Below are positions 1 through 64,000 of a stretch of 64,000 bases of DNA, piece after piece. Under the pieces are notes generated by a model that worked only from the letters and a program-made list of their open reading frames with translations, did not search any database and had not been told where the DNA came from. Each line of letters starts with the position of its first letter. The stretch's first letter is position 1. The stretch covers positions 1-64,000 of the forward strand of contig JARLHC010000050.1 in the NCBI GenBank assembly GCA_031292455.1. Direction: 5' to 3'. The translations under genes were made by a program, and so were the position numbers. Origin of the DNA: Ignavibacteriaceae bacterium (GTDB lineage Bacteria > Bacteroidota > Ignavibacteria > Ignavibacteriales > Ignavibacteriaceae).

Positions 1-125
1 GGATCCATTGTAAATCTTTTTAGTAAATTATTATTACAAATAATACCAACTGACCATAATTTTTTATGAACATCTATCCCCACATAAAAGTTTTGACTAC
101 TAAAGTCCAGTTTATTATTTTCCAT
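1..125 (-). CDS. IS110-family transposase, N-terminal fragment (cut by window edge)
   Basis: The reverse strand opens with an ATG at 125 and reads 41 codons to the window edge with no stop. The segment NFYVGIDVHKKLWSVGI (about residues 12-28) matches the start of IS110/IS1111 transposases, whose first catalytic Asp of the DEDD nuclease lies in the 'GIDVHK' motif. These enzymes move elements that usually lack long terminal inverted repeats. The rest of the gene lies outside the window. It sits where the coding sense of a DUF3078 gene breaks off, so the element appears to have inserted into that gene. The family assignment rests on this one N-terminal motif; the start codon and frame are clear. 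Confidence 0.75.
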   Translation of the reverse strand, partial: MENNKLDFSSQNFYVGIDVHKKLWSVGIICNNNLLKRFTMD

Positions 126-190
126 TTGTGGCATCCTTTACTGTTGGTGAAACATACTATGTTGCTCACAATTAGTATAACTAATTTGCA
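1..190 (-). mobile_element. One end of an IS110-type insertion element
   Basis: The transposase 5' part plus about 65 bp of leader up to roughly 190 is read as the element's upstream end, because the DUF3078 coding sense is lost near 190-200. The exact junction cannot be fixed without an intact copy. No terminal inverted repeat is obvious, as is usual for IS110. Confidence 0.5.
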
Positions 191-808
191 GAAGGGATGC
201 CATATTCTATATCTACCTGCCTTTCTAACATAATTACTTGATGCAGGATAAATATTATATAATGCACTATACTTTTTTGTAAATACTCCCTGCACTGCAA
301 TTCCTATTCTGGTTGTAAAATCAACTGTTTTATTGTAAATCAAACCGATGCTTTGAGTAAGATAACCAGGGTCGAAGAAATCAGCACTTGGTATAATGGG
401 ATTTACCGGATAATTGTAACCAGTAGTAATAGGGGTTCTTATCGTATTACTAATATATGGATCTACTGCCCAATTTAATTTACGCGACAGAACGGTCTCA
501 AGGTAGAAGTCATTATCGTTAGTTCGAAAATCCCCGCTTCCTAATTTTATTCTTCCATAAGCAAGAGTTAAATTATTTCTTAACCCCCATTCGTTGCCGA
601 TATATTTTAACCCCAAAGTGCCTGAGAGACTCCGGGAAATAGCATTATCACCGCCTTTTGCCCAGCTGCTTAATGCTATCTGGTTTATATTAAGTCCGGT
701 AGCTACAGTCGGAATCCAAGTATAAAGAATCGTATCTTTTTGTTGAGGGGAAATATTAATTATTGTTATTAAGCCAAATAGGGTAACTAGTTTTATTATT
801 ATATTCTT
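190..808 (-). pseudogene. DUF3078 outer-membrane-type protein, interrupted
   Basis: Read on the reverse strand from about 808, this gives a hydrophobic signal-like start, then GLNINQIALSSWAKGGDNAI and alternating polar/aromatic strands. This is the hallmark of DUF3078 proteins, beta-rich envelope proteins of Bacteroidota and Ignavibacteria whose role is unknown. The open frame lacks an ATG, GTG or TTG at its beginning: an in-frame TAA (809-811) directly precedes an AAG codon at 808. Near 205-225 the sense moves to another frame (a segment reading VDIEYGIPSAN then stop) and the expected second half of the domain is missing, replaced by the IS110-type element. A TTG-started reading of 74-616 is only an internal part of this broken gene. 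Family assignment is good; loss of function is inferred from the missing start and truncation. Confidence 0.65.
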
Positions 809-1133
809 TTAAAAATTGAAAGGTGATTTGATGCGGAGTAAAAAATCGTATTTAAATAATAAAAGAAAAAATCAAATCGGAAAAAAATATTATTAGAATT
901 ATGGCTTTTATAAAATAATATTCATATACAGAATACAAAGCACATTATGATTTTAATATAGATTAGAGCAAATAACAACAGATATATCTCAAATACTTAC
1001 TTTACTAATGCCGATTTAAGTAACTGAAATGTCTAATTTTAAATCATATATGCTGAAATACATGCATATAATGAAGTAATTTCACCAAATCAGGATATGC
1101 ATAATTATTTTAATTAACGGCAATATTTACCGC

Positions 1134-1169
1134 GCATAGGTAATAATTACCTGTAATTATTACCTATGC
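1134..1169. repeat. Perfect 16-bp inverted repeat with 4-nt loop
   Basis: The arm gcataggtaataatta is followed by cctg and then its exact reverse complement. No T-run follows on either side, so it is not a standard terminator. It lies 56 bp upstream of the TGGCAC element of the pilin genes, a place where an activator or repressor site would be expected. A dimeric protein's operator or an RNA hairpin are both possible. Confidence 0.7.
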
Positions 1170-1224
1170 TTCTATAAAATAATATTTATCTTCTTATAAG
1201 GATAGATTAAAAAGTTAAAAATAA

Positions 1225-1239
1225 TGGCACATTATTTCT
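1225..1239 (+). promoter_or_regulatory. Candidate sigma-54-type (-24/-12) promoter of the pilin genes
   Basis: The sequence TGGCACATTATTTCT fits the -24 half of the sigma-54 consensus (TGGCAC) with a weaker -12 half (TTCT instead of TTGC). A very similar block lies upstream of the second pilin-like operon at 61096. The predicted transcript start is about 35 nt before the GTG at 1285. An NtrC-type activator gene is 15 kb downstream. The -12 mismatch keeps this a candidate. Confidence 0.45.
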
Positions 1240-1284
1240 ATTAACTAAGATGAAAATGGTTACTTAATTGTAAAAAGGATATAA

Positions 1285-1668
1285 GTGGGTCAACAGCAAT
1301 TGCTCTTGATAGTTTTAGGTATGATTATCGTCGGTATTGCTGTAGTATTTTCTATTACTCTATTCCGGAAAAATGCAATTGATTCTAAGCGGGATTTGCT
1401 AATAAACGAATGCGGAAATCTTGCTATGGATGCTATGAAATATTATAAAAGGCCAAGCAGTTTGGGGGGGGGGGGCAATACTTTTGTCGGATGGGCAATC
1501 CCAGAAGTTATAGCTACTACCGCAACGGGATACTATTACTCGGCAGCAATATTTCAGGACAGTGTTTTAATCGTTGGCACGGGAAATGAAGTAGTAAATG
1601 GAAATGATTCAGTAAAAGTTCAAATTTCTGTTTATCAGAATAACTATAAAACACAAATAATCAACTGA
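1285..1668 (+). CDS. Short type IV pilin-like protein with poly-G tract
   Basis: A 127-residue protein starting at GTG 1285 behind a good aaaaagga site. Residues 1-25 are Met-Gly then a hydrophobic helix (GQQQLLLIVLGMIIVGIA), and the rest is a small globular domain. This is the layout of a type IV pilin, but the usual leader and the Glu at +5 of the mature helix are absent. It is paralogous to the next gene. The two share the motif [KR]P[TS]S[ML]GGGGNTF[TV]GW at residues 56-70 and a C-terminal 'IVGTGNE' block. The four glycines are encoded within a run of twelve G bases (1464-1475), so one-base slippage would truncate the protein. It may be a pilus subunit assembled by the downstream machinery. 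Pilin identity is inferred from shape and context. Confidence 0.75.
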   Translation: MGQQQLLLIVLGMIIVGIAVVFSITLFRKNAIDSKRDLLINECGNLAMDAMKYYKRPSSLGGGGNTFVGWAIPEVIATTATGYYYSAAIFQDSVLIVGTGNEVVNGNDSVKVQISVYQNNYKTQIIN

Positions 1669-1697
1669 CATGCAACAACAAATTATAGGAGTGATTC

Positions 1698-2075
1698 ATG
1701 GGTCAACAGCAACTTCTTCTCATCGTTCTCGGCGTTATCGTAGTTGGTATCGCCGTAGTAGTTGGTATCAATTTATTCACCGCAAACGCAGTTTCCTCTA
1801 ACAGAGATGGCGTTGTAGCAGATCTTAATAATTTAGGAGCTATGGCTCAGCAGTTCTATAGAAAACCAACCTCTATGGGCGGTGGCGGAAATACTTTCAC
1901 AGGATGGACAATTCCTACAAAGACAGATACTACACCTAATGGTACCTATGCTGCAACTGTTGCAGCTCAGAGCGTAACTATAGTAGGTACAGGAAATGAG
2001 AAAAATGCTGGATCAGCAATAGTTCATACAGCTACTATTTCTCCAACAACAATTACAGTAGTTAAAACAAATTAG
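1698..2075 (+). CDS. Short type IV pilin-like protein, probable major subunit
   Basis: This 125-residue protein starts at ATG 1698 after a strong aggag site, 29 bp after the preceding paralog. The N-terminus MGQQQLLLIVLGVIVVGIAV is an uninterrupted membrane helix (residues 4-28), followed by a small domain rich in Thr, Ala and Gly. The shared glycine motif is here encoded by mixed GGC/GGT/GGA codons without a homopolymer. A strong terminator follows directly, so the two pilins can be transcribed at a higher level than the assembly genes behind them, as is typical for a structural subunit. Canonical type IV pilins begin F-T-L-I-E after a 6- to 25-residue leader; this one has only Met-Gly and no Glu. 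Function is inferred from shape, context and operon position. Confidence 0.8.
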   Translation: MGQQQLLLIVLGVIVVGIAVVVGINLFTANAVSSNRDGVVADLNNLGAMAQQFYRKPTSMGGGGNTFTGWTIPTKTDTTPNGTYAATVAAQSVTIVGTGNEKNAGSAIVHTATISPTTITVVKTN

Positions 2076-2111
2076 TTTTAACTATCTGAAAATTTCTTGT
2101 TCTTTTTCACA

Positions 2112-2153
2112 AGGCTGATAAAATGATTGTATTTTATCAGCCTATTGTTTTTT
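2112..2153 (+). terminator. Strong rho-independent terminator after the pilins
   Basis: A perfect 13-bp stem (aggctgataaaat with its complement), a 6-nt loop and a T-rich tail ending in seven T's. It separates the pilins from the PilC-type gene only 11 bp further on, so the assembly genes are either read through from the pilin transcript or have their own promoter. Confidence 0.9.
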
Positions 2154-2163
2154 AAAGGATCTT

Positions 2164-3537
2164 ATGGTTGAATTTAGGTTTACTGCTGAAAAGTTAAATG
2201 GACAAACGTTAAGTGGATCTTTAACGTCCAATTCTTATCATGATGGGAAAAAGAAAATAACAAGACTAGCTGAAAAAAATCAGTTAAAAATAAAGAATAT
2301 TGAAAAGAAATCAACTTTTCTGTATCGTGCAAGAAGAGGAAGGGATCTACCTTTTAGAGGGGAACAAAAAGCATTTACAAAAAAAGAGGTTGAAGACGCC
2401 CTTTCACGCCTTGGTTATGAAGTTTTAAATGTTAATAAGAAATTAATAGATTATCAGGGAAAACCGCCACAGACAGAAATAGTAACTTTTGTAAAAATCA
2501 GCGCTGAACTTCTTGATCAAAAATTGTCGTATGGTGAGATACTAACCCTTTTGATAAATGATACTTCAAATAAGACGCTAAAAGAGACCCTTAAAGAAAT
2601 TAATAATGATTTAAAAAAAGGGGCTGATAGTGAAGCAACATTTTTGAAATATCAATCAGTTTTTGGAAAATTTACTGCATATATGTTAGGGCTTGCTTCT
2701 AAAAGTGGTAACATGACCGAAATATATAAAGCAACTGCAAAATTTCTGGAAAGAAGGCAGGAATTCAAAAAGAATTTAAGAAGCGCGCTTATAACACCCG
2801 CAGTGACAATCTTTGTACTATTTTTAGCTGTCCTTTTCTATGTAGGGTACATTTTTCCTGAAACGGCTAAACTGTTTGTTAGATTTGGAATTGACCTTCC
2901 CCCAATGACTGCATTCACTTTAAAAATGAGTGACTTCTTGATGGATTATAAATATTTAGTAGCCTTTGTCTTATTTGCTCCGATAATCTTTTTGTGGCGA
3001 ATGTCAAAATCGAAAAAGGGGGGGTATATTTTTGATCGTTATATTTTGAAAATTCCTTCTTTGGGTTCATTAATTCATAAAACTTTAATTGAAGTATATT
3101 GTCGTGTATTCTATACTTTATATAGTGGCTCTGCAGAAAGCATTGAACCAATTAGGATTGCTGCCGAAGCAACTGGGAATAGATATTTCGAAGATAGAAT
3201 AAAAAATATTGCTATCCCCCTAATGATTAAAAAAGGAACGGGCATTACAGATGCATTTACTGCAAGCGGAGTATTTACTGAAACTGCACTTTCCAGGTTA
3301 CATTCTGGGGAAGAAACTGGGACTATTAAAAATACTGCCCTTCAGTTAGCTAACTATTATGAGAGTGAAACTGTATATAAACTTAAAAATTTAATTGAAT
3401 TAATCCAGGTTTTTATAGCTATGATTATTATGGTTGTAATGATAATGTTAACTTTGGTATCGGCTGAAACAGCGACAGTACGGCCAAAGACACCTGGTAC
3501 GCAAATAGATGTTAAAATAGAAAAAAGTATAACATGA
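2164..3537 (+). CDS. pilC: GspF/PilC-type inner-membrane platform protein
   Basis: A 457-residue integral membrane protein of the type II secretion F family, the platform on which the assembly ATPases act in type IV pili and type II secretion. Three membrane segments are visible at about residues 210-232, 262-278 and 418-440, with two cytoplasmic F domains between them (for example 'LLTSKSGNMTEI'-like helices near 180 and 'RLHSGEETGTI' near 378). An N-terminal extension of about 100 residues (FRFTAEKLNGQTLSGS onward) precedes the first F domain. The stop codon overlaps the next start by four bases, so it is translationally coupled to the PilB-type ATPase. The family is certain; whether the machine is a pilus or a pseudopilus is not settled by this gene. 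Confidence 0.9.
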   Translation: MVEFRFTAEKLNGQTLSGSLTSNSYHDGKKKITRLAEKNQLKIKNIEKKSTFLYRARRGRDLPFRGEQKAFTKKEVEDALSRLGYEVLNVNKKLIDYQGKPPQTEIVTFVKISAELLDQKLSYGEILTLLINDTSNKTLKETLKEINNDLKKGADSEATFLKYQSVFGKFTAYMLGLASKSGNMTEIYKATAKFLERRQEFKKNLRSALITPAVTIFVLFLAVLFYVGYIFPETAKLFVRFGIDLPPMTAFTLKMSDFLMDYKYLVAFVLFAPIIFLWRMSKSKKGGYIFDRYILKIPSLGSLIHKTLIEVYCRVFYTLYSGSAESIEPIRIAAEATGNRYFEDRIKNIAIPLMIKKGTGITDAFTASGVFTETALSRLHSGEETGTIKNTALQLANYYESETVYKLKNLIELIQVFIAMIIMVVMIMLTLVSAETATVRPKTPGTQIDVKIEKSIT

Positions 3538-5324
3538 TTGATACTATCCTTGAAATGACTGATAAAATCGGATACCTCCTTTTTAAAAAAGGAATCATTG
3601 ATCCAATTGTTCTGGAAAAAGCATTAAATGCAAAAACAAATGATAAAAGTAAGATTAAAAGAAATCTTGCTCAGATATTAGTGCAGGATTTTGGTTATGA
3701 TCATGATACTATATTCAGGGAAGTTGCAATTTTATATGCGTTCAGGGAACTTGATACTAGGCCGGAAGAATTTCCTTCACAGAGATTAGAATCAATAAAA
3801 CAAATGATAAATGGCACCAGCGAAAATTTAAAAGGTCAGATGCTGGAGCATAAAATAATTCCCTTTATGTATGATGAAAGGATAAAAGACAAATTAATTT
3901 TAGCTGCCATTGACCCAACTGATAGGAATATTCCCAAGATAGCATTCGGGCTAAATGCCAAAAAATATGAAGTGATCTATATTAGAAAAAAAGATTATGA
4001 AAAATTAATTCAGATAATAATACCCCCTGAAAATGTTTATCTTAAGATGATGGAAGAGTCGGCTGGCGAACTCCAGATTGATAATGATGAGAACAGTCTT
4101 GATGAGCAGGAACTTGATGCTGAGATCAATAAAAGTGCATTAATAAATTTAGTTGAGGGTGCTCTCGTCGAAGGCGTGCGAATGGGTGCAAGCGACATCC
4201 ATTTTGTCCCCAAATCAGGTAATAAAACTGATATTCTATTCAGAATTGATGGAAATTTACAGGTATGGCATATTCAGGATGGCACTCTTCCCGAAGCAGT
4301 TGTAGCGGTAGTTAAGGACCGCTCAAAAGGAATGGATAGATTCGAAAGGGAAAGAGCACAAGATGGTTTTATTCAAAGAGAAATAGATAATCATATAATT
4401 CGTTTTAGAGTATCAGTGTTACCAATGGTTGGTACTGAACTTAAAAATAAATTTGAAAGTATTGTTATTAGAATTCTGGATGATAGGAAAGTTATAAAAG
4501 ACTTAGATAAACTTGGACTTATCGGTTATTCAAAAGATGCATTCACCAAAGCTATAAATCAACCACAAGGTATGGTAATTTTAACTGGTCCTACTGGAAG
4601 TGGTAAAAGCACAACATTAGTAGCTGCTCTATATCAGGTGATCGATCCTACTGTAAACGTATTGACAGTTGAAGATCCTGTTGAATATGTTATAGACGGA
4701 GCCAGACAACTGAAGATTGGTTTTAAAATGAATTTTGAGCAAGCAATCAGGTCTATACTTCGTCATGATCCTGATATTGTTCTGGTTGGTGAAATGAGGG
4801 ACAAAGAAACAGCTGATGTTGCGATAAAACTTGCAAATACAGGGCACTTAACCTTTTCAACTCTTCATACCAATGATGCACCAAGTGCAGTTGCTAGGCT
4901 TTATAAAATGGGTATTGAGCCATTCCTGATTGCTTATGCTATTAATTTAATTGTGGCACAGAGATTGGTACGAAGGCTATGCCCTAATTGTAAAAAACGA
5001 GTTAGTGGTTATGATGAAACAATTATGAAAGCAGCTGCATTGGATATAGATGAATGGAAAAACTATAATGTATATGAATCGAAAGGATGCGAAAAATGTA
5101 ATGGAACGGGGTATAAAGGAAGATTGGCAATTCATGAAGCACTCTATTTTACAAAAGAACTAAGACAGATTATTGTGAAATCCGGCGAAGATGTTGATGA
5201 AGAAAAAATCAGAATACAGTCAAAAAAGGATGGTTCCCTGAACCTGAGAGAAGCAGGTTTAGAAAAAGTAAAATTAGGATTGACTTCACTAGAAGAAGTT
5301 TTGGCCTCAACATCGGAAGAATAA
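3534..5324 (+). CDS. pilB: PilB/GspE-type assembly ATPase
   Basis: This 596-residue hexameric ATPase powers pilin polymerisation at the inner membrane. Order of parts: an N-terminal MshEN-like region (about 1-160), then the core with Walker A GPTGSGKST at 352-360, the Asp box with 'EDPVEY', Walker B HDPDIVLVGEMRD at 411-423 and the His box 'STLHTNDA'. A four-cysteine zinc site (C483, C486, C519, C522; CPNC and CEKC), typical of PilB/GspE and absent from PilT, separates it from retraction ATPases. It follows pilC with an ATGA overlap. Length and motifs are standard for the family. Confidence 0.93.
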   Translation: MIDTILEMTDKIGYLLFKKGIIDPIVLEKALNAKTNDKSKIKRNLAQILVQDFGYDHDTIFREVAILYAFRELDTRPEEFPSQRLESIKQMINGTSENLKGQMLEHKIIPFMYDERIKDKLILAAIDPTDRNIPKIAFGLNAKKYEVIYIRKKDYEKLIQIIIPPENVYLKMMEESAGELQIDNDENSLDEQELDAEINKSALINLVEGALVEGVRMGASDIHFVPKSGNKTDILFRIDGNLQVWHIQDGTLPEAVVAVVKDRSKGMDRFERERAQDGFIQREIDNHIIRFRVSVLPMVGTELKNKFESIVIRILDDRKVIKDLDKLGLIGYSKDAFTKAINQPQGMVILTGPTGSGKSTTLVAALYQVIDPTVNVLTVEDPVEYVIDGARQLKIGFKMNFEQAIRSILRHDPDIVLVGEMRDKETADVAIKLANTGHLTFSTLHTNDAPSAVARLYKMGIEPFLIAYAINLIVAQRLVRRLCPNCKKRVSGYDETIMKAAALDIDEWKNYNVYESKGCEKCNGTGYKGRLAIHEALYFTKELRQIIVKSGEDVDEEKIRIQSKKDGSLNLREAGLEKVKLGLTSLEEVLASTSEE

Positions 5325-5374
5325 TGATATTAAATTATTGAGAATCAGCTTAAATATTTTCTAAATTAATTTTC

Positions 5375-6628
5375 TTGTCTTTATTATTATATAAATTCGT
5401 GACTATACAAGATCAAAAAGCCATATTAAAGAATTTTGTTAGTACAATTCCTTCAACGTTACTCGGACTTGCCCGTATATTCTATTTTTTCGAAAATATT
5501 AATAAACTAAATCCTGCAGATAGTGTAGAATTAAGGAACCTCATCAATAAACTTCTGTCCAGTATGATTGAGAAAAATGCTTCTGATATAGAATTGGGAG
5601 GATATGGAAATGGTGGATATGTCTGGCTCCGCATTTTTGGTAAAAAAGAAAGAGTTAAGGAATTTCCGACGTTTACTGAAGAAGAAGCAGCAGTCATTAT
5701 CCTTAATTTACTAAATACCGATCAATTAAAAATTTTGACTCATTCCCATAGTCTTGATTTCAGTTATTCTTTTCTATATGAAAAAAAGAATGAGAACGTT
5801 AGATTCAGGGCAAGTGCTTATTTTGAACTCGATTCATTGACCCTTAATATGAGGGCAATTAACAATCAAATCAGGCCAATTGAGTCATTAGAGTTTCATC
5901 CAAATGTCATAAAAACGATGAGTCATACTTTTATAAAACATGGTTTATCTCTTATAACAGGAATTACTGGGTCAGGTAAATCGGCAACACTTGACTCGAT
6001 TATTGATGCTCATAATAAGTCGGATCCAGCTCATATAGTTATTATATCTTCTCCGATAGAATATATTCATAAATCCAATATTTCGATTATTAAACATCGG
6101 GAAGTAGGACGTGATGTTACCTCATTTAAAGATGGTGTTACTCAGTCATTACGGCAGGATCCTGATATTATTGTTATTGGAGAGATGAGAGACCCTGACA
6201 CAATTTTAGCCGCACTAGAAGTTACGGATACAGGACATAAAGTGTTCTCAACATTACACACTTCATCAGCAGTTGAGTCGATAGATAGAATTATTGCAGA
6301 AGTTCATCCGAATGAACAGGACAGGGTTAGAAATAGACTCGCAGATGTGCTTATTTCTGTTGTATCTCAAAAGCTGGTACCCAGCCTTGATGGTAAACGT
6401 GTAATGGCTAAAGAAGTTTTACTTGTTAATTATAATGTAAAAGCTGCTATCAAAAATAATAACACAAGTGAGATTTATATGATGATTAATCAAGGGGGGC
6501 AACAAGGAATGATTACTATGGAACAGGACCTAAAAAGATTATATTTGAGCAGGAAAATTTCCCTGGATAATGCAATAGCTTATGCCAATAATAAAACTAG
6601 AATGCAACAAAATTTAACGGCGGTATAA
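5375..6628 (+). CDS. pilT: PilT-type retraction ATPase-like protein
   Basis: A 417-residue secretion ATPase without the cysteine zinc site, as in PilT/PilU enzymes that depolymerise pili. It has Walker A GITGSGKS at 196-203, Walker B 'RQDPDIIVIGEMRD' near 263-276 and a His box 'STLHTSSAVESIDRI'. The N-terminal PAS-like half (about 55-180) is present. The start is uncertain: the longest reading uses TTG 5375, and a GTG at 5399 would remove eight residues. Neither has a convincing ribosome-binding site, so it may be poorly translated or coupled to pilB. Its presence argues for a dynamic pilus and against a pure secretion system. Confidence 0.85.
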   Translation: MSLLLYKFVTIQDQKAILKNFVSTIPSTLLGLARIFYFFENINKLNPADSVELRNLINKLLSSMIEKNASDIELGGYGNGGYVWLRIFGKKERVKEFPTFTEEEAAVIILNLLNTDQLKILTHSHSLDFSYSFLYEKKNENVRFRASAYFELDSLTLNMRAINNQIRPIESLEFHPNVIKTMSHTFIKHGLSLITGITGSGKSATLDSIIDAHNKSDPAHIVIISSPIEYIHKSNISIIKHREVGRDVTSFKDGVTQSLRQDPDIIVIGEMRDPDTILAALEVTDTGHKVFSTLHTSSAVESIDRIIAEVHPNEQDRVRNRLADVLISVVSQKLVPSLDGKRVMAKEVLLVNYNVKAAIKNNNTSEIYMMINQGGQQGMITMEQDLKRLYLSRKISLDNAIAYANNKTRMQQNLTAV

Positions 6629-8161
6629 TTGAAGCCACTTGTTTGTATATACTGTGAAGGTAACGATACTAAAATAGCAGTTGTCGTTAAAGAAAAGGAG
6701 AAGTTAAAAGTTCTCATCACTACTTCTTTTGATATAATCCAACCCTCACTAGATTTGGAAGATGGTTTATCTAGTTTAAATATAGATGGTGAAGATTTAG
6801 AACTCGAAAAAATAAATAAAAGAGATTCAGCATCTATCCAAGCAAACCAAAGTGTCATTATTTCTGCTTTTAAAGGAATAAATCTAAACAACTGTTTGTT
6901 CTTACCCGCTTTAACAGAACCTGCAATTTACTATCATATTTTTGAAGGTTCAAAGCAAGAGAAAGGATCAAAATTAACACAGGAGATTATTTATGATATT
7001 AAAGAAACAAAGAATGTAACCATTAGCAAAGAGAATCTTGGTTATATTGAACTGGCAGATAATTCTATTCTATCAGTATTTCTAAGCGGAGAAGTTCAAT
7101 GTATAAAAATGGTAAATTCTTTGGCCCGTTATAACGGGAAAAGATATTACAAAATACCCGCAGTCAAGAGTGCCGAAATTTCCCTCGCTTATTACGTTGC
7201 AAAAAGAAAAAAATTTTTTCCTGACGACAACTCCCTTATTGTTTATATCGGGAAAGAATATAGTAAACTGATATTCCTTCAGGGGAGAAAACTTAAACAT
7301 ATTGGTTCTACACTTGATATCGGAACTTTAAATCTTCATACGTATGATGTTTATTTTTCTAAAATACTTCTTGAAATGGAAAATGGTGGTATTCCATCTC
7401 TTGATAATATTATTGTATGTGGTGAAGATGATAGTGAGAACCTCATATTATCATTTTATGGAACATTTCCTGAAGCAAATGTATCAAAGCTCGAGTTTGA
7501 TGATCTTGATATTTCCGATCTGGATGAAAAAGCAAAAGAAATATTTTCATCGTACAGTGTACCGATAGCTGTGGCAAATGATTATTTCGATGGTTTAGAA
7601 AATCTCCACAAAGGAATAAACCTTCTTCCAAAATATGTAAAAGAAGATCAGAAAATATTTCAATTTGCATGGCATGGTTATGCGATGCTTCCTTTTATTT
7701 TTATTGTTGCACTTTTAGTAACATATTGGGCTCTTAAAAATCAAAAAGAAATTAACATGCTGGATACTCAAATTTCCGGAAAAACAATTCTTCAACGGCA
7801 ACATCAAAAAATATTATCCAGAATTTCTGAAATACAAAATAAGATCAGTGGATTCGACCAGACTCAGAAAATTCTTGATTCGGCCTCAGCCGGATCGGGA
7901 GTGTGGTCTGTAGTTATGTCAAAAATATCCGGTTTTATTAGTAACAACCCCAATATTTGGTTAACCAGATTGTCAAAAGAAGAGGGCGACCAGGTGGTTG
8001 TAGAGGGTTATTCACTGAATAAAAATGTTTTGACCGATTTTGCTTATTACCTTGAGAATGCTCAATTAAAAAGTGTTCACTATGAGGCAATCTTAGAAAA
8101 GAATACGTACAGGTTTAATCTGGTGTTCAATATTACTGGTTATTATAAAGACGTCCTATGA
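6629..8161 (+). CDS. pilM: PilM-PilN fusion protein
   Basis: This 510-residue protein joins two pilus alignment-complex components that are usually separate. Residues about 1-325 form an actin-like PilM-type ATPase region (glycine-rich turns 'SLIVYIGKEYSKLIFL' and 'IGSTLDIGTLN'). The PilN signature GINLLP at 329-334 follows, then a membrane helix at 352-369, a coiled coil (about 375-425) and a periplasmic PilN/GspL ferredoxin-like domain to the end. The start is TTG 6629, directly after the PilT-type gene. It would connect the cytoplasmic ATPases to PilO and the secretin. The fusion boundary is visible in the sequence; the PilM half is divergent, so its ability to bind ATP is not certain. Confidence 0.8.
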   Translation: MKPLVCIYCEGNDTKIAVVVKEKEKLKVLITTSFDIIQPSLDLEDGLSSLNIDGEDLELEKINKRDSASIQANQSVIISAFKGINLNNCLFLPALTEPAIYYHIFEGSKQEKGSKLTQEIIYDIKETKNVTISKENLGYIELADNSILSVFLSGEVQCIKMVNSLARYNGKRYYKIPAVKSAEISLAYYVAKRKKFFPDDNSLIVYIGKEYSKLIFLQGRKLKHIGSTLDIGTLNLHTYDVYFSKILLEMENGGIPSLDNIIVCGEDDSENLILSFYGTFPEANVSKLEFDDLDISDLDEKAKEIFSSYSVPIAVANDYFDGLENLHKGINLLPKYVKEDQKIFQFAWHGYAMLPFIFIVALLVTYWALKNQKEINMLDTQISGKTILQRQHQKILSRISEIQNKISGFDQTQKILDSASAGSGVWSVVMSKISGFISNNPNIWLTRLSKEEGDQVVVEGYSLNKNVLTDFAYYLENAQLKSVHYEAILEKNTYRFNLVFNITGYYKDVL

Positions 8162-9048
8162 ATCGAAAATTAAGAAATACTCTCGGACTTATTGGTCTAA
8201 TGGTCTTATTATTGCTTGGGGGTGGTTTGTATATTTTTGCATTCCAGCATGGCAAAATAAATGAGAAAAAAAATAAATTAAGAGATCTTGAATCAGTCAA
8301 TTATAATACCGATCAGTTGAATAGTCAACTTCAGGAATTAGAAAGAAAAGCCATAGCCTTGGATTCTGTACTTGCCGCACGGAAATTTAATATTCCTTTG
8401 AATCTTTCTTCAATCAAATTTTACAATTTTGTCAATGTGATCGGTTCCGGTTTTTCACCAAACACACAGGTTGACGTAGAATTTATTGATCAGAAGAAAG
8501 AAAAACAGTTCCCCTACTTTGAATATAAAATATCCGGTAATGGACCTTATAATGATGTATATAAATTAATTTATTCTATTGAACAGAGCAAAGAACTTAA
8601 GAAGATAAAAAGTATAGTTTTAACAAATCAAATTGCAACCAATAAAGAAGGAATTCCAAACTTTGTAGTAAATTTTGTTGCTAATGTTGATATTTATTTT
8701 TCATTGGATAATCGTTTTACAACAAACAAGTTTGTAGAAAATAATCTTCTTACAGAATTAAAACGCGATGCTTTTTATCCTTTAATCCGTACCCAGATAT
8801 CCCCTAATGTTGATGACTTGTTAGATGTTCAGGGAGCAAAACTCCTTGCCTTAATTCCTGAAGGAGCCTTTCTGGCCGATACTAGAGGGAATACATATTT
8901 GCTATGGGAAGGGGAACAGGTTTATCTTGGATATCTTACTAAAATAGATTACGAACATAATACAGTAGGATTTATTCTAAATAAAGGAGGGATAATTGAA
9001 AGAGTTGAACTTGGTATTGATAAAGAAGTAAATAAGAAAAATCAATGA
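8158..9048 (+). CDS. pilO: PilO-like alignment protein with PilP-like C-terminus
   Basis: A 296-residue bitopic protein overlapping the previous gene by ATGA. One membrane helix (about 10-30) is followed by a coiled coil (35-75) and a PilO-type ferredoxin-like periplasmic domain (about 90-185). The last 70 residues (from 'KLLALIPEGAFLADTRGN') form a beta-rich segment with 'YLTKIDYEHNTVGFIL', which looks like the secretin-contacting domain of PilP/GspC. This would let one protein bridge PilN to the outer-membrane secretin, in line with no separate pilP being found. PilO identity is by position and layout; the PilP-like part is an inference. Confidence 0.7.
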   Translation: MNRKLRNTLGLIGLMVLLLLGGGLYIFAFQHGKINEKKNKLRDLESVNYNTDQLNSQLQELERKAIALDSVLAARKFNIPLNLSSIKFYNFVNVIGSGFSPNTQVDVEFIDQKKEKQFPYFEYKISGNGPYNDVYKLIYSIEQSKELKKIKSIVLTNQIATNKEGIPNFVVNFVANVDIYFSLDNRFTTNKFVENNLLTELKRDAFYPLIRTQISPNVDDLLDVQGAKLLALIPEGAFLADTRGNTYLLWEGEQVYLGYLTKIDYEHNTVGFILNKGGIIERVELGIDKEVNKKNQ

Positions 9049-10313
9049 GCTTGAATATGAAATTAAAATTAATATTTGTAGTAGTATTCCTTCTTGGGAC
9101 CACCTGTTTCCCACAGAAATATCTGGAGCGACAATTACAGGGAAATATTCCCAAGGATCAGATAGTTACTTTATCCCCTAACCTTACGTTTCAACAAGCC
9201 GTGGATCTTTTAAGCAAAGTAAGCGAAAAGGCCAAAGGCAAAAAAATTGTTTCTACAATTCAGGTTAATGAACCTATAGGAATTGAACTAGCAAATGTAG
9301 CTTATGATAAAGCCTTGGTCGCTTTGGTACAAATGATGGGTTTGATTTACGAAGAAAAAGAAGATGTTATAATCATAAAAAGGAAAAATGAGACCGCTCC
9401 AGTCCAAAGGACTGAATCAACTTATGCTTCTGTAGATTCCCGTGAAGTTAAGATTTCGGCTGTATTTTTTGAAGCCGATTTAAATACTGAACGACAGCTA
9501 GGGGTCGACTGGCAAGTTCTTCTCTCTAGAAATGGATTAAATTTAGGTGGAAATGGAGGAAATCCAATTCAATCAACTACGACAACTGGTTCAGGAACTT
9601 CCGGTACTACCACAACGGCTACCCAAGGCTATCAGTTAAATGCCACAACAAATTTTAATCTTGGTGGTTTCTTTGGAGACGCGACTGCGATATTCAGAGC
9701 ATTTGAAACTCAGAGTATTGGAGAAATTATTGCTAGTCCTAATATTACGACCCGCGATAGAGTAAAAGGTAGAATCCAGGTAGGTACAGATTTTTCGATT
9801 AAACAAAAAGACTTTGCTGGAAATGTAATTGAAAACTTTTTCTCAACAGGTTCCATAGTAGAAGTCACTCCTTACGTCTATAAAGAGGATGGTGTTGATT
9901 ATATTTTACTTAACATAAATGTCGAAAAAAGTTCTTTTACACCTGATCCTACAACAACAGAGGTAATAAAAAGCTCGGCAAATTCCCAGGTCGTTCTTCT
10001 GAATGGAGAAGAAACAATAATAGGGGGGCTTTATGAAAATAACTTAACCAAAATTAGAAATGGCATCCCATTTTTAAAAGATCTTCCGTGGTGGTTTTTT
10101 GGGCTAAGATATATATTCGGAAGCGATGATATTATTACTACAAAGAAAGAGCTTGTTATTTCAATTAAGGCGGAACTAATACCTTCTTTAAAAGAGAGAT
10201 TATCAGGAATTCATTCTAGTAATCCCATTAAAGATGAGTTAAATAGTCATAAAGATAAAATTAAGATTTATCAATTCAATGAATCACAGCAAACTCCAAC
10301 AAAGGATAAATAA
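9045..10313 (+). CDS. pilQ: Compact PilQ/GspD-type secretin
   Basis: This 422-residue outer-membrane secretin, short for its family (commonly 600-750), is the channel for a pilus or pseudopilus. It has a signal peptide (residues 5-23, starting perhaps at the internal Met5), one small N domain (about 35-115, ending 'EDVIIIKRKN') and the secretin domain (about 130-395). The secretin domain shows 'DWQVLLSRNGL', 'IASPNITTRD', 'VGTDFSIKQKD' and a C-terminal gate 'ETIIGGLYENN..RNGIPFLKDLPWWFFGLRYIFG'-like block. A Thr/Gly-rich insert lies at 175-200. It overlaps pilO by four bases and ends the structural part of the operon. Confidence 0.88.
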   Translation: MSLNMKLKLIFVVVFLLGTTCFPQKYLERQLQGNIPKDQIVTLSPNLTFQQAVDLLSKVSEKAKGKKIVSTIQVNEPIGIELANVAYDKALVALVQMMGLIYEEKEDVIIIKRKNETAPVQRTESTYASVDSREVKISAVFFEADLNTERQLGVDWQVLLSRNGLNLGGNGGNPIQSTTTTGSGTSGTTTTATQGYQLNATTNFNLGGFFGDATAIFRAFETQSIGEIIASPNITTRDRVKGRIQVGTDFSIKQKDFAGNVIENFFSTGSIVEVTPYVYKEDGVDYILLNINVEKSSFTPDPTTTEVIKSSANSQVVLLNGEETIIGGLYENNLTKIRNGIPFLKDLPWWFFGLRYIFGSDDIITTKKELVISIKAELIPSLKERLSGIHSSNPIKDELNSHKDKIKIYQFNESQQTPTKDK

Positions 10314-10321
10314 GGAATTTC

Positions 10322-10687
10322 ATGGAATCAATTTTAATTATTGATGATGATTATAACCTCTGTGCAGCTCTCCGGGAAGAATTAGCCGAAGTTGGTTATG
10401 AGGCTTATTATGTTAATAATGGAGACGATGCATTTCCATACATGGAACAACATAAAGTGGATTTAATCCTTTTGGATTTAAAAATGCCCGGGAAGGATGG
10501 TTTTGATGTTCTGCGGGAATTAGCCGATAAAAAAATTATAGTAAAGGTAATTGTTTTAACAGCATATGCTGATGTTAAAGGAGCTATCGAATCCGCTCGG
10601 TTGGGCGCATGTGATTTTATAAGTAAACCTTATGATTTTGACGAATTGTTGATAACGATTAGAAAAGTTCTACAAAAAGATATTTAA
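10322..10687 (+). CDS. Single-domain response regulator (CheY-like)
   Basis: A 121-residue stand-alone receiver with the acidic pair D8/D9, phospho-accepting D52 in LLDLKMPGKDG and the conserved Lys in 'ISKPYDFDEL'. There is no output domain, so it would act by binding a partner, for instance a kinase or motor. It starts eight bases after the secretin stop and is followed three bases later by the hybrid kinase, so it appears to be in the pilus operon. Its receiver resembles the N-terminus of the NtrC-type regulator at 16868-18235 (same 'KPYNFDELLITI' end). Confidence 0.9.
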   Translation: MESILIIDDDYNLCAALREELAEVGYEAYYVNNGDDAFPYMEQHKVDLILLDLKMPGKDGFDVLRELADKKIIVKVIVLTAYADVKGAIESARLGACDFISKPYDFDELLITIRKVLQKDI

Positions 10688-10690
10688 GAT

Positions 10691-13600
10691 ATGAAGATCA
10701 AATATAGAATTCTTATTATTAATTTTGCCATTGTTTTTTTGGTGATTGGTAGCTCTGCATTTGCCTTTTATTCTATTATGTATAGTGTCCTTACCTCACA
10801 GCATTCCAAGTATCTTCTTAATTCCACTAATGATTTTATATATGCATATAGAGAGTCCATTGATAATACCGAGGATGATTTCTTATACCTTCTGAATAAC
10901 GGGATAGATCAGAAATTTACTTCGCAGCAATTAGTAGAGAAAAACATTGATTTTTTATTAAAAGCTAATTCCTCAAAAATGATTATGAGTAAAACCTATA
11001 AAGAAAATGTTTATACTCCAGATAAATTTTTTTCATTAGAAGAGTTTATATCTAAAAATCCATTCTCTGTTATAAAGATTTATAAAAATGGGGATGGTAC
11101 ATCGTATTATTATGGAAAAATAATAGATTCTCATACCCTGAATGAATTCTCAAAAAGAATTGGAGCTGAAATTGCTTTGGTCAAGGACAATACCATTTCC
11201 CAATTATCAAATGAATCTCAAAATAATAAATTCCTTTTCTCTCTTAACACCGCATTTAAGAATCTTATTGTTAAAAATAATTTTGATATATTCTCCCAGA
11301 AAGATGAAGCAACAGATATACTGGTAACCATATGTAAACCCTCTTCCAATGTTGAAGAATTAAATAATAATTTCCATTTCCTCATATTCACGACATTAAA
11401 TGAAGCAGTGGATTTAAGATCAAGCTTAAAAGATATCCTGATTACCATTGGTTTCTCCGGAATTTTACTTTCCTTGATACTAACGTTTTTATTTACCGAT
11501 AAAATTAGGAGGCAGATTTCTGATTTAAGTAAAGCTACGGAAGTAATTAAAACAGGCAATTTTCAGAATAAAATTTTAATTAAAAGTAAAGATGAATTAG
11601 GTGAACTTGCCAGTGCATTCAATCTTATGGTGACTGAACTTGAAAAGAATCAGAAATCAATGAACGAGTATTCTGATTTTATTACTCTGTTGAATCAAAA
11701 CCCTTCCCTAAAAGAAATCTCAGATGCAGCTTTACGCAAAATAATTGATACATGTGGTTTTATTATAGGAGCATTATATACTGTTGAAGAAGGTATTATT
11801 AATATCGCGAGTTCTTTTGGCATGGAAAAAGGACATATTGCAGTTAATTCAAATTTTATCGATTCAGTTATACGTAATAGAGAAGTTATTGAAATAAGAT
11901 TTGAAGAGAACCCTCCAACAGTCTCCACGGGAGTTCTTAATTTGGAACTTAGATATCTGACATTGGTTCCTATCGTCTATAATAATAAAGTAATCGCAGT
12001 AATTGAATTAAGCGGAACCGATAAACCAAAGAAAGAAGCAAAGGATTATTTGAATAAAATTCAGGAACAGCTTGCAATTGGTCTGGCTAATGCAATAGCG
12101 TTAGTGCAGTTAGAGAAGCTTGTTATGGAATTAAAAAGGCTCAATGAAGATTATCAAAAACAAAATGTCCAGATAAGGAAACAAAACGAGGCTTTGGTTG
12201 ATCTTCATAAAAAATTAAAGGAAAAAGCAGAAGAACTTGAATTTCAAAGACAGAAAGCCGAGGAATCAACGCAGCTTAAATCTCAATTTCTTGCTAATAT
12301 GTCGCATGAATTACGTACGCCGATGAATTCTATTCTTGGTCTTTCAGAATTAATGCTTGAAGAATCTTCGTTAGTTGGAAAGAACAGAGAAAGAACTGAG
12401 GTCGTTTTGAAAAGCGGCAAAAGATTGATGAATCTGATTAATGATATTCTTGATCTGTCCAAGATCGAAGCTGGTAAAATGGAACTTCACGAAGAATATG
12501 TATTGCTTGATGATTTAATTAAGGAGGTTGAACACTCAATAAGTCCCTTGTTTTCTCATAAAAAAATTGATTTTAGAGTCATAAGAGATACTTGTACCTC
12601 AATTATAATAAATACTGACAGAGGTAAGGTTACACAGGTATTGATTAATCTTCTGGGGAACGCAATTAAATTTACAGAATCCGGGTATATTGAATTAAAA
12701 ATAAGTTCGGCTGATAATAAAGTGATTATTTTTACTATTGCTGATTCAGGAATTGGAATTTCGGAAAATGACCAGAAAGTTATTTTCGATGAATTTAGAC
12801 AGGTTGACGGCACCATTACCAAGAAATACAGTGGAACTGGCCTTGGTCTTACGATATGCAAGAAGATTGCCGACCTGTTGCAGGGATCTATAAGTGTCTC
12901 AAGTAAACCTGGTATGGGTTCATCATTTGTTTTTAAAATTCCCCTTAATTTTATTGAAAGAATTGAAGAGCAGAGCAATTCAGGATTAAATATTGAAAAA
13001 TTATTAGCTAATAGGAAAAGTCCAATCCTTATAATTGATGATAACCCAGAAGCAAGGTATACCATTGGACAATTTTTAATTTCTCGCGGATATGAAGTCG
13101 TTTATGCTGAAGATAGAAAACAGGGAATAAAAGAGGCCATAAATAGACGACCGTTTATCATAATTCTTAATGTCATGCTCAAACAGAGAGACGGGTGGGA
13201 AATATTAAATGAGTTAAAAAACACTAATTCAACAAGATCAATTACAATCATCTTGATATCAATTCTGGGGGATAAAAATATAGGGTATGAAATTGGTGCT
13301 TTCGAGTATATTGTAAAGCCTTTCAACACTGAATTACTCCTTACAAATATTACTAAGCTTGAAAGTATGAATAAGAAAAAGATTAAAAAAATTACTATTG
13401 TCGATGATGATGAACAAGTACTAGAGAATATTAAAAGTGCGATAAATAATGAAAATGTAAGAATTGACTATATCAATGAAAGTGAATTAGCCTTTAGTAG
13501 AATTCTGGAAACCCAACCGGATCTTATTATTATTGATCTTATAATGTCAAAAGTAGATGGGGTATCCCTTACTAATAAACTCAAAAGCAATAGAGAAACT

Positions 13601-14218
13601 AAGCACATTCCTATAATCCTTAGTACTGAGCAGGATATTACTGAAGAGGAAAAAGATAATCTGAACAATTTAGTTGAAGGTATCACTGTTAAAACTAAAG
13701 GACATCCTCTTGATATTTTAAAAGCCATAAGAGATAGGATTACATTACATGAATTCTATTGCGCTTCGAATAAAAAGAATAATTTAAGTTCTGCCAATTT
13801 ACAAGGTATAGAAAATTTAGTAGTCGAAGCAAATAATTACATGGGCCAGGTGCTTGTTGTTGATGATGATCCCGATACTTTATTTACAATCAATGAAATT
13901 CTGGAATCATGTAATTGTAAAACCTACCTCGTTACAGGAGGTAAGGAATGTCTGAAGATGTTGGAACAGGTAACGCCTGACTTAATCCTGCTCGATATTA
14001 TGATGCCTGACATGGATGGATTTCAGACGATAAATCAAATTAAAAAGCATCCCAGATGGGCCAATATTCCAATTTTTGCAGTTACTGCTAAAGCTATGGT
14101 TGAGGATAAGGAAGTAATTCTCCGAAATGGGTTTGATGACTATATTCCTAAACCAATAAATTCGAGCGTGCTTTCTATTAAAATTAGAAAAATATTTATG
14201 AACTTAAAAGTAAGTTAA
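10691..14218 (+). CDS. Membrane hybrid histidine kinase with three receiver domains
   Basis: A 1175-residue sensor kinase. Parts in order: helix 1 (9-31), extracytoplasmic sensor (32-245), helix 2 (about 247-267), HAMP (268-320), GAF-like domain (330-475), long coiled coil (475-530), HisKA with H539 in SHELRTPMNSILG, and HATPase (N box 'NLLGNAIKF', G boxes 'DSGIGI' and 'GTGLGL'). Three receivers follow: REC1 (acidic pair 783/784), REC2 (905; acceptor D949) and REC3 (1058; acceptor D1102). In REC1 the acceptor position is Asn827 ('IIILNVMLKQRDG'), so it should not take a phosphate. It sits between pil genes and other regulators and probably feeds signals to pilus function. The ligand is unknown. 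Confidence 0.92.
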   Translation: MKIKYRILIINFAIVFLVIGSSAFAFYSIMYSVLTSQHSKYLLNSTNDFIYAYRESIDNTEDDFLYLLNNGIDQKFTSQQLVEKNIDFLLKANSSKMIMSKTYKENVYTPDKFFSLEEFISKNPFSVIKIYKNGDGTSYYYGKIIDSHTLNEFSKRIGAEIALVKDNTISQLSNESQNNKFLFSLNTAFKNLIVKNNFDIFSQKDEATDILVTICKPSSNVEELNNNFHFLIFTTLNEAVDLRSSLKDILITIGFSGILLSLILTFLFTDKIRRQISDLSKATEVIKTGNFQNKILIKSKDELGELASAFNLMVTELEKNQKSMNEYSDFITLLNQNPSLKEISDAALRKIIDTCGFIIGALYTVEEGIINIASSFGMEKGHIAVNSNFIDSVIRNREVIEIRFEENPPTVSTGVLNLELRYLTLVPIVYNNKVIAVIELSGTDKPKKEAKDYLNKIQEQLAIGLANAIALVQLEKLVMELKRLNEDYQKQNVQIRKQNEALVDLHKKLKEKAEELEFQRQKAEESTQLKSQFLANMSHELRTPMNSILGLSELMLEESSLVGKNRERTEVVLKSGKRLMNLINDILDLSKIEAGKMELHEEYVLLDDLIKEVEHSISPLFSHKKIDFRVIRDTCTSIIINTDRGKVTQVLINLLGNAIKFTESGYIELKISSADNKVIIFTIADSGIGISENDQKVIFDEFRQVDGTITKKYSGTGLGLTICKKIADLLQGSISVSSKPGMGSSFVFKIPLNFIERIEEQSNSGLNIEKLLANRKSPILIIDDNPEARYTIGQFLISRGYEVVYAEDRKQGIKEAINRRPFIIILNVMLKQRDGWEILNELKNTNSTRSITIILISILGDKNIGYEIGAFEYIVKPFNTELLLTNITKLESMNKKKIKKITIVDDDEQVLENIKSAINNENVRIDYINESELAFSRILETQPDLIIIDLIMSKVDGVSLTNKLKSNRETKHIPIILSTEQDITEEEKDNLNNLVEGITVKTKGHPLDILKAIRDRITLHEFYCASNKKNNLSSANLQGIENLVVEANNYMGQVLVVDDDPDTLFTINEILESCNCKTYLVTGGKECLKMLEQVTPDLILLDIMMPDMDGFQTINQIKKHPRWANIPIFAVTAKAMVEDKEVILRNGFDDYIPKPINSSVLSIKIRKIFMNLKVS

Positions 14219-14219
14219 A

Positions 14220-14900
14220 ATGTCAAAAATTCTTGTAATCGACGATCTACCGGAAAATGTATTTTTACTTCAGGATAAACTTGAACGTGAAGGATATGAT
14301 GTTATAACTTCATACGATGGAAAATCCGGTATTGAAAAAGCAATTAATGAACTCCCTGATTTAATACTCCTCGATGTTATAATGCCTAATTTGTCAGGAA
14401 TTGAAGTATGTAAAGAATTAGTTGCTAATTCCGTTACCTCAAATATTCCTATTATTCTGGTTACTGCGAAAGCCGGGGTAGAGGATACTAAGGAAGGTCT
14501 CGAAGCAGGTGCATTTGATTATATCAAAAAGCCGTTCAATAGAATTGAACTAATCGCAAGAGTTCACTCAGCTTTAAAATTAAGTGAAGCTCATAAACTT
14601 CTTGTTGAAGCAGAAAAAAGGAATACATATTCCGCAACTGTTGTAACGGCAAATCATAAAATAAAGCAGCCTCTTACCCTTATGAGCCTTTCTTCTTCGG
14701 CTATAAAAAGGGAGTTGAATAAAGATGTAATATCACGTGATGGAATTCTTAAAAGGTTAAATTATATTGATTCAGCAATAAAGGAAATTGCTGATATCCT
14801 TAATCAGCTTAACTCAATAAAACAGCCTGTATTTTCAGATTATTTTAAGAATATTAAGATGGTAGAAGTATCTGACTCCAAAAGAGAAACCTTAGATTAA
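14220..14900 (+). CDS. Response regulator with orphan histidine phosphotransfer-like helices
   Basis: A 226-residue protein starting one base after the hybrid kinase stop. Residues 1-122 are a complete receiver (acceptor D52 in LLDVIMPNLSG; 'YIKKPFN' at the end). Residues about 125-215 are helical and carry 'ANHKIKQPLTLMSLSSSAI' with H146. This closely resembles the H-box of a HisKA dimerisation domain, but no ATP-binding domain follows. It could receive phosphate from the neighbouring hybrid kinase and pass or hold it, or simply dimerise. Its last nine bases overlap the end of the convergent kinase gene. Confidence 0.82.
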   Translation: MSKILVIDDLPENVFLLQDKLEREGYDVITSYDGKSGIEKAINELPDLILLDVIMPNLSGIEVCKELVANSVTSNIPIILVTAKAGVEDTKEGLEAGAFDYIKKPFNRIELIARVHSALKLSEAHKLLVEAEKRNTYSATVVTANHKIKQPLTLMSLSSSAIKRELNKDVISRDGILKRLNYIDSAIKEIADILNQLNSIKQPVFSDYFKNIKMVEVSDSKRETLD

Positions 14901-16862
14901 CTTCTGAATAATTGACTTCATTGCATCAAACTCATAAGGTTTGTGCAATAGATTATTAATGCCATATTTTGATAGATCGAGGTTTGCTCCAACGGCCAAA
15001 CTTCCAGTAGATAATATTACCGGTATATTGAAATTTAACTCTCTGATGTGCTGAATACATTCAAGCCCGTTCATTTCCGGCATATTATAATCAATTATTA
15101 TCAGATTTACTTTAATTTCTTCTGTTAGAACTGTGATAACCTCCTTTCCAGAAGATACCTTTATTACATTATATCCATTTGATTCGAGAAGTTCGGCAAG
15201 AAGATCCCTTAGCATAATTTCATCATCTGCTAGTAGAATGATCTTATTTTCATCAACCGGCTTCTCTACTGCCTTAGGTTCGTAAGAAGGTAGGAATACC
15301 TCAAAAGTAGTTATTTCATTTTCCTTGCTTGTAACTTCTATATATCCCTGGTGGGCTTTAATTATTCCATAAGTTACATATAACCCTAAACCGGAACCCG
15401 TATCTTTTATTTTAGTCGAAAAATATGGATCAAAGATTTTTAATATATCATCCTCTTTTATTCCTGACCCAGTATCACTGACTGAAATGCGGACATAATT
15501 GTTTTTATTAAATAGTGGGAACTGCATCACGTTTTTTTCATCAATGGACATGTTGCGCGCAGTAAGTGTAATTTTGCCTTTATTTTCTATCGCTTCTTTC
15601 GCATTTACACAAAGATTTAATATAACTTGATATATTTCAGTACTATCGCCTAGAATATTGTAGAGTGAGTCGGCAATATCGCTTTCGAATGTTATCCTTT
15701 TAGGGAATGTCTGTGATATAACTTTGGATATTTCAGTCAGCAGGTCGTTCGGTTTTACAAGCTCTTTTCTTCTGGAATTAGGTTTGCCGAAGGATAAGAG
15801 CCCTTTTGTTAAATCTTTCGCCCTTATTGAACAATTTTCAATATTGTCAACGAGTCTTGTAAAATCTTCTCTGGCCCCTCCACCTTTTTTCAAAAGATTT
15901 ATGCTGCCGAAAATACTTGATAACAGGTTATTAAAATCATGGGCCATCCCGCTAGAAAGCTTTCCTATTGTTTCTAATTTTTGTGCCTGCAGCAACCTGT
16001 TCTCCAGCGCATCTTTAAGTTCGCTTGTGCTTATACTGCTTATGGCAAACGAAAGAACCACTGCAAATTGTTCAATATTATTTATCTCAAGCGGGGAAAA
16101 TACTTCAGTCGATTTACCTATAATAATGGTTGCAAGCAAATTATTATTAAAGAAACAAGGTGTAAGTACTAAAGCATGCGACTGGAAAATTCTTGCAAGA
16201 TTATATCCGATATTATCACTGATATTTAATACAACTAGGGATCTATTATTTAATGAAAACCATTTGCTCAGAAATGAAAAATTTCCGTTTATTTCTTTTT
16301 CAATATCTGATCTGTTTGACAATATCTTTTCAGGGTCATAATATTGAAAAGTGTATTTGTTCATTTCATTGTGAAATACAACCAGCCCGAAATTTCCTTT
16401 ACTTATCGAAATACATCTTACAAGAAGTTCTTCCGATATCACTTTTAAGGATCTTTCTTTTAAAAGAAGGGATAAAATATTTTGTAGCTCTTTCTGGAAT
16501 AAAAGATTATTTTGAAAAATCCCATCATTATAAATGTCAGCATATTTTATTTCCACAGGCTCAACTTTAACTAAATATCCATCGATAGTATTTTTCTTTC
16601 TGCTTATGGGAATTATTCTAATCTTCGAATTTAAAAAGGGTAGGAGCAAATCATGTTCTTCAGAATTGTTGAATTTAAATGAATCGGTTTTGTCCGTTAT
16701 TTTTAATAGCGATTTCCCGCTTAGTCGTTTCCCCGGAAATAAGTTCTTAAACTGTTTGTTAAACCATACCAATTTATATTTTTTATCTGCTATGGCAAGT
16801 GCATTTAATTCAGTCTCAATATATTTTAATACAGATTCATGGAGTAGTAGATTATCAGCCAT
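14892..16862 (-). CDS. Histidine kinase with C-terminal receiver, partner of NtrC-type regulator
   Basis: A 656-residue soluble kinase. An N-terminal PAS-like segment (about 15-105) and a GAF-like domain (about 130-285) precede the HisKA box with H308 in GMAHDFNNLLSSIF, a style typical of NtrB/cytosolic sensor kinases. The HATPase follows (N box 'NLCVNAKEAI', G box 'DTGSGLGLYV') and then a receiver (acceptor D591 in IIDYNMPEMNG). No membrane segment is seen, so it senses a cytoplasmic signal or another protein. Its start lies six bases after the stop of the sigma-54 activator, so the two are co-transcribed. Confidence 0.9.
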   Translation of the reverse strand: MADNLLLHESVLKYIETELNALAIADKKYKLVWFNKQFKNLFPGKRLSGKSLLKITDKTDSFKFNNSEEHDLLLPFLNSKIRIIPISRKKNTIDGYLVKVEPVEIKYADIYNDGIFQNNLLFQKELQNILSLLLKERSLKVISEELLVRCISISKGNFGLVVFHNEMNKYTFQYYDPEKILSNRSDIEKEINGNFSFLSKWFSLNNRSLVVLNISDNIGYNLARIFQSHALVLTPCFFNNNLLATIIIGKSTEVFSPLEINNIEQFAVVLSFAISSISTSELKDALENRLLQAQKLETIGKLSSGMAHDFNNLLSSIFGSINLLKKGGGAREDFTRLVDNIENCSIRAKDLTKGLLSFGKPNSRRKELVKPNDLLTEISKVISQTFPKRITFESDIADSLYNILGDSTEIYQVILNLCVNAKEAIENKGKITLTARNMSIDEKNVMQFPLFNKNNYVRISVSDTGSGIKEDDILKIFDPYFSTKIKDTGSGLGLYVTYGIIKAHQGYIEVTSKENEITTFEVFLPSYEPKAVEKPVDENKIILLADDEIMLRDLLAELLESNGYNVIKVSSGKEVITVLTEEIKVNLIIIDYNMPEMNGLECIQHIRELNFNIPVILSTGSLAVGANLDLSKYGINNLLHKPYEFDAMKSIIQKLI

Positions 16863-16867
16863 GAAAT

Positions 16868-18235
16868 TTATTCTTGCTTAATTTCATATTTCTTAATCTT
16901 TGTATATAAAGTTTTTTGACTTATTCCAAGTTTGCTGGCAGTCTGGGTTCTGTCCCAGTGAAAATGCTTTAAAGCTTTGGTAATATGGATCTTTTCCAAC
17001 TCATCCATACCGAGTATATTATTATTATCAGGCTCATCAATTGTTATGGGAAGTATTTCTAATAATGTAGATGATCTTGGAAGATTCAGATCATCATAAT
17101 GTATCAGATCGCCTTCTGCGAATATAAGGGCACGTTCTATAATATGCTCAAGTTCTCTGATATTTCCAGGATAATTATATTGAAGAAGTGCATCTTCTGC
17201 ATGTTGAGTTAATTTTTTCGGAGAACGTATTGGAGATTTTGTTTCAAGGAAATGGTTTGCTAGAATTAATATGTCTTCTTTCCTGTCGCGCAATGGTGGA
17301 ATTGTAAGTGTAATCACATTTAATCTGAACAGAAGGTCCCTTCTGAATTTCTTATTATCAGTTTCCTCCATCAGGTTTCTGTTTGTTGCACTAATTACAC
17401 GTATGTTCGAAGCAAGATTTACAACACCACCGATTCTTCTGTATTCTCCATTTTCAAGAAATCTTAAAAGTTTAGGCTGAAGAGAAAGGCTCAATTCCCC
17501 AATTTCATCTAAAAAAAGTGTCCCACCATGTGCAATCTCAACAAGTCCCTGCTTAGTTGATTTAGCATCTGTAAAAGCTCCTTTCTCATGTCCGAAAAGT
17601 TCGCTTTCTATCAATTGGTCAGGCAGTGAAGCGCAATTAATAATGACAAACGGCTTATCGCTTCTCGATGAATATTTGTGAATATATTCAGCAAACAATT
17701 CCTTTCCTGTCCCCGTTTCACCTTCTATTAAGATATTAGAATCTGAAAATGCAGATTTGTTCGCTAGATTTATGGCCCTTTGAAGTCCGGGACTGCTGCC
17801 TATTATTCGACTCGATAATTTTTTATTAACCTGGTTTGAAAGTATTGTCGTTTTAACCAAAAGATCTTTATGCTCGAGCGCACGGTTTATTGTAATCAGA
17901 AGTTCATCAAAATTATAAGGTTTGGTTACAAAGTCATAAGCTCCTAACCTTATGCAGTCTACAGCTTTTCTAAGTTCTGATTGAGCAGTAAGAATAATTA
18001 CCTGTATGGATGAATTGTACTCGGAAACAAATTTTAGAACTTCTTCTCCGTTTACTATTTTCATGTTCAAGTCAAGAAGCAGAACATCATAATTCATATT
18101 CTTGATGGCCTCAATTGCAAAGCTTCCGTCATAAACTGTATCAACGGAAAAGCCGCTTTCAAGAAGTTGCTCCTTTAATAGATAACATAAAGTTTCGTCA
18201 TCATCGCAGACAAGTATTTTGTAGTTTTTAGCCAT
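16868..18235 (-). CDS. NtrC-family sigma-54-dependent response regulator
   Basis: A 455-residue enhancer-binding protein: receiver (D55 acceptor, 'VTKPYNFDELL'), AAA+ domain with Walker A GETGTGKE at 172-179, Walker B 'GGTLFLDEIGEL', and a Fis-type helix-turn-helix at the end (DRTQTASKLGISQKTLYTKI). The loop that touches sigma-54 reads GAFTDA (219-224) instead of GAFTGA, a variant known in this family. Members such as PilR activate pilin genes from -24/-12 promoters, and two such candidate promoters are in this window (1225 and 61096). It lies divergent from the tRNA-Lys. That it controls the pilins is inferred from proximity. Confidence 0.92.
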   Translation of the reverse strand: MAKNYKILVCDDDETLCYLLKEQLLESGFSVDTVYDGSFAIEAIKNMNYDVLLLDLNMKIVNGEEVLKFVSEYNSSIQVIILTAQSELRKAVDCIRLGAYDFVTKPYNFDELLITINRALEHKDLLVKTTILSNQVNKKLSSRIIGSSPGLQRAINLANKSAFSDSNILIEGETGTGKELFAEYIHKYSSRSDKPFVIINCASLPDQLIESELFGHEKGAFTDAKSTKQGLVEIAHGGTLFLDEIGELSLSLQPKLLRFLENGEYRRIGGVVNLASNIRVISATNRNLMEETDNKKFRRDLLFRLNVITLTIPPLRDRKEDILILANHFLETKSPIRSPKKLTQHAEDALLQYNYPGNIRELEHIIERALIFAEGDLIHYDDLNLPRSSTLLEILPITIDEPDNNNILGMDELEKIHITKALKHFHWDRTQTASKLGISQKTLYTKIKKYEIKQE

Positions 18236-18270
18236 ATTTGTTTTTATAACCCCATCGGACGAAGTTTCAT

Positions 18271-18299
18271 TTGGAATAAAAATCTGTTTTTTATATATT
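18271..18299 (+). promoter_or_regulatory. Candidate housekeeping promoter of tRNA-Lys
   Basis: TTGGAA (18271-18276), a 17-bp spacer and TATATT (18294-18299). The expected start would be about 12 bp before the tRNA 5' end, which suits a tRNA gene. Confidence 0.45.
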
Positions 18300-18317
18300 A
18301 GTTATTCTTATAATTTC

Positions 18318-18389
18318 GGGCGCGTAGCTCAGGGGTAGAGCATCTGCCTTTTAAGCAGAGGGTCGGTGGTTCGAAACCACCCGCGCTCA
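18318..18389 (+). tRNA. tRNA-Lys (anticodon TTT)
   Basis: A full cloverleaf can be drawn: acceptor stem GGGCGCG with CGCGCTC (one G-U), D arm with 'AGGGGTAGA', anticodon stem CTGC/GCAG with loop reading C-TTTT-AA giving anticodon TTT, and T arm GGTGG-TTCGAAA-CCACC. The discriminator is A at 18389 and CCA is not encoded. A terminator follows. Confidence 0.95.
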
Positions 18390-18412
18390 CTGAACCAAAT
18401 CTTTGGATTTCT

Positions 18413-18437
18413 AAGCCGTTTCTTAACGGCTTTTTTA
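18413..18437 (+). terminator. Rho-independent terminator of tRNA-Lys
   Basis: An 8-bp stem aagccgtt/aacggctt with a 4-nt loop, followed by a T-run. Confidence 0.88.
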
Positions 18438-18534
18438 TTAGGGCCATTATAAGCGAATAAAATAATTTTCCTTCACTAAATTAAGACTTTTTAAACTTAT
18501 AATCCCATTAAAAACTATATAGTTTATCAGATTT

Positions 18535-19764
18535 TTATCCCTTTCCTTCCTTAAACCTTTTTTCTGCTAATGCTGCTATCGTTCTTCCAATGCTGATTGA
18601 GGCCGTTGCAGCAGGAGACGGTGCATTTAATACATGTACCATATTCTCTGATTCAATAATCCTGAAATCATCAACTAACTTTCCATCCGGTTCTAGGGCT
18701 TGCGCACGAACTCCAGCTCCTCCGGGATATAAATCGGAATGACTTATTTCAGGTACAAGTTTCTGAAGAGCTGACACAAATTTATTTTTATTGAATGACC
18801 TGTAAAACTCCATTATTCCCATTTTATAGTGCTTACCGGCCATTCTCCAGAATCCGCTGTAGGTAATCATCTGAAATACATCGCCCAATGAAAAATCATT
18901 TTTTTTATAACCCTCCCGTTTAAATGCAAGAACAGCATTTGGTCCAGCTTCAACACCCCCGTTTATCCTCCTTGTAAAATGAACACCAAGGAAGGGGAAT
19001 TTTGTATCAGGTACAGGATAAATAAGATTATTTACTAAGTAAGATTTTTCCTTAACAATATTATAATATTCCCCCCTGAAAGGAATTATATGAAGATTTG
19101 GATTCACACCACATTTTTGTGCAACTCTATCTGATTGAAGTCCTGCACAATTAACCAAAACTCTAGCCCTTATTTCTCCGTTATTTGTCTCCAGTAACAT
19201 TTCCCCACTTTTTTTTACAAGGCTCATGAACCTCGTAGAGGTTAATACCTTTCCACCATTCTCAGTAATAATCTCCACATATTTATTTGTAACCAGTGTA
19301 TAATCCACAATGCCAGTTTCTGGAACATATAGCCCCAGGACACCATTGGCATAGGGCTCGTGTTCCTTAATTTCTTCTTTGGTTATTCTTTTTATCCCTA
19401 TTAGTCCATTCTCTTGTCCTCTCAATTCTAATTCACGTAGTATAGGAGCTTCATTATCCCTTATTGCAAGTACAATTTTTCCGCATCTTTCATATGGAAT
19501 GCTGTACTCTTCGCAGAACCGATACATCAATGCTCTCCCCTCTGTACAGTTCTTTGCTTTTAATGATCCTGGTTTATAATAAAGCCCGGAATGAATTACC
19601 CCACTGTTGTTTCCTGTCTGATGTGGTGCAAATTTATTTTCGGCTTCAATAAGTATAACAGAAAGTTTTTTCTCTTTCTGTAGTGACATACCTACTGCAG
19701 TACCTACTATCCCTCCTCCAATTATAGCTATGTCATAAGTTTTGGACATAAAGTCTATACCCAT
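18535..19764 (-). CDS. lhgO: L-2-hydroxyglutarate oxidase (FAD-dependent)
   Basis: A 409-residue flavoprotein of the DAO family that oxidises L-2-hydroxyglutarate to 2-oxoglutarate, feeding electrons to the quinone pool. The Rossmann motif IIGGGIVGTAVG is near residues 14-25. The segment 'HQTGNNSGVIHSGLYYKPGS' is the conserved signature of this enzyme, and 'PGGAGVRAQAL' near the C-terminus also matches. The reading from ATG 19764 overlaps the upstream glutamate dehydrogenase by 10 bases; the internal Met at 19749 (MSKTYDIAII) is an equally good start. It is the last gene of a four-gene operon that handles 2-oxoglutarate and glutamate, which fits its product. Confidence 0.9.
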   Translation of the reverse strand: MGIDFMSKTYDIAIIGGGIVGTAVGMSLQKEKKLSVILIEAENKFAPHQTGNNSGVIHSGLYYKPGSLKAKNCTEGRALMYRFCEEYSIPYERCGKIVLAIRDNEAPILRELELRGQENGLIGIKRITKEEIKEHEPYANGVLGLYVPETGIVDYTLVTNKYVEIITENGGKVLTSTRFMSLVKKSGEMLLETNNGEIRARVLVNCAGLQSDRVAQKCGVNPNLHIIPFRGEYYNIVKEKSYLVNNLIYPVPDTKFPFLGVHFTRRINGGVEAGPNAVLAFKREGYKKNDFSLGDVFQMITYSGFWRMAGKHYKMGIMEFYRSFNKNKFVSALQKLVPEISHSDLYPGGAGVRAQALEPDGKLVDDFRIIESENMVHVLNAPSPAATASISIGRTIAALAEKRFKEGKG

Positions 19765-21002
19765 CCCCTTAATTTACAGGCTTCTGCTACGCGAGCAACG
19801 CCAACTACCATTGCAGCAAGCCGCGGATGAATATTTTTTTCCTTTACTGCTTCATGCATGCGATGATATGCTTTTGTTAATTTCTGGTCCAGCTTATTAT
19901 GCACTTCATCTTCATCCCAGAAATATGAATACTTGTCCTGCACCATTTCAAAGTATGATACCGTTACTCCCCCAGCACTTGCAAGAATATCAGGAATTAC
20001 ATGGATCCCTTTATTACTCAAAATCAAATCAGCTTCCGGAGTAGTGGGTCCGTTGGCAAGTTCGCATACAATTTTTGCCTTAATGTTATTTGCATTATCA
20101 GCATAGATAACATTTTCAAGAGCGGCTGGATATAAGATATTAACCTCAAGTTCAAGAAGACTTTCTTGCCGAATTGGTTTTGATCCATGGAAACCAATTA
20201 TGCTTCCGGTTTTTAATTTATGCTGTACTAGTTCTGTAGAATCAAATCCATCAGGGTTATAAATTGCTCCACGCGAATCACTTACCGCAATCAGTTTTCC
20301 CCCTCCTAATAATTCATGGTGTAGCAAAGCGGCACGCTGTCCTGCATTACCAAATCCCTGTATAGCAAATTTACCCAATGGATCAACATTTAGTATTCTG
20401 CACGCTTCCCGTACAGTTATTACGCCACCTCTGGCAGTTGCATCTCTCCTCCCTTCTGTACCACCTATCTGCTGAGGTTTATCTGTAAAAACGCCGGGCT
20501 GGTGAGCATGCAGAATGGTTTCATACTCATCCATCATCCATGCCATAGTCTGTGGATTAGTATAAACATCTGGTGCAGGAATATCTGTATCAACACCAAT
20601 AAACTGGGCTATTGCCCTTATATAGCCCCTGGAAAGGTTTTCCAGCTCACGTTCAGACATTGATTTGGGACTGCAAATAACACCTCCTTTGCCACCCCCC
20701 AAAGGAAGATCTACAACCGCAGTCTTCCATGTCATCCAGCTTGCTAAAGCTCTTATTGTATCAACGGTTTCATCAGGATGAAATCTTATCCCTCCCTTTG
20801 CTGGTCCTCTGGCAGTATTGTATTGGATTCTATAAGCGTGGAAAATCTTTACTTTCCCGTTATCCATCTTTACGGGAAATGTAAACTTAATTTCTTTTTG
20901 TGGCCAGATCAAAAGTTCTATAGTCGCTTCATCAAGATTAAGGATCTTTGCAGCTTCAAGGATTTGCTGCTGGGCAACTTTAAATGAGTTATAAGATTCC
21001 AT
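19755..21002 (-). CDS. Glu/Leu/Phe/Val-family glutamate dehydrogenase
   Basis: A 415-residue dehydrogenase interconverting glutamate and 2-oxoglutarate plus ammonia. The substrate-binding block 'GPAKGGIRFHPDE' and the 'DLPLGGGKGGVI' motif with its catalytic lysines are present, as is the nucleotide fold 'AIQGFGNAGQRAA'. The length and sequence are of the small catabolic type (RocG/GudB-like, usually NAD-linked), unlike the two longer GdhA-type paralogs at 26203 and 33079. Cofactor preference is inferred from the subtype. It sits between the zinc-ribbon gene (2 bp upstream) and lhgO. Confidence 0.9.
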   Translation of the reverse strand: MESYNSFKVAQQQILEAAKILNLDEATIELLIWPQKEIKFTFPVKMDNGKVKIFHAYRIQYNTARGPAKGGIRFHPDETVDTIRALASWMTWKTAVVDLPLGGGKGGVICSPKSMSERELENLSRGYIRAIAQFIGVDTDIPAPDVYTNPQTMAWMMDEYETILHAHQPGVFTDKPQQIGGTEGRRDATARGGVITVREACRILNVDPLGKFAIQGFGNAGQRAALLHHELLGGGKLIAVSDSRGAIYNPDGFDSTELVQHKLKTGSIIGFHGSKPIRQESLLELEVNILYPAALENVIYADNANNIKAKIVCELANGPTTPEADLILSNKGIHVIPDILASAGGVTVSYFEMVQDKYSYFWDEDEVHNKLDQKLTKAYHRMHEAVKEKNIHPRLAAMVVGVARVAEACKLRGWV

Positions 21003-21004
21003 TA

Positions 21005-21199
21005 TTAATCCTTATCGTTGTCTAAATCTTGTTTAGGTTTGTCATTTTCAAAGACATCAAGAAGTATTCTGTACCAGCAGTTTTTGCATGTTAGCGCACG
21101 GTCGACGCTTAACAATACTTGCTGCCAAGGACTCAATTTATGCCCGCAGTGTGGGCATGCATCCAATATTTTATTATCAGGTGCTTCTTTTGAGTTCAA
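21005..21199 (-). CDS. Small zinc-ribbon protein
   Basis: A 64-residue protein overlapping the upstream large gene by ATGA. It carries two cysteine pairs, CPHCGH at 15-20 and CKNC at 38-41, spaced as a zinc ribbon, and an acidic tail. I do not recognise a named family. Its place between the receiver/ATP-grasp protein and glutamate dehydrogenase suggests it is an accessory part of that module. Confidence 0.7.
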   Translation of the reverse strand: MNSKEAPDNKILDACPHCGHKLSPWQQVLLSVDRALTCKNCWYRILLDVFENDKPKQDLDNDKD

Positions 21200-24100
21200 T
21201 TCCCCTCCGGTTTTAGTATTACACCTTTATTCTTCTGTCCGTTCATCTTGATGATAATTGAATTATTAAACTGAAGATGTTTAGTGAATATCAATGTCTC
21301 CACAGCAGTTTGATTCATTAGCCAGTTCCAGCTTATAAATCCCTGATCATTGTGCTGATTCACAGTAAAATATCCGATCATGAAGGAAGTAATATTCTGG
21401 AAAAAATGTGAACCCTGCGATGGGGCCACTGCCATATCCTTAAATCCCGTTTCAATTATCGCTTTGGCTCCAGCAATCATTTCCCAGTTAACGGGTATTC
21501 CAAGCCATGGATCCAAAGATCCCCATCTGCCTATTCCAATAAGCAAATAAGGCCTCTTTTCTAATATAAGTTTATTATTAAAATAACTCACTTCCTTTGC
21601 AACTTCACGGCTTTTTGCCCTGTCAAACAAATTGTAATCTATATAAATGATATCATGAATATCATTTATTATTCCGTTTCCTAGCACCTGGGCGCTTTGA
21701 CAAATTAAATCTTTCTCATTATAATCTTCTACGTTAAGTTCCTCAAGCTCTCTGTTTACTACCAAAGGCCTCATCTGCAATAATCCAAACTCTTTTGGTT
21801 CTCCATCTTCGGGAAGTATATTAACAGCAAACTCAATCTCAACCGGAGTTCCCATACCCCACGTTCCCATATCCAAAAGCAATTCAAGAATATTTGGTAG
21901 GGGAAACAGCTTATTCCGAAGTATCGGACTAAAAGTAACAACCCTTAATCCTTCTCTTGAAATTCCTTCATAAATAGCATAGTTATCGTGTATGTAAGTA
22001 GAACCTATGGGAGATAACGTTCCATCCTTTTCTGCCGTACCAAGATCAAATGTTTTAAGAAGTACATCATGCGTCGCATACCCAAAGTCAGCATTGCCAT
22101 CCAGCATCAAAGCATAAAATTCTCTTTGACTGCTGTTAAGTGATTCCTCTACTGAATAAAATTGGATAAGATCAGTAGGATATTTTGGGCAGAACCTTAC
22201 TGTATTACCTCCGTCAACTACCATCTTCCCCAGACCAAGTGCAACGGAGACTATTCCATCATCCTGTTTTTGTGGTGGATGAGGATAGAAATTATAAGAT
22301 TTGCACACTCCCGAAAAATCAGGATAAAAACGATTCTCATGTTTATGCCCTACCATCTTCTGAACTATCACAGCCATCTTTTCTTCCTCAAGCCGGTAGG
22401 ATGTTATCTTAATATAATTTTTAGTACTCTGATAAAATGTTGATGCATATACTCTCTTAATGGTAATAAGAAGTTGGTTAAGCCTTATCATGGGATTGGG
22501 ATAATTATTCGGGAGCATATATGTTTGGTAAACTCCTGCAAATGGGTGGTACTGGGAATCTTCAAGTAAACTCGAAGATCTTACCGCAATAGGGGAATGG
22601 ATTAAATCCAGAAATGCTGCAAGATCCCCCAAGATATCCTCAGGAAACTTGTCAGCTTCCAGGAATCTTTTCGTTATTTCTTCATCATCGGAACAGTTAA
22701 GTGAAAAATTCTTCAGATTATTATCTTCTATAAACTGGTCAAATACATCCGTCCCGATAACTACGGCAGGAGGCACATAAATATGTACATCTTCAAATTT
22801 ATCTCTTACGTTATAGTTGTTTATTAATGTATTAACAAAACCCAAACCGCGTGCTTTACCCCCTAGTGAGCCCCCACCTATACGGGCAAAGCTTGATTCA
22901 GGATCAAAAAATTCTTTAACGAAATCGGTTATTATCCCTCTTTGTCTCAGATTTCTGTATCCATTAAGTGAATAGATTAAGTCCTGCCGTAACTCTTCCA
23001 CAGAAGAATAGTCAGAAACTTTTCGGGGACGCAGTTCATGTGCAAGCCAGAATTCTGTTCTTGCTTTCAACCAGTTAGAAAAATGATTATTTTCAGCATG
23101 ATACCTTATGCTTTCTTCAGGAACTGTTAATAATTGTTCCTCAAGTGATTTTAGATCGGAAGCTCTCCCCACCTCGCGTCCATCAAATGTTCTAAAGACA
23201 AAATCTCCAAAACTAAAATAGTAATTCATAAATAACCTTAATTCATTAAGCAGCGTCGGCGAATCTTTCAATATAAAAGACGCTTTCACTTCATAAGCTT
23301 TCTTGTTGTTTTCCTCTACATTTGAAAGTAAGAGTGTAGGTATATCATTATGTTCTCTTTTTACATTGCGAACGAATTCAATACCTGCCTGGTGATCATT
23401 AATTCCATTATGAGGGAATTCAATATCCGAAATAATTCCAAGCATTGAGTCTTTATAACGCTCATAAAATTCCCATGCCTCCTCATATGATGTGCACAAT
23501 AGTATCTTTGGTCTCGCTCGCATCCGGAGATATTTATGGGTAAGATTAATGCCTTCTGAAATAAGCCTGTTTGACTGGTTTAATATTTCTGTATAAATTA
23601 TCGGTAGGAAAGAAGAATAATATCTTACGCTATCTTCAATAACAATGATAGTTTGAACGCCGACTATTCTTGTATCATGGTCGACATTCATTATATCTTC
23701 AAAATATTTTACAATGGCAATAATTATTCTGAAGTCCCCCTGCCATATGAAGATTTTATCAAATACCGTATGGTCTTTATTTAGCAGAAGCATCTTAAGT
23801 TCTTTATTATCATGGGCAAGAAGCACAACAGGGATATTCAGCCCTGATTCCTTAATCAATCTGGCAAAATGCACTGGCGGCATGTCCTCAATATGAAGGG
23901 TGGTAATTATAAGGTCGAATCTTTTTTCTTCTCTTGCAAGAGCAATAGCCTCATTGCCGCTTGATACCCTGGTTAACTCAGGTGAATGGCTTAAATTTAA
24001 CCCCTGATATTCATTCCTTATAAGTTCATATAACCTACCATCTTCCTCAAACAAATACAGATCATATAAACTTGAAACAAGCAGAATGTCTCTGATGCGA

Positions 24101-24201
24101 AGTCGCATAAGATTCTGGAACCCTTGAAACCGGTTTCCGTAACCATGCTCTACCCATAGGGCATCAAAATCATTTTTTAAATCAGCGAATTTGGATTTCA
24201 T
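21196..24201 (-). CDS. Tandem receiver-PEP/pyruvate dikinase ATP-grasp protein, copy 1
   Basis: A 1001-residue cytoplasmic protein of unclear function. Residues about 35-150 form a receiver fold lacking its acceptor Asp ('LIITTLHIEDM'). Residues 185-325 form a second receiver with the acceptor D259 retained ('GIISDIEFPHNG') and a Lys in 'ASFILKDS'. Residues about 430-900 are the ATP-grasp (PPDK_N) domain of PEP synthase and pyruvate phosphate dikinase: GGGSLGGKARGLGF near 440, 'PIAVRSSSLLEDS' near 537, 'VALGLGKMVVDGG' and 'GTPVEIEFAVN'. The swivelling phosphohistidine domain and the PEP/pyruvate barrel of those enzymes are absent, so any phosphate must go to another protein or molecule. It is first in the operon with the zinc ribbon, glutamate dehydrogenase and lhgO, and has a paralog at 29876-32854. 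Confidence 0.85.
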   Translation of the reverse strand: MKSKFADLKNDFDALWVEHGYGNRFQGFQNLMRLRIRDILLVSSLYDLYLFEEDGRLYELIRNEYQGLNLSHSPELTRVSSGNEAIALAREEKRFDLIITTLHIEDMPPVHFARLIKESGLNIPVVLLAHDNKELKMLLLNKDHTVFDKIFIWQGDFRIIIAIVKYFEDIMNVDHDTRIVGVQTIIVIEDSVRYYSSFLPIIYTEILNQSNRLISEGINLTHKYLRMRARPKILLCTSYEEAWEFYERYKDSMLGIISDIEFPHNGINDHQAGIEFVRNVKREHNDIPTLLLSNVEENNKKAYEVKASFILKDSPTLLNELRLFMNYYFSFGDFVFRTFDGREVGRASDLKSLEEQLLTVPEESIRYHAENNHFSNWLKARTEFWLAHELRPRKVSDYSSVEELRQDLIYSLNGYRNLRQRGIITDFVKEFFDPESSFARIGGGSLGGKARGLGFVNTLINNYNVRDKFEDVHIYVPPAVVIGTDVFDQFIEDNNLKNFSLNCSDDEEITKRFLEADKFPEDILGDLAAFLDLIHSPIAVRSSSLLEDSQYHPFAGVYQTYMLPNNYPNPMIRLNQLLITIKRVYASTFYQSTKNYIKITSYRLEEEKMAVIVQKMVGHKHENRFYPDFSGVCKSYNFYPHPPQKQDDGIVSVALGLGKMVVDGGNTVRFCPKYPTDLIQFYSVEESLNSSQREFYALMLDGNADFGYATHDVLLKTFDLGTAEKDGTLSPIGSTYIHDNYAIYEGISREGLRVVTFSPILRNKLFPLPNILELLLDMGTWGMGTPVEIEFAVNILPEDGEPKEFGLLQMRPLVVNRELEELNVEDYNEKDLICQSAQVLGNGIINDIHDIIYIDYNLFDRAKSREVAKEVSYFNNKLILEKRPYLLIGIGRWGSLDPWLGIPVNWEMIAGAKAIIETGFKDMAVAPSQGSHFFQNITSFMIGYFTVNQHNDQGFISWNWLMNQTAVETLIFTKHLQFNNSIIIKMNGQKNKGVILKPEGN

Positions 24202-26137
24202 TAACTTTAATGAAAATTATAAATCTAAGTTTCCAATTTTTTTCATTAAAGTAAAGTAAAATAGATATATATTACTTGAATTATTCCCCTAATGACCTAT
24301 TTCGATCCGCTCCTTTTAAAAATTGTTTTTCATGGGTCTGCAGGCTTATTTATGCCGTTTTTCCATCAAAATTGCCTATTGTTAAATATTTCTTAAAAGG
24401 AAAGCAGGATGGAAAATGGAGTTGTGATCAGTTCTCTTGATAAATATTGGAAGTCTGATCCAAATAAGATTATTTTTATATTAAAAACATTTAAAATAAT
24501 TCGTGTATACAAAATAGAAAAGGATTATAAGCCTTTAGGAAAAATCAACTTCAGGCTTACTCTAATCAAAAGTGTTTAAGCTTCTGTTTTGACTATAATT
24601 ATTTTAACAATTCTAAGAAATCAAAAAATATACTCTCAATTATTAAAAGGTCCGGAAGGGGGCCTCGGTATGGGTGTAATATCTGCCACTGCTCAAGGAT
24701 CAGGTGTGGTTGATTTTTATAAAAATGGATTTTTCTTCGATACCTTGTATAAATGGGAATTACTGATATATTCTCTTTTCAGGCTGAGTCAGTTTAAAAT
24801 CAGAAAGGTATTGAATTTTCTTTAATACGGGAATTAAAAAAAAATAATTCAAAACTCCGGTTCAGGTACTTTTACATATCTTTTATAATTAAAGCCCACC
24901 TGAATTTACAGCTTTTAGCTCCTTATTATATTACAGTGCCTGACTTTGGTTAACTTCTGAGGTATAGGTTTCAGTCCAATTTCATTTCTCCTATCCAAAT
25001 TGAATATAATGGTACGGCGGATTTTGATAAAATAGAAATAGCTATAGATTTCGGTGGATGTTTTGAACACAAAGTATATCCCTCTCTCCTCTATATATTT
25101 GAATTTCGTTATTCTTTAGGGGTCTATAATATCAGCAAATATTTGAATTCTCCAATAAAAATCAGCGATATTCAAACCCTTATGGGAGTTCTAATCACTA
25201 TGTAACCGGTTTACAAATTCTTGGTTCTGGTCAAAAAAAATTAAACGTAATTGAATTAGATGCTTAATAACTACATTTGCTGATTAATTATTAAATTCAA
25301 CGGTGACTCCCCGATACCGTCCCAATACTATAATGATACCGAAGTCATACGGGCAAAAGGCGATCATACACTCCCGATACACTTTGACTAACCTATCTTT
25401 CCCCTTTCCATCCCTTCTCTTTCCCAATTAGTTCAATTTTTAGTTATTTCTATTAGACTGCTGCATTATGAAATTTTTTATCTGTTCTTCATCAGGTAAT
25501 CCGTTTCTGTAATAACGGCAGGCAAGATTGCCTTCTTTTGGTTCAGGCATATTTTATTTCTTATTCAATAATTTCTGAAAACAATGTATTAAAATTACCA
25601 AATATTTGTCATTTATAAATTCCTCTTTTATCCTCGACATCAAAATTTTGAGATCTCCTGACAGTAAAATTGGAAGACAAAAAATATATCATCTGAAATA
25701 TAGATTGTCCATTAGTTTACCGTGCCCCAATCTGTTTGTAGTTACTACTTAATTTTGTACTGCTGATTTTCGTAGAATAAAATTGGGCATCTGTATATAT
25801 GGAAGAAGTTATTTTTTTGCTTTTAATGTTTTTTACTGTCCCGAAAACAACCTATTTATTATTGTCGGAATCCAGGTTAGTTATATTCACTCTAATAAAA
25901 AGTTTTGATATATGCATACCCTGTGTACTATCCAATACTGGATCAGAAACCTGACAGAATGTTAGTGATCAAATCAATATCAAAAAAGGAACTAAAGTCG
26001 ATGATTTAATAGACACCTACATAATCTTAATATTGTCAATAGAAGAAATATCTTCATAACCAGAACGGAGTAGCCAATAAAATTTAATAATCTTCCTCCT
26101 GCCGTATTTCAAATGAATAAAAATCTAGGATCCCTTT
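24202..26137. other. Gene-poor 1.9-kb stretch with decayed reading frames
   Basis: No intact gene is supported. Short pieces of coding-like sense occur in shifting frames: a 78-codon TTG-started frame at 24589-24825 (+) with 'LLKGPEGGLGMGVISATA', beta-barrel-like fragments at 24954-25267 (+), and a 36-residue reverse frame at 25440-25550 (MPEPKEGNLACRYYRNGL). C-rich text around 25300-25420 repeats 'cccgatac' and 'gatacc'. This looks like an old gene graveyard. Confidence 0.5.
24954..25267 (+). pseudogene. Remnant of an outer-membrane beta-barrel protein
   Basis: The frame from 24954 reads 83 codons (from 'LLRYRFQSNFISPIQIEYNG' through 'FEFRYSLGVYNISKYLNSP') without an ATG, GTG or TTG near its beginning and stops at 25205. 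The following bases continue sensibly in another frame ('HYVTGLQILGSGQKKLNVIELDA', stop at 25267). The pattern 'RYSLGVYNI' resembles the penultimate strands of Bacteroidota barrel proteins (PorT/OMP_b-brl type). It is read as a frameshifted C-terminal fragment; the family is a guess. Confidence 0.35.
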
Positions 26138-26175
26138 ATAAGAAAGCCGCCCAGAATCATTGTTTCAGGGCGGCC
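26138..26175 (-). terminator. Terminator of the first GdhA-type gene
   Basis: A stem gccgccc/gggcggc at 26146-26152 and 26168-26174. On the reverse strand it is followed by a T-rich tail (tttctt). It lies about 30 bp after the gdhA stop. Confidence 0.75.
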
Positions 26176-26202
26176 TAATTAGATAATTAACAAAAGAACT
26201 TA

Positions 26203-27618
<1,416 letters not shown>

Positions 27619-27763
27619 TCAACGAATATTTTATAAGCAACTGATTAATCATTAAACTTATAATTTAGTTTAAAGAAAAATAGCGCTCATTTTAAGGGAA
27701 ATAAGTAATACTTATAATGATATTAGTGTAGTAATTATTTGAAGAATCGTGTAGTAATTCTTA

Positions 27764-28393
27764 TTACAACTCTATCAGTTTATTTTGAATTGCATATTGA
27801 GTCAACTCAACATTGGTTTTGAGATTTAATTTATCAAGTATCCTATTGCGGTATGTATAGACTGTATGAACACTAATACATAGTTCATTTGCTATATCTT
27901 CTGTTGAATGTCCCTGGGCAATCTTACAAAGGATTTCATATTCACGGTCGGATAATTTATTTGAGAGAGGGTGCAAAGGGTTAATATTATCTGCAAGGTT
28001 TTCGGCAAGGGAAGGGCTGATATATTTCTTCCCTTTGATTATTGTTCTAAGAGCAGTAACAAATTCATTCGGAGCGCTTGCTTTTTTAAGATAACCGGAA
28101 GCTCCTGCCTTAAGAGCTCTTATTCCATATTGCTCTTCGCTGTACATACTTAAAATCAATACGGGTAGATCTGCAAATTCCTTCTTTAAATCTTTTAAAG
28201 CTTCAAGTCCGCTTTTGCCGGGCATATTGATATCAAGAACAACAGCATCCCAAACATCATTTTTTAACAAACCGAAAAGTTCATTTGCATCTCCCGCCTC
28301 GCCAGTAACTTTCATATCAGGTTCCTCGGCAAGGATTTGTTTCAGTCCTTCTCTAACTATAGCATGGTCATCTGCGATTAATATTTTTATCAT
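27764..28393 (-). CDS. NarL/LuxR-type response regulator
   Basis: A 209-residue regulator: a receiver with acceptor D54 (VVLDINMPGKSG) and 'ASGYLKKAS', then a GerE/LuxR helix-turn-helix from about 145 (LSDREYEILCKIAQGHSTEDI, 'SVHTVYTYRNRILDKL'). It starts eight bases after its partner kinase gene and shares a transcript with the receiver/ATP-grasp protein. The targets could include the adjacent gdhA genes, but no operator could be assigned. Confidence 0.93.
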   Translation of the reverse strand: MIKILIADDHAIVREGLKQILAEEPDMKVTGEAGDANELFGLLKNDVWDAVVLDINMPGKSGLEALKDLKKEFADLPVLILSMYSEEQYGIRALKAGASGYLKKASAPNEFVTALRTIIKGKKYISPSLAENLADNINPLHPLSNKLSDREYEILCKIAQGHSTEDIANELCISVHTVYTYRNRILDKLNLKTNVELTQYAIQNKLIEL

Positions 28394-28401
28394 TACAGTT
28401 A

Positions 28402-29868
28402 CTATATATTAATTGTTATATTGGTTATAAGAGGAATAACAGCTTTTACAATTGTCCCATTATTCATAGAACTTTTAATTTCAACTGAGCCCCCCAGGAT
28501 CAGAGCTCTTTCCTTCATTCCCAATAAGCCCAAAGATTTGGGATCGCCAATCTGGTTTAATGTAATGCCTTTTCCGTTATCTTTAATTTCTAGTACCAGG
28601 TCGTTATTTACCTCACTGAGACGAATTATTATTTTACTTGCATTAGCATGACGGGCAGTATTAATAATTGATTCTTGGAAGATACGGAATAACGCAGTTG
28701 ATTTTTCCTGGTCAAGGAACAATTCTTCTTTGTGAAGTATGCATTCGCAATCAATTCCTGTCTTATCCATAAAATCCTGCGCTTGCCATTCAATTGCAGG
28801 AATAAGTCCTAGCTGGTCAAGAAGCCCCGGTCGTAATTTTGAAGATATCTTCTGAACAGACTCTATGGAATTATCAATAAGCTTTTCTACTGATTTCAAT
28901 TTTAACTGTATAACTTCATTATCGGAGATTTTATTAGAAAGAAGGCTGATCTGTATTTTTAACACAGTAAGCATTTGTCCAAGCTCATCATGTATCTCAC
29001 GTGAGATTGTTTTCCTTTCTTCTTCTCTTATAGACTGGAGTTTAGATGCAAGATTCCTTAACTGATCTGTTCTTTGTTTAATTTTCTCTTCAAACTCCCT
29101 ACGTTCAGCAATATTGCGGGATATAAAAAGAACGGCTGGGCGTTCATTATAATCAAACATCCTGGAATTTATTTCAGCAGGTATTTTATCAGCATTTTTA
29201 ACAGATAAAGAAGAATTAAATATTGTACTTCTATCTGAATTTAACCTGTCTATGAATTTAAGTATTTCAACTTCTTTATTTTCAAAGATAACATTAAGTG
29301 GATTCTGTTGAAGTAATTCATTCATAGAATAGTTTAACAGCTGGCAGGCTTTTTCATTTACCTCTGCAAAATTGCTTAAAGTTTTTCCATAATTCAGATA
29401 GCAGACGAACATTGCGTCACTAGTATTATTAAAGAGACTTCTGTACTGCCCTTCGCTTTTTATAAGGGCCAATTCATTCTCTTTTTTATCAGTAATATCT
29501 CTTACTATTGAAAGAACAAGGGTTTCATTGGAGCTACTCTTAATAATCGAATTAGAAAATTCGAACCAGACTTTTCTACCATTCCACAGTACAGCCTTTC
29601 TTTCAAGCTGAGGTTTAATCTTATTATTATTGAAATCATCATTGTAGTCTCTAATGATTTCAGCTTGAATATTGGGATGGTATAGAATATGAAACGGCTG
29701 GTTTATTATTTCAGCCTCAGGCTTATCGAGAAGCTTGCAGAAGGAGGGATTGGCGGCAACAATATTTCCTGTGGAATCGGTAATTCTGATTCCGTCAACA
29801 GATTCATGCCAAACAACAGAGAGATCAAATTTAATATTTCCTGATAAGGCAGAGCCGCTAGTATTCAT
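28402..29868 (-). CDS. NarX-like PAS histidine kinase (HisKA_3)
   Basis: A 488-residue soluble sensor kinase with two PAS domains (about 10-130 and 140-260), a coiled linker, the HisKA_3 phosphoacceptor H293 in SREIHDELGQMLTVLK and a compact HATPase ('IFQESIINTARHANAS' and 'LGLLGMKERA'). This build pairs with NarL-type regulators such as the next gene. No membrane helix is seen. It is seven bases downstream of the receiver/ATP-grasp gene, so both could be phosphate donors or acceptors in one circuit. Confidence 0.92.
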   Translation of the reverse strand: MNTSGSALSGNIKFDLSVVWHESVDGIRITDSTGNIVAANPSFCKLLDKPEAEIINQPFHILYHPNIQAEIIRDYNDDFNNNKIKPQLERKAVLWNGRKVWFEFSNSIIKSSSNETLVLSIVRDITDKKENELALIKSEGQYRSLFNNTSDAMFVCYLNYGKTLSNFAEVNEKACQLLNYSMNELLQQNPLNVIFENKEVEILKFIDRLNSDRSTIFNSSLSVKNADKIPAEINSRMFDYNERPAVLFISRNIAERREFEEKIKQRTDQLRNLASKLQSIREEERKTISREIHDELGQMLTVLKIQISLLSNKISDNEVIQLKLKSVEKLIDNSIESVQKISSKLRPGLLDQLGLIPAIEWQAQDFMDKTGIDCECILHKEELFLDQEKSTALFRIFQESIINTARHANASKIIIRLSEVNNDLVLEIKDNGKGITLNQIGDPKSLGLLGMKERALILGGSVEIKSSMNNGTIVKAVIPLITNITINI

Positions 29869-29875
29869 CTTATAA

Positions 29876-32854
29876 TTATTTACACGGTTTTAGAATTATC
29901 CCTTTATTCTGATGCCCGTTAATTCTTACTCCTAATGGTTTATCAAATGCAAGATGCCTTGTATATTTTAATTCACTAACAGCCGGTTGCTGTATCAACC
30001 AATCCCAGTCAACGAATCCAAGATGGTCCAAGGCGTTTACGGTAAAGTATCCCACTTTAAATGAAGTAATATTCTGAAAGAAGTGGGATCCCTGCGAGGG
30101 AGTAACATTGAAATCCTTAAATCCTGATTCAACTATAACATTAGCACCTGAAATCTGATCCCAGGTTACGGGAATTCCAAGCCAATGATCGAGGCTTCCC
30201 CATCTTCCTACCCCGATGAGTATATAGGGCTTTTTCAGAGCTAACAATTCAGTATTAAGCTGGCTAACTTCAAGTGCAACATCATGACTTTTCCCTCGAT
30301 CAAATTTCTGTATATCGACAACGACAATATCATAGATATCATTTACAGCTCCATTACCCAGAACCTGGCTACTCTGGCAAATAATATCTTCCATATTTGC
30401 ATTATCCACTTCCAGTTCTTCGATCTCACGGCTTATTACAAGGGGCCGCATCTGAAGCATAGCAAATTGTTTAGGTTTACCCGCAGGTGCATTCATATTC
30501 ACGGCGAACTCAATTTCAATCGGGGTACCCATTCCCCAGGTTCCGAGCTCAAGAAGGAGGTCGAGGATTTCCGCAAGCTGGAAAGCGTTATGTTTTAATA
30601 TAGGTGCAAAGCTTACCACACGATTTCCTTTCCGTGAAATCCCATCGTACACAGCATCATTTTCAGGAGAATAAGTTGAGCCCACGAGATTCAGAGTCTG
30701 GTCTTTTTCGGCAGTAGAAAGTTCATATTTTACAACGAGTTCTTCAGGTTTATCATCTGATGTATGTTTTAATTTACCATTAAGATTAAGGGCATAAAAA
30801 TACTGCTGGGCATTCTTAATAGTTTCCTTAGTGGAAAAAAACTGGAGTAAATGTTTAGGATATTTTGGACAAAACCTAACGCAATTACCTCCATCTACGA
30901 CAGTTTTGCCCAGTCCTAAAGCTACAAGTGCGATACCGTCAGTCGATTTTTGAGGAGGTACAGGATAGAAATTAAAAGATTTGGCAACTCCTGCGAAATC
31001 AGGGTAGTATCTTTCTTCATGGGGTGATCCAACAAGAAGCTGTATTATTACTGCCATCTTTTCTTCTTCAAGCCTGTATGAAGTAACTTTCATATAATTC
31101 CTGGCAGCTTTGCAAAAAGTTGAAGCATAAACACATTTGATGCATTCCAGCAGCTCCTGCAGGCGGGTATCTATATCGCTGTTATTATTCGGAAGCATAT
31201 ATGTTTCATACACACCAGCGAACGGCTGAAACTGTGAATCTTCAAGGAGACTTGAAGACCTCACAGCGAGGGGTTCTTTTATAATTGCCAGAAAATCCCT
31301 TAGTTTATTTAGTATATCCAGCGGGAAGTGTTGGGCTTCAAGAAACCTTTTGAGAATTACTTTATCTTCCGGTTCATTTAAAGAAATATTTTCAAGGTGA
31401 TTTATTTCCAGAAAATTATTAAAGACATCGGTTGCGATTACAATAGCCGAGGGCACTGTTATTTCAACATATTCAAACCTGTTTCTAATATTATAGTTAT
31501 TTATCAGGTTATTAATAAAGCCAAGGCCTCTTGCTTTACCACCGAGAGATCCTCCTCCCATACGAGCAAAGCTGTTTACCGGATCGAATAGATCTTTATT
31601 AAAATCGCTGATCACTCCCCTCTGCCTGATAGTCTGATAAAATCTAAGTGAACTGATGAGGTCCTGTCTTAATTCTTCACCTGATTTGAAATCAGTAACC
31701 TGACGTGGCCTTAAGCGATAAGCGAGCCAGAACTCAGTTCTAGCTTTTAGCCAGTTAGAGAAATGATTTCTTTCAGCGTGATAAAGGATGCTTTCAACTG
31801 GAACAGATTTTAACTGTTCCTCAAGAGTTATTAAATTGTGGGCACTTCCTACTTCTTTACCATCTGGTGTATAGAATATGAAATCGCCGAACCCAAATCG
31901 TTCCATCATAAAATCTCTTAATTCATGAAGAAGTCGCGGGGAGTTTTTATGAATAAAAGAAGCACCTATCTCATGGGCTTTAGCCTCAAAATCACGGTTA
32001 CTAGACTGCATGAGAATCGGAATATCTTTATGTCTTTCTTTGACAGCAAGAGCAAATTTTAATCCTGCTTCCATATCCCTGATACCATTCTTCCTGAAAT
32101 TAATGTCGGTGATTATACCAAGGACCGATTCTTGGAATTTTTCAAAGCAGTCCCATGCTTCCTCATAATTAGTACACAACAGAATTTTAGGTCTGGCCCT
32201 CATACGGAGGAATTTATGGGTCAGGTTAACACCCTCAGAGATTAGCCGCAGAGACTGGTTAAAGATCTCGGTATATATAATCGGAAGATAAGAGGAATAA
32301 AATTTAATATTATCCTCAACAAGGATTATGGCCTGAACGCCTGTTGATAGGATGTCATAATCGGCATTGAGCTTATCCTCAGCGTATTTAGTAATTGCGA
32401 TAAGAAGCTTATAGTCACCAAGCCAAATAAAAATCCTATCAAATATGGATGTGTCATAATTACTTGTTAATTCTTTTCTTTCTTTATTGTCATAAGCAAG
32501 AAGAATGATTGGAGTGTTAATCCCCTTAGCTTTTATTTTCTGGGCAAGTTTAATGACATGCATATCTTCAATATGCATAGTTGTGATAATCAAATCGAAG
32601 GAAGTTTCATCAAATAGTTCAAGAGCTTCTTCCCCGGTGGTAACATGAGTAATTTCAGGAGCTTGGCTTAAATTTAATATGCGATATTCTTCTCGTACAA
32701 GTTCGTATAACCTTCCATCTTCTTCGAATAGGTAGTTATCATATAAACTTGAGACGAGTAGAATTTCCCTTGTTTTGTGTCGCATTAACTTCTGGAAGTT
32801 ATCGTACCTGTTAACGACAAGAGTTTCAATGTTCAACTGACTAAGTTTATCCAT
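29876..32854 (-). CDS. Tandem receiver-PEP/pyruvate dikinase ATP-grasp protein, copy 2
   Basis: A 992-residue paralog of the protein at 21196-24201, alignable along its full length. The first receiver again lacks its Asp ('LIITTMHIEDM'). The second keeps it (D250, 'GIITDINFRKNG'). The ATP-grasp part shows GGGSLGGKARGLGF, 'PLAVRSSSLLEDSQ', 'VALGLGKTVVDGGN' and 'GTPIEIEFAVN'. The C-terminal 'GRWGSLDHWLGIPVTWDQI' block is also shared with copy 1, and there is no phosphohistidine or barrel domain. It heads an operon with a NarX/NarL pair. Reaction and substrate are unknown. Confidence 0.85.
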   Translation of the reverse strand: MDKLSQLNIETLVVNRYDNFQKLMRHKTREILLVSSLYDNYLFEEDGRLYELVREEYRILNLSQAPEITHVTTGEEALELFDETSFDLIITTMHIEDMHVIKLAQKIKAKGINTPIILLAYDNKERKELTSNYDTSIFDRIFIWLGDYKLLIAITKYAEDKLNADYDILSTGVQAIILVEDNIKFYSSYLPIIYTEIFNQSLRLISEGVNLTHKFLRMRARPKILLCTNYEEAWDCFEKFQESVLGIITDINFRKNGIRDMEAGLKFALAVKERHKDIPILMQSSNRDFEAKAHEIGASFIHKNSPRLLHELRDFMMERFGFGDFIFYTPDGKEVGSAHNLITLEEQLKSVPVESILYHAERNHFSNWLKARTEFWLAYRLRPRQVTDFKSGEELRQDLISSLRFYQTIRQRGVISDFNKDLFDPVNSFARMGGGSLGGKARGLGFINNLINNYNIRNRFEYVEITVPSAIVIATDVFNNFLEINHLENISLNEPEDKVILKRFLEAQHFPLDILNKLRDFLAIIKEPLAVRSSSLLEDSQFQPFAGVYETYMLPNNNSDIDTRLQELLECIKCVYASTFCKAARNYMKVTSYRLEEEKMAVIIQLLVGSPHEERYYPDFAGVAKSFNFYPVPPQKSTDGIALVALGLGKTVVDGGNCVRFCPKYPKHLLQFFSTKETIKNAQQYFYALNLNGKLKHTSDDKPEELVVKYELSTAEKDQTLNLVGSTYSPENDAVYDGISRKGNRVVSFAPILKHNAFQLAEILDLLLELGTWGMGTPIEIEFAVNMNAPAGKPKQFAMLQMRPLVISREIEELEVDNANMEDIICQSSQVLGNGAVNDIYDIVVVDIQKFDRGKSHDVALEVSQLNTELLALKKPYILIGVGRWGSLDHWLGIPVTWDQISGANVIVESGFKDFNVTPSQGSHFFQNITSFKVGYFTVNALDHLGFVDWDWLIQQPAVSELKYTRHLAFDKPLGVRINGHQNKGIILKPCK

Positions 32855-33033
32855 GGACTAAACAAATTATTAAAGAATTTAATTTATAAGATTCTTAAAT
32901 TTTTAATAAAAGTAAAGGATAATGAACCTATTTATTTTCATATACTAAAAACAGTGTGAAAAGGCGTCCGAAAAGTGCACAGAGCTTACTAAATGAAGGG
33001 ATTTCTTGATAAAAAAGGAATGTATTATATAAT

Positions 33034-33061
33034 AAAGGCAGCCACAAAAAGAGCTGCCTTT
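33034..33061 (-). terminator. Terminator-like hairpin after the second GdhA-type gene
   Basis: A 9-bp stem aaaggcagc/gctgccttt, 17 bp beyond the gdhA stop. The T-run on the reverse strand is weak (attatata). Confidence 0.6.
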
Positions 33062-33078
33062 ATAGAAACTGGCACGGA

Positions 33079-34419
33079 TTACACTAATCCCTGATCCATC
33101 ATTGCATCAGCAACTTTAAGGAAGCCAGCAATATTAGCACCGCTTACATAATTACCTGGCGCATCGAATCTTTCAGCAGTTTCCAGGCAAGTATCGTGGA
33201 TCTTTTTCATAATTTCATGAAGCCTGTGGTCAACTTCTTCTTTACCCCATGGAAGGCGCATACTATTCTGTGACATTTCAAGTCCTGATGTGGCTACCCC
33301 TCCAGCGTTGGAAGCTTTTCCGGGGGAGAACAGTATGTTATTATCTCTAAATACCTTATATGCTTCAATAGTAGTTGGCATATTAGCGCCTTCGCATACA
33401 CAGATACAGCCGTTTTTAATCAATTCTTTTGCATCATCTTCAAAGATTTCATTTTGAGTCGCGCAAGGCATTGCTACATCTACCTTAACGCTCCATGCAC
33501 GTTTACCTGGGTAGAAATCGACTTTGAATTTATCGGCATAATCCTTAACATTATCTTTAGCGCTTGCTCTCATCTGAAGCATATATTCGATTTTCTCTCC
33601 TTTGATTCCATTTTTATCATAGATAAAACCATCGGGGCCAGATAAAGTAACAACCTTACCTCCCAGTTGGTCGATCTTTTGAACGGCGCCCCATGCAACG
33701 TTGCCAAAGCCGGATACAGCTACTGTTTTACTGCTAAAATCGTGCCCCTTAGTTTTCAGCATTTCCTGAGCAAAATAAACAGCACCATAGCCAGTAGCTT
33801 CAGGACGGATTAAAGATCCTCCCCAGTTTAAGCCTTTACCTGTTAATACTCCCGTAAATTCATTCTTTAATCTTTTGTACTGGCCAAATAAGTAGCCAAT
33901 TTCCCTTCCACCTACACCAATATCGCCAGCAGGTACATCAGTATCAGGGCCAATATGACGGAACAATTCTGTCATAAAGCTCTGGCAGAATCTCATAACT
34001 TCATTATCACTTTTTCCTTTCGGATCAAAATCAGAACCACCTTTACCGCCTCCCATAGGAAGGGTAGTGAGGCTGTTTTTGAATACCTGTTCAAATGCAA
34101 GAAATTTTAGGATACCGGGTGTAACGGACGGGTGAAATCTTAAACCGCCCTTATAAGGACCGATAGCGCTATTCATTTCAATTCTATAGCCCCGGTTTAT
34201 CTGAATTTCACCCTGATCATCCATCCAAGGGACCCGGAAAGATATCATTCTTTCAGGTTCAACCATTCTTTCCAGAATTTTTGCAGTTTTATATTCCGGA
34301 TGGCGTTCAAGCACTATTTCAAGGGATTCCACTACCTCTTCAACTGCCTGATGAAATTCAGGTTCGCTGGGATTCTGTTTTCGAACTTTTGCTAACAGCT
34401 TATTAATGTACTCGGACAT
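33079..34419 (-). CDS. gdhA: Glutamate dehydrogenase, GdhA type (paralog B)
   Basis: A 446-residue hexameric GdhA-family enzyme with the same blocks as paralog A ('[16 protein letters not shown]', '[16 protein letters not shown]', '[19 protein letters not shown]'). The nucleotide site reads 'VSGFGNVAWGA', the usual GFGNVA form, whereas paralog A has GSGNVA. That change in the cofactor loop may shift coenzyme preference or activity. It lies upstream of the second receiver/ATP-grasp gene, about 220 bp away with a terminator-like hairpin between, so it is probably transcribed separately. Confidence 0.93.
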   Translation of the reverse strand: MSEYINKLLAKVRKQNPSEPEFHQAVEEVVESLEIVLERHPEYKTAKILERMVEPERMISFRVPWMDDQGEIQINRGYRIEMNSAIGPYKGGLRFHPSVTPGILKFLAFEQVFKNSLTTLPMGGGKGGSDFDPKGKSDNEVMRFCQSFMTELFRHIGPDTDVPAGDIGVGGREIGYLFGQYKRLKNEFTGVLTGKGLNWGGSLIRPEATGYGAVYFAQEMLKTKGHDFSSKTVAVSGFGNVAWGAVQKIDQLGGKVVTLSGPDGFIYDKNGIKGEKIEYMLQMRASAKDNVKDYADKFKVDFYPGKRAWSVKVDVAMPCATQNEIFEDDAKELIKNGCICVCEGANMPTTIEAYKVFRDNNILFSPGKASNAGGVATSGLEMSQNSMRLPWGKEEVDHRLHEIMKKIHDTCLETAERFDAPGNYVSGANIAGFLKVADAMMDQGLV

Positions 34420-34634
34420 AAAAACCTCATTTAAATTTTGTTATATAAAATCTTTAATTGGATAAATCTAAGGAGAAGAGAAAATAGGGTATGCATATCT
34501 AAATTAGTCTCATCACCCTTATAAATATTAATTACAACATTAAAATTAGTAATTATATTAATGAAAACCCTAAATTAAGGGGGAAGAAATATGTGAAATC
34601 AGGTGTTATTTAATTAAAAAAGATAATAAACAGA

Positions 34635-36062
34635 CTAAATTATAGGAAGGATAACGGAGAATTTAGTTTCTTTTCCGGGGACTGAAGTGACAGTAAGGTC
34701 AGCATCATGCCATTCGCAAATTGCTTTGACTACAGAGAGACCAAGGCCGACACCCCCAGTTTTTCTGCTTCTTGAGGATTCAACTCTATAGAACCTATCA
34801 AATATTTTCGGGATTGATTCATTAGGTATCCCATCTCCGTAATTGAGTATAGTTACTTTTACTTTATCATCATTCCAGATCTCTGAAATTATAATTACGG
34901 ATTTGTTTTCTTCTCCATATTTAAGAGCGTTATCAATAAGATTCGAAAATGCTTGGATCATCAGTTCCCGATCTATTAAGACGTAACAATGAGTAGTTGA
35001 ATTGACGATAATCCTGATATTTTTTTCCTGTCCGAGTGTTTTGAAATTCTGACCAAGATGGAAGAGGAAGTCATCGATATCGATCTCAGTTTTTTTCAAG
35101 CTAACAAGATTATTGTCTATCTTTGAAATAAAGAAGAGGTTATCGACAATTTTTATTAATCTTAAAGTTTCCTCGTAGCAGCTATTGATGACCTCGACGT
35201 ATTGTTCAGGTGTTTTTTTAGATTTAAGAGCAAGTTCAGTTTCTCCTCTCAGGATAGTCAGCGGAGTTTTGAGTTCGTGTGCAGCTGAAATAGAGAACTG
35301 ATTCATATAATCGATTGAAACTTTAATTCTTCTTATCATCTCATTCATTTTCCTGACGAGTCTTCCGTATTCATCGTTAAACTCCTCGCCTTCTATTCTT
35401 TCATACATATTCTGAGCAGTGATCTCTTCTGTCTTTTTTATAATTGCATCAATTCTTGAAAGTGATTTCTGTGAAATCAAAGCTCCACCAATAATTGAGA
35501 TAATTAAAAACAAAGGAGCTAATATTTTATAGGACTCGGCAACACTACCCAAAGTTTCGATAATATGTTCTTTTGGAAAAGCTACTACTACTTTATATCT
35601 GCTATTATTCAATTGAACGGCTCGTATAGCTCTTTTTGAGAGGGTTGAATCACGGAAGTCAAATATATTATATTCATCAGTTTTATCAGGGAAGGATAAT
35701 TTGTGTTCATACAAACTGGCAGATTTAAATATAATTTTATTTCTTAAATTGATCTGGATATAATTATTTCTTCTGTCAAAAGCTACTTCATCGAATATCT
35801 CATCCCAGACAAGATCTTCGGGGGCATTATAAATGGAGTCAGGGACGAATTCATCAAAATCGACTTTCTTTTCGGAAACGATTCTCATAATAGCGGTAGC
35901 CTGCTTGGTAAGAGAGACATCAAGATTTTTGATTAGCGTATTATAGAGTTGATAATAAATAAGTCCGCCGAGCAGAAGTTCAAGGAGAAAAAATATAAAA
36001 GAATACCACAGAGTAGTTTTAAAGCGAGTAGTATTTATGAAGAGCTTTATTTTCTGCAACAT
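34635..36062 (-). CDS. OmpR-type partner sensor histidine kinase with HAMP
   Basis: A 475-residue membrane kinase: helix 1 (about 17-40), periplasmic sensor (40-175), helix 2 (about 178-198), HAMP (200-252), HisKA with H262 in SAAHELKTPLTILRGE, and HATPase ('FSNLIDNALKYG', 'DGIPNESIPKIFDRFYR', 'GVGLGLSVV'). The architecture is that of CusS/EnvZ-like kinases for metals or envelope stress; no ligand can be named. It follows its regulator with an 18-base gap. Confidence 0.93.
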   Translation of the reverse strand: MLQKIKLFINTTRFKTTLWYSFIFFLLELLLGGLIYYQLYNTLIKNLDVSLTKQATAIMRIVSEKKVDFDEFVPDSIYNAPEDLVWDEIFDEVAFDRRNNYIQINLRNKIIFKSASLYEHKLSFPDKTDEYNIFDFRDSTLSKRAIRAVQLNNSRYKVVVAFPKEHIIETLGSVAESYKILAPLFLIISIIGGALISQKSLSRIDAIIKKTEEITAQNMYERIEGEEFNDEYGRLVRKMNEMIRRIKVSIDYMNQFSISAAHELKTPLTILRGETELALKSKKTPEQYVEVINSCYEETLRLIKIVDNLFFISKIDNNLVSLKKTEIDIDDFLFHLGQNFKTLGQEKNIRIIVNSTTHCYVLIDRELMIQAFSNLIDNALKYGEENKSVIIISEIWNDDKVKVTILNYGDGIPNESIPKIFDRFYRVESSRSRKTGGVGLGLSVVKAICEWHDADLTVTSVPGKETKFSVILPII

Positions 36063-36080
36063 AACCGGGAACTAACATGC

Positions 36081-36758
36081 TTAATCATCTTTCATCATAT
36101 AACCGGCGCCTCTTATGGTTTGAATCAGAGGTTTACTGGAATCACAATTTATCTTGGATCTGAGTTTATTAATATAGACATCTATGATATTAGTCTCAGT
36201 ATCGAAGTGATAATCATAAACATGCTCAACAAGTTTAGTGCGGGAAACCACCCTGTTTTTATTTCGCATGAGATATTCTAGAATAGAATATTCTTTAGGA
36301 GTTAAAATAATTTCTTTATCCTTTATCTTAACATTGTGAGACTGCAGATCAAGGATAAGATCCCCAATTTTTAAACCAATTGATTTATTTTGTTCTTTTC
36401 TTCTTAATAAAGCACGGATTCTTGCGAGTAGTTCTTCAAATGCAAATGGTTTTGTTAGATAATCGTCGGCTCCGGAATCCAAACCTATAATTTTATCCTG
36501 AATAGTTTCCTTAACAGTTAAAAGGAGAATCGGAGTTGTAATTTCTTTTTTTCTTAATTCCCTTGTAACCGTTATTCCATCTATATAGGGAAGCATAACA
36601 TCCAGGACAATCAAGTCATATTCCTCCTTAGAGGCAAGTTCAAAGCCATCCCTGCCATTGAGGGCTACATCAACAGCATAAAACTCCTCTTCCAACCCCT
36701 TTTTAATGAAATTGGCTACTTTTTTCTCATCTTCAATTATAAGAATTCTCATGCTCAT
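36081..36758 (-). CDS. OmpR/PhoB-type response regulator
   Basis: A 225-residue regulator: a receiver (D53 acceptor in VLDVMLPYIDG, 'YLTKPFAFEEL') and a winged-helix DNA-binding domain (about 130-222, 'LTPKEYSILEYLM' and 'VDVYINKLRSKI'). The first methionine is at 36758, and Met3 (36752) is an equally good start. Co-transcribed with the kinase gene. It resembles CusR/CopR-type regulators. The target may be the lysine-rich secreted peptide upstream, but this is only proximity. Confidence 0.94.
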   Translation of the reverse strand: MSMRILIIEDEKKVANFIKKGLEEEFYAVDVALNGRDGFELASKEEYDLIVLDVMLPYIDGITVTRELRKKEITTPILLLTVKETIQDKIIGLDSGADDYLTKPFAFEELLARIRALLRRKEQNKSIGLKIGDLILDLQSHNVKIKDKEIILTPKEYSILEYLMRNKNRVVSRTKLVEHVYDYHFDTETNIIDVYINKLRSKINCDSSKPLIQTIRGAGYMMKDD

Positions 36759-36764
36759 AATTTA

Positions 36765-36800
36765 ATAAAAAAAAAGGAGAGTTATGAAAAACTCTCCTTT
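36765..36800 (-). terminator. Rho-independent terminator of the lysine-rich peptide gene
   Basis: A 10-bp stem aaggagagtt/aactctcctt with a 6-nt loop, followed on the reverse strand by a run of T's (complement of the A-run at 36767-36775). Confidence 0.85.
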
Positions 36801-36823
36801 TAAGCTTAGCTTAAGAAATTAAT

Positions 36824-37129
36824 TTAATTCTTTTCAGGTGCTTTTTCTTCAGTTTTAATCTTTTTAGATGCTTTGGTGGTCTTCACCTTTTTGCCATCTT
36901 TCTCTGGGGTCTTAACATCTTTTTTCTCAACATTTTTATCGGCCTGAATAAATTTCTCTTTACTTGAAACTTTCTTCATACCAGGTTTTTTCTCTGTCTT
37001 AGGAGCTTTTGGATCGGTTATTTGCTCTTTTTTATCAACTTTTTTAGTATCGTTTTGAGCATAGACATTAAAAGTAATGCTAAGTACGAAAGCAGTAAGA
37101 ACTGCCGCAGTAAGAATACGAATCTTCAT
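36824..37129 (-). CDS. Secreted lysine-rich small protein
   Basis: A 101-residue protein with a clear signal peptide (residues 1-24, cleavage after 'VYA'). The mature part is almost only Lys, Glu, Asp, Thr and Pro, with short 'KK' and 'EKK' repeats and no cysteine or aromatic core, so it is probably unfolded. It matches no family I know. The gene ends in its own terminator and lies just upstream of the OmpR-type pair, whose signal or target it may be. Such polyampholytic peptides can bind metals, acids or envelope polymers. Confidence 0.75.
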   Translation of the reverse strand: MKIRILTAAVLTAFVLSITFNVYAQNDTKKVDKKEQITDPKAPKTEKKPGMKKVSSKEKFIQADKNVEKKDVKTPEKDGKKVKTTKASKKIKTEEKAPEKN

Positions 37130-37360
37130 TTTTTGTCCTTTATTTTATTTGAATTTGTTAAATACTTGATAAATGTGTGGAGAAAAAATAGGTGAACACT
37201 ATTAAGTAATCCTTAACTATAGATTAAATAAACTTAATGATTGTAATAGCTTAATAATGAAAAAGGTTGATATAACTCAATTTGCTTACAGATAAAGTTA
37301 TTTAATTTTTGTATATAGAATGATGAAAGTTTAGGTTTAATCAATAACTTAGGAGAAATT

Positions 37361-37789
37361 ATGCCCATAAGAAAAGCCAGTGCTGTCTGGAAAGGGAACT
37401 TAAAAGACGGTAGCGGAAATATCAATACCGAATCCGGAACATTAAAGAATACAGCTTTCAATTTTGTATCCCGTTTTGAAACTGGAAATCAAACAAATCC
37501 TGAAGAATTATTAGGTGCAGCACATTCAGCCTGCTTTTCAATGGCTCTTGCAAACTCTTTAGCAAGCGCTGGTTTTAAAGTTAATTCAGTTAGTACAGAA
37601 GATAAGGTCCATATTGAGAAGCTTGAGTCCGGCTTTACTATAACAAAGATTGAAATGAATTCTGAGGCAGATGTCGAAGGAATTGATAATGCTACTTTTC
37701 AGAGGCATGCTAATGAAACTAAAACAGGTTGCCCCGTATCCAAAGCGTTAAATGTAAAAGAAATCATTCTAAATGCGAAACTGAAATAA
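37361..37789 (+). CDS. osmC: OsmC/Ohr-family peroxiredoxin
   Basis: A 142-residue thiol peroxidase that reduces organic and hydrogen peroxides. Both catalytic cysteines are visible: 'AAHSACFSMALAN' and 'ETKTGCPVSKAL' near the end. The N-terminal 'KASAVWKGNLKDGSGNI' is typical of the OsmC subgroup. It has a good aggag site six bases before ATG 37361, and is convergent with murI with only three bases between the stops. Confidence 0.93.
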   Translation: MPIRKASAVWKGNLKDGSGNINTESGTLKNTAFNFVSRFETGNQTNPEELLGAAHSACFSMALANSLASAGFKVNSVSTEDKVHIEKLESGFTITKIEMNSEADVEGIDNATFQRHANETKTGCPVSKALNVKEIILNAKLK

Positions 37790-37792
37790 GCA

Positions 37793-38617
37793 TTAACCGG
37801 TTAAAGACTCTACATCTATTTTTTGAACTTCGGATATAGGTCTCCCTAGAAATAGTTCAGCTAATTCTTTAAATTTCATGGGGATATCGCTAACAAAGAA
37901 TGATTGATTCCCTATAGCAAATTTATTAGTAAGGAGGTTATATCTTTCGAGTTCCTCCTTTACTGACTCGGCGGCTGCGATTCCTGAATCTATCAATTTT
38001 ACATCTTTTCCGACAACGTACTGGATTACCTCTGCAAGAATAGGATAATGGGTGCATCCTAAAACAAGTGTATCTATACCTATTTTGCCAAATTCGAGAA
38101 GATATTCTTCTGCTATTTCATAAGTAGCCTTATGTTTAGTCCACCCTTCTTCAGCAAGAGGTACAAAAAGGGGGCATGCCCGTTCAAAGACATACAGGGA
38201 TGGATCATTTCTTTTTATCTTTTTTGAATATGCCTGGTTGCTTATTGTAGAACGCGTTCCTATAACCCCGATCTTTTTATTTTTTGAATGAAGTGATGCC
38301 ATTCTGGCACCTGGGTCGATCATTCCGATAATGGGGATATCAAATCTGCTTTTCAGCTGATCCAAAGCAATTGAAGATACAGTATTACACGCGACTACAA
38401 GCGCCTTAATGTTTTTATGCATCAGGAACTTGGCATCCTGTAAACCGTAATCTATTATCGTATCGTTTGATTTAGAACCATAAGGCACCCGGGCCGTATC
38501 GCCAAAATATACAATGTCTTCCTGAGGAAGATATGAAGCAATTCTTTTAACAACCGTTAATCCGCCAATTCCGGAATCAAAGACTCCTATCGGCTTTTCT
38601 TTTTCCATAAAATTCAA
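37793..38617 (-). CDS. murI: Glutamate racemase
   Basis: A 274-residue enzyme making D-glutamate for peptidoglycan. The paired catalytic cysteines lie in 'VACNTVSSIALD' and 'LGCTHYPIL', and 'IGVFDSGIGGLTVV' opens the protein. The start at TTG 38617 is supported by an aagg site seven bases before it; ATG 38608 is the alternative. Last gene of the queC-queF-glnD-murI cluster. Confidence 0.95.
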   Translation of the reverse strand: MNFMEKEKPIGVFDSGIGGLTVVKRIASYLPQEDIVYFGDTARVPYGSKSNDTIIDYGLQDAKFLMHKNIKALVVACNTVSSIALDQLKSRFDIPIIGMIDPGARMASLHSKNKKIGVIGTRSTISNQAYSKKIKRNDPSLYVFERACPLFVPLAEEGWTKHKATYEIAEEYLLEFGKIGIDTLVLGCTHYPILAEVIQYVVGKDVKLIDSGIAAAESVKEELERYNLLTNKFAIGNQSFFVSDIPMKFKELAELFLGRPISEVQKIDVESLTG

Positions 38618-38627
38618 ATAATTGCCT

Positions 38628-41198
38628 TTATAATAATTGAGTAATCGTATCGGTAAGTTCTGCTTTAATCAATTCATGCTCATTAACCGACACTTTTTTA
38701 CCGCTTCTTTCAAGTACATAAAATGAATCAACTATATCATCTCCATTTGTAGCTATTTTAGCAAAATATATGGAAAGTCCAAGTTCATTCATCTTACTGG
38801 TTACCTGGTAAAGAAATCCAAGGCGGTCGGGAGAAAAAACATCAATGATTGTATATTTTTCATGATTCTCAAAAGCAATTCTTATTTTGCCAGTTCTCTT
38901 GAAGAACTTACTTTCAATTCTCCACCATTTGTTTTTAAGTTTCGAGAATTCCTGATTAAGTTGAAGCATACCAATAATTACTGAATTGAGATCCTCTTCT
39001 ATTTTAATAAATCTCTCCGGCTCAATCTTTCTGCCTGTCCTGAAGTCGGAAACATTGAATGTATCTATAACAATTCCATCCTTTCGCGTAAATATTTTCG
39101 CATCGTGGATATTGGCATCATTGATTGATAAAACTCCGCATATCTTTGATAATAGTGAAGGGAAGTCTTTCGTAATTATAGTTATATTAGTAAAATCGTT
39201 AAGCTCTTTAAATAACGTTGAAACTATTGTCCCCTTTTGAATTTCCTCTACATGCCGTGCAATTTCCTCATCTGTAAAATGATGAACATAAGAAATATCA
39301 TTTATCGAATCAATATGTTCCTGTACATGGGATTCCGATATTGTAGGCGAAAGTTTGCTGATTTCTTTGGGGATTACATAAGTACTTGATATTAAAAGCT
39401 CTTCACCGCTCATTTGCTTTATCAACATCGAACTGGTTTTCCGGTATAATTCAGCTAACAGATCACTTTTCCACGAAGTCCAGACCGCAGGATTTACAGC
39501 TGATAAATCTGCATAGGTTACAAGATATAAAAGATCTAATGCATGAACTGAAGCAAATTTAGCGGTAAAATTATTCAGCGTTTCAGGGTCATTAAGGTTT
39601 CGTCGAAATGCTACCTGCTCCATATACAAATGGTTCTTTACCAGAAAGGATACTTTTTCAATTACGTCTTCACTATAACCGAGTCTGTACATGATTGATG
39701 AAGCCATCTCTGCACCGATAATTTCATGACCGGATATATTAATCGGCTTAGCTATATCGTGGAACAATAAACTCAAATATAATATCTCTTTATCTTTAAG
39801 GTTGTTGAAGATCTTCCCTAAATTTGAATAATCCTTCTCGAGTTTTTCTACATTCAGAATAGACATCAATGTATGCTCATCTGCTGTATACTGATGGTAT
39901 ACACCATGCTGTAGAAATCCTATCAAGTCTTTGAATTCCGGCATAAATGCACCAAGAACTCCAAGTTCGTTCATGTTGGATAAAGTCTGTCCTACATTTT
40001 TAGGCAGCCGGAGAATTTCCCTGAAAAAGACTGATGAACTTGTACTGCTTAATCCAAAATTATCTTCTTTCTCTACGGTTTCGACTATTAATGTTCTTAA
40101 CTTCTCATCAAACTGGGCATTATATGATCCTCGGTAGTAAAAGGCCCTCAGTATATCGGACAGGTCTAAATTACTATTGCTGTTTAATGAAATTGTTTTC
40201 CCCTTCAGTATAAAATCTTCATCAAGATCAATTGCCAGTGAATCTGGCAGAGGGTTGGTTATCTCCTCTAAGAATTTTTTAACAATTGATTTAGTAAAGC
40301 GGTTTATTGTGTTTGCAGCAATAAAATAGTCTCTCATGAAAAACGAGATCGCTTCTTTCTTAGTATAAAAAAGAGGTGCAATCTTTTGCTGTGCCGCAAA
40401 CTCGAGCCGGTCGTTTTTCTGATTAGACATCAGATGAAGCAGGTTTCTTACAGTTATTAAAAGCTTATAGCCGCTTAGTAGTCTTCTGCATTCGTTGGGT
40501 GATGCGTATTCCTTTTCAAGAAGCATTTGAACAAAAGTTTCAGACTGGGTTTTCTCATTTTGTTTATTAAGAAATTCCTTGTTTTTGAGGATGTACATCC
40601 ATTCAACAACCTGGAAGTCCCTTAATCCGCCCGCTGATAATTTTATATTAGGCTCTAATGTCTTGGCTGATGAACCGAATTTTTCATACCTCGCTTCTAT
40701 ATCATGAACAAAATCATAAATAAGATTTCTCTGTACATCCTCTGTTAATGACGCCAGAAGAAGCTCATTCCATTTATTATATATTTTCTCTGAACCCCAA
40801 AGTAATCTTGTTTCAAAAAACTGGGTAAAGCTGTGTAGGTCTTCTTTCAGAAATTTTGATATATCCCCAAAGTCCCTTAATGTCTGGGAAACTTCAATTC
40901 CATTATCCCACAATAAAGTCAGTATCTCTGATATCTCTTTTTCATTGCCGGCTAATGATTCATTAATAAAAATAAGATCTATATCTGAATAAGGGGCAAG
41001 CTCCCTGCGGCTGAAACTCCCGGCAGATGCAATAGCAAAATTAATCTTTCTGTTACTGGTTAATAACCGTATAAAATCTTCTACTAACAGACTGTACTGC
41101 ATGCTGAAATCAAGGGAATCAATACTCTTTGAATTCTCCCTGAATAACAGGTCTCTCTTTTTTATGAAATCTTTTTTTATAACAGCATTAACTGGCAT
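38628..41198 (-). CDS. glnD: GlnD-type bifunctional uridylyltransferase/uridylyl-removing enzyme
   Basis: An 856-residue nitrogen sensor that modifies the PII protein in response to glutamine. Domains in order: nucleotidyltransferase ('AGSFSRRELAPYSDIDLIF' near 62-80, with the metal Asp pair), a helical domain, an HD domain ('LLFHDIAKP' near 478), and two C-terminal ACT domains (about 680-760 and 785-850) that bind glutamine. Length and order match GlnD. No glnB/PII gene is in the window. It fits with three glutamate dehydrogenases nearby as part of nitrogen control. Confidence 0.9.
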   Translation of the reverse strand: MPVNAVIKKDFIKKRDLLFRENSKSIDSLDFSMQYSLLVEDFIRLLTSNRKINFAIASAGSFSRRELAPYSDIDLIFINESLAGNEKEISEILTLLWDNGIEVSQTLRDFGDISKFLKEDLHSFTQFFETRLLWGSEKIYNKWNELLLASLTEDVQRNLIYDFVHDIEARYEKFGSSAKTLEPNIKLSAGGLRDFQVVEWMYILKNKEFLNKQNEKTQSETFVQMLLEKEYASPNECRRLLSGYKLLITVRNLLHLMSNQKNDRLEFAAQQKIAPLFYTKKEAISFFMRDYFIAANTINRFTKSIVKKFLEEITNPLPDSLAIDLDEDFILKGKTISLNSNSNLDLSDILRAFYYRGSYNAQFDEKLRTLIVETVEKEDNFGLSSTSSSVFFREILRLPKNVGQTLSNMNELGVLGAFMPEFKDLIGFLQHGVYHQYTADEHTLMSILNVEKLEKDYSNLGKIFNNLKDKEILYLSLLFHDIAKPINISGHEIIGAEMASSIMYRLGYSEDVIEKVSFLVKNHLYMEQVAFRRNLNDPETLNNFTAKFASVHALDLLYLVTYADLSAVNPAVWTSWKSDLLAELYRKTSSMLIKQMSGEELLISSTYVIPKEISKLSPTISESHVQEHIDSINDISYVHHFTDEEIARHVEEIQKGTIVSTLFKELNDFTNITIITKDFPSLLSKICGVLSINDANIHDAKIFTRKDGIVIDTFNVSDFRTGRKIEPERFIKIEEDLNSVIIGMLQLNQEFSKLKNKWWRIESKFFKRTGKIRIAFENHEKYTIIDVFSPDRLGFLYQVTSKMNELGLSIYFAKIATNGDDIVDSFYVLERSGKKVSVNEHELIKAELTDTITQLL

Positions 41199-41206
41199 TA
41201 TTTGTA

Positions 41207-41584
41207 TTAGTTAAAATTCTCATTCAGAAAATCATCTTTCTGGTATTCAACTTCCACTACCGAAGATATACCCCCGCGTACTTTAAAATCTGCTGTTATA
41301 TGCATGTACCTTGGCTGACATGCCTCTACCAGATCATCAAGTATCCGGTTGGTAACACTTTCAAAATAAATCCCGTCATTGCGATATGAATTAAAATATA
41401 ACTTCAGCGATTTGAGTTCTATGCATAGCTTGTCTGGTATATATTCTACCGTTATAGTTGCAAAGTCGGGCTGTCCTGTCTTGGGGCACAATGATGTAAA
41501 TTCGGGAGCTTCATGTATTACTGTGTAGTCTCTGTTTGGATATGCGTTCTCAAATACTTCTATAATTTTCGTTTTATCGTTCAT
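41207..41584 (-). CDS. queF: NADPH-dependent preQ0 reductase QueF (type I)
   Basis: A 125-residue single-domain QueF that reduces 7-cyano-7-deazaguanine to preQ1 in queuosine synthesis. The catalytic Cys lies in 'EFTSLCPKTGQPDFATI', and the cofactor motif 'CIELKSLKLYFNSYRN' follows. Ten bases downstream of queC and eight upstream of glnD. Confidence 0.96.
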   Translation of the reverse strand: MNDKTKIIEVFENAYPNRDYTVIHEAPEFTSLCPKTGQPDFATITVEYIPDKLCIELKSLKLYFNSYRNDGIYFESVTNRILDDLVEACQPRYMHITADFKVRGGISSVVEVEYQKDDFLNENFN

Positions 41585-41594
41585 CTTATTCCTT

Positions 41595-42281
41595 TCAATT
41601 GTATAATGGTTTAATTTTATAAATTATCGGATCCTCTATCCCCGCTTGCTGAAAACCCCTTAATCTTAGTGCACAACTATCACAGACTCCGCATGCCTCT
41701 TCTTCATTCTGATAGCACGACCAGGTCAAATGAAGCGGTGCATTTAATTCAGCTCCCTTCAATACGATTTCTTTTTTGCTAAGACTAATAACCGGGGTAA
41801 TTATCTTAATTCTAGTCTCAGGTTTAGTCCCTATATCTGCCATCTTCTCAAATGCCGTAAAGAATTCAGGCCGGCAGTCGGGATATCCGGATGAATCCTC
41901 ATTAACCGCACCAATAAAAACTGCAGAGGCATTTATAACTTCACCCCAGCTGATACATGCGGATAATATGTTGGCATTTCTGAACGGTACGTATGAATTG
42001 GGTACATCCTTATTGGCCAGATCGGCTTTTTCTACCCTTATTTTCTTGTCCGTTAACGAGGAACCGCCTATTTTAGATAGATGGGAGAAATCAATTATCA
42101 ATCGTTTACTAATCCCGTAAAAGTCTCCAATCCTGTTAAAAGAATTTAACTCCTTTAGCTCTGTTCTCTGTTTGTAATTAGCATGGAACAGAACCACATC
42201 GTATTCCTGCAGAGCAATAGCTGTTGTAACACAACTGTCTAATCCTCCGCTTAATGCAACTATGGCTACTTTCTTTTTCAT
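41595..42281 (-). CDS. queC: 7-cyano-7-deazaguanine synthase
   Basis: This 228-residue PP-loop ATPase makes preQ0, the queuosine precursor. It has the PP-loop 'LSGGLDSCVTTAIA' at 9-22 and a zinc site near the C-terminus ('SCYQNEEEACGVCDSCALR'). It starts the - strand operon. No preQ1 riboswitch consensus is seen in the 160-bp divergent gap to tpiA. QueA, a later enzyme of the same pathway, is at 58879. Confidence 0.96.
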   Translation of the reverse strand: MKKKVAIVALSGGLDSCVTTAIALQEYDVVLFHANYKQRTELKELNSFNRIGDFYGISKRLIIDFSHLSKIGGSSLTDKKIRVEKADLANKDVPNSYVPFRNANILSACISWGEVINASAVFIGAVNEDSSGYPDCRPEFFTAFEKMADIGTKPETRIKIITPVISLSKKEIVLKGAELNAPLHLTWSCYQNEEEACGVCDSCALRLRGFQQAGIEDPIIYKIKPLYN

Positions 42282-42441
42282 TCGATGCCGAACTTTGATT
42301 TATTATTTACTTTACAATTTACTAATATAGAAAAAACTGGTTTTACTTAGAAGGGAAAAGGCTGTAATCATTTTTATTAGAGTATTAAAATATTAAATTT
42401 GTTCCGGCATTTAGAAATAATAAAATCAATTGAGAGGATTT

Positions 42442-43197
42442 ATGAGACGGAAAGTAATTGCAGGAAATTGGAAAATGAATAATGATTTGAAGGAAACTCA
42501 AAATCTTATTTCAAAATTATCAGCAGGATTATCTAATAGCGAAGTGAATTGCGATGTAATAGTTTGTCCTCCATTTACATCATTATCAGAAGCATATGCT
42601 TTATTAAAAGATACAAAGATAAAACTGGGGGCCCAGAATATGTATTTTGAATCTTCAGGCGCCTTTACAGGCGAAATCTCCGCGGCAATGCTTAAAAGTG
42701 TAGGATGCGAATATGTTATCCTCGGCCATTCCGAAAGAAGAAATATTTTCGGCGAATCAGATGAACTTATTAATAGTAAAATTAAAAAAGCTATAACCAG
42801 CGGGCTGAAACCAATATTCTGTGTAGGAGAATTACTTGAGGAAAGAGAAGCCGGTATAATGGAAGAGGTAATCAAAAGACAGGTTAAAGCAGGATTAGAA
42901 GGCGTCTCTTCTGACGATATGAGCAAACTTATTATCGCCTATGAACCCGTTTGGGCGATCGGTACAGGCAAAACTGCTTCCCCGGATCAGGCCCAGGAAG
43001 TCCATGCCTTAATTCGTAACCTGATAAAAGAAAAATACGGTGCCCCGGTTTCTGAGAAAATTATTATCCAATATGGCGGCAGCGTAAAACCTGATAATGC
43101 TAAGGAACTCTTATCCCAGAAAGATATCGACGGTGCCTTGGTCGGCGGAGCTTGCCTTAAAGCAGATTCGTTTATAGGAATTATGCAGGGAGCGTAA
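42442..43197 (+). CDS. tpiA: Triose-phosphate isomerase
   Basis: A 251-residue TIM-barrel enzyme interconverting dihydroxyacetone phosphate and glyceraldehyde 3-phosphate. The catalytic Lys (in 'AGNWKMN'), His ('LGHSERRNIF') and Glu ('AYEPVWAIGTGK') are all present, as is the phosphate loop 'YGGSVKPDNA' and 'DGALVGGACL'. ATG 42442 is chosen because a gagagga site ends four bases before it; a TTG at 42430 would overlap that site. Confidence 0.97.
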   Translation: MRRKVIAGNWKMNNDLKETQNLISKLSAGLSNSEVNCDVIVCPPFTSLSEAYALLKDTKIKLGAQNMYFESSGAFTGEISAAMLKSVGCEYVILGHSERRNIFGESDELINSKIKKAITSGLKPIFCVGELLEEREAGIMEEVIKRQVKAGLEGVSSDDMSKLIIAYEPVWAIGTGKTASPDQAQEVHALIRNLIKEKYGAPVSEKIIIQYGGSVKPDNAKELLSQKDIDGALVGGACLKADSFIGIMQGA

Positions 43198-43608
43198 AAT
43201 ATAAGCTCCACTTATTGAATATCTATTCCCAGGGGCTATCCCCCTGGGTTTACCCCCTTTATTTGCTTCAAAATGAGACAAATACGCCCGTATTACCCCT
43301 ACTCCTTACCAAATGTTGAACGAGAGATGATTGGGAGATGAACGACTCAGTAACGACTCAGCTACTCCCCTCCCTTAAATGTCTCAATATGTGGCATTTT
43401 TTAGTGCACCCCTCTTAATGAAGTACAATATTTCCTCTCCTTAAAATTAATTCAATTCCCCTCCTCTCTTTCTATTAAAACAATTTAATCAAAGGTTATT
43501 CAAAAATGCCATATTTAAGGCATTATTAAGGAAGATTTACATTGATTTCCCCTCCGTTTTTGCGTATCTTTTGCGGTTTAATTCTATAATTATAGGATAG
43601 TTACACGG
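43198..43608. other. Intergenic stretch between tpiA and the GH2-like gene
   Basis: About 410 bp without a gene. It contains the tpiA terminator, a tandem pair of 'aacgactcag' (43341-43350 and 43352-43361), C-rich text and a short hairpin (aatgcc...ggcatt) near 43507-43525. No promoter could be picked with confidence. Confidence 0.6.
43228..43250 (+). terminator. Terminator after tpiA
   Basis: An 8-bp GC-rich stem cccagggg/cccctggg with a 5-nt loop, followed by only three T's, so moderate. Confidence 0.65.
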
Positions 43609-46197
43609 ATGGGATTTCCCAGGTTTGTTTTATACTCCTTTGTCATAATATCACTATTATTCCCTCATTTTTGCTTCTCCCAGATCATTTTTAAGGAACT
43701 TCCTGGCTATAAGTTTAATTATTCGGAAAAAGATCTTCTGGATATTACCGAAACAAGAAGTGTAATTTCCCTGGACGGCAAGTGGCAGGTTTATGCCGCT
43801 AACGATAAGGAACAGAAAAAAATAGTAGTGGATGTACCTTCAATTTTCGAAGGGGATGGTATCCTGGTTTTTGAAAAAGCATTCTCCCTCTCCAAAGAAC
43901 AAATTTCAAACAATGAATTTAAAATCTATTTTCTCGGTCTTAATTATTCAGCCGATATATCCGTAAATAACGTTATTATTTACAGGCATACCGGCGGCAG
44001 ATTTCCATTTAATATCGACCTCCCTAAAGATATTATTAAGTTCGATAGATATAATATTTTATCAGTTAAGCTTAATTATAAGGCAGATGCCGAAAATACA
44101 ATTCCTGTTAAACAGGGATTCCTCTTGCCTAAGAATTATGGTGGAATTTTCGGAGATATATATCTTCAGTTATTCCCAAATATATTTATCAACGATCCCG
44201 ATATTTCCTATAAGTATGATCCCAGATCAAATAAAGTAAAATTTGTTCTCTCCTCTAAAATTGAGAATAAGGATTTTGTAACTAAAGATTCTCTCGGCGG
44301 AAATGATTTGCTCGATCTTAAAATAGTATTTCAGTCTGCATCCGGTGGAAGTAGCTCAGTTCAGGATCAGTCCTTTCAGCTTAACAGGAATAAAGAAAAA
44401 AGTTTAACAGAATATTTCGAATTATCCTCCCCTGTATTATGGTCCCCGTCAAATCCTCAGTCATATAATGTTTCTTTTAATTTATATAGAAATGGTAGAC
44501 TGATTGATATTGTAAACAGGAAAGTATCGGTCTATTCCATTACCCCCTCAAAGGAATCACTCTTATTTAATGGCTCCAACTTTACAATTGAAGGCGTTAC
44601 TTATATCCCCTCAAATTATGAATACGGCAGTATGCTTACTATCGATCAGATGGAAAAAGATATCAGATTGATTAAGGAATCCGGTTTTAATTGTATCAGG
44701 TTCTCAAAGATAATTCCAAATCCTTATTACCTCGTATTATGTGAAAAAGTAGGGCTTCTCGCTTTTGTAGAACTTCCACTGAATTTGATTCCGGGAAAAT
44801 TGTCCCGTGATCCTAATTTTATCCAGAGAAGCCAGAATTATCTTAATAATTTTATTAAATCATATAAAAGATATTCGGTTATCGGGGCTGTTGGACTTGG
44901 AAGTTCATATCTGCCTGGGGTGGAATCTCAGATAAATCTTCTTAATTCCCTCGCGGATTTAACTAAGAAACAGATCCATGCCCTCACTTATGCCTCCTTT
45001 GCAAAATTTAATATCTCCAGATTGGACAACCTTGATCTCTATGGATTGGAATTTATAAATGCTCTTCCCAACCAGTTCCACTCCCAGATTCTGGATCTGA
45101 AAACCGAACTTGGGGCCGGCAGCGTATTCATAAGCGATGCCACATACACTGTTAATGCCGGAAATTCAGATGGGTATGTAAATAAATATACTTATGAGGC
45201 CCAGGCATCCTATTTCGATCAGGTCATAGATTATTGCAATTCAACTCCTCTGTCAGGATATTTTCTTAATACTATGTTTGATTATAGGGGGGAATATTCT
45301 TCCTTAATTACCGGCTATAACAAGGAAAATATTTATCATATCGGCTTGGTGGGTGAAGATAGGGAAAACAGCCGGCTTGCTTTAAAGGTTGTAAGCGCTA
45401 AACTTCATAATTCCGAAAAAGTAACTATCCCTATTGGCAGTAAAAAAGATGATGCCCCAATGATCTTTATAGTTTTCGGAATTGTTTTAGCAATCCTTTT
45501 CAGCGGACTGATTAATTCCGGTAGAAAATTCAGGGAAGATACTTCACGTGCATTATTAAGACCATATAATTTCTTCGCCGATGTGAGAGATCAGAGATTG
45601 ATTTCAGGAATGCAGTCCAATATTCTTGCAGTTTTAATTGCGGCGGTTTCAGGACTAATGATAAGCAACCTTTTATATTATCTGAGAGATAACCTCTTTT
45701 TTGAAAAAACTATACTCGCATTCGGTAGTCATGGAATATTAAAAACAATTAACTACCTTGCCTGGCACCCGGTACTTTCAATATTATGGTTATCGGTAGC
45801 TTCCTTTATTATCCTGGTATTTTTAAGCATCCTTGTAAAAGCAGGTGCATTTTTTGTAAGAAACAGAGTCTATTTTTCAAGCGCATATTTTACTGTAATC
45901 TGGTCATTCCTTCCTCTCATGCTTCTAATACCGGTTGGAATTATTCTGTACAGGGTATTATCTGCAGATGTTGGGAATACCTATGTGTACTTGGCCCTTA
46001 TTCTTTTTACCTTATGGATATTTTACAGGCTGATGAAAGGCATATATGTAATTTTTGACGTAAATGCAGGGAGTGTCTATTTCTATAGCTTACTTTTAAT
46101 TGCTCTTGTATTTACCAGCACGATAATTTATTATGAAATGAGTAATTCAGTTATTGAATATCTGCAAATCACTCTAAAACTATTTAATATTTTATAG
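43609..46197 (+). CDS. GH2-like sugar-binding protein with C-terminal membrane domain
   Basis: An 862-residue envelope protein. A signal peptide (1-24) is followed by a GH2 jelly-roll domain (about 45-195: 'SLDGKWQVYA', 'YFLGLNYSADISVNN', 'GGIFGDIYLQL'), an immunoglobulin-like domain (about 200-310) and a TIM-barrel-like region (315-600, 'GVTYIPSNYEYGS'). The region from 618 on has about six membrane helices. The acid/base Glu of GH2 enzymes ('GNE' motif) is not visible: the place reads 'GAVGLGSSYLPG', and no nucleophile Glu is evident near 'ISDATY'. It is therefore probably a non-catalytic glycan-binding or sensing protein. Its stop is 9 bp before smc. Confidence 0.7.
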   Translation: MGFPRFVLYSFVIISLLFPHFCFSQIIFKELPGYKFNYSEKDLLDITETRSVISLDGKWQVYAANDKEQKKIVVDVPSIFEGDGILVFEKAFSLSKEQISNNEFKIYFLGLNYSADISVNNVIIYRHTGGRFPFNIDLPKDIIKFDRYNILSVKLNYKADAENTIPVKQGFLLPKNYGGIFGDIYLQLFPNIFINDPDISYKYDPRSNKVKFVLSSKIENKDFVTKDSLGGNDLLDLKIVFQSASGGSSSVQDQSFQLNRNKEKSLTEYFELSSPVLWSPSNPQSYNVSFNLYRNGRLIDIVNRKVSVYSITPSKESLLFNGSNFTIEGVTYIPSNYEYGSMLTIDQMEKDIRLIKESGFNCIRFSKIIPNPYYLVLCEKVGLLAFVELPLNLIPGKLSRDPNFIQRSQNYLNNFIKSYKRYSVIGAVGLGSSYLPGVESQINLLNSLADLTKKQIHALTYASFAKFNISRLDNLDLYGLEFINALPNQFHSQILDLKTELGAGSVFISDATYTVNAGNSDGYVNKYTYEAQASYFDQVIDYCNSTPLSGYFLNTMFDYRGEYSSLITGYNKENIYHIGLVGEDRENSRLALKVVSAKLHNSEKVTIPIGSKKDDAPMIFIVFGIVLAILFSGLINSGRKFREDTSRALLRPYNFFADVRDQRLISGMQSNILAVLIAAVSGLMISNLLYYLRDNLFFEKTILAFGSHGILKTINYLAWHPVLSILWLSVASFIILVFLSILVKAGAFFVRNRVYFSSAYFTVIWSFLPLMLLIPVGIILYRVLSADVGNTYVYLALILFTLWIFYRLMKGIYVIFDVNAGSVYFYSLLLIALVFTSTIIYYEMSNSVIEYLQITLKLFNIL

Positions 46198-46206
46198 GAT
46201 CCGTAA

Positions 46207-49200
46207 TTGTACCTGTCGAAACTTGAAATATTAGGATTCAAATCATTCGCCCAAAAAACTAATGTACAGTTTAATCAGGGAGTTACCTCTATTGTCGGGC
46301 CTAACGGCTGCGGAAAGACAAATATTGTTGATGCTATAAGATGGTGCCTGGGTGAGCAGAAAAGCAATACCCTAAGAAGTGATAAAATGGAGAATGTCAT
46401 ATTTAACGGCACCTCCAATAAGAAGCCGATGGGTATGGCTGAAGTCTCATTGACTATTGAGAATAACAAGGGCATCCTCCCTACTGAATATTCAGAAGTA
46501 ACAATTACACGAAGGATTTTCAGATCGGGCGAAAGTGAGTACCTTCTTAATAAAAACCTCTGCCGCCTCAAGGATATTACTAATTTATTTATGGATACCG
46601 GTATAGGCGCTAACGCTTATTCGGTTATTGAACTTAAAATGGTTGAAACTATTTTAAGCAATAAGGCGGAAGAAAGAAGAACTATGTTCGAGGAAGCAGC
46701 CGGCGTAAATAAATATAAGCTGCGCCGTAGACTTGCCCTCAGGAAACTTGATGAGGTCAAGGCCGATCTCAATAGGGTCAACGATATAGTTACGGAAGTC
46801 GAAAAGAAGGTAAATTCCCTCGAGCGTCAGGCTAAAAAAGCTGAAAAACATAATAAAATATCTACAATTCTCCGCGAATTGGAAATAGATCTATCCGAAA
46901 GGGAATTAGCTCGCTTTAATCTTCAGAAAGAGGAATATAAAAATCAGAAAGATCTAAACTTCAAACAGAAAATTTTAATTGAATCTGATCTTGCCGAAAT
47001 TGAAAACGAAATTAAATCAATAAAAGAAAATTTAAATAAGACTGAATCAGAGCTAAAATTAAAAAGAGCTGAAGTAGCCGGTCAGACAGAAAAGATATAT
47101 AACTGCCAGAACTTTATTTCAGTAAGTAAGGAAAGGGAAAAATCCTTAGAAAGCAATATTAAAAGATATAATCAGGAACTCGAAGAACTTAAAATCCAGC
47201 TGGAAGAAACCAGGGAACTGATTATTGAAAATACCGAAATTGTAACCTCTACTACCGGCAAAATTGAAGAGAAAGAATCTCTTAAGAAATCTTTTGAAGA
47301 AAATGTAAATCAGTTAAGGATCTCTCTTGAAGAGAAGAGGAAAGTGCTGAAACTTCATTCTGAAATGCTTCTGGAGAAGTTTAAAGAAATTACCACAAAA
47401 GAAAATGAATATTCAAATGTGGAATTGGCCCTTGTATCAAAGAACAATGCTATATCACGACTTAACGAAAAAATTCAATCGTTAACCGGGAACATTGCCA
47501 AGACAGTTGGGTTTATTGAAGAACTTGAACAGGATAAATCCGAAACAGAAAAGAAAATAACTGAAGCTGAAAATTATTATAGTAGCAAACTGCACGAAAG
47601 GGAACAGCTTGAGAAAGAATTAAACTCCTTAAAAGAGAAGGAACTCGAAGAACGGTCATTAATAAGCAGTATAAAGGATAAAATAACTTTTATCCAGAAT
47701 CTGATAGATAACCTGGAAGGGGTATCAAAGGGAGCAAAAGCACTCCTTGAAAATAATGCCTGGGCAACAGGAGATAAGGCACTTCTGGCACATATCGGAA
47801 ATTCTTCCGAAGAGTACCGTTTCGCTATAGAAGCTTCTTTGAAAAATAACCTGAACAATATTCTTGTCGATTCACTCGAAGATTTAAAGAACGGAATCGA
47901 ATATCTTAAAAGCAGCGGAATAGGGAAAGCTTCCTTTTATATTACTCGGGACCAGAAAGAGCAAAAGAAAAGCTTTATTAATTATATACAGTCCCTGATT
48001 GTTAAACAGAAAGTAAGATCGCTGAAAAAAGCACCTGGATTCCTAGGCTTTGCAAAAGAGTTTATCCAGACTGATGAAAAATGGATCCCCTTCTTCGATA
48101 AGATATTATCCAAAACAATACTTGTTGATTCACTGGAAACTGCCTTTAACCTTTCGGCAAAGTATGCAATATTTAACTTTGTAACTCTGAATGGGGACTA
48201 TATCGATGAATCAGGCGTCATTGAAGGGGGCTCTGCTCCAAGACTCGATGATTCGCTGTTCGGAAGGAAACAGCTTCTTGAGAACCTTAAAAATGAATTC
48301 CCCCGGAAAGAAGAGGAACTCGAAAAACTCCGCCTGAAGATTGAAAACGTCGAGCAGACAATCAATAATATCGATCTTAAATTGCTCTCTGAAAGAGAAA
48401 GAATGCTTGTTAATGACCTCTCTAATATAGAAAAACAAACTGCCCAGTTTGAATTTGAAAAGAAGAAGGCTGTTGATGAAATTGAGAAAGCAAGAACAGA
48501 GATACAGGAACTAGCCGCTGATTATAACCGGCTTGATAATGAGAAATCAAGACTGCAGGAAATCCTTTCTCTCCATAAAGATGAAAAATCTGCCGCTGAC
48601 CAGGAAAGCAGGAAAATGGATGAGGACTTTAAGGAGATTGAAAAGGAATATAATTCCATTACTTCAAGACTTAATAATTTGAACCTCGAACTGGAACGGT
48701 ATAATGGCGATTTAAGAAATACAAATAATGCAATTAAAAGAGCTGAAGATTCAATTGACCTGATCATTAAGAGTATTGCCAAAAGGGAAATTGATATCTC
48801 CACGGCTTCGCAGGAACTCGATACCATCAAAACTATTCTTGATGACAAATTATTTGAACTTAATGAATTGGGCGAAACAAAAGAGAAGCAGTTAAAAGAA
48901 GAAAATGAAATTGATTCTGAATATAGATCGATTAAAGCCGTCATTGAAGAAAAAGAATTGAAACAGGATTCACTCAGGAACGAAAGGGAAACTGTCTCCG
49001 ATCAAATTCATTCGTCTGAAATGCATTTGAATGAACTGGGCCTGATGATTAAGAATCTTCTCGAGAATATCAAAGAGAATTATTCGTTAACTCTTGAAGT
49101 CAAAACTTTTGAAGATCTTGATACTTTTAATTTTGATCAGAAGACTGAAGAAGTACATTCTCTGAAACAACAGGTTCGGAACCTCGGACCTATTAACCTG

Positions 49201-49800
49201 CTTGCCTATTCTGAATACGAAGAAGAAAAGGAAAGATTTGATTTCCTGAATAAGCAAAGGAATGACCTTCTGGAATCGGAAAAGGATGTTATAAAGACTA
49301 TTGAGGAAATAAATACAGCCGCTCAGGCCCTGTTCTCTGATACTTTTGATAAAATAAGAGGGCACTTTATAAATATTTTCAGGGGACTTTTCAACCCCGG
49401 CGATGAGGCTGATCTAAGACTTGAAGAAGATGCCGACCCTCTTGAGGCTAAGATTGAGATAATTGCAAAACCTAAGGGGAAACGCCCTACTTCAATTGAT
49501 CTGCTTTCAGGAGGAGAAAAGACTTTAACAGCTATAGCGCTTTTGTTTGCAATTTATCTGGTTAAACCGAGTCCTTTCTGTATACTCGATGAAATTGACG
49601 CACCGCTTGATGATGCTAATATAGATAGGTTTACAAAAATTATAAAAGATTTTAGTGTCGATACACAGTTTATAGTCGTTACCCATAATAAGAGAACTAT
49701 GGAAGCTGCAAGTACCCTGTATGGCGTAACTATGCAGGAGGAAGGGGTTTCAAAACTTGTAAGTGTTAGATTTAATGAGGATTTCAATTTTGTCAATTAA
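46207..49800 (+). CDS. smc: Chromosome segregation protein SMC
   Basis: A 1197-residue condensin ATPase that organises the chromosome with ScpA/ScpB. It has Walker A GPNGCGKT at 31-38, the long first coiled coil (about 165-500), a hinge (about 510-660, 'GVSKGAKALLENNAWATG'), the returning coil (670-1010), the signature LSGGEKT from 1100 and Walker B CILDEID at 1125-1131. The start is TTG 46207 with an agga site seven bases before it. Length is normal for the family. Confidence 0.95.
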   Translation: MYLSKLEILGFKSFAQKTNVQFNQGVTSIVGPNGCGKTNIVDAIRWCLGEQKSNTLRSDKMENVIFNGTSNKKPMGMAEVSLTIENNKGILPTEYSEVTITRRIFRSGESEYLLNKNLCRLKDITNLFMDTGIGANAYSVIELKMVETILSNKAEERRTMFEEAAGVNKYKLRRRLALRKLDEVKADLNRVNDIVTEVEKKVNSLERQAKKAEKHNKISTILRELEIDLSERELARFNLQKEEYKNQKDLNFKQKILIESDLAEIENEIKSIKENLNKTESELKLKRAEVAGQTEKIYNCQNFISVSKEREKSLESNIKRYNQELEELKIQLEETRELIIENTEIVTSTTGKIEEKESLKKSFEENVNQLRISLEEKRKVLKLHSEMLLEKFKEITTKENEYSNVELALVSKNNAISRLNEKIQSLTGNIAKTVGFIEELEQDKSETEKKITEAENYYSSKLHEREQLEKELNSLKEKELEERSLISSIKDKITFIQNLIDNLEGVSKGAKALLENNAWATGDKALLAHIGNSSEEYRFAIEASLKNNLNNILVDSLEDLKNGIEYLKSSGIGKASFYITRDQKEQKKSFINYIQSLIVKQKVRSLKKAPGFLGFAKEFIQTDEKWIPFFDKILSKTILVDSLETAFNLSAKYAIFNFVTLNGDYIDESGVIEGGSAPRLDDSLFGRKQLLENLKNEFPRKEEELEKLRLKIENVEQTINNIDLKLLSERERMLVNDLSNIEKQTAQFEFEKKKAVDEIEKARTEIQELAADYNRLDNEKSRLQEILSLHKDEKSAADQESRKMDEDFKEIEKEYNSITSRLNNLNLELERYNGDLRNTNNAIKRAEDSIDLIIKSIAKREIDISTASQELDTIKTILDDKLFELNELGETKEKQLKEENEIDSEYRSIKAVIEEKELKQDSLRNERETVSDQIHSSEMHLNELGLMIKNLLENIKENYSLTLEVKTFEDLDTFNFDQKTEEVHSLKQQVRNLGPINLLAYSEYEEEKERFDFLNKQRNDLLESEKDVIKTIEEINTAAQALFSDTFDKIRGHFINIFRGLFNPGDEADLRLEEDADPLEAKIEIIAKPKGKRPTSIDLLSGGEKTLTAIALLFAIYLVKPSPFCILDEIDAPLDDANIDRFTKIIKDFSVDTQFIVVTHNKRTMEAASTLYGVTMQEEGVSKLVSVRFNEDFNFVN

Positions 49801-51757
49801 ATCTTGCCTCAATGGCTTTATAAGTTTATTCCTTATTATAATTTGCGTTTCGCCCCTCGGAGCTCAATGGGTTAATAACCCTTCTATAAATACAAAGCTG
49901 GTTATTGACGGCACCAATCCAATAAATATTTCTTCTGTTGAGGATCTTAAAGGCGGCGCTTTTATTTTCTGGCAGGATAATAAGAGCGGGTTTCAGAATG
50001 AGATATTATTTGTCCATATGGATGGGAACGGTAAAGTAAGTTTTCGCCCTGATGGGAAAAAAACTTCAGATCTGAATGGAGATAAAGTAAATCCTATTGC
50101 CTCTAGTAATCTTCCAAATACTGCAGTTGTTGTCTGGAAAGATTATACAAGGAATAAAAATGGTAACCTGTTTGCGCAAAGAGTCTATTCAAATGGAAAT
50201 CTTTTGTGGCAGCGGAATGGAGTCCGGATTACACCTGATTATCCCGATGTTACCGATTATGCCGTTTGTTCTGATGATGCCGGAAATGTTTATATCTCTT
50301 ACATTGCTAAAGCGAATGAATTCGGGTCAAGTTATAAGCTTAAACTGCAGAAAATAAGCGCCGCCGGAGAACTCCTTAATAACGAAATTGATGGAATTCT
50401 TATTCATGATTCTCCCGGAAGAAAAAGCTCGTCTTCTGTAATAGCTGATGATGAAGGAGGTGCATACATCTTCTGGCTTGAAAATCTGAATAATAAAACC
50501 ATATTATTGGCCCAGCATGTCGACTCTACTGGAAAAAGCTTATGGGGTAAAAGACCGGTTGTGGTATCTAATTCTTCCCAGACCGTATTAAGCTATTCTG
50601 TTCAAAATAGTGATTTCTCTTCTATCTACGTAGCTTGGCAGATTCAGAAATCTGAGAAGGACATTTATCATCAGTTGATAAGTTATTCCGGTAAACCATT
50701 ATGGGGACAGGGCGGTAGGGTGGCCTCCAACAGGAAAGGGAATAAAACTAATCCCCAGGTGTTGACCGCCGACTCCACTATAATCTTAAGCTGGACTAAT
50801 GAGATTAACAAAGATAAAGATATCTATATTCAGAAATTTAATGTAAAAGGAATTCAACGCTGGAAAGAAGATGTACCCGTAATCAAATTGGAAAGAGATC
50901 AGTTCGGTCAGAAACTTTTAAGTGATGGCAAATCCGGCGCAATTGTAGCATGGATTGATAAACGCCAGGAATCCATAAGGCCCGATATATATGCCCAAAG
51001 AATAAGCGGTACTGGTAAACGGTTATGGGATTCGCTTGGCATTGCTGTGGCCTCTCATAAAAATACCGAAAAAAGCTACCCCTCTATTGTTTCAGACTTG
51101 AGAGGTGGCGCAATTGCTATATTTAAAGAAATGAGAGAAAGCAAAGGGGAAATATATGCTCAAAAAATATTCAATTCAGGTACGTATGTTTCCCAGATTA
51201 TCGGCCTGAATGCTATCCTTAATGGTGACTCGGTAAAAATATCCTGGTACTCTGCCAATGAATCAAGTGAAACAAATTATGATGTGGAAAGAACAATACA
51301 GACTGAGAACGGTACAGCTCCATGGAGTATAGTCGGGAATATTAAATCAGCAGGCGTTAGCAATGTTAAATATTATGAATTTCTGGACAGGCCGAAGGAA
51401 GCTGGCTCTATATTCTATAGGATAGTTCAAAAAGATAACCATGGCAATATTCAACCTTCCGATGTTGCCAAAGTATCATTCTTGGAACCGAAAGGGAAAA
51501 TTACACTGGGGGATAATTCTCCGAACCCGTTTTCAGATGAAACTACAATCCTTTTTTATCTGGAAGAACCGACCTGGATTAAATTCGAGTTCTTTAATAG
51601 TCATATTGAAGTGATAAAAGAAATTGAAGGACAGAATTATCCCAGGGGAGAAAATAAGATTACTTTTTCAGGAAAGAATCTTCCCCCGGGAGTCTATTTC
51701 TACCGTATTCAGGCAGGTGATTTTGTCGATGTAAGAAAAATGGTGCTGGCAAGATGA
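49775..51757 (+). CDS. T9SS-secreted protein with C-terminal sorting domain
   Basis: A 660-residue exported protein. A signal peptide (about 1-30, 'LFLIIICVSPLGAQ') is followed by a repeated beta-propeller-like region (35-470) with many 'IFWQDN', 'VVWKDYT', 'VAWQIQ', 'VAWIDKR' blade motifs. Next come a fibronectin-like domain (about 480-570) and a por-type sorting domain (about 580-660: 'NSPNPFSDETTI', 'GVYFYRIQAGDF', 'RKMVLAR'). That domain is cut off and anchored by type IX secretion in Bacteroidota and Ignavibacteria. ATG 49775 overlaps the end of smc by 26 bases and is preferred over GTG 49763. The cargo's role is unknown. Confidence 0.88.
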   Translation: MRISILSIKSCLNGFISLFLIIICVSPLGAQWVNNPSINTKLVIDGTNPINISSVEDLKGGAFIFWQDNKSGFQNEILFVHMDGNGKVSFRPDGKKTSDLNGDKVNPIASSNLPNTAVVVWKDYTRNKNGNLFAQRVYSNGNLLWQRNGVRITPDYPDVTDYAVCSDDAGNVYISYIAKANEFGSSYKLKLQKISAAGELLNNEIDGILIHDSPGRKSSSSVIADDEGGAYIFWLENLNNKTILLAQHVDSTGKSLWGKRPVVVSNSSQTVLSYSVQNSDFSSIYVAWQIQKSEKDIYHQLISYSGKPLWGQGGRVASNRKGNKTNPQVLTADSTIILSWTNEINKDKDIYIQKFNVKGIQRWKEDVPVIKLERDQFGQKLLSDGKSGAIVAWIDKRQESIRPDIYAQRISGTGKRLWDSLGIAVASHKNTEKSYPSIVSDLRGGAIAIFKEMRESKGEIYAQKIFNSGTYVSQIIGLNAILNGDSVKISWYSANESSETNYDVERTIQTENGTAPWSIVGNIKSAGVSNVKYYEFLDRPKEAGSIFYRIVQKDNHGNIQPSDVAKVSFLEPKGKITLGDNSPNPFSDETTILFYLEEPTWIKFEFFNSHIEVIKEIEGQNYPRGENKITFSGKNLPPGVYFYRIQAGDFVDVRKMVLAR

Positions 51758-52476
51758 TAGATCAAAAAATTAAATTGTTTATTGATTTTGATGGTACTAT
51801 AACCAGAGAAGATGTAGGCGAATCAATATTCCGCAATTTTGGCGATAGAAGTAAAGTTGATAAGATTATTGAAGATCTTCTTAGTGATAGGATTTCAGCA
51901 AAACAATCATGGATCGATTTATGCGCATCTGTTGACAAAGTGGATGTGAATACATTAAATGAATTTATTTACAAAATGGAAGTTGACCCGGGAATGTATA
52001 AGCTGATACAGTTTTGCCGGGATCACGATATTCAGATTATTGTCCTTAGTGACGGGTTTGATTATTACATAGATATGATATTTGAAAGAGAGAATTTAAC
52101 AGGATTAAAATATTTCTCTAATCATCTGGAAATATCTTCACAGAACAAACTTGTTCCGGAATTCCCCTTTGAAGATCCTAATAGCAGGAATACTGCTAAC
52201 TGTAAGAAAAATCATATTATTACAAATAGCAGCGATGAGGATATTACAATGTATATAGGGGACGGCAATTCAGATAAAGACCCCGCCCTGTATTGCGACT
52301 TTATTTTTGCCAAAAGAAGTCTTCTTAAATATTGTGAGAAGGAAAGAGTTTCCTATTTCCCTTATAAAACTTTCGATGATGTAATTGATATACTCGCAGT
52401 TCTTTTAAAGAAGAAAAAATTAAAAAAAAGACATCAGGCAGGACTAAAAAGAAGAGAAGCATATATCACGGAATGA
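51754..52476 (+). CDS. HAD-family phosphatase (SerB/MtnX-like)
   Basis: A 240-residue hydrolase with motif I FIDFDGTITRED near 9-20, motif II 'VLSDGFDYY' and the final acid motif 'YIGDGNSDKDPAL' near 165-177. This is the HAD-IB arrangement of phosphoserine phosphatases and MtnX. The substrate cannot be told. A basic tail 'KKKKLKKRHQAG' ends the protein. The start overlaps the previous stop by ATGA. Confidence 0.82.
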   Translation: MIDQKIKLFIDFDGTITREDVGESIFRNFGDRSKVDKIIEDLLSDRISAKQSWIDLCASVDKVDVNTLNEFIYKMEVDPGMYKLIQFCRDHDIQIIVLSDGFDYYIDMIFERENLTGLKYFSNHLEISSQNKLVPEFPFEDPNSRNTANCKKNHIITNSSDEDITMYIGDGNSDKDPALYCDFIFAKRSLLKYCEKERVSYFPYKTFDDVIDILAVLLKKKKLKKRHQAGLKRREAYITE

Positions 52477-52512
52477 TAGATAAAAGAATAGCTAAAGAGT
52501 TAAAAAACAAAT

Positions 52513-53097
52513 ATGAAATTATCAGAAACTTTCTTTAAGTATCGCAGCTACACACCGGTTCCGTTTGTTATTATTATGCTCTTATATAATAACTCAAATA
52601 TATGGGGCATTATAGCAGGGTTTATAATTGCATTCGTAGGTGAGTTTATACGGCTTTGGGGAGTAAGTTGGGCAGGTAGCGAAACAAGAACCACGGGTAA
52701 TGTGGGGGGATCAAATCTGATTATCAGCGGACCTTTTGCTCATGTTCGGAATCCACTCTACTTCGGTAACATAATGATGTATACCGGCATTGGAATAATG
52801 TCATTTGCAATATTCCCATGGCTTCAGATTGCTGGACTTCTGTTCTTTTCATTGCAATACTATATGATAATAAAAGAAGAAGAAGGATACCTTAGGAAAA
52901 CATTCGGTAAACAATTCGAAGATTATACTTTGAATGTCCGCCGCTTTATTCCGCGATTGACTCCATATAGAGTAGCAGGGAATAAACAGTCCGACTTTTC
53001 CTGGAAAGAAGGCTTACAGTCTGAAACAAGAACTCTGCAGGCATTCGGATTTGTTATTATGACTCTGCTAATAATTTGGGTTATCAGAAGAAACTAA
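52513..53097 (+). CDS. Isoprenylcysteine/phospholipid methyltransferase-like membrane protein
   Basis: A 194-residue protein with four or five membrane helices and the C-terminal block 'GPFAHVRNPLYFGNIMMYTG' plus 'EEEGYLRKTFGKQFEDY'. This is the S-adenosylmethionine site shared by ICMT and PEMT-type enzymes. It lies between a HAD phosphatase and lpxB, so a lipid or quinone substrate is likely but not defined. Confidence 0.82.
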   Translation: MKLSETFFKYRSYTPVPFVIIMLLYNNSNIWGIIAGFIIAFVGEFIRLWGVSWAGSETRTTGNVGGSNLIISGPFAHVRNPLYFGNIMMYTGIGIMSFAIFPWLQIAGLLFFSLQYYMIIKEEEGYLRKTFGKQFEDYTLNVRRFIPRLTPYRVAGNKQSDFSWKEGLQSETRTLQAFGFVIMTLLIIWVIRRN

Positions 53098-53098
53098 T

Positions 53099-54244
53099 AT
53101 GAAAGCAAATAATAAAAATATTCTTATTATTGCCGGCGAAGCTTCGGGAGATCTCCATGGCTCAGCTCTTATTACCGAACTCAAAAAGATAGATCCCTCT
53201 GTTAATGTTTTCGGTATAGGCGGGGAAAAGATGAAGAATGCCGGGATGAATATTCTTTATCCTATAGATAAACTTGCTTTCCTCGGGTTTGCTGAAGTAA
53301 TTAAACATATTCCGTTCATTAAAAGGGTACAGCGGGAAATTCTCACGCTTGTAAAAGAAAAAGAAATAAGTAATGCGGTGCTTATTGATTATCCTGGATT
53401 TAATCTTAGTCTTGCAAAAAAATTAAAAGCCGCAGGAGTAAATATCTTTTATTATATAGCTCCGCAGATATGGGCATGGGGAGCAGGAAGGATTAAAAAG
53501 ATAAAAGCCCTCGTAAATAAAATGATAGTAGTATTCCCCTTCGAAGAGGAACTTTACCGGAAGAATAATGTTAATGTGGAATTTGTCGGACATCCGATAT
53601 TGGAAAGGATAAATGAATACGAATTATTACCAAAAGATGAATTCTATAATATATTTAACCTGGATTTGAATAAGAATATATTATTAATATTCCCTGGAAG
53701 CAGGAAAAATGAAATAAGTCGTATCTTCCCTGATGCAATAAAAGCTGCTTCTAAACTGTCAAAAGAATTCAACCTTCAAACAGTCGTCGCCTGCGCAGAT
53801 AATATAGATATTAATTTGTTTAATGGCCTTGGCATTGATACAGAATATAAGATCATTAAAGGACATAATTACGACTTGATGAATCTTGCGAAAATAGGGA
53901 TTATTAAATCTGGTACTTCTACCCTTGAAGCAGGTTTGTTTTCGCTTCCGATGGTTATTGTCTATAAGACAAGTCTCCTTACTTATCTGATTATTAAGAA
54001 ATTGATCAAATTGGATATAATCGGCATGGTTAATATTATTATCGGAGAGAAAGTAGCCCCGGAATTAATCCAGGATAAAGCCGATGATGAGAATATTTAT
54101 TTAGAATGTAAAAAGATATTATCTGATAACAATCTTTATTTATCAATGAAAAGCAGGCTGTCTGTTCTCAAAGAGAAACTTGGCCAGCAGGGAGCCTCTC
54201 GTAAAGCGGCTTTGATTGTTTATAGTGGATTGAATGGGTTATAG
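53099..54244 (+). CDS. lpxB: Lipid-A-disaccharide synthase
   Basis: A 381-residue GT19 glycosyltransferase joining UDP-diacylglucosamine and lipid X to form the lipid A disaccharide. It opens 'NILIIAGEASGDLHGSAL', with 'YIAPQIWAWGAGR' near 120 and 'IFPGSRKNEI' near 198. The stop overlaps the next gene by 11 bases. Start of a lipid A operon. Confidence 0.95.
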   Translation: MKANNKNILIIAGEASGDLHGSALITELKKIDPSVNVFGIGGEKMKNAGMNILYPIDKLAFLGFAEVIKHIPFIKRVQREILTLVKEKEISNAVLIDYPGFNLSLAKKLKAAGVNIFYYIAPQIWAWGAGRIKKIKALVNKMIVVFPFEEELYRKNNVNVEFVGHPILERINEYELLPKDEFYNIFNLDLNKNILLIFPGSRKNEISRIFPDAIKAASKLSKEFNLQTVVACADNIDINLFNGLGIDTEYKIIKGHNYDLMNLAKIGIIKSGTSTLEAGLFSLPMVIVYKTSLLTYLIIKKLIKLDIIGMVNIIIGEKVAPELIQDKADDENIYLECKKILSDNNLYLSMKSRLSVLKEKLGQQGASRKAALIVYSGLNGL

Positions 54245-54902
54245 AAAATTTAAACAGGATTTTCTTCGCGTTATTGGTCTATTTGTTCTTTCTCAGGCTG
54301 TCGACCTGCTTTGCAAAAGTCTTAAGGTGTCTTATAAGAACAGGGAAATAGTGGATGCTCTTGAAAACCAGAATAAGAATTATGTCCTTGCTTTCTGGCA
54401 CGGACAGATGCTGCTGGGATGGTATCTCCACAGAAATAAAAATTTCACTGCTTTAATAAGCCAAAGTAAGGATGGAGATTTATTGGCAAAACTCCTGAAA
54501 CACTGGAAGTATAATGTTGTTAGAGGGTCCAGTAGCAAAGGAGGGGATGTTGCACTGGGTATGATGGTTGATTATGCAAAAAATAATGAATCAGTTGTAA
54601 TTACACCGGATGGACCAAGAGGTCCTGCCAACAAGATGAAAGCCGGCGCGGTTGTTATTGCAAAGAAAAGTAAGGTCCCCTTGATTCTGGTCGGGGTTGG
54701 TTACAAGAAAAAGAGAATCCTTAAAAGCTGGGATAGGTTTGAAGTACCAAAGTTCTTTTCAGGTGCAAAGGTAATATATTCATCACCTGTTCTTCTGAAA
54801 GAGGATTTATCTTTTAGTGATACGTCTGAAGCAATTCTGAATTGTGAGCAGAAACTAAACGAACTTCAAATTGAAGCAAATAATTTCGATAATAAAACGT
54901 GA
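54234..54902 (+). CDS. DUF374 lysophospholipid acyltransferase-like protein
   Basis: A 222-residue protein of the DUF374/LPLAT group, with 'VLAFWHGQMLLGW' (the HX-type catalytic block, about 52-64), 'ALISQSKDGDLLAK', 'VVRGSSSKGGDVALG' and 'VITPDGPRGPANKMKAGAV'. Members lie next to lpxB, lpxK or kdtA and probably acylate lipid A precursors. Overlaps lpxB and, by four bases, lpxK. Confidence 0.9.
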   Translation: MGYRKFKQDFLRVIGLFVLSQAVDLLCKSLKVSYKNREIVDALENQNKNYVLAFWHGQMLLGWYLHRNKNFTALISQSKDGDLLAKLLKHWKYNVVRGSSSKGGDVALGMMVDYAKNNESVVITPDGPRGPANKMKAGAVVIAKKSKVPLILVGVGYKKKRILKSWDRFEVPKFFSGAKVIYSSPVLLKEDLSFSDTSEAILNCEQKLNELQIEANNFDNKT

Positions 54903-55954
54903 TTAATTTCTTAAAAATATTACTGTTTCCGGTTATTCCCCTGTATGCAATTGCAGTAGCGGTTAGGAATTGGTTATTTGAAATTAAGATATTTAAAGAA
55001 AGTAAAGTTGAAGCAAAAATAATTTCGGTCGGTAACCTTACTGTCGGTGGTTCCGGAAAAACTCCAATGGTAATTTATTTGCTCGAACATCTGAAGAAAT
55101 ATGGCCTAAAAGCCGGAGTATTGAGCAGAGGATATGGCAGAGAATCAAGAGGATATTTGCTCGTTTCGGACGGAAACCGGATACTCACTTCAGTCGATCA
55201 GTGCGGTGATGAAATTTTCCAGACCATTTCCGATTGTCTTATTCCCGGAGCTGTAAGCGAGAATCGGGTTAAAGGAGCAGAAAGATTAATTAAAGAAACC
55301 GGTGTTAAGATAATCGTCCTTGACGATGCTTTCCAGCATCGCTGGATTTACCGGGATTTGGATCTGCTTGTATGTGAGCAGAAATTCCTTTTAAGCCGGA
55401 ATTTCCTTGTTAAAAACCTGTTCCCAACCGGGAATATGAGAGAACCCTTTACGGCTGTTAAAAGAGCTGATGCCGTTATTATTAACAGGAAATTTGCTCT
55501 GGAGGAAGAAATCCCTGATGATCTGAAGACATATTTCGAAGGGAAAAAGATATTCAGAGCTAATTATATGGCTACTGGTTTTGTTGATATAAAAAGAAAT
55601 GAATACCATAAAATTGAAGAATTTAAAGGACAAAAAAGCCTTGTGGTATCAGGAATTGCAGATCCCTTTTCTCTTATGAGCATTCTTGCCCAGAATGGCG
55701 TAAATACTGAGAATAGGATGGTTTTTATTGACCATAAAAACTATTCAAACAAGGAAATTCAATCAATAAGAAAGAAATTTTATAGCTCGAACTCACATTC
55801 GGTTATTACTACACAAAAAGATGCAGTAAAACTTGTAAGTTTCGCAAAAGAATTTGATGATATAGATATCTTTTATCTAAAAATCAAAATGGAGATGAGT
55901 GATGAAGGATCATTTAATAAATTCATTGTTGATAAATTAAATTTGAATCAATGA
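54899..55954 (+). CDS. lpxK: Tetraacyldisaccharide 4'-kinase
   Basis: A 351-residue inner-membrane kinase adding the 4'-phosphate of lipid A. The P-loop region 'SVGNLTVGGSGKTPMVIYL' lies at about 43-61 and 'LDDAFQHRWIYRDLDLLV' follows. It starts at GTG 54899 within the previous gene's stop. No other lpx genes are in the window. Confidence 0.95.
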   Translation: MINFLKILLFPVIPLYAIAVAVRNWLFEIKIFKESKVEAKIISVGNLTVGGSGKTPMVIYLLEHLKKYGLKAGVLSRGYGRESRGYLLVSDGNRILTSVDQCGDEIFQTISDCLIPGAVSENRVKGAERLIKETGVKIIVLDDAFQHRWIYRDLDLLVCEQKFLLSRNFLVKNLFPTGNMREPFTAVKRADAVIINRKFALEEEIPDDLKTYFEGKKIFRANYMATGFVDIKRNEYHKIEEFKGQKSLVVSGIADPFSLMSILAQNGVNTENRMVFIDHKNYSNKEIQSIRKKFYSSNSHSVITTQKDAVKLVSFAKEFDDIDIFYLKIKMEMSDEGSFNKFIVDKLNLNQ

Positions 55955-56011
55955 TCCCGCTCAACAATAATTAATTAAAATAATTGATAAATTTAATTTG
56001 GAGTAAAATAA

Positions 56012-58813
56012 ATGTCGAAATATGTCTATTTCTTCGGCGGTAAGAAAGCTGAAGGGAAAGCTGAAATGAAAGCGTTGCTCGGTGGTAAAGGTGCTAATCT
56101 TGCAGAAATGGTGAATATAGGATTACCGGTGCCCGCAGGGTTTACTATTACTACTGAAGTCTGTACAGCCTATTTTGAAAACAAGAATAAATATCCTAAG
56201 GAGCTTAAAGCTAAAGTAGCAGAGTCACTAAAGAAGGTGGAAGCTATTATGGGAGCTAAGTTCGGCGATCCTAAGAATCCCCTCCTTGTTTCAGTTAGAT
56301 CGGGTGCTAGAGCATCTATGCCTGGTATGATGGATACAATTCTTAATCTAGGCCTCAATGATATTACTGTTTTAGGTTTAATTGAAAAGACAAACAATCC
56401 GCGTTTTGCTTATGATTCATACAGAAGGTTTGTCCAGATGTACGGCGACGTTGTTCTGGGGTTAAAACCTGTTGATAAGCATGATGCCGATCCTTTTGAA
56501 GTAATACTTGAAAAGAAGAAACATGATAATGGTTTTAAATTAGATACTGAACTTACAGCTGAACATTTAAAGGAACTTGTAGCCGAATTTAAAGCTGCCA
56601 TTAAAAGGGAAACTGGATCAGAATTCCCCGAAAACCCTGTGGAACAACTCTGGGGAGCAATTGGAGCTGTATTTAGCTCATGGATGAATGATAGGGCAAT
56701 TGTTTACAGGAAACTGAACGATATACCCGCAAGCTGGGGTACAGCTGTGAATGTTCAGTCAATGGTTTTCGGGAATATGGGCGAAGATTCAGGTACAGGC
56801 GTTGCCTTTACAAGAGATCCCGCAACAGGTGCAAATCTGTTCTATGGCGAGTATCTGTTCAATGCACAGGGTGAAGATGTTGTGGCTGGTATCCGCACAC
56901 CCCATCCTATTTCTGAACTTGATAAGGACGCTCCGGAACTATATAAAGAGCTTGATACCTACAGAATGATTCTTGAAAAGCATTATAAGGATATGCTTGA
57001 CATTGAATTTACAATTCAACAGGGTAAGCTGTGGATGTTGCAGTGCCGGGTAGGTAAAAGAACAGGTTTCGCGGCTATTAAAATGGCCGTTGATATGGTA
57101 CATGAAAAATTAATTGACAAGGAAGAAGCTATTTTAAGAATCGAACCAAATCAGCTTAACCAGCTTTTACGTCCTATTTTTGATTTGGACGAAAAGAAGA
57201 AAGCCATTACCGAAGGCAGATTTATGGCGAAAGGTTTGAATGCTGGACCCGGTGCGGCTTCAGGTAAAATTGCATTAAGCGCACAGGACGCTGAAGTAAT
57301 GGCCGCTAATGGTGATCCGGTTATTCTTGTAAGGATTGAAACCTCTCCCGAAGATATCAAAGGAATGAATGCATCAGAAGGTATCCTGACAGCAAGAGGA
57401 GGAATGACTTCACATGCTGCTTTGGTTGCACGCCAAATGGGTAAGGTTTGCGTTGCTGGATGCGGCGTTTTGAATATCAATTATCAGGAGAGAACAGTAA
57501 AAGTTGAAGGTAAAGACCTGGTAGTAAAAGAAGGCGAGTATATTTCAATAGATGGAACCACCGGTGAGGTTATACAAGGGAAAATTCAGACCAAACCTTC
57601 TGAAATAATACAGGTACTCATTACCAAAACTCTTGACGGGAAGCAGTCTCCAATTTATCAAACTTATGCAAGCCTTATGAGCTGGGCTGATAAGTTCAGG
57701 AGATTAGGTATAAGAACAAATGCCGATCAGCCTGACCAGGCCTCTAATGCAATTGCTTTTGGCGCTGAAGGAATCGGACTCTGCCGTACTGAACATATGT
57801 TCTTTGGTGAAAATAGAATTATGTCGGTAAGAAAGATGATCGTATCTGATACCCTTGAGGAAAGGAAAGCAGCTTTAGTTGAGCTTCTTCCATTACAGAG
57901 ATCAGATTTTTACGGGATATTCAAAGCTATGAAAGGTTTCCCGGTTACTATAAGAACTCTTGATCCTCCTTTACATGAATTCCTTCCTAATACTGAAAAG
58001 GATATAAAAGAACTTGCAGGAGTACTTAATATCTCTGTAGAAAAACTAACGGAAAAAATCGAAGGACTTCATGAATTCAACCCTATGCTTGGATTCAGAG
58101 GCTGCCGTCTCGGTATCCTCTATCCTGAAATTACTGAAATGCAGGCACGTGCTGTATTTGAAGCTGCTTGTGATGCCGTAGCCGAAGGCATAAAAGTTAA
58201 ACCTGAAATAATGATCCCGCTGGTTGGAGACCTTAAGGAATTCAAACTCCAGGAAGAAATTGTTTGTCGTGTAGCTGATGAAGTATTTAAAGAAAGAGGG
58301 AAAAAACTTCCTTATCTTGTCGGTACAATGATAGAACTCCCGAGGGCTTGCCTGCTTGCAGATGAGATAGCTAGGAGCGCTGAATTCTTCAGCTTTGGTA
58401 CTAACGACCTTACTCAAACTACATTCGGGCTTTCACGCGATGATGCTGGAAAATTCCTTCCCCTTTATGTTCAGAAGGAAATTTTAGCAAATGATCCATT
58501 CGAAGCTTTGGATCAGAGTGGTGTAGGTCAGCTCGTGAAAATGGGTGTAGATAAAGGACGTTCAACAAGATCAGATCTGAAAGTCGGTATATGCGGTGAG
58601 CATGGCGGAGAACCTTCATCGGTTGAATTCTGTCATCGTGTAGGCCTTAATTATGTAAGTTGTTCTCCATTCAGAGTACCGATCGCACGGCTTGCAGCAG
58701 CCAGAGCTGTCGTTAAAGAGTTAACTGCTAAACCGGTTAAGAAAGCTGCTGTTAAAAAAACTCCGGCTAAAAAGACTGCAGTAAAAAAAATCAGTTCTAA
58801 AAAGAGGAAATAA
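56012..58813 (+). CDS. ppdK: Pyruvate phosphate dikinase with lysine-rich tail
   Basis: A 933-residue enzyme that interconverts pyruvate, ATP and phosphate with PEP, AMP and pyrophosphate. The ATP-grasp domain (1-350: '[18 protein letters not shown]', '[16 protein letters not shown]') is followed by the phosphohistidine domain with H468 in [16 protein letters not shown] and a TIM barrel with the catalytic Cys C861 in '[10 protein letters not shown]'. The last 30 or so residues add a histone-like tail of KKAA/KKTP repeats not usual in the family. It starts with a good ttggag site. The phosphohistidine domain here is exactly the part missing from the two receiver/ATP-grasp proteins elsewhere in the window. 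Confidence 0.95.
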
Positions 58814-58825
58814 CAAAGTAATCAA

Positions 58826-58857
58826 CGGGAAAGGAAATACTCCTTTCCCGATTTTTT
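58826..58857 (+). terminator. Rho-independent terminator after ppdK
   Basis: A 10-bp stem cgggaaagga/tcctttcccg, 5-nt loop, then a six-T run. Confidence 0.92.
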
Positions 58858-58878
58858 AAATAAAATAGGTTGTCAAGA

Positions 58879-59913
58879 ATGAAATTATCAGACTTCAAAT
58901 ATAATTTACCCAAGACATCGATTGCCAAATACCCCGCTGCTCCAAGAGAAAAAGCAAAGCTCATGGTAATTAACCGTGAAAAACAGGAGATAGAGAATAA
59001 GGTATTTTCAGATGTCTGTGATTATATGGAGAAAGGGGATATTCTTGTCGTTAATGAAACAAGAGTTTTCCAGGCAAGGTTATTCGGGAAAAAAGAGAAG
59101 ACAAATGCCAAGATTGAGGTCTTCCTTTTAAGGGAATTAAATGCAGAAGAATGTATTTGGGATGTAATAGTAGATCCCGCCAGGAAAGTTAGGATCGGAA
59201 ATAAAATCTATTTTAATGATAAACTCTGGTGTGAAGTAATTGATAATACAACTTCTCGTGGACGCACTGTTAGATTTAACCAGCCCGGTAATGTCTTTAA
59301 AGCTATTGAGAAAATCGGAATGACACCCCTTCCCCCCTATATAAAAAGGGAACCTGAACCATCGGATAGGGAAAACTATCAAACCGTCTATGCTAAAATT
59401 GATGGAGCTGTCGCTGCTCCTACAGCAGGACTTCATTTCTCGCAGAAGCTTCTTCAGAAAATTGAGAAGAAAGGGATCGAAATGGTTCCCGTTATTCTGC
59501 ATATCGGATTGGGTACATTCCGGCCGGTTGAAGTCGAAGATCTTACTAAACACAAAATGGATTCGGAATATTTCGAAATAACCCATGCTGCTTCTGAAAA
59601 AATAAATAAAGCTATAGCGTCAAGACATAAGATTTTTGTTGTAGGTACAAGTACATGCCGCGCTCTTGAAACTAGTGTTACTGCCGATAGATTTGTAAAA
59701 CCGAACCGGGGATGGACTGATAAATTCATCTATCCTCCTTACGATTTTAAAATTACAAATAGGTTAATAACTAATTTTCACTCTCCCGAATCTACTCTGC
59801 TTATGCTTGTAAGCGCTTTTGCCGGAACAGAGTTAATTATTAAAGCCTATAAGAAAGCACTTAAGGAGAATTATCGCTTTCTTAGCTACGGCGATGCCAT
59901 GCTTATTTTATGA
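58879..59913 (+). CDS. queA: tRNA ribosyltransferase-isomerase QueA
   Basis: A 344-residue enzyme that transfers and rearranges the ribose of S-adenosylmethionine onto preQ1 in tRNA to form epoxyqueuosine. It has 'LVVNETRVFQARLFG', 'PLPPYIKREP', 'YAKIDGAVAAPTAGLHFS' and 'LHIGLGTFRPVEVEDL'. ATG 58879 is preferred (agg nine bases before); a TTG at 58870 would add three residues. Works with queC and queF at 41207-42281. Confidence 0.96.
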   Translation: MKLSDFKYNLPKTSIAKYPAAPREKAKLMVINREKQEIENKVFSDVCDYMEKGDILVVNETRVFQARLFGKKEKTNAKIEVFLLRELNAEECIWDVIVDPARKVRIGNKIYFNDKLWCEVIDNTTSRGRTVRFNQPGNVFKAIEKIGMTPLPPYIKREPEPSDRENYQTVYAKIDGAVAAPTAGLHFSQKLLQKIEKKGIEMVPVILHIGLGTFRPVEVEDLTKHKMDSEYFEITHAASEKINKAIASRHKIFVVGTSTCRALETSVTADRFVKPNRGWTDKFIYPPYDFKITNRLITNFHSPESTLLMLVSAFAGTELIIKAYKKALKENYRFLSYGDAMLIL

Positions 59914-60587
59914 GGGTAATTGCAGTAATTCCCGCGGGGGGAAAAGGTACAAGGAGCGGATACAATATTCCAAAACAGTACCTTAAAATAAACTGTAAAG
60001 AACTTATAGCTTATACGCTGGACGTATTTCAAAAAAACAGATCGGTTGATGAAATAATAATCTCAGCCGATCCATTTTATTTTAAACTTCTCGAAAAAAT
60101 CAAGAAGAATTATAACTATTCTAAATTATCCAGGTTTGTGGAATCAGGTTTGGAAAGACAGGACTCTGTTTACAACGGGTTAAATGCTATTACAGCTTCA
60201 GACAACGATTTAATCGTTGTGCATGATGCTGTTCGTCCCCTGTTGCCTGATAAAGTTTTGTCTGACGCTATAAGTATCGCGAAATTAAAGGGAAACGCTC
60301 TTGTTTGTATTAAAGCAAAAGATACTCTTTTTATAGGAAATGATTTGGTTGAAAAGTATGTTGAACGGGAAAAGATCTATTATGCTCAGACCCCGCAAAT
60401 CTTTAAGTATTCCCAATTAAAAAAAGCGATGGATAGTGCGTATAAGAATAAATTTAAGGGGACGGATGAATCGATGCTTGTTAGCAGGATGAAAGAAAAA
60501 ATAAATATTGTAGAAGGATCTATATTTAATTTTAAGGTAACTTCTAAAGAAGACTTTAAGCTTTTAACAAAATTAATTATTAAATAA
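59910..60587 (+). CDS. ispD: 2-C-methyl-D-erythritol 4-phosphate cytidylyltransferase
   Basis: A 225-residue enzyme of the MEP pathway for isoprenoid precursors. It carries the nucleotide loop 'VIPAGGKGTRSGYNIPKQYL', 'VESGLERQDSVYNGL', 'VHDAVRPLLPDKVL' and 'YAQTPQIFKY', and 'FKGTDESMLVSRM' near the end. ATG overlaps the queA stop (ATGA), so translation is coupled. Confidence 0.95.
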   Translation: MRVIAVIPAGGKGTRSGYNIPKQYLKINCKELIAYTLDVFQKNRSVDEIIISADPFYFKLLEKIKKNYNYSKLSRFVESGLERQDSVYNGLNAITASDNDLIVVHDAVRPLLPDKVLSDAISIAKLKGNALVCIKAKDTLFIGNDLVEKYVEREKIYYAQTPQIFKYSQLKKAMDSAYKNKFKGTDESMLVSRMKEKINIVEGSIFNFKVTSKEDFKLLTKLIIK

Positions 60588-60615
60588 ATCTTATATATTC
60601 CGCTAAAATTAAAAT

Positions 60616-60650
60616 AGAGGCTGACTCAGAATATCCGGTCAGCCTCTTAA
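60616..60650. terminator. Bidirectional terminator between ispD and the convergent small gene
   Basis: A perfect 10-bp stem agaggctgac/gtcagcctct with a 12-nt loop. It has a T-rich tail on the reverse side (attttaatttt) and a weaker one on the + side. Confidence 0.78.
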
Positions 60651-60654
60651 TATA

Positions 60655-60948
60655 CTATTCCTCTATTTTGAATATTTCTCTATGTCCTCCTTCTACTAGG
60701 GTCATATAGTCTTTCATGATTTCTTTAACCTCAGGTTTCTGTGAAAAACTACTCATCTTTTCCCAATAGTTTAAACTTTCAACTTCAGTTTCTAAAACAA
60801 CAGTCCAATAGCTTGAAACTACGTCAGTCATTACTCTTGTTGTTCCAAGGCCTTCCTTAGGCATATACTGATTAACATTCTTAAAAATTTTAACAAGGTC
60901 TTTAGCTTTCCCCGGTTTTGTCTGGAATACATCTCTTATCAAATACAT
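60655..60948 (-). CDS. Dimeric alpha/beta-barrel (NIPSNAP/ABM-like) small protein
   Basis: A 97-residue protein with the repeated strand-helix pattern of ferredoxin-like dimeric barrel proteins ('MYLIRDVFQTKPGKAKDLV', 'YWTVVLETEVESLNYWEKM'). Related proteins are monooxygenases or of unknown function. A single-gene unit, convergent with ispD. Substrate unknown. Confidence 0.75.
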   Translation of the reverse strand: MYLIRDVFQTKPGKAKDLVKIFKNVNQYMPKEGLGTTRVMTDVVSSYWTVVLETEVESLNYWEKMSSFSQKPEVKEIMKDYMTLVEGGHREIFKIEE

Positions 60949-61095
60949 TTCATAGTCTCCTTTTTTTTGTTAATAAATCAGTTATTTATTATAATTTGAA
61001 TCCCTTAATGGAATATATTACAGGTCAAATTCTCAATTAAGGTAGTTATTACATTTATAAATGATTAGTATTAACTTAAATCACAATATTGCGAG

Positions 61096-61110
61096 TGGCA
61101 CACTATTTCC
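61096..61110 (+). promoter_or_regulatory. Candidate sigma-54-type promoter of the minor-pilin operon
   Basis: TGGCACACTATTTCC repeats the block at 1225 (TGGCACATTATTTCT) and shares the following 'ttattaa'. The -24 half is perfect and the -12 half reads TTCC. It lies 39 bp before the ATG at 61149. The match between two loci of similar content supports a shared regulator. Confidence 0.5.
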
Positions 61111-61148
61111 TTATTAATTTGTTGGCTTTTAATATCTAAAAAGGACTT

Positions 61149-61703
61149 ATGGGTACTGGTCAGACGATGATAACGCTTTTAGCGATGGTTTTACTGTCGT
61201 TTATGATTCTTAGAGTAAACAATTTGTTTCTTCAGACAACAACTACTTTAAATACTACTAAGTTTGATGTTCTTGCATTTTCACTTGCAGAGTCAATGAT
61301 TCAGGAAATAGAAGCGAATGCTTTCGATCAGGCGACGGTTACCGCGGTTGTATCCAGTACAAGTAGTCTTTCAACTACTTTAGGGCCAGAATCTGGCGAA
61401 ACATTTGCTACATATAACGATATAGACGACTTTAATAATTATACAAGAATTGATACTGTTCCCGAGAAGAGTGGTGTTGTTTTTAATATTAGATGCAAAG
61501 TAGATTATGTAACGTCAACGGCGCCGGATGTTCCTACATCCACCAAAACATGGAATAAAATGATCACTGTTTATGTTACAAGTCCATTTATGGTACAAAA
61601 TTCTCTAACTAATCAGTATTATACTAAAGTTACTGCAGCTACACCAATTATACATGATACTGTTAAATTATCCCAGGTATATAGCTATTGGAATTTTAAG
61701 TAA
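61149..61703 (+). CDS. Minor-pilin-like protein 1
   Basis: A 184-residue protein starting MGTGQTMITLLAMVLLSFMIL: Met-Gly, a few small polar residues, then one membrane helix (about 6-25), then a Thr/Ser-rich periplasmic or surface domain. There is no recognisable leader. First gene of three consecutive open frames separated by three bases each. Placed as pilin-like from its shape and its shared promoter element with the pilin locus at 1285; no family match is known to me. Confidence 0.65.
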   Translation: MGTGQTMITLLAMVLLSFMILRVNNLFLQTTTTLNTTKFDVLAFSLAESMIQEIEANAFDQATVTAVVSSTSSLSTTLGPESGETFATYNDIDDFNNYTRIDTVPEKSGVVFNIRCKVDYVTSTAPDVPTSTKTWNKMITVYVTSPFMVQNSLTNQYYTKVTAATPIIHDTVKLSQVYSYWNFK

Positions 61704-61706
61704 ATT

Positions 61707-62309
61707 ATGGGCTATTCTACAATAATAGATATAGTGGGTTCTATAATCATCGGCGGTATGCTGCTGGGCATTCTTCTTAAACTGAATAATTCCGCCTCTT
61801 GGAATATTTATACAAACTCCGGTGAATTAAACTGCCAGACTAATCTGGCCCAGATGAGCCTTATTCTTGAAAATGATTTCAGGAAAATTGACTACTGTTC
61901 CGATTATACAAATATTCAGGATCCTGCCAATGCTATTATTTCGGCCGATTCATCATCAATTAAATTCATAGCTGACTTGAACAAGGATGGGAATATGGAT
62001 ACAGTTTATTATTACTTGGGGCCGGCTTCTGAATTGAATGCAACTAAAGATCCCAGGGATAAGATTCTTTACCGTATTGTAAATAATGCCCCTAAAATGG
62101 GTTCCGATGCAGGTATTACACGATTCTATATGGTGTATTATGATGTTAATGGAGATACAATCCATACCCCTGTTTCAGCAGCAAATCTTTCCCTTATTAA
62201 CGATATTGAATTAAATATGAATATTGAAAATGTTGGAATTGACAGCACAGTTCTTTATTCTTATTGGCGGCAGGCTCGGTTAACTGTTCCGAATATAAAG
62301 AATAGGTGA
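61707..62309 (+). CDS. Minor-pilin-like protein 2
   Basis: A 200-residue protein beginning MGYSTIIDIVGSIIIGGMLLG, a membrane helix (about 4-26), followed by a domain with 'NGDTIHTPVSAANL' and a C-terminal 'YSYWRQARLTVPN' that resembles the end of PilW/GspJ-like minor pseudopilins. It starts three bases after protein 1. Function by context only. Confidence 0.65.
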   Translation: MGYSTIIDIVGSIIIGGMLLGILLKLNNSASWNIYTNSGELNCQTNLAQMSLILENDFRKIDYCSDYTNIQDPANAIISADSSSIKFIADLNKDGNMDTVYYYLGPASELNATKDPRDKILYRIVNNAPKMGSDAGITRFYMVYYDVNGDTIHTPVSAANLSLINDIELNMNIENVGIDSTVLYSYWRQARLTVPNIKNR

Positions 62310-62312
62310 TTT

Positions 62313-63581
62313 ATGGGTGGAAAAGCGATTTTAATTGTTGTACTAAGTATCAGCCTGACATTCTTCTTTATCGGTGTAAATTATAATCGTATGACATTAA
62401 GCGCTAGTGATAATATGACGAATTATGCCAATAAGCAGATATCCCATTGTATTGCAGTAACCGGAGTTAATATTGCATGTAATGCTTTCTATATTGATCC
62501 CAATTGGACTGCTGGTTATTCAAATGTATCATGCATGGGCGGTTCATATAGTGTTACCGTTCAAACCCTGGATGCAGTTAAACTTATTAAAAGTATTACT
62601 TGTATTTCTACCTTTAAAGGCTTTAAAGATACTGTACATGGGGCTGTCTTGTATTATTTGCCTGACTATCATGATACAATCATAGTTACCTTTCAGCCCA
62701 GCAGGTTTTCCCGTTATGCATATTATTCCTCAAGTGAAGGTGGAAGCCCGATCTACTGGGCTACAGGTGATACTGTGAAAGGACCTTTACAGACACAGGA
62801 TTATCTGAGAGTTTCAGGAAATCCGGTTTTCCTTGGATTTGTTGGTACAAAGATGGGAGTACTTAATAAAAATGGCTCGGCTGATCACCCGCAGTTTCTT
62901 GGTGGTTTGCTTACCGGTAGTAACATTCCCATAAATACCTCCGGTGTTTCGTCCGTTGAAGCTTTTGCTCTTACCAATGGATATGAATTTACAGGCCATG
63001 ATACAGTTTATCTCAACTTTCAGGGGGACTCTGTGAAATATCGGTATGCCTGGAATACAAAGGATACAACTAAAAAATTATCTACAATGACTCCAAACGG
63101 TGTTCTTTTTGTTAAAGGAGGTACTGCTAGAATTAGGGGTAAAATCAAAGGACAGTACACTCTGGGATGTTCATATGTCTCTAAAGGTGGTAGTGTCTAT
63201 TTAGATAGTAGCATTGCGTATAATACTAACCCGATTTCTAATCCTAATTCAACAGACATTTTTGGTGTTGTAACACAGAATAATTTTACAATTACAGATA
63301 ATAAGGCCAACAATAATAGTGTTACCATTCAGGCGTCTATATATTGCCAAAGTGGAAGCTTTGGTGCAGAAAACTACAGTACCCGAGGGTTCGATGGTTA
63401 TATAAATCTTCTTGGGGGAGTGGTCCAGGCTATAAGAGGAGCTGTGGGAGTGATTGGCAACGATGGTACTATTTCAAATGGCTTTAGCAAATCCTATTCT
63501 TATGATCGACGTTTTATGTTCAGTGCACCTCCCAACTTTCCGAATACTGGCTCATACAATGTTATTTCCTGGTACGAATAA
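62313..63581 (+). CDS. Minor-pilin-like protein 3, large (PilX-like)
   Basis: A 422-residue protein beginning MGGKAILIVVLSISLTFFFIG (helix about 4-22). The large C-terminal part is rich in Gly, Asn, Ser and Thr with beta-helix-like repeats ('VQTQDYLRVSGNPVFLGFVG', 'GQYTLGCSYVSKGGSVYLD', 'GAVGVIGNDGTISNG'). This suits a tip or surface-binding subunit, as in PilX/GspK-type proteins. Three bases separate it from protein 2, and a terminator follows its stop. Role inferred from layout. Confidence 0.6.
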   Translation: MGGKAILIVVLSISLTFFFIGVNYNRMTLSASDNMTNYANKQISHCIAVTGVNIACNAFYIDPNWTAGYSNVSCMGGSYSVTVQTLDAVKLIKSITCISTFKGFKDTVHGAVLYYLPDYHDTIIVTFQPSRFSRYAYYSSSEGGSPIYWATGDTVKGPLQTQDYLRVSGNPVFLGFVGTKMGVLNKNGSADHPQFLGGLLTGSNIPINTSGVSSVEAFALTNGYEFTGHDTVYLNFQGDSVKYRYAWNTKDTTKKLSTMTPNGVLFVKGGTARIRGKIKGQYTLGCSYVSKGGSVYLDSSIAYNTNPISNPNSTDIFGVVTQNNFTITDNKANNNSVTIQASIYCQSGSFGAENYSTRGFDGYINLLGGVVQAIRGAVGVIGNDGTISNGFSKSYSYDRRFMFSAPPNFPNTGSYNVISWYE

Positions 63582-63617
63582 ATAGCTCTAAATCTCTACC
63601 ATTCGTATAATACATTT

Positions 63618-63647
63618 TCCAGAACAGCCTCTTTTCTGGATTTTTTG
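63618..63647 (+). terminator. Terminator after the minor-pilin operon
   Basis: A 7-bp stem tccagaa/ttctgga with a 9-nt loop and a six-T run. Confidence 0.8.
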
Positions 63648-63679
63648 TTATTTTTATTGTTAAATAATCCGGATAAATT

Positions 63680-64000
63680 ATGTCTAAACAAATTTTATTA
63701 TTATTTACAATGTTTTTAGTTTCATTCATAATATTTAACTGCTCTGATTCAACAGGATCAAATGCAAAGAAATTTGTGGAGAGATACACTAAAGAATATC
63801 AACCGATATTTTACCGGGCGAGCCTTGCCCAATGGGTTGCAAATACTAATATCACAGATGAGAACACTCAAAAAGAAATAGTAGCTAATAAAGCACTTTC
63901 TGAGTTCGAGGGAAGAAAAGGAATAATCGACTCTGTAAAAATGTTTCTGAAAGATAAAAATAAACTTGATTTTGAAACAATTGGTCAACTCGAGAAGATA
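63680..64000 (+). CDS. M2-family (ACE-like) peptidase lipoprotein, N-terminal part
   Basis: Open from ATG 63680 to the window edge (107 codons). A lipoprotein signal (hydrophobic 5-19, then 'FNCSDS' with Cys20 as the lipidation site) precedes 'FVERYTKEYQPIFYRASLAQWVANTNITDENT'-like sequence. This matches the first helices of angiotensin-converting-enzyme-type dipeptidyl carboxypeptidases, found in a number of bacteria as envelope proteins. The zinc site lies beyond the window, so activity cannot be checked here. Confidence 0.75.
   Translation, partial: MSKQILLLFTMFLVSFIIFNCSDSTGSNAKKFVERYTKEYQPIFYRASLAQWVANTNITDENTQKEIVANKALSEFEGRKGIIDSVKMFLKDKNKLDFETIGQLEKI

Follow-up and report, generated by a model that had tools for sequence, protein, structure and literature searches.

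Leaderless pilins beside a type IV pilus-like operon in an Ignavibacteriaceae genome without a detectable prepilin peptidase

The window, that is, the whole stretch of 64,000 nucleotides of Ignavibacteriaceae DNA analysed here, carries two adjacent pilin-like genes near its beginning, a run of type IV pilus (T4P)-like assembly genes directly behind them, and a set of three minor-pilin genes near its far end (Table 1). The two pilins share the N-terminus MGQQQLLLIVLG, which begins Met-Gly-Gln-Gln-Gln-Leu-Leu-Leu, and the second of them (pilin 2) is likely the major pilin. An in-frame TAA lies immediately 5' of the GTG at 1285 and an in-frame TGA one codon 5' of the ATG at 1698, no alternative start lies between the upstream stop and the start codon at either gene, and GGA/AGGAG stretches resembling ribosome-binding sites stand at the expected spacing 5' of both starts. 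These stops, 0 and 1 codon before the respective starts, leave no room for a longer leader on either protein. Both translation starts can thus be taken as certain to within the annotated Met, and what leader there may be is Met-Gly at most. An earlier note on this DNA had claimed just this, that both pilins carry only Met-Gly before the membrane helix, and had named true starts further upstream as the case against it; such starts were looked for and are excluded by the stop codons, in the window genes as in the homologues. Neither pilin matched any family in Pfam, NCBIfam or PHROGs.

Table 1. Pilin genes, putative assembly genes and a homopolymeric tract in the window, with the evidence for each assignment.
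Feature	Coordinates	Strand	Evidence and remarks
Leaderless pilin 1	1285..1668	+	127 aa, GTG start, MGQQQLLLIVLGMIIVG; homologue of pilin 2 in the same genome
12-G run within pilin 1	1464..1475	+	encodes a conserved Gly-Gly-Gly-Gly motif; possible phase-variable tract
Leaderless pilin 2	1698..2075	+	125 aa, ATG start, MGQQQLLLIVLGVIVVG
PilC/GspF inner-membrane platform	2164..3537	+	PF00482 E 3.7e-30, far above Pfam cut-off
PilB assembly ATPase	3534..5324	+	PF00437 E 1.3e-102, far above Pfam cut-off; TIGR02538 E 9.6e-127, under equivalog cut-off
PilT-family retraction ATPase	5375..6628	+	TIGR01420 326.6 bits against a cut-off of 319.1
PilM-PilN-like fusion protein (putative)	6629..8161	+	weak PF05137 (PilN) E 0.009 and NF045709 (PilM-like) E 0.013; operon position
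PilO-like protein	8158..9048	+	position, N-terminal membrane helix, conserved place in the operon
PilQ-type secretin	9045..10313	+	PF00263 E 7.3e-26; TIGR02515 E 1.1e-29
Leaderless minor pilin, family I	61149..61703	+	184 aa, MGTGQTMITLLAMVLL
Leaderless minor pilin, family II, PilW/GspJ-like	61707..62309	+	200 aa, MGYSTIIDIVGSIIIGG
Leaderless minor pilin, family III, PilX/GspK-like	62313..63581	+	422 aa, MGGKAILIVVLSISLTFFF

The PilB-type ATPase, PilC platform, PilT and PilQ secretin by which a type IVa pilus-like system is recognised are all encoded, in keeping with the description of the assembly apparatus as canonical in the earlier note, which had been made from the letters and translations of this DNA. 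The PilM-PilN-like fusion is a putative assignment, made partly from its place in the operon, and the PilO-like protein had no significant family match. The start of the PilT gene is given as TTG at 5375, the longest reading, GTG at 5399 being possible. Most relatives with a long enough locus, and six further genomes, share the order pilin-pilC-pilB-pilT-pilMN-pilO-pilQ. Directly 3' of pilQ lie genes for a response regulator and a large hybrid histidine kinase (10322-14218), and the same pair stands downstream of pilQ in the relatives L140, L141 and L150. As for the G run in pilin 1, which is uninterrupted over its 12 positions, no other pilin of the 231 compared has a run of more than six; the tract could turn the gene on and off via slippage or could be a sequencing hazard.

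Conservation of the leaderless pilin was assessed in 231 distinct homologues of more than 100 aa, residues being counted from the initiator Met as 1 and all counts being taken from genome sequences. The best named relatives belong to Ignavibacteria MAGs, Melioribacter and Ignavibacterium. Met1 and Gly2 are present in all 231 homologues, Gln3 in 228, and Gln4 and Gln5 in 230 each, with Leu-Leu-Leu following the Gln tract in nearly all; the lone exception at position 5 has Glu (MGNRELLL). Mean column entropy is 0.09 bit over residues 1-8, 1.04 over residues 9-27, 1.92 over residues 28-60 and 2.17 from residue 61 to the end, while codons 2-8 vary synonymously among the same homologues, so that selection acts on the protein; judged from these sequences, the MGQQQLLL start is not there by chance. 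No alternative upstream start exists in 225 of 234 homologues, the in-frame stop lying at a median distance of 4 codons upstream in the 234. Residues 2-26 are free of charge in 222 of the 231 pilins, and the flank formed by residues 27-42 has a mean net charge of -0.8 across all 231. The family occurs in 131 of the 245 genomes sampled from the class Ignavibacteria, against 127 of 245 for pilC in nearly the same set of genomes, and in 73 further Bacteroidota genomes outside the class, where the N-terminus is the same.

The model of pilin 2 obtained with AlphaFold2 (20 sequences) has a helix at residues 2-55 followed by a four-strand sheet at a mean pLDDT of 86.7, and so displays the long N-terminal helix and antiparallel four-strand head of type IV pilin architecture; the family II minor pilin is modelled with a helix at residues 3-59 and a beta domain (pLDDT 86.9). 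Foldseek returned nothing significant for these two models against the PDB, with PilA and PilX as weak matches of the major pilin, and nothing significant for the major pilin against viral structures, so the identity of the fold is taken only from the architecture of the model. At the level of sequence, the best match of the major pilin profile among PDB sequences was Geobacter PilA at E 0.56, which is not significant, and hhalign of the major pilin against prepilins of the class found nothing. Homology of the major pilin to known pilins is probable from the predicted architecture and the operon, though not proven by sequence.

The three long-helix proteins encoded at 61149-63581 start with Met-Gly, and their relatives make up the minor-pilin set at a second pil locus of this genome (L149:3636); the gene for the family I protein is the first of that set. 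This second locus, on contig C135 of the same genome, is complete, with a leaderless pilin of its own and four minor-pilin genes directly upstream, and the family III relatives there have a weak DUF7305 match. Among 116 distinct minor pilins (36 of family I, 36 of family II and 44 of family III), the hydrophobic helix sets in 2-7 residues after the start in all three families; stop codons are found a short way upstream, and alternative starts are nearly absent. Gln occupies residue 5 in 26 of the 36 family I proteins. Asp or Glu occupies residue 6 in 25 of the 36 family II proteins and residue 8 in most others, the conserved acid of the window protein being at position 8. Family III has Lys or Arg among residues 2-5 in 42 of 44 proteins and shows neither Asp nor Glu up to residue 12, the helix of the window protein likewise being free of acid. 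Known minor pilins include GspJ/PilW with the acid and GspK without it, and the pattern in families II and III resembles this division. The absence of Glu5 claimed by the earlier note thus stands for the major pilin, which has Gln instead (position 5 in 230 of 231), but does not extend to all the minor pilins, one family of which keeps Asp or Glu near position 5. In family II, removal of Met would bring the acid to position 5, which suggests that nothing but the initiator Met is left of the leader; the Thermus pilin TTHA1219, in a weak alignment (E 0.33), agrees in register with an acid at position 5 after Met loss, and hhalign of the family with canonical prepilins of the class gave a probability of 75.5% and E 2.4e-5. 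Position 2 of the minor pilins varies between Gly, Ser or Ala and Asn, with Gly in 10 of 36, 13 of 36 and 30 of 44 sequences of families I, II and III, respectively.

A search for a PilD homologue, which the earlier note had proposed as a check, found none in the genome itself, whether with the Pfam model PF01478, a class-specific profile of nine PilD proteins or the archaeal PF06847 (Arc_PepC_II), which also gave no match over its cut-off in 21 relatives. Searches for a hidden PilD (PF01478 at loose thresholds, the class profile and PF06847) gave sub-threshold fragments only, many of them interrupted by stops. Across the class, PilD scored above cut-off in 12 of 245 genomes, all 12 of which also carry the leaderless pilin; it was not detectable in 119 of the 131 pilin-bearing class genomes, nor in 63 of the 73 pilin-bearing genomes outside the class. 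Prepilins with the N_methyl motif occur in each of the 12 PilD-positive class genomes, in several cases beside PilD by coordinates, as in G019, where one contig carries PilD and N_methyl prepilins at 66-70 kb and leaderless pilins at 125 kb. In the other direction the association is imperfect, six further class genomes having N_methyl matches above cut-off without a PilD match. The peptidase search was positive in 12 control genomes besides the 12 class genomes, and PilD and ordinary prepilins, being found where present and found together, therefore provide a built-in control for the searches. No PilD was found in five closed single-contig genomes (G153, G165, G113, G183 and G180) that carry the pil operon, and in G153 two leaderless pilins adjoin pilC. 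The pilC of G165 (L141; G165:C1:3074991-3076145) contains internal stops (4 TGA, 2 TAA), and this copy may be decayed, misassembled or affected by sequencing errors. Neither the hydrophilic leader of 6-26 aa ending in Gly nor the Glu5 by which type IV prepilins are recognised was found in pilins 1 and 2, and the peptidase expected of a T4P system was not detected in the genome. The distinct pilin class suspected in the earlier note gains support from the absent PilD together with the leaderless minor pilins.

The reading preferred here, to which a probability of about 0.78 is given from the sequence evidence, is a type IV pilus whose subunits would be translated as mature pilins, prepilin processing being dispensed with and at most Met being lost. 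SRP and Sec would insert the pilin helix so that its N-terminus stays in the cytoplasm. A positively charged leader is missing, and by the positive-inside rule the near-neutral to acidic stretch that follows the helix would favour the N-in orientation without one. Met would be removed by methionine aminopeptidase where Gly, Ser or Ala comes next, as could happen in the major pilins, whose invariant Gly2 fits such removal. Asn at position 2 normally leaves the initiator Met in place, and its frequent presence there in the minor pilins weakens Met removal as a universal maturation step. The suggestion of the earlier note that peptidase processing is minimal or replaced is supported, there being no detectable PilD and no leader on the minor pilins either, with the refinement that Met removal does not serve as a general rule. 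No prepilin peptidase would act, because none is encoded as far as the searches reach, although a maturation protease that is highly divergent or of unrelated origin may exist. PilC and PilB, to go by gene content, would extract the subunits and stack them on a tip formed by the three minor pilins, PilM-N and PilO would connect to the PilQ secretin as the exit, and the PilT-family ATPase would retract the filament. Between neighbouring subunits, the uncharged N-terminal Gln tract would stand in for the contact of Glu5 with the N-terminal amine. Glu5 mutants of canonical pilins form no homopolymers (PMC4471445), and assembly without Glu5 therefore needs a compensating contact, which is here only proposed. 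The broader view of a phylum-wide T4P branch in Bacteroidota, with no peptidase, no leader on any pilin and no Glu5 in the major pilin, in which a stack of N-terminal Gln in the filament core would replace the salt bridge between Glu5 and the N-terminus, is favoured with some reserve.

The pilins are expected to form surface filaments. Were they instead membrane proteins of a T4P operon that serve a short pseudopilus or secretion piston, which is judged unlikely, much of their appearance would be the same, pilins and pseudopilins having the same architecture, and the description of Melioribacter roseus lists a type II secretion pathway together with an incomplete set of pilus genes (PMC3534657). 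However, the operon includes a PilT-family retraction ATPase above the curated cut-off, its secretin is a better match to PilQ than to GspD, and genomes hold several copies of the major pilin, as is usual for pili rather than pseudopili. Another way of accounting for the short N-terminus, considered quite improbable, is that Met-Gly serves as a minimal leader and that a prepilin peptidase, unrecognised or very divergent, still cleaves behind Gly-1; the mature protein would then begin with Gln, like some archaeal pilins with Gly-Gln sites. The invariance of Gly2 in 231 major pilins, like that of Gly-1 in bacterial prepilins, would agree with this, as would the weak sub-threshold A24-like fragments in some class genomes, and some systems allow a shortened leader; a leader of two residues nevertheless falls below the known 6-26 (both PMC4471445). 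Moreover, three models find no A24 peptidase here or in most genomes, although these searches did detect it in 12 class genomes and the controls, and the minor pilins often lack Gly2 whereas PilD substrates need Gly-1. That the true starts or a PilD were merely missed through assembly gaps, as might be feared of a draft genome in 171 contigs (96.7% complete), is refuted almost beyond doubt by the stop codons directly upstream, found likewise in 225 of 234 homologues, and by the closed relatives in which PilD is missing too.

With the bacterial type IVa pilus, the peptidase-free pilus favoured here would share PilB, PilT, PilC, a secretin, the operon layout, a pilin-like helix with a four-strand sheet and a minor pilin set. 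It differs in having no leader on any pilin, no PilD, Gln for Glu5 in the major pilin, and a major pilin without detectable sequence similarity to Pfam pilin families. It appears to work like a type IVa pilus while lacking two defining features of prepilins (leader and Glu5) and one of the system (peptidase). The class also has canonical, PilD-dependent pilins (e.g. L046, L049 and L136), which come from the same lineage and can share a genome with leaderless pilins. They differ from these in having Glu5 and leaders such as MKRCLHYSLKNDG before FSLTELMVV; five class prepilins, when aligned, have leaders containing Lys or Arg, Gly-1 and Glu5. The flank after the helix is, by eye, clearly positive in most of the canonical prepilins, in contrast to the negative mean of the leaderless pilins. 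Archaeal class III signal peptide pilins, the substrates of EppA/PibD, resemble the leaderless pilins in having Gly-Gln near the start, and archaeal pilins often have no Glu5 (PMC4471445); they retain a charged leader and a peptidase, however, of which the leaderless system has no detectable counterpart. MSHA loci without a peptidase of their own borrow one from another system (PMC6668835), whereas in the genome of the leaderless system no peptidase was detected that could be borrowed. The genome paper on Melioribacter roseus noted pilT, pilQ, pilB and pilC and gave pilA and pilD as 'not found' (PMC3534657), the leaderless pilins not being recognised there. A pilA that is present but leaderless, and a pilD that is not needed, would explain that result.

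To our knowledge, prepilin cleavage by a dedicated peptidase has been treated as a step common to all type IV filaments. Pilin-finding software depends on the leader and Glu5, and pili of Bacteroidota are likely under-annotated. In the open-access literature, no paper was found with MGQQQLL or GQQQLLL, nor any prior report of peptidase-less pili, the phrase matches being a review and a Nanohaloarchaeota paper. If pili form, cleavage and Glu5 would not be essential to the machine itself, and the system would help to separate what PilC and PilB recognise from what PilD needs. M. roseus is culturable and offers a testable system, and a peptidase-free pilus could make it simpler to reconstitute pilus assembly in a laboratory host.

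Further copies of the pilin are present in the same genome. The copy on contig C76 (L135) encodes a protein identical to pilin 2 over 125 aa. Of the 14 nucleotide positions at which the two genes differ, all silent, 9 fall within the first 36 nt, a clustering at the 5' end such as would be seen after gene conversion. This copy and those on contigs C57 (L132) and C111 (L133) are full-length orphans, with no pil operon within the DNA read. A different arrangement is seen on contig C65 (L134:4040-4801), where a 253-aa protein has an N-terminus resembling a Sec-type signal peptide and ends in about 95 residues that copy the pilin from residue 30 on at 55% identity, so that a pilin head is joined to another N-terminus.
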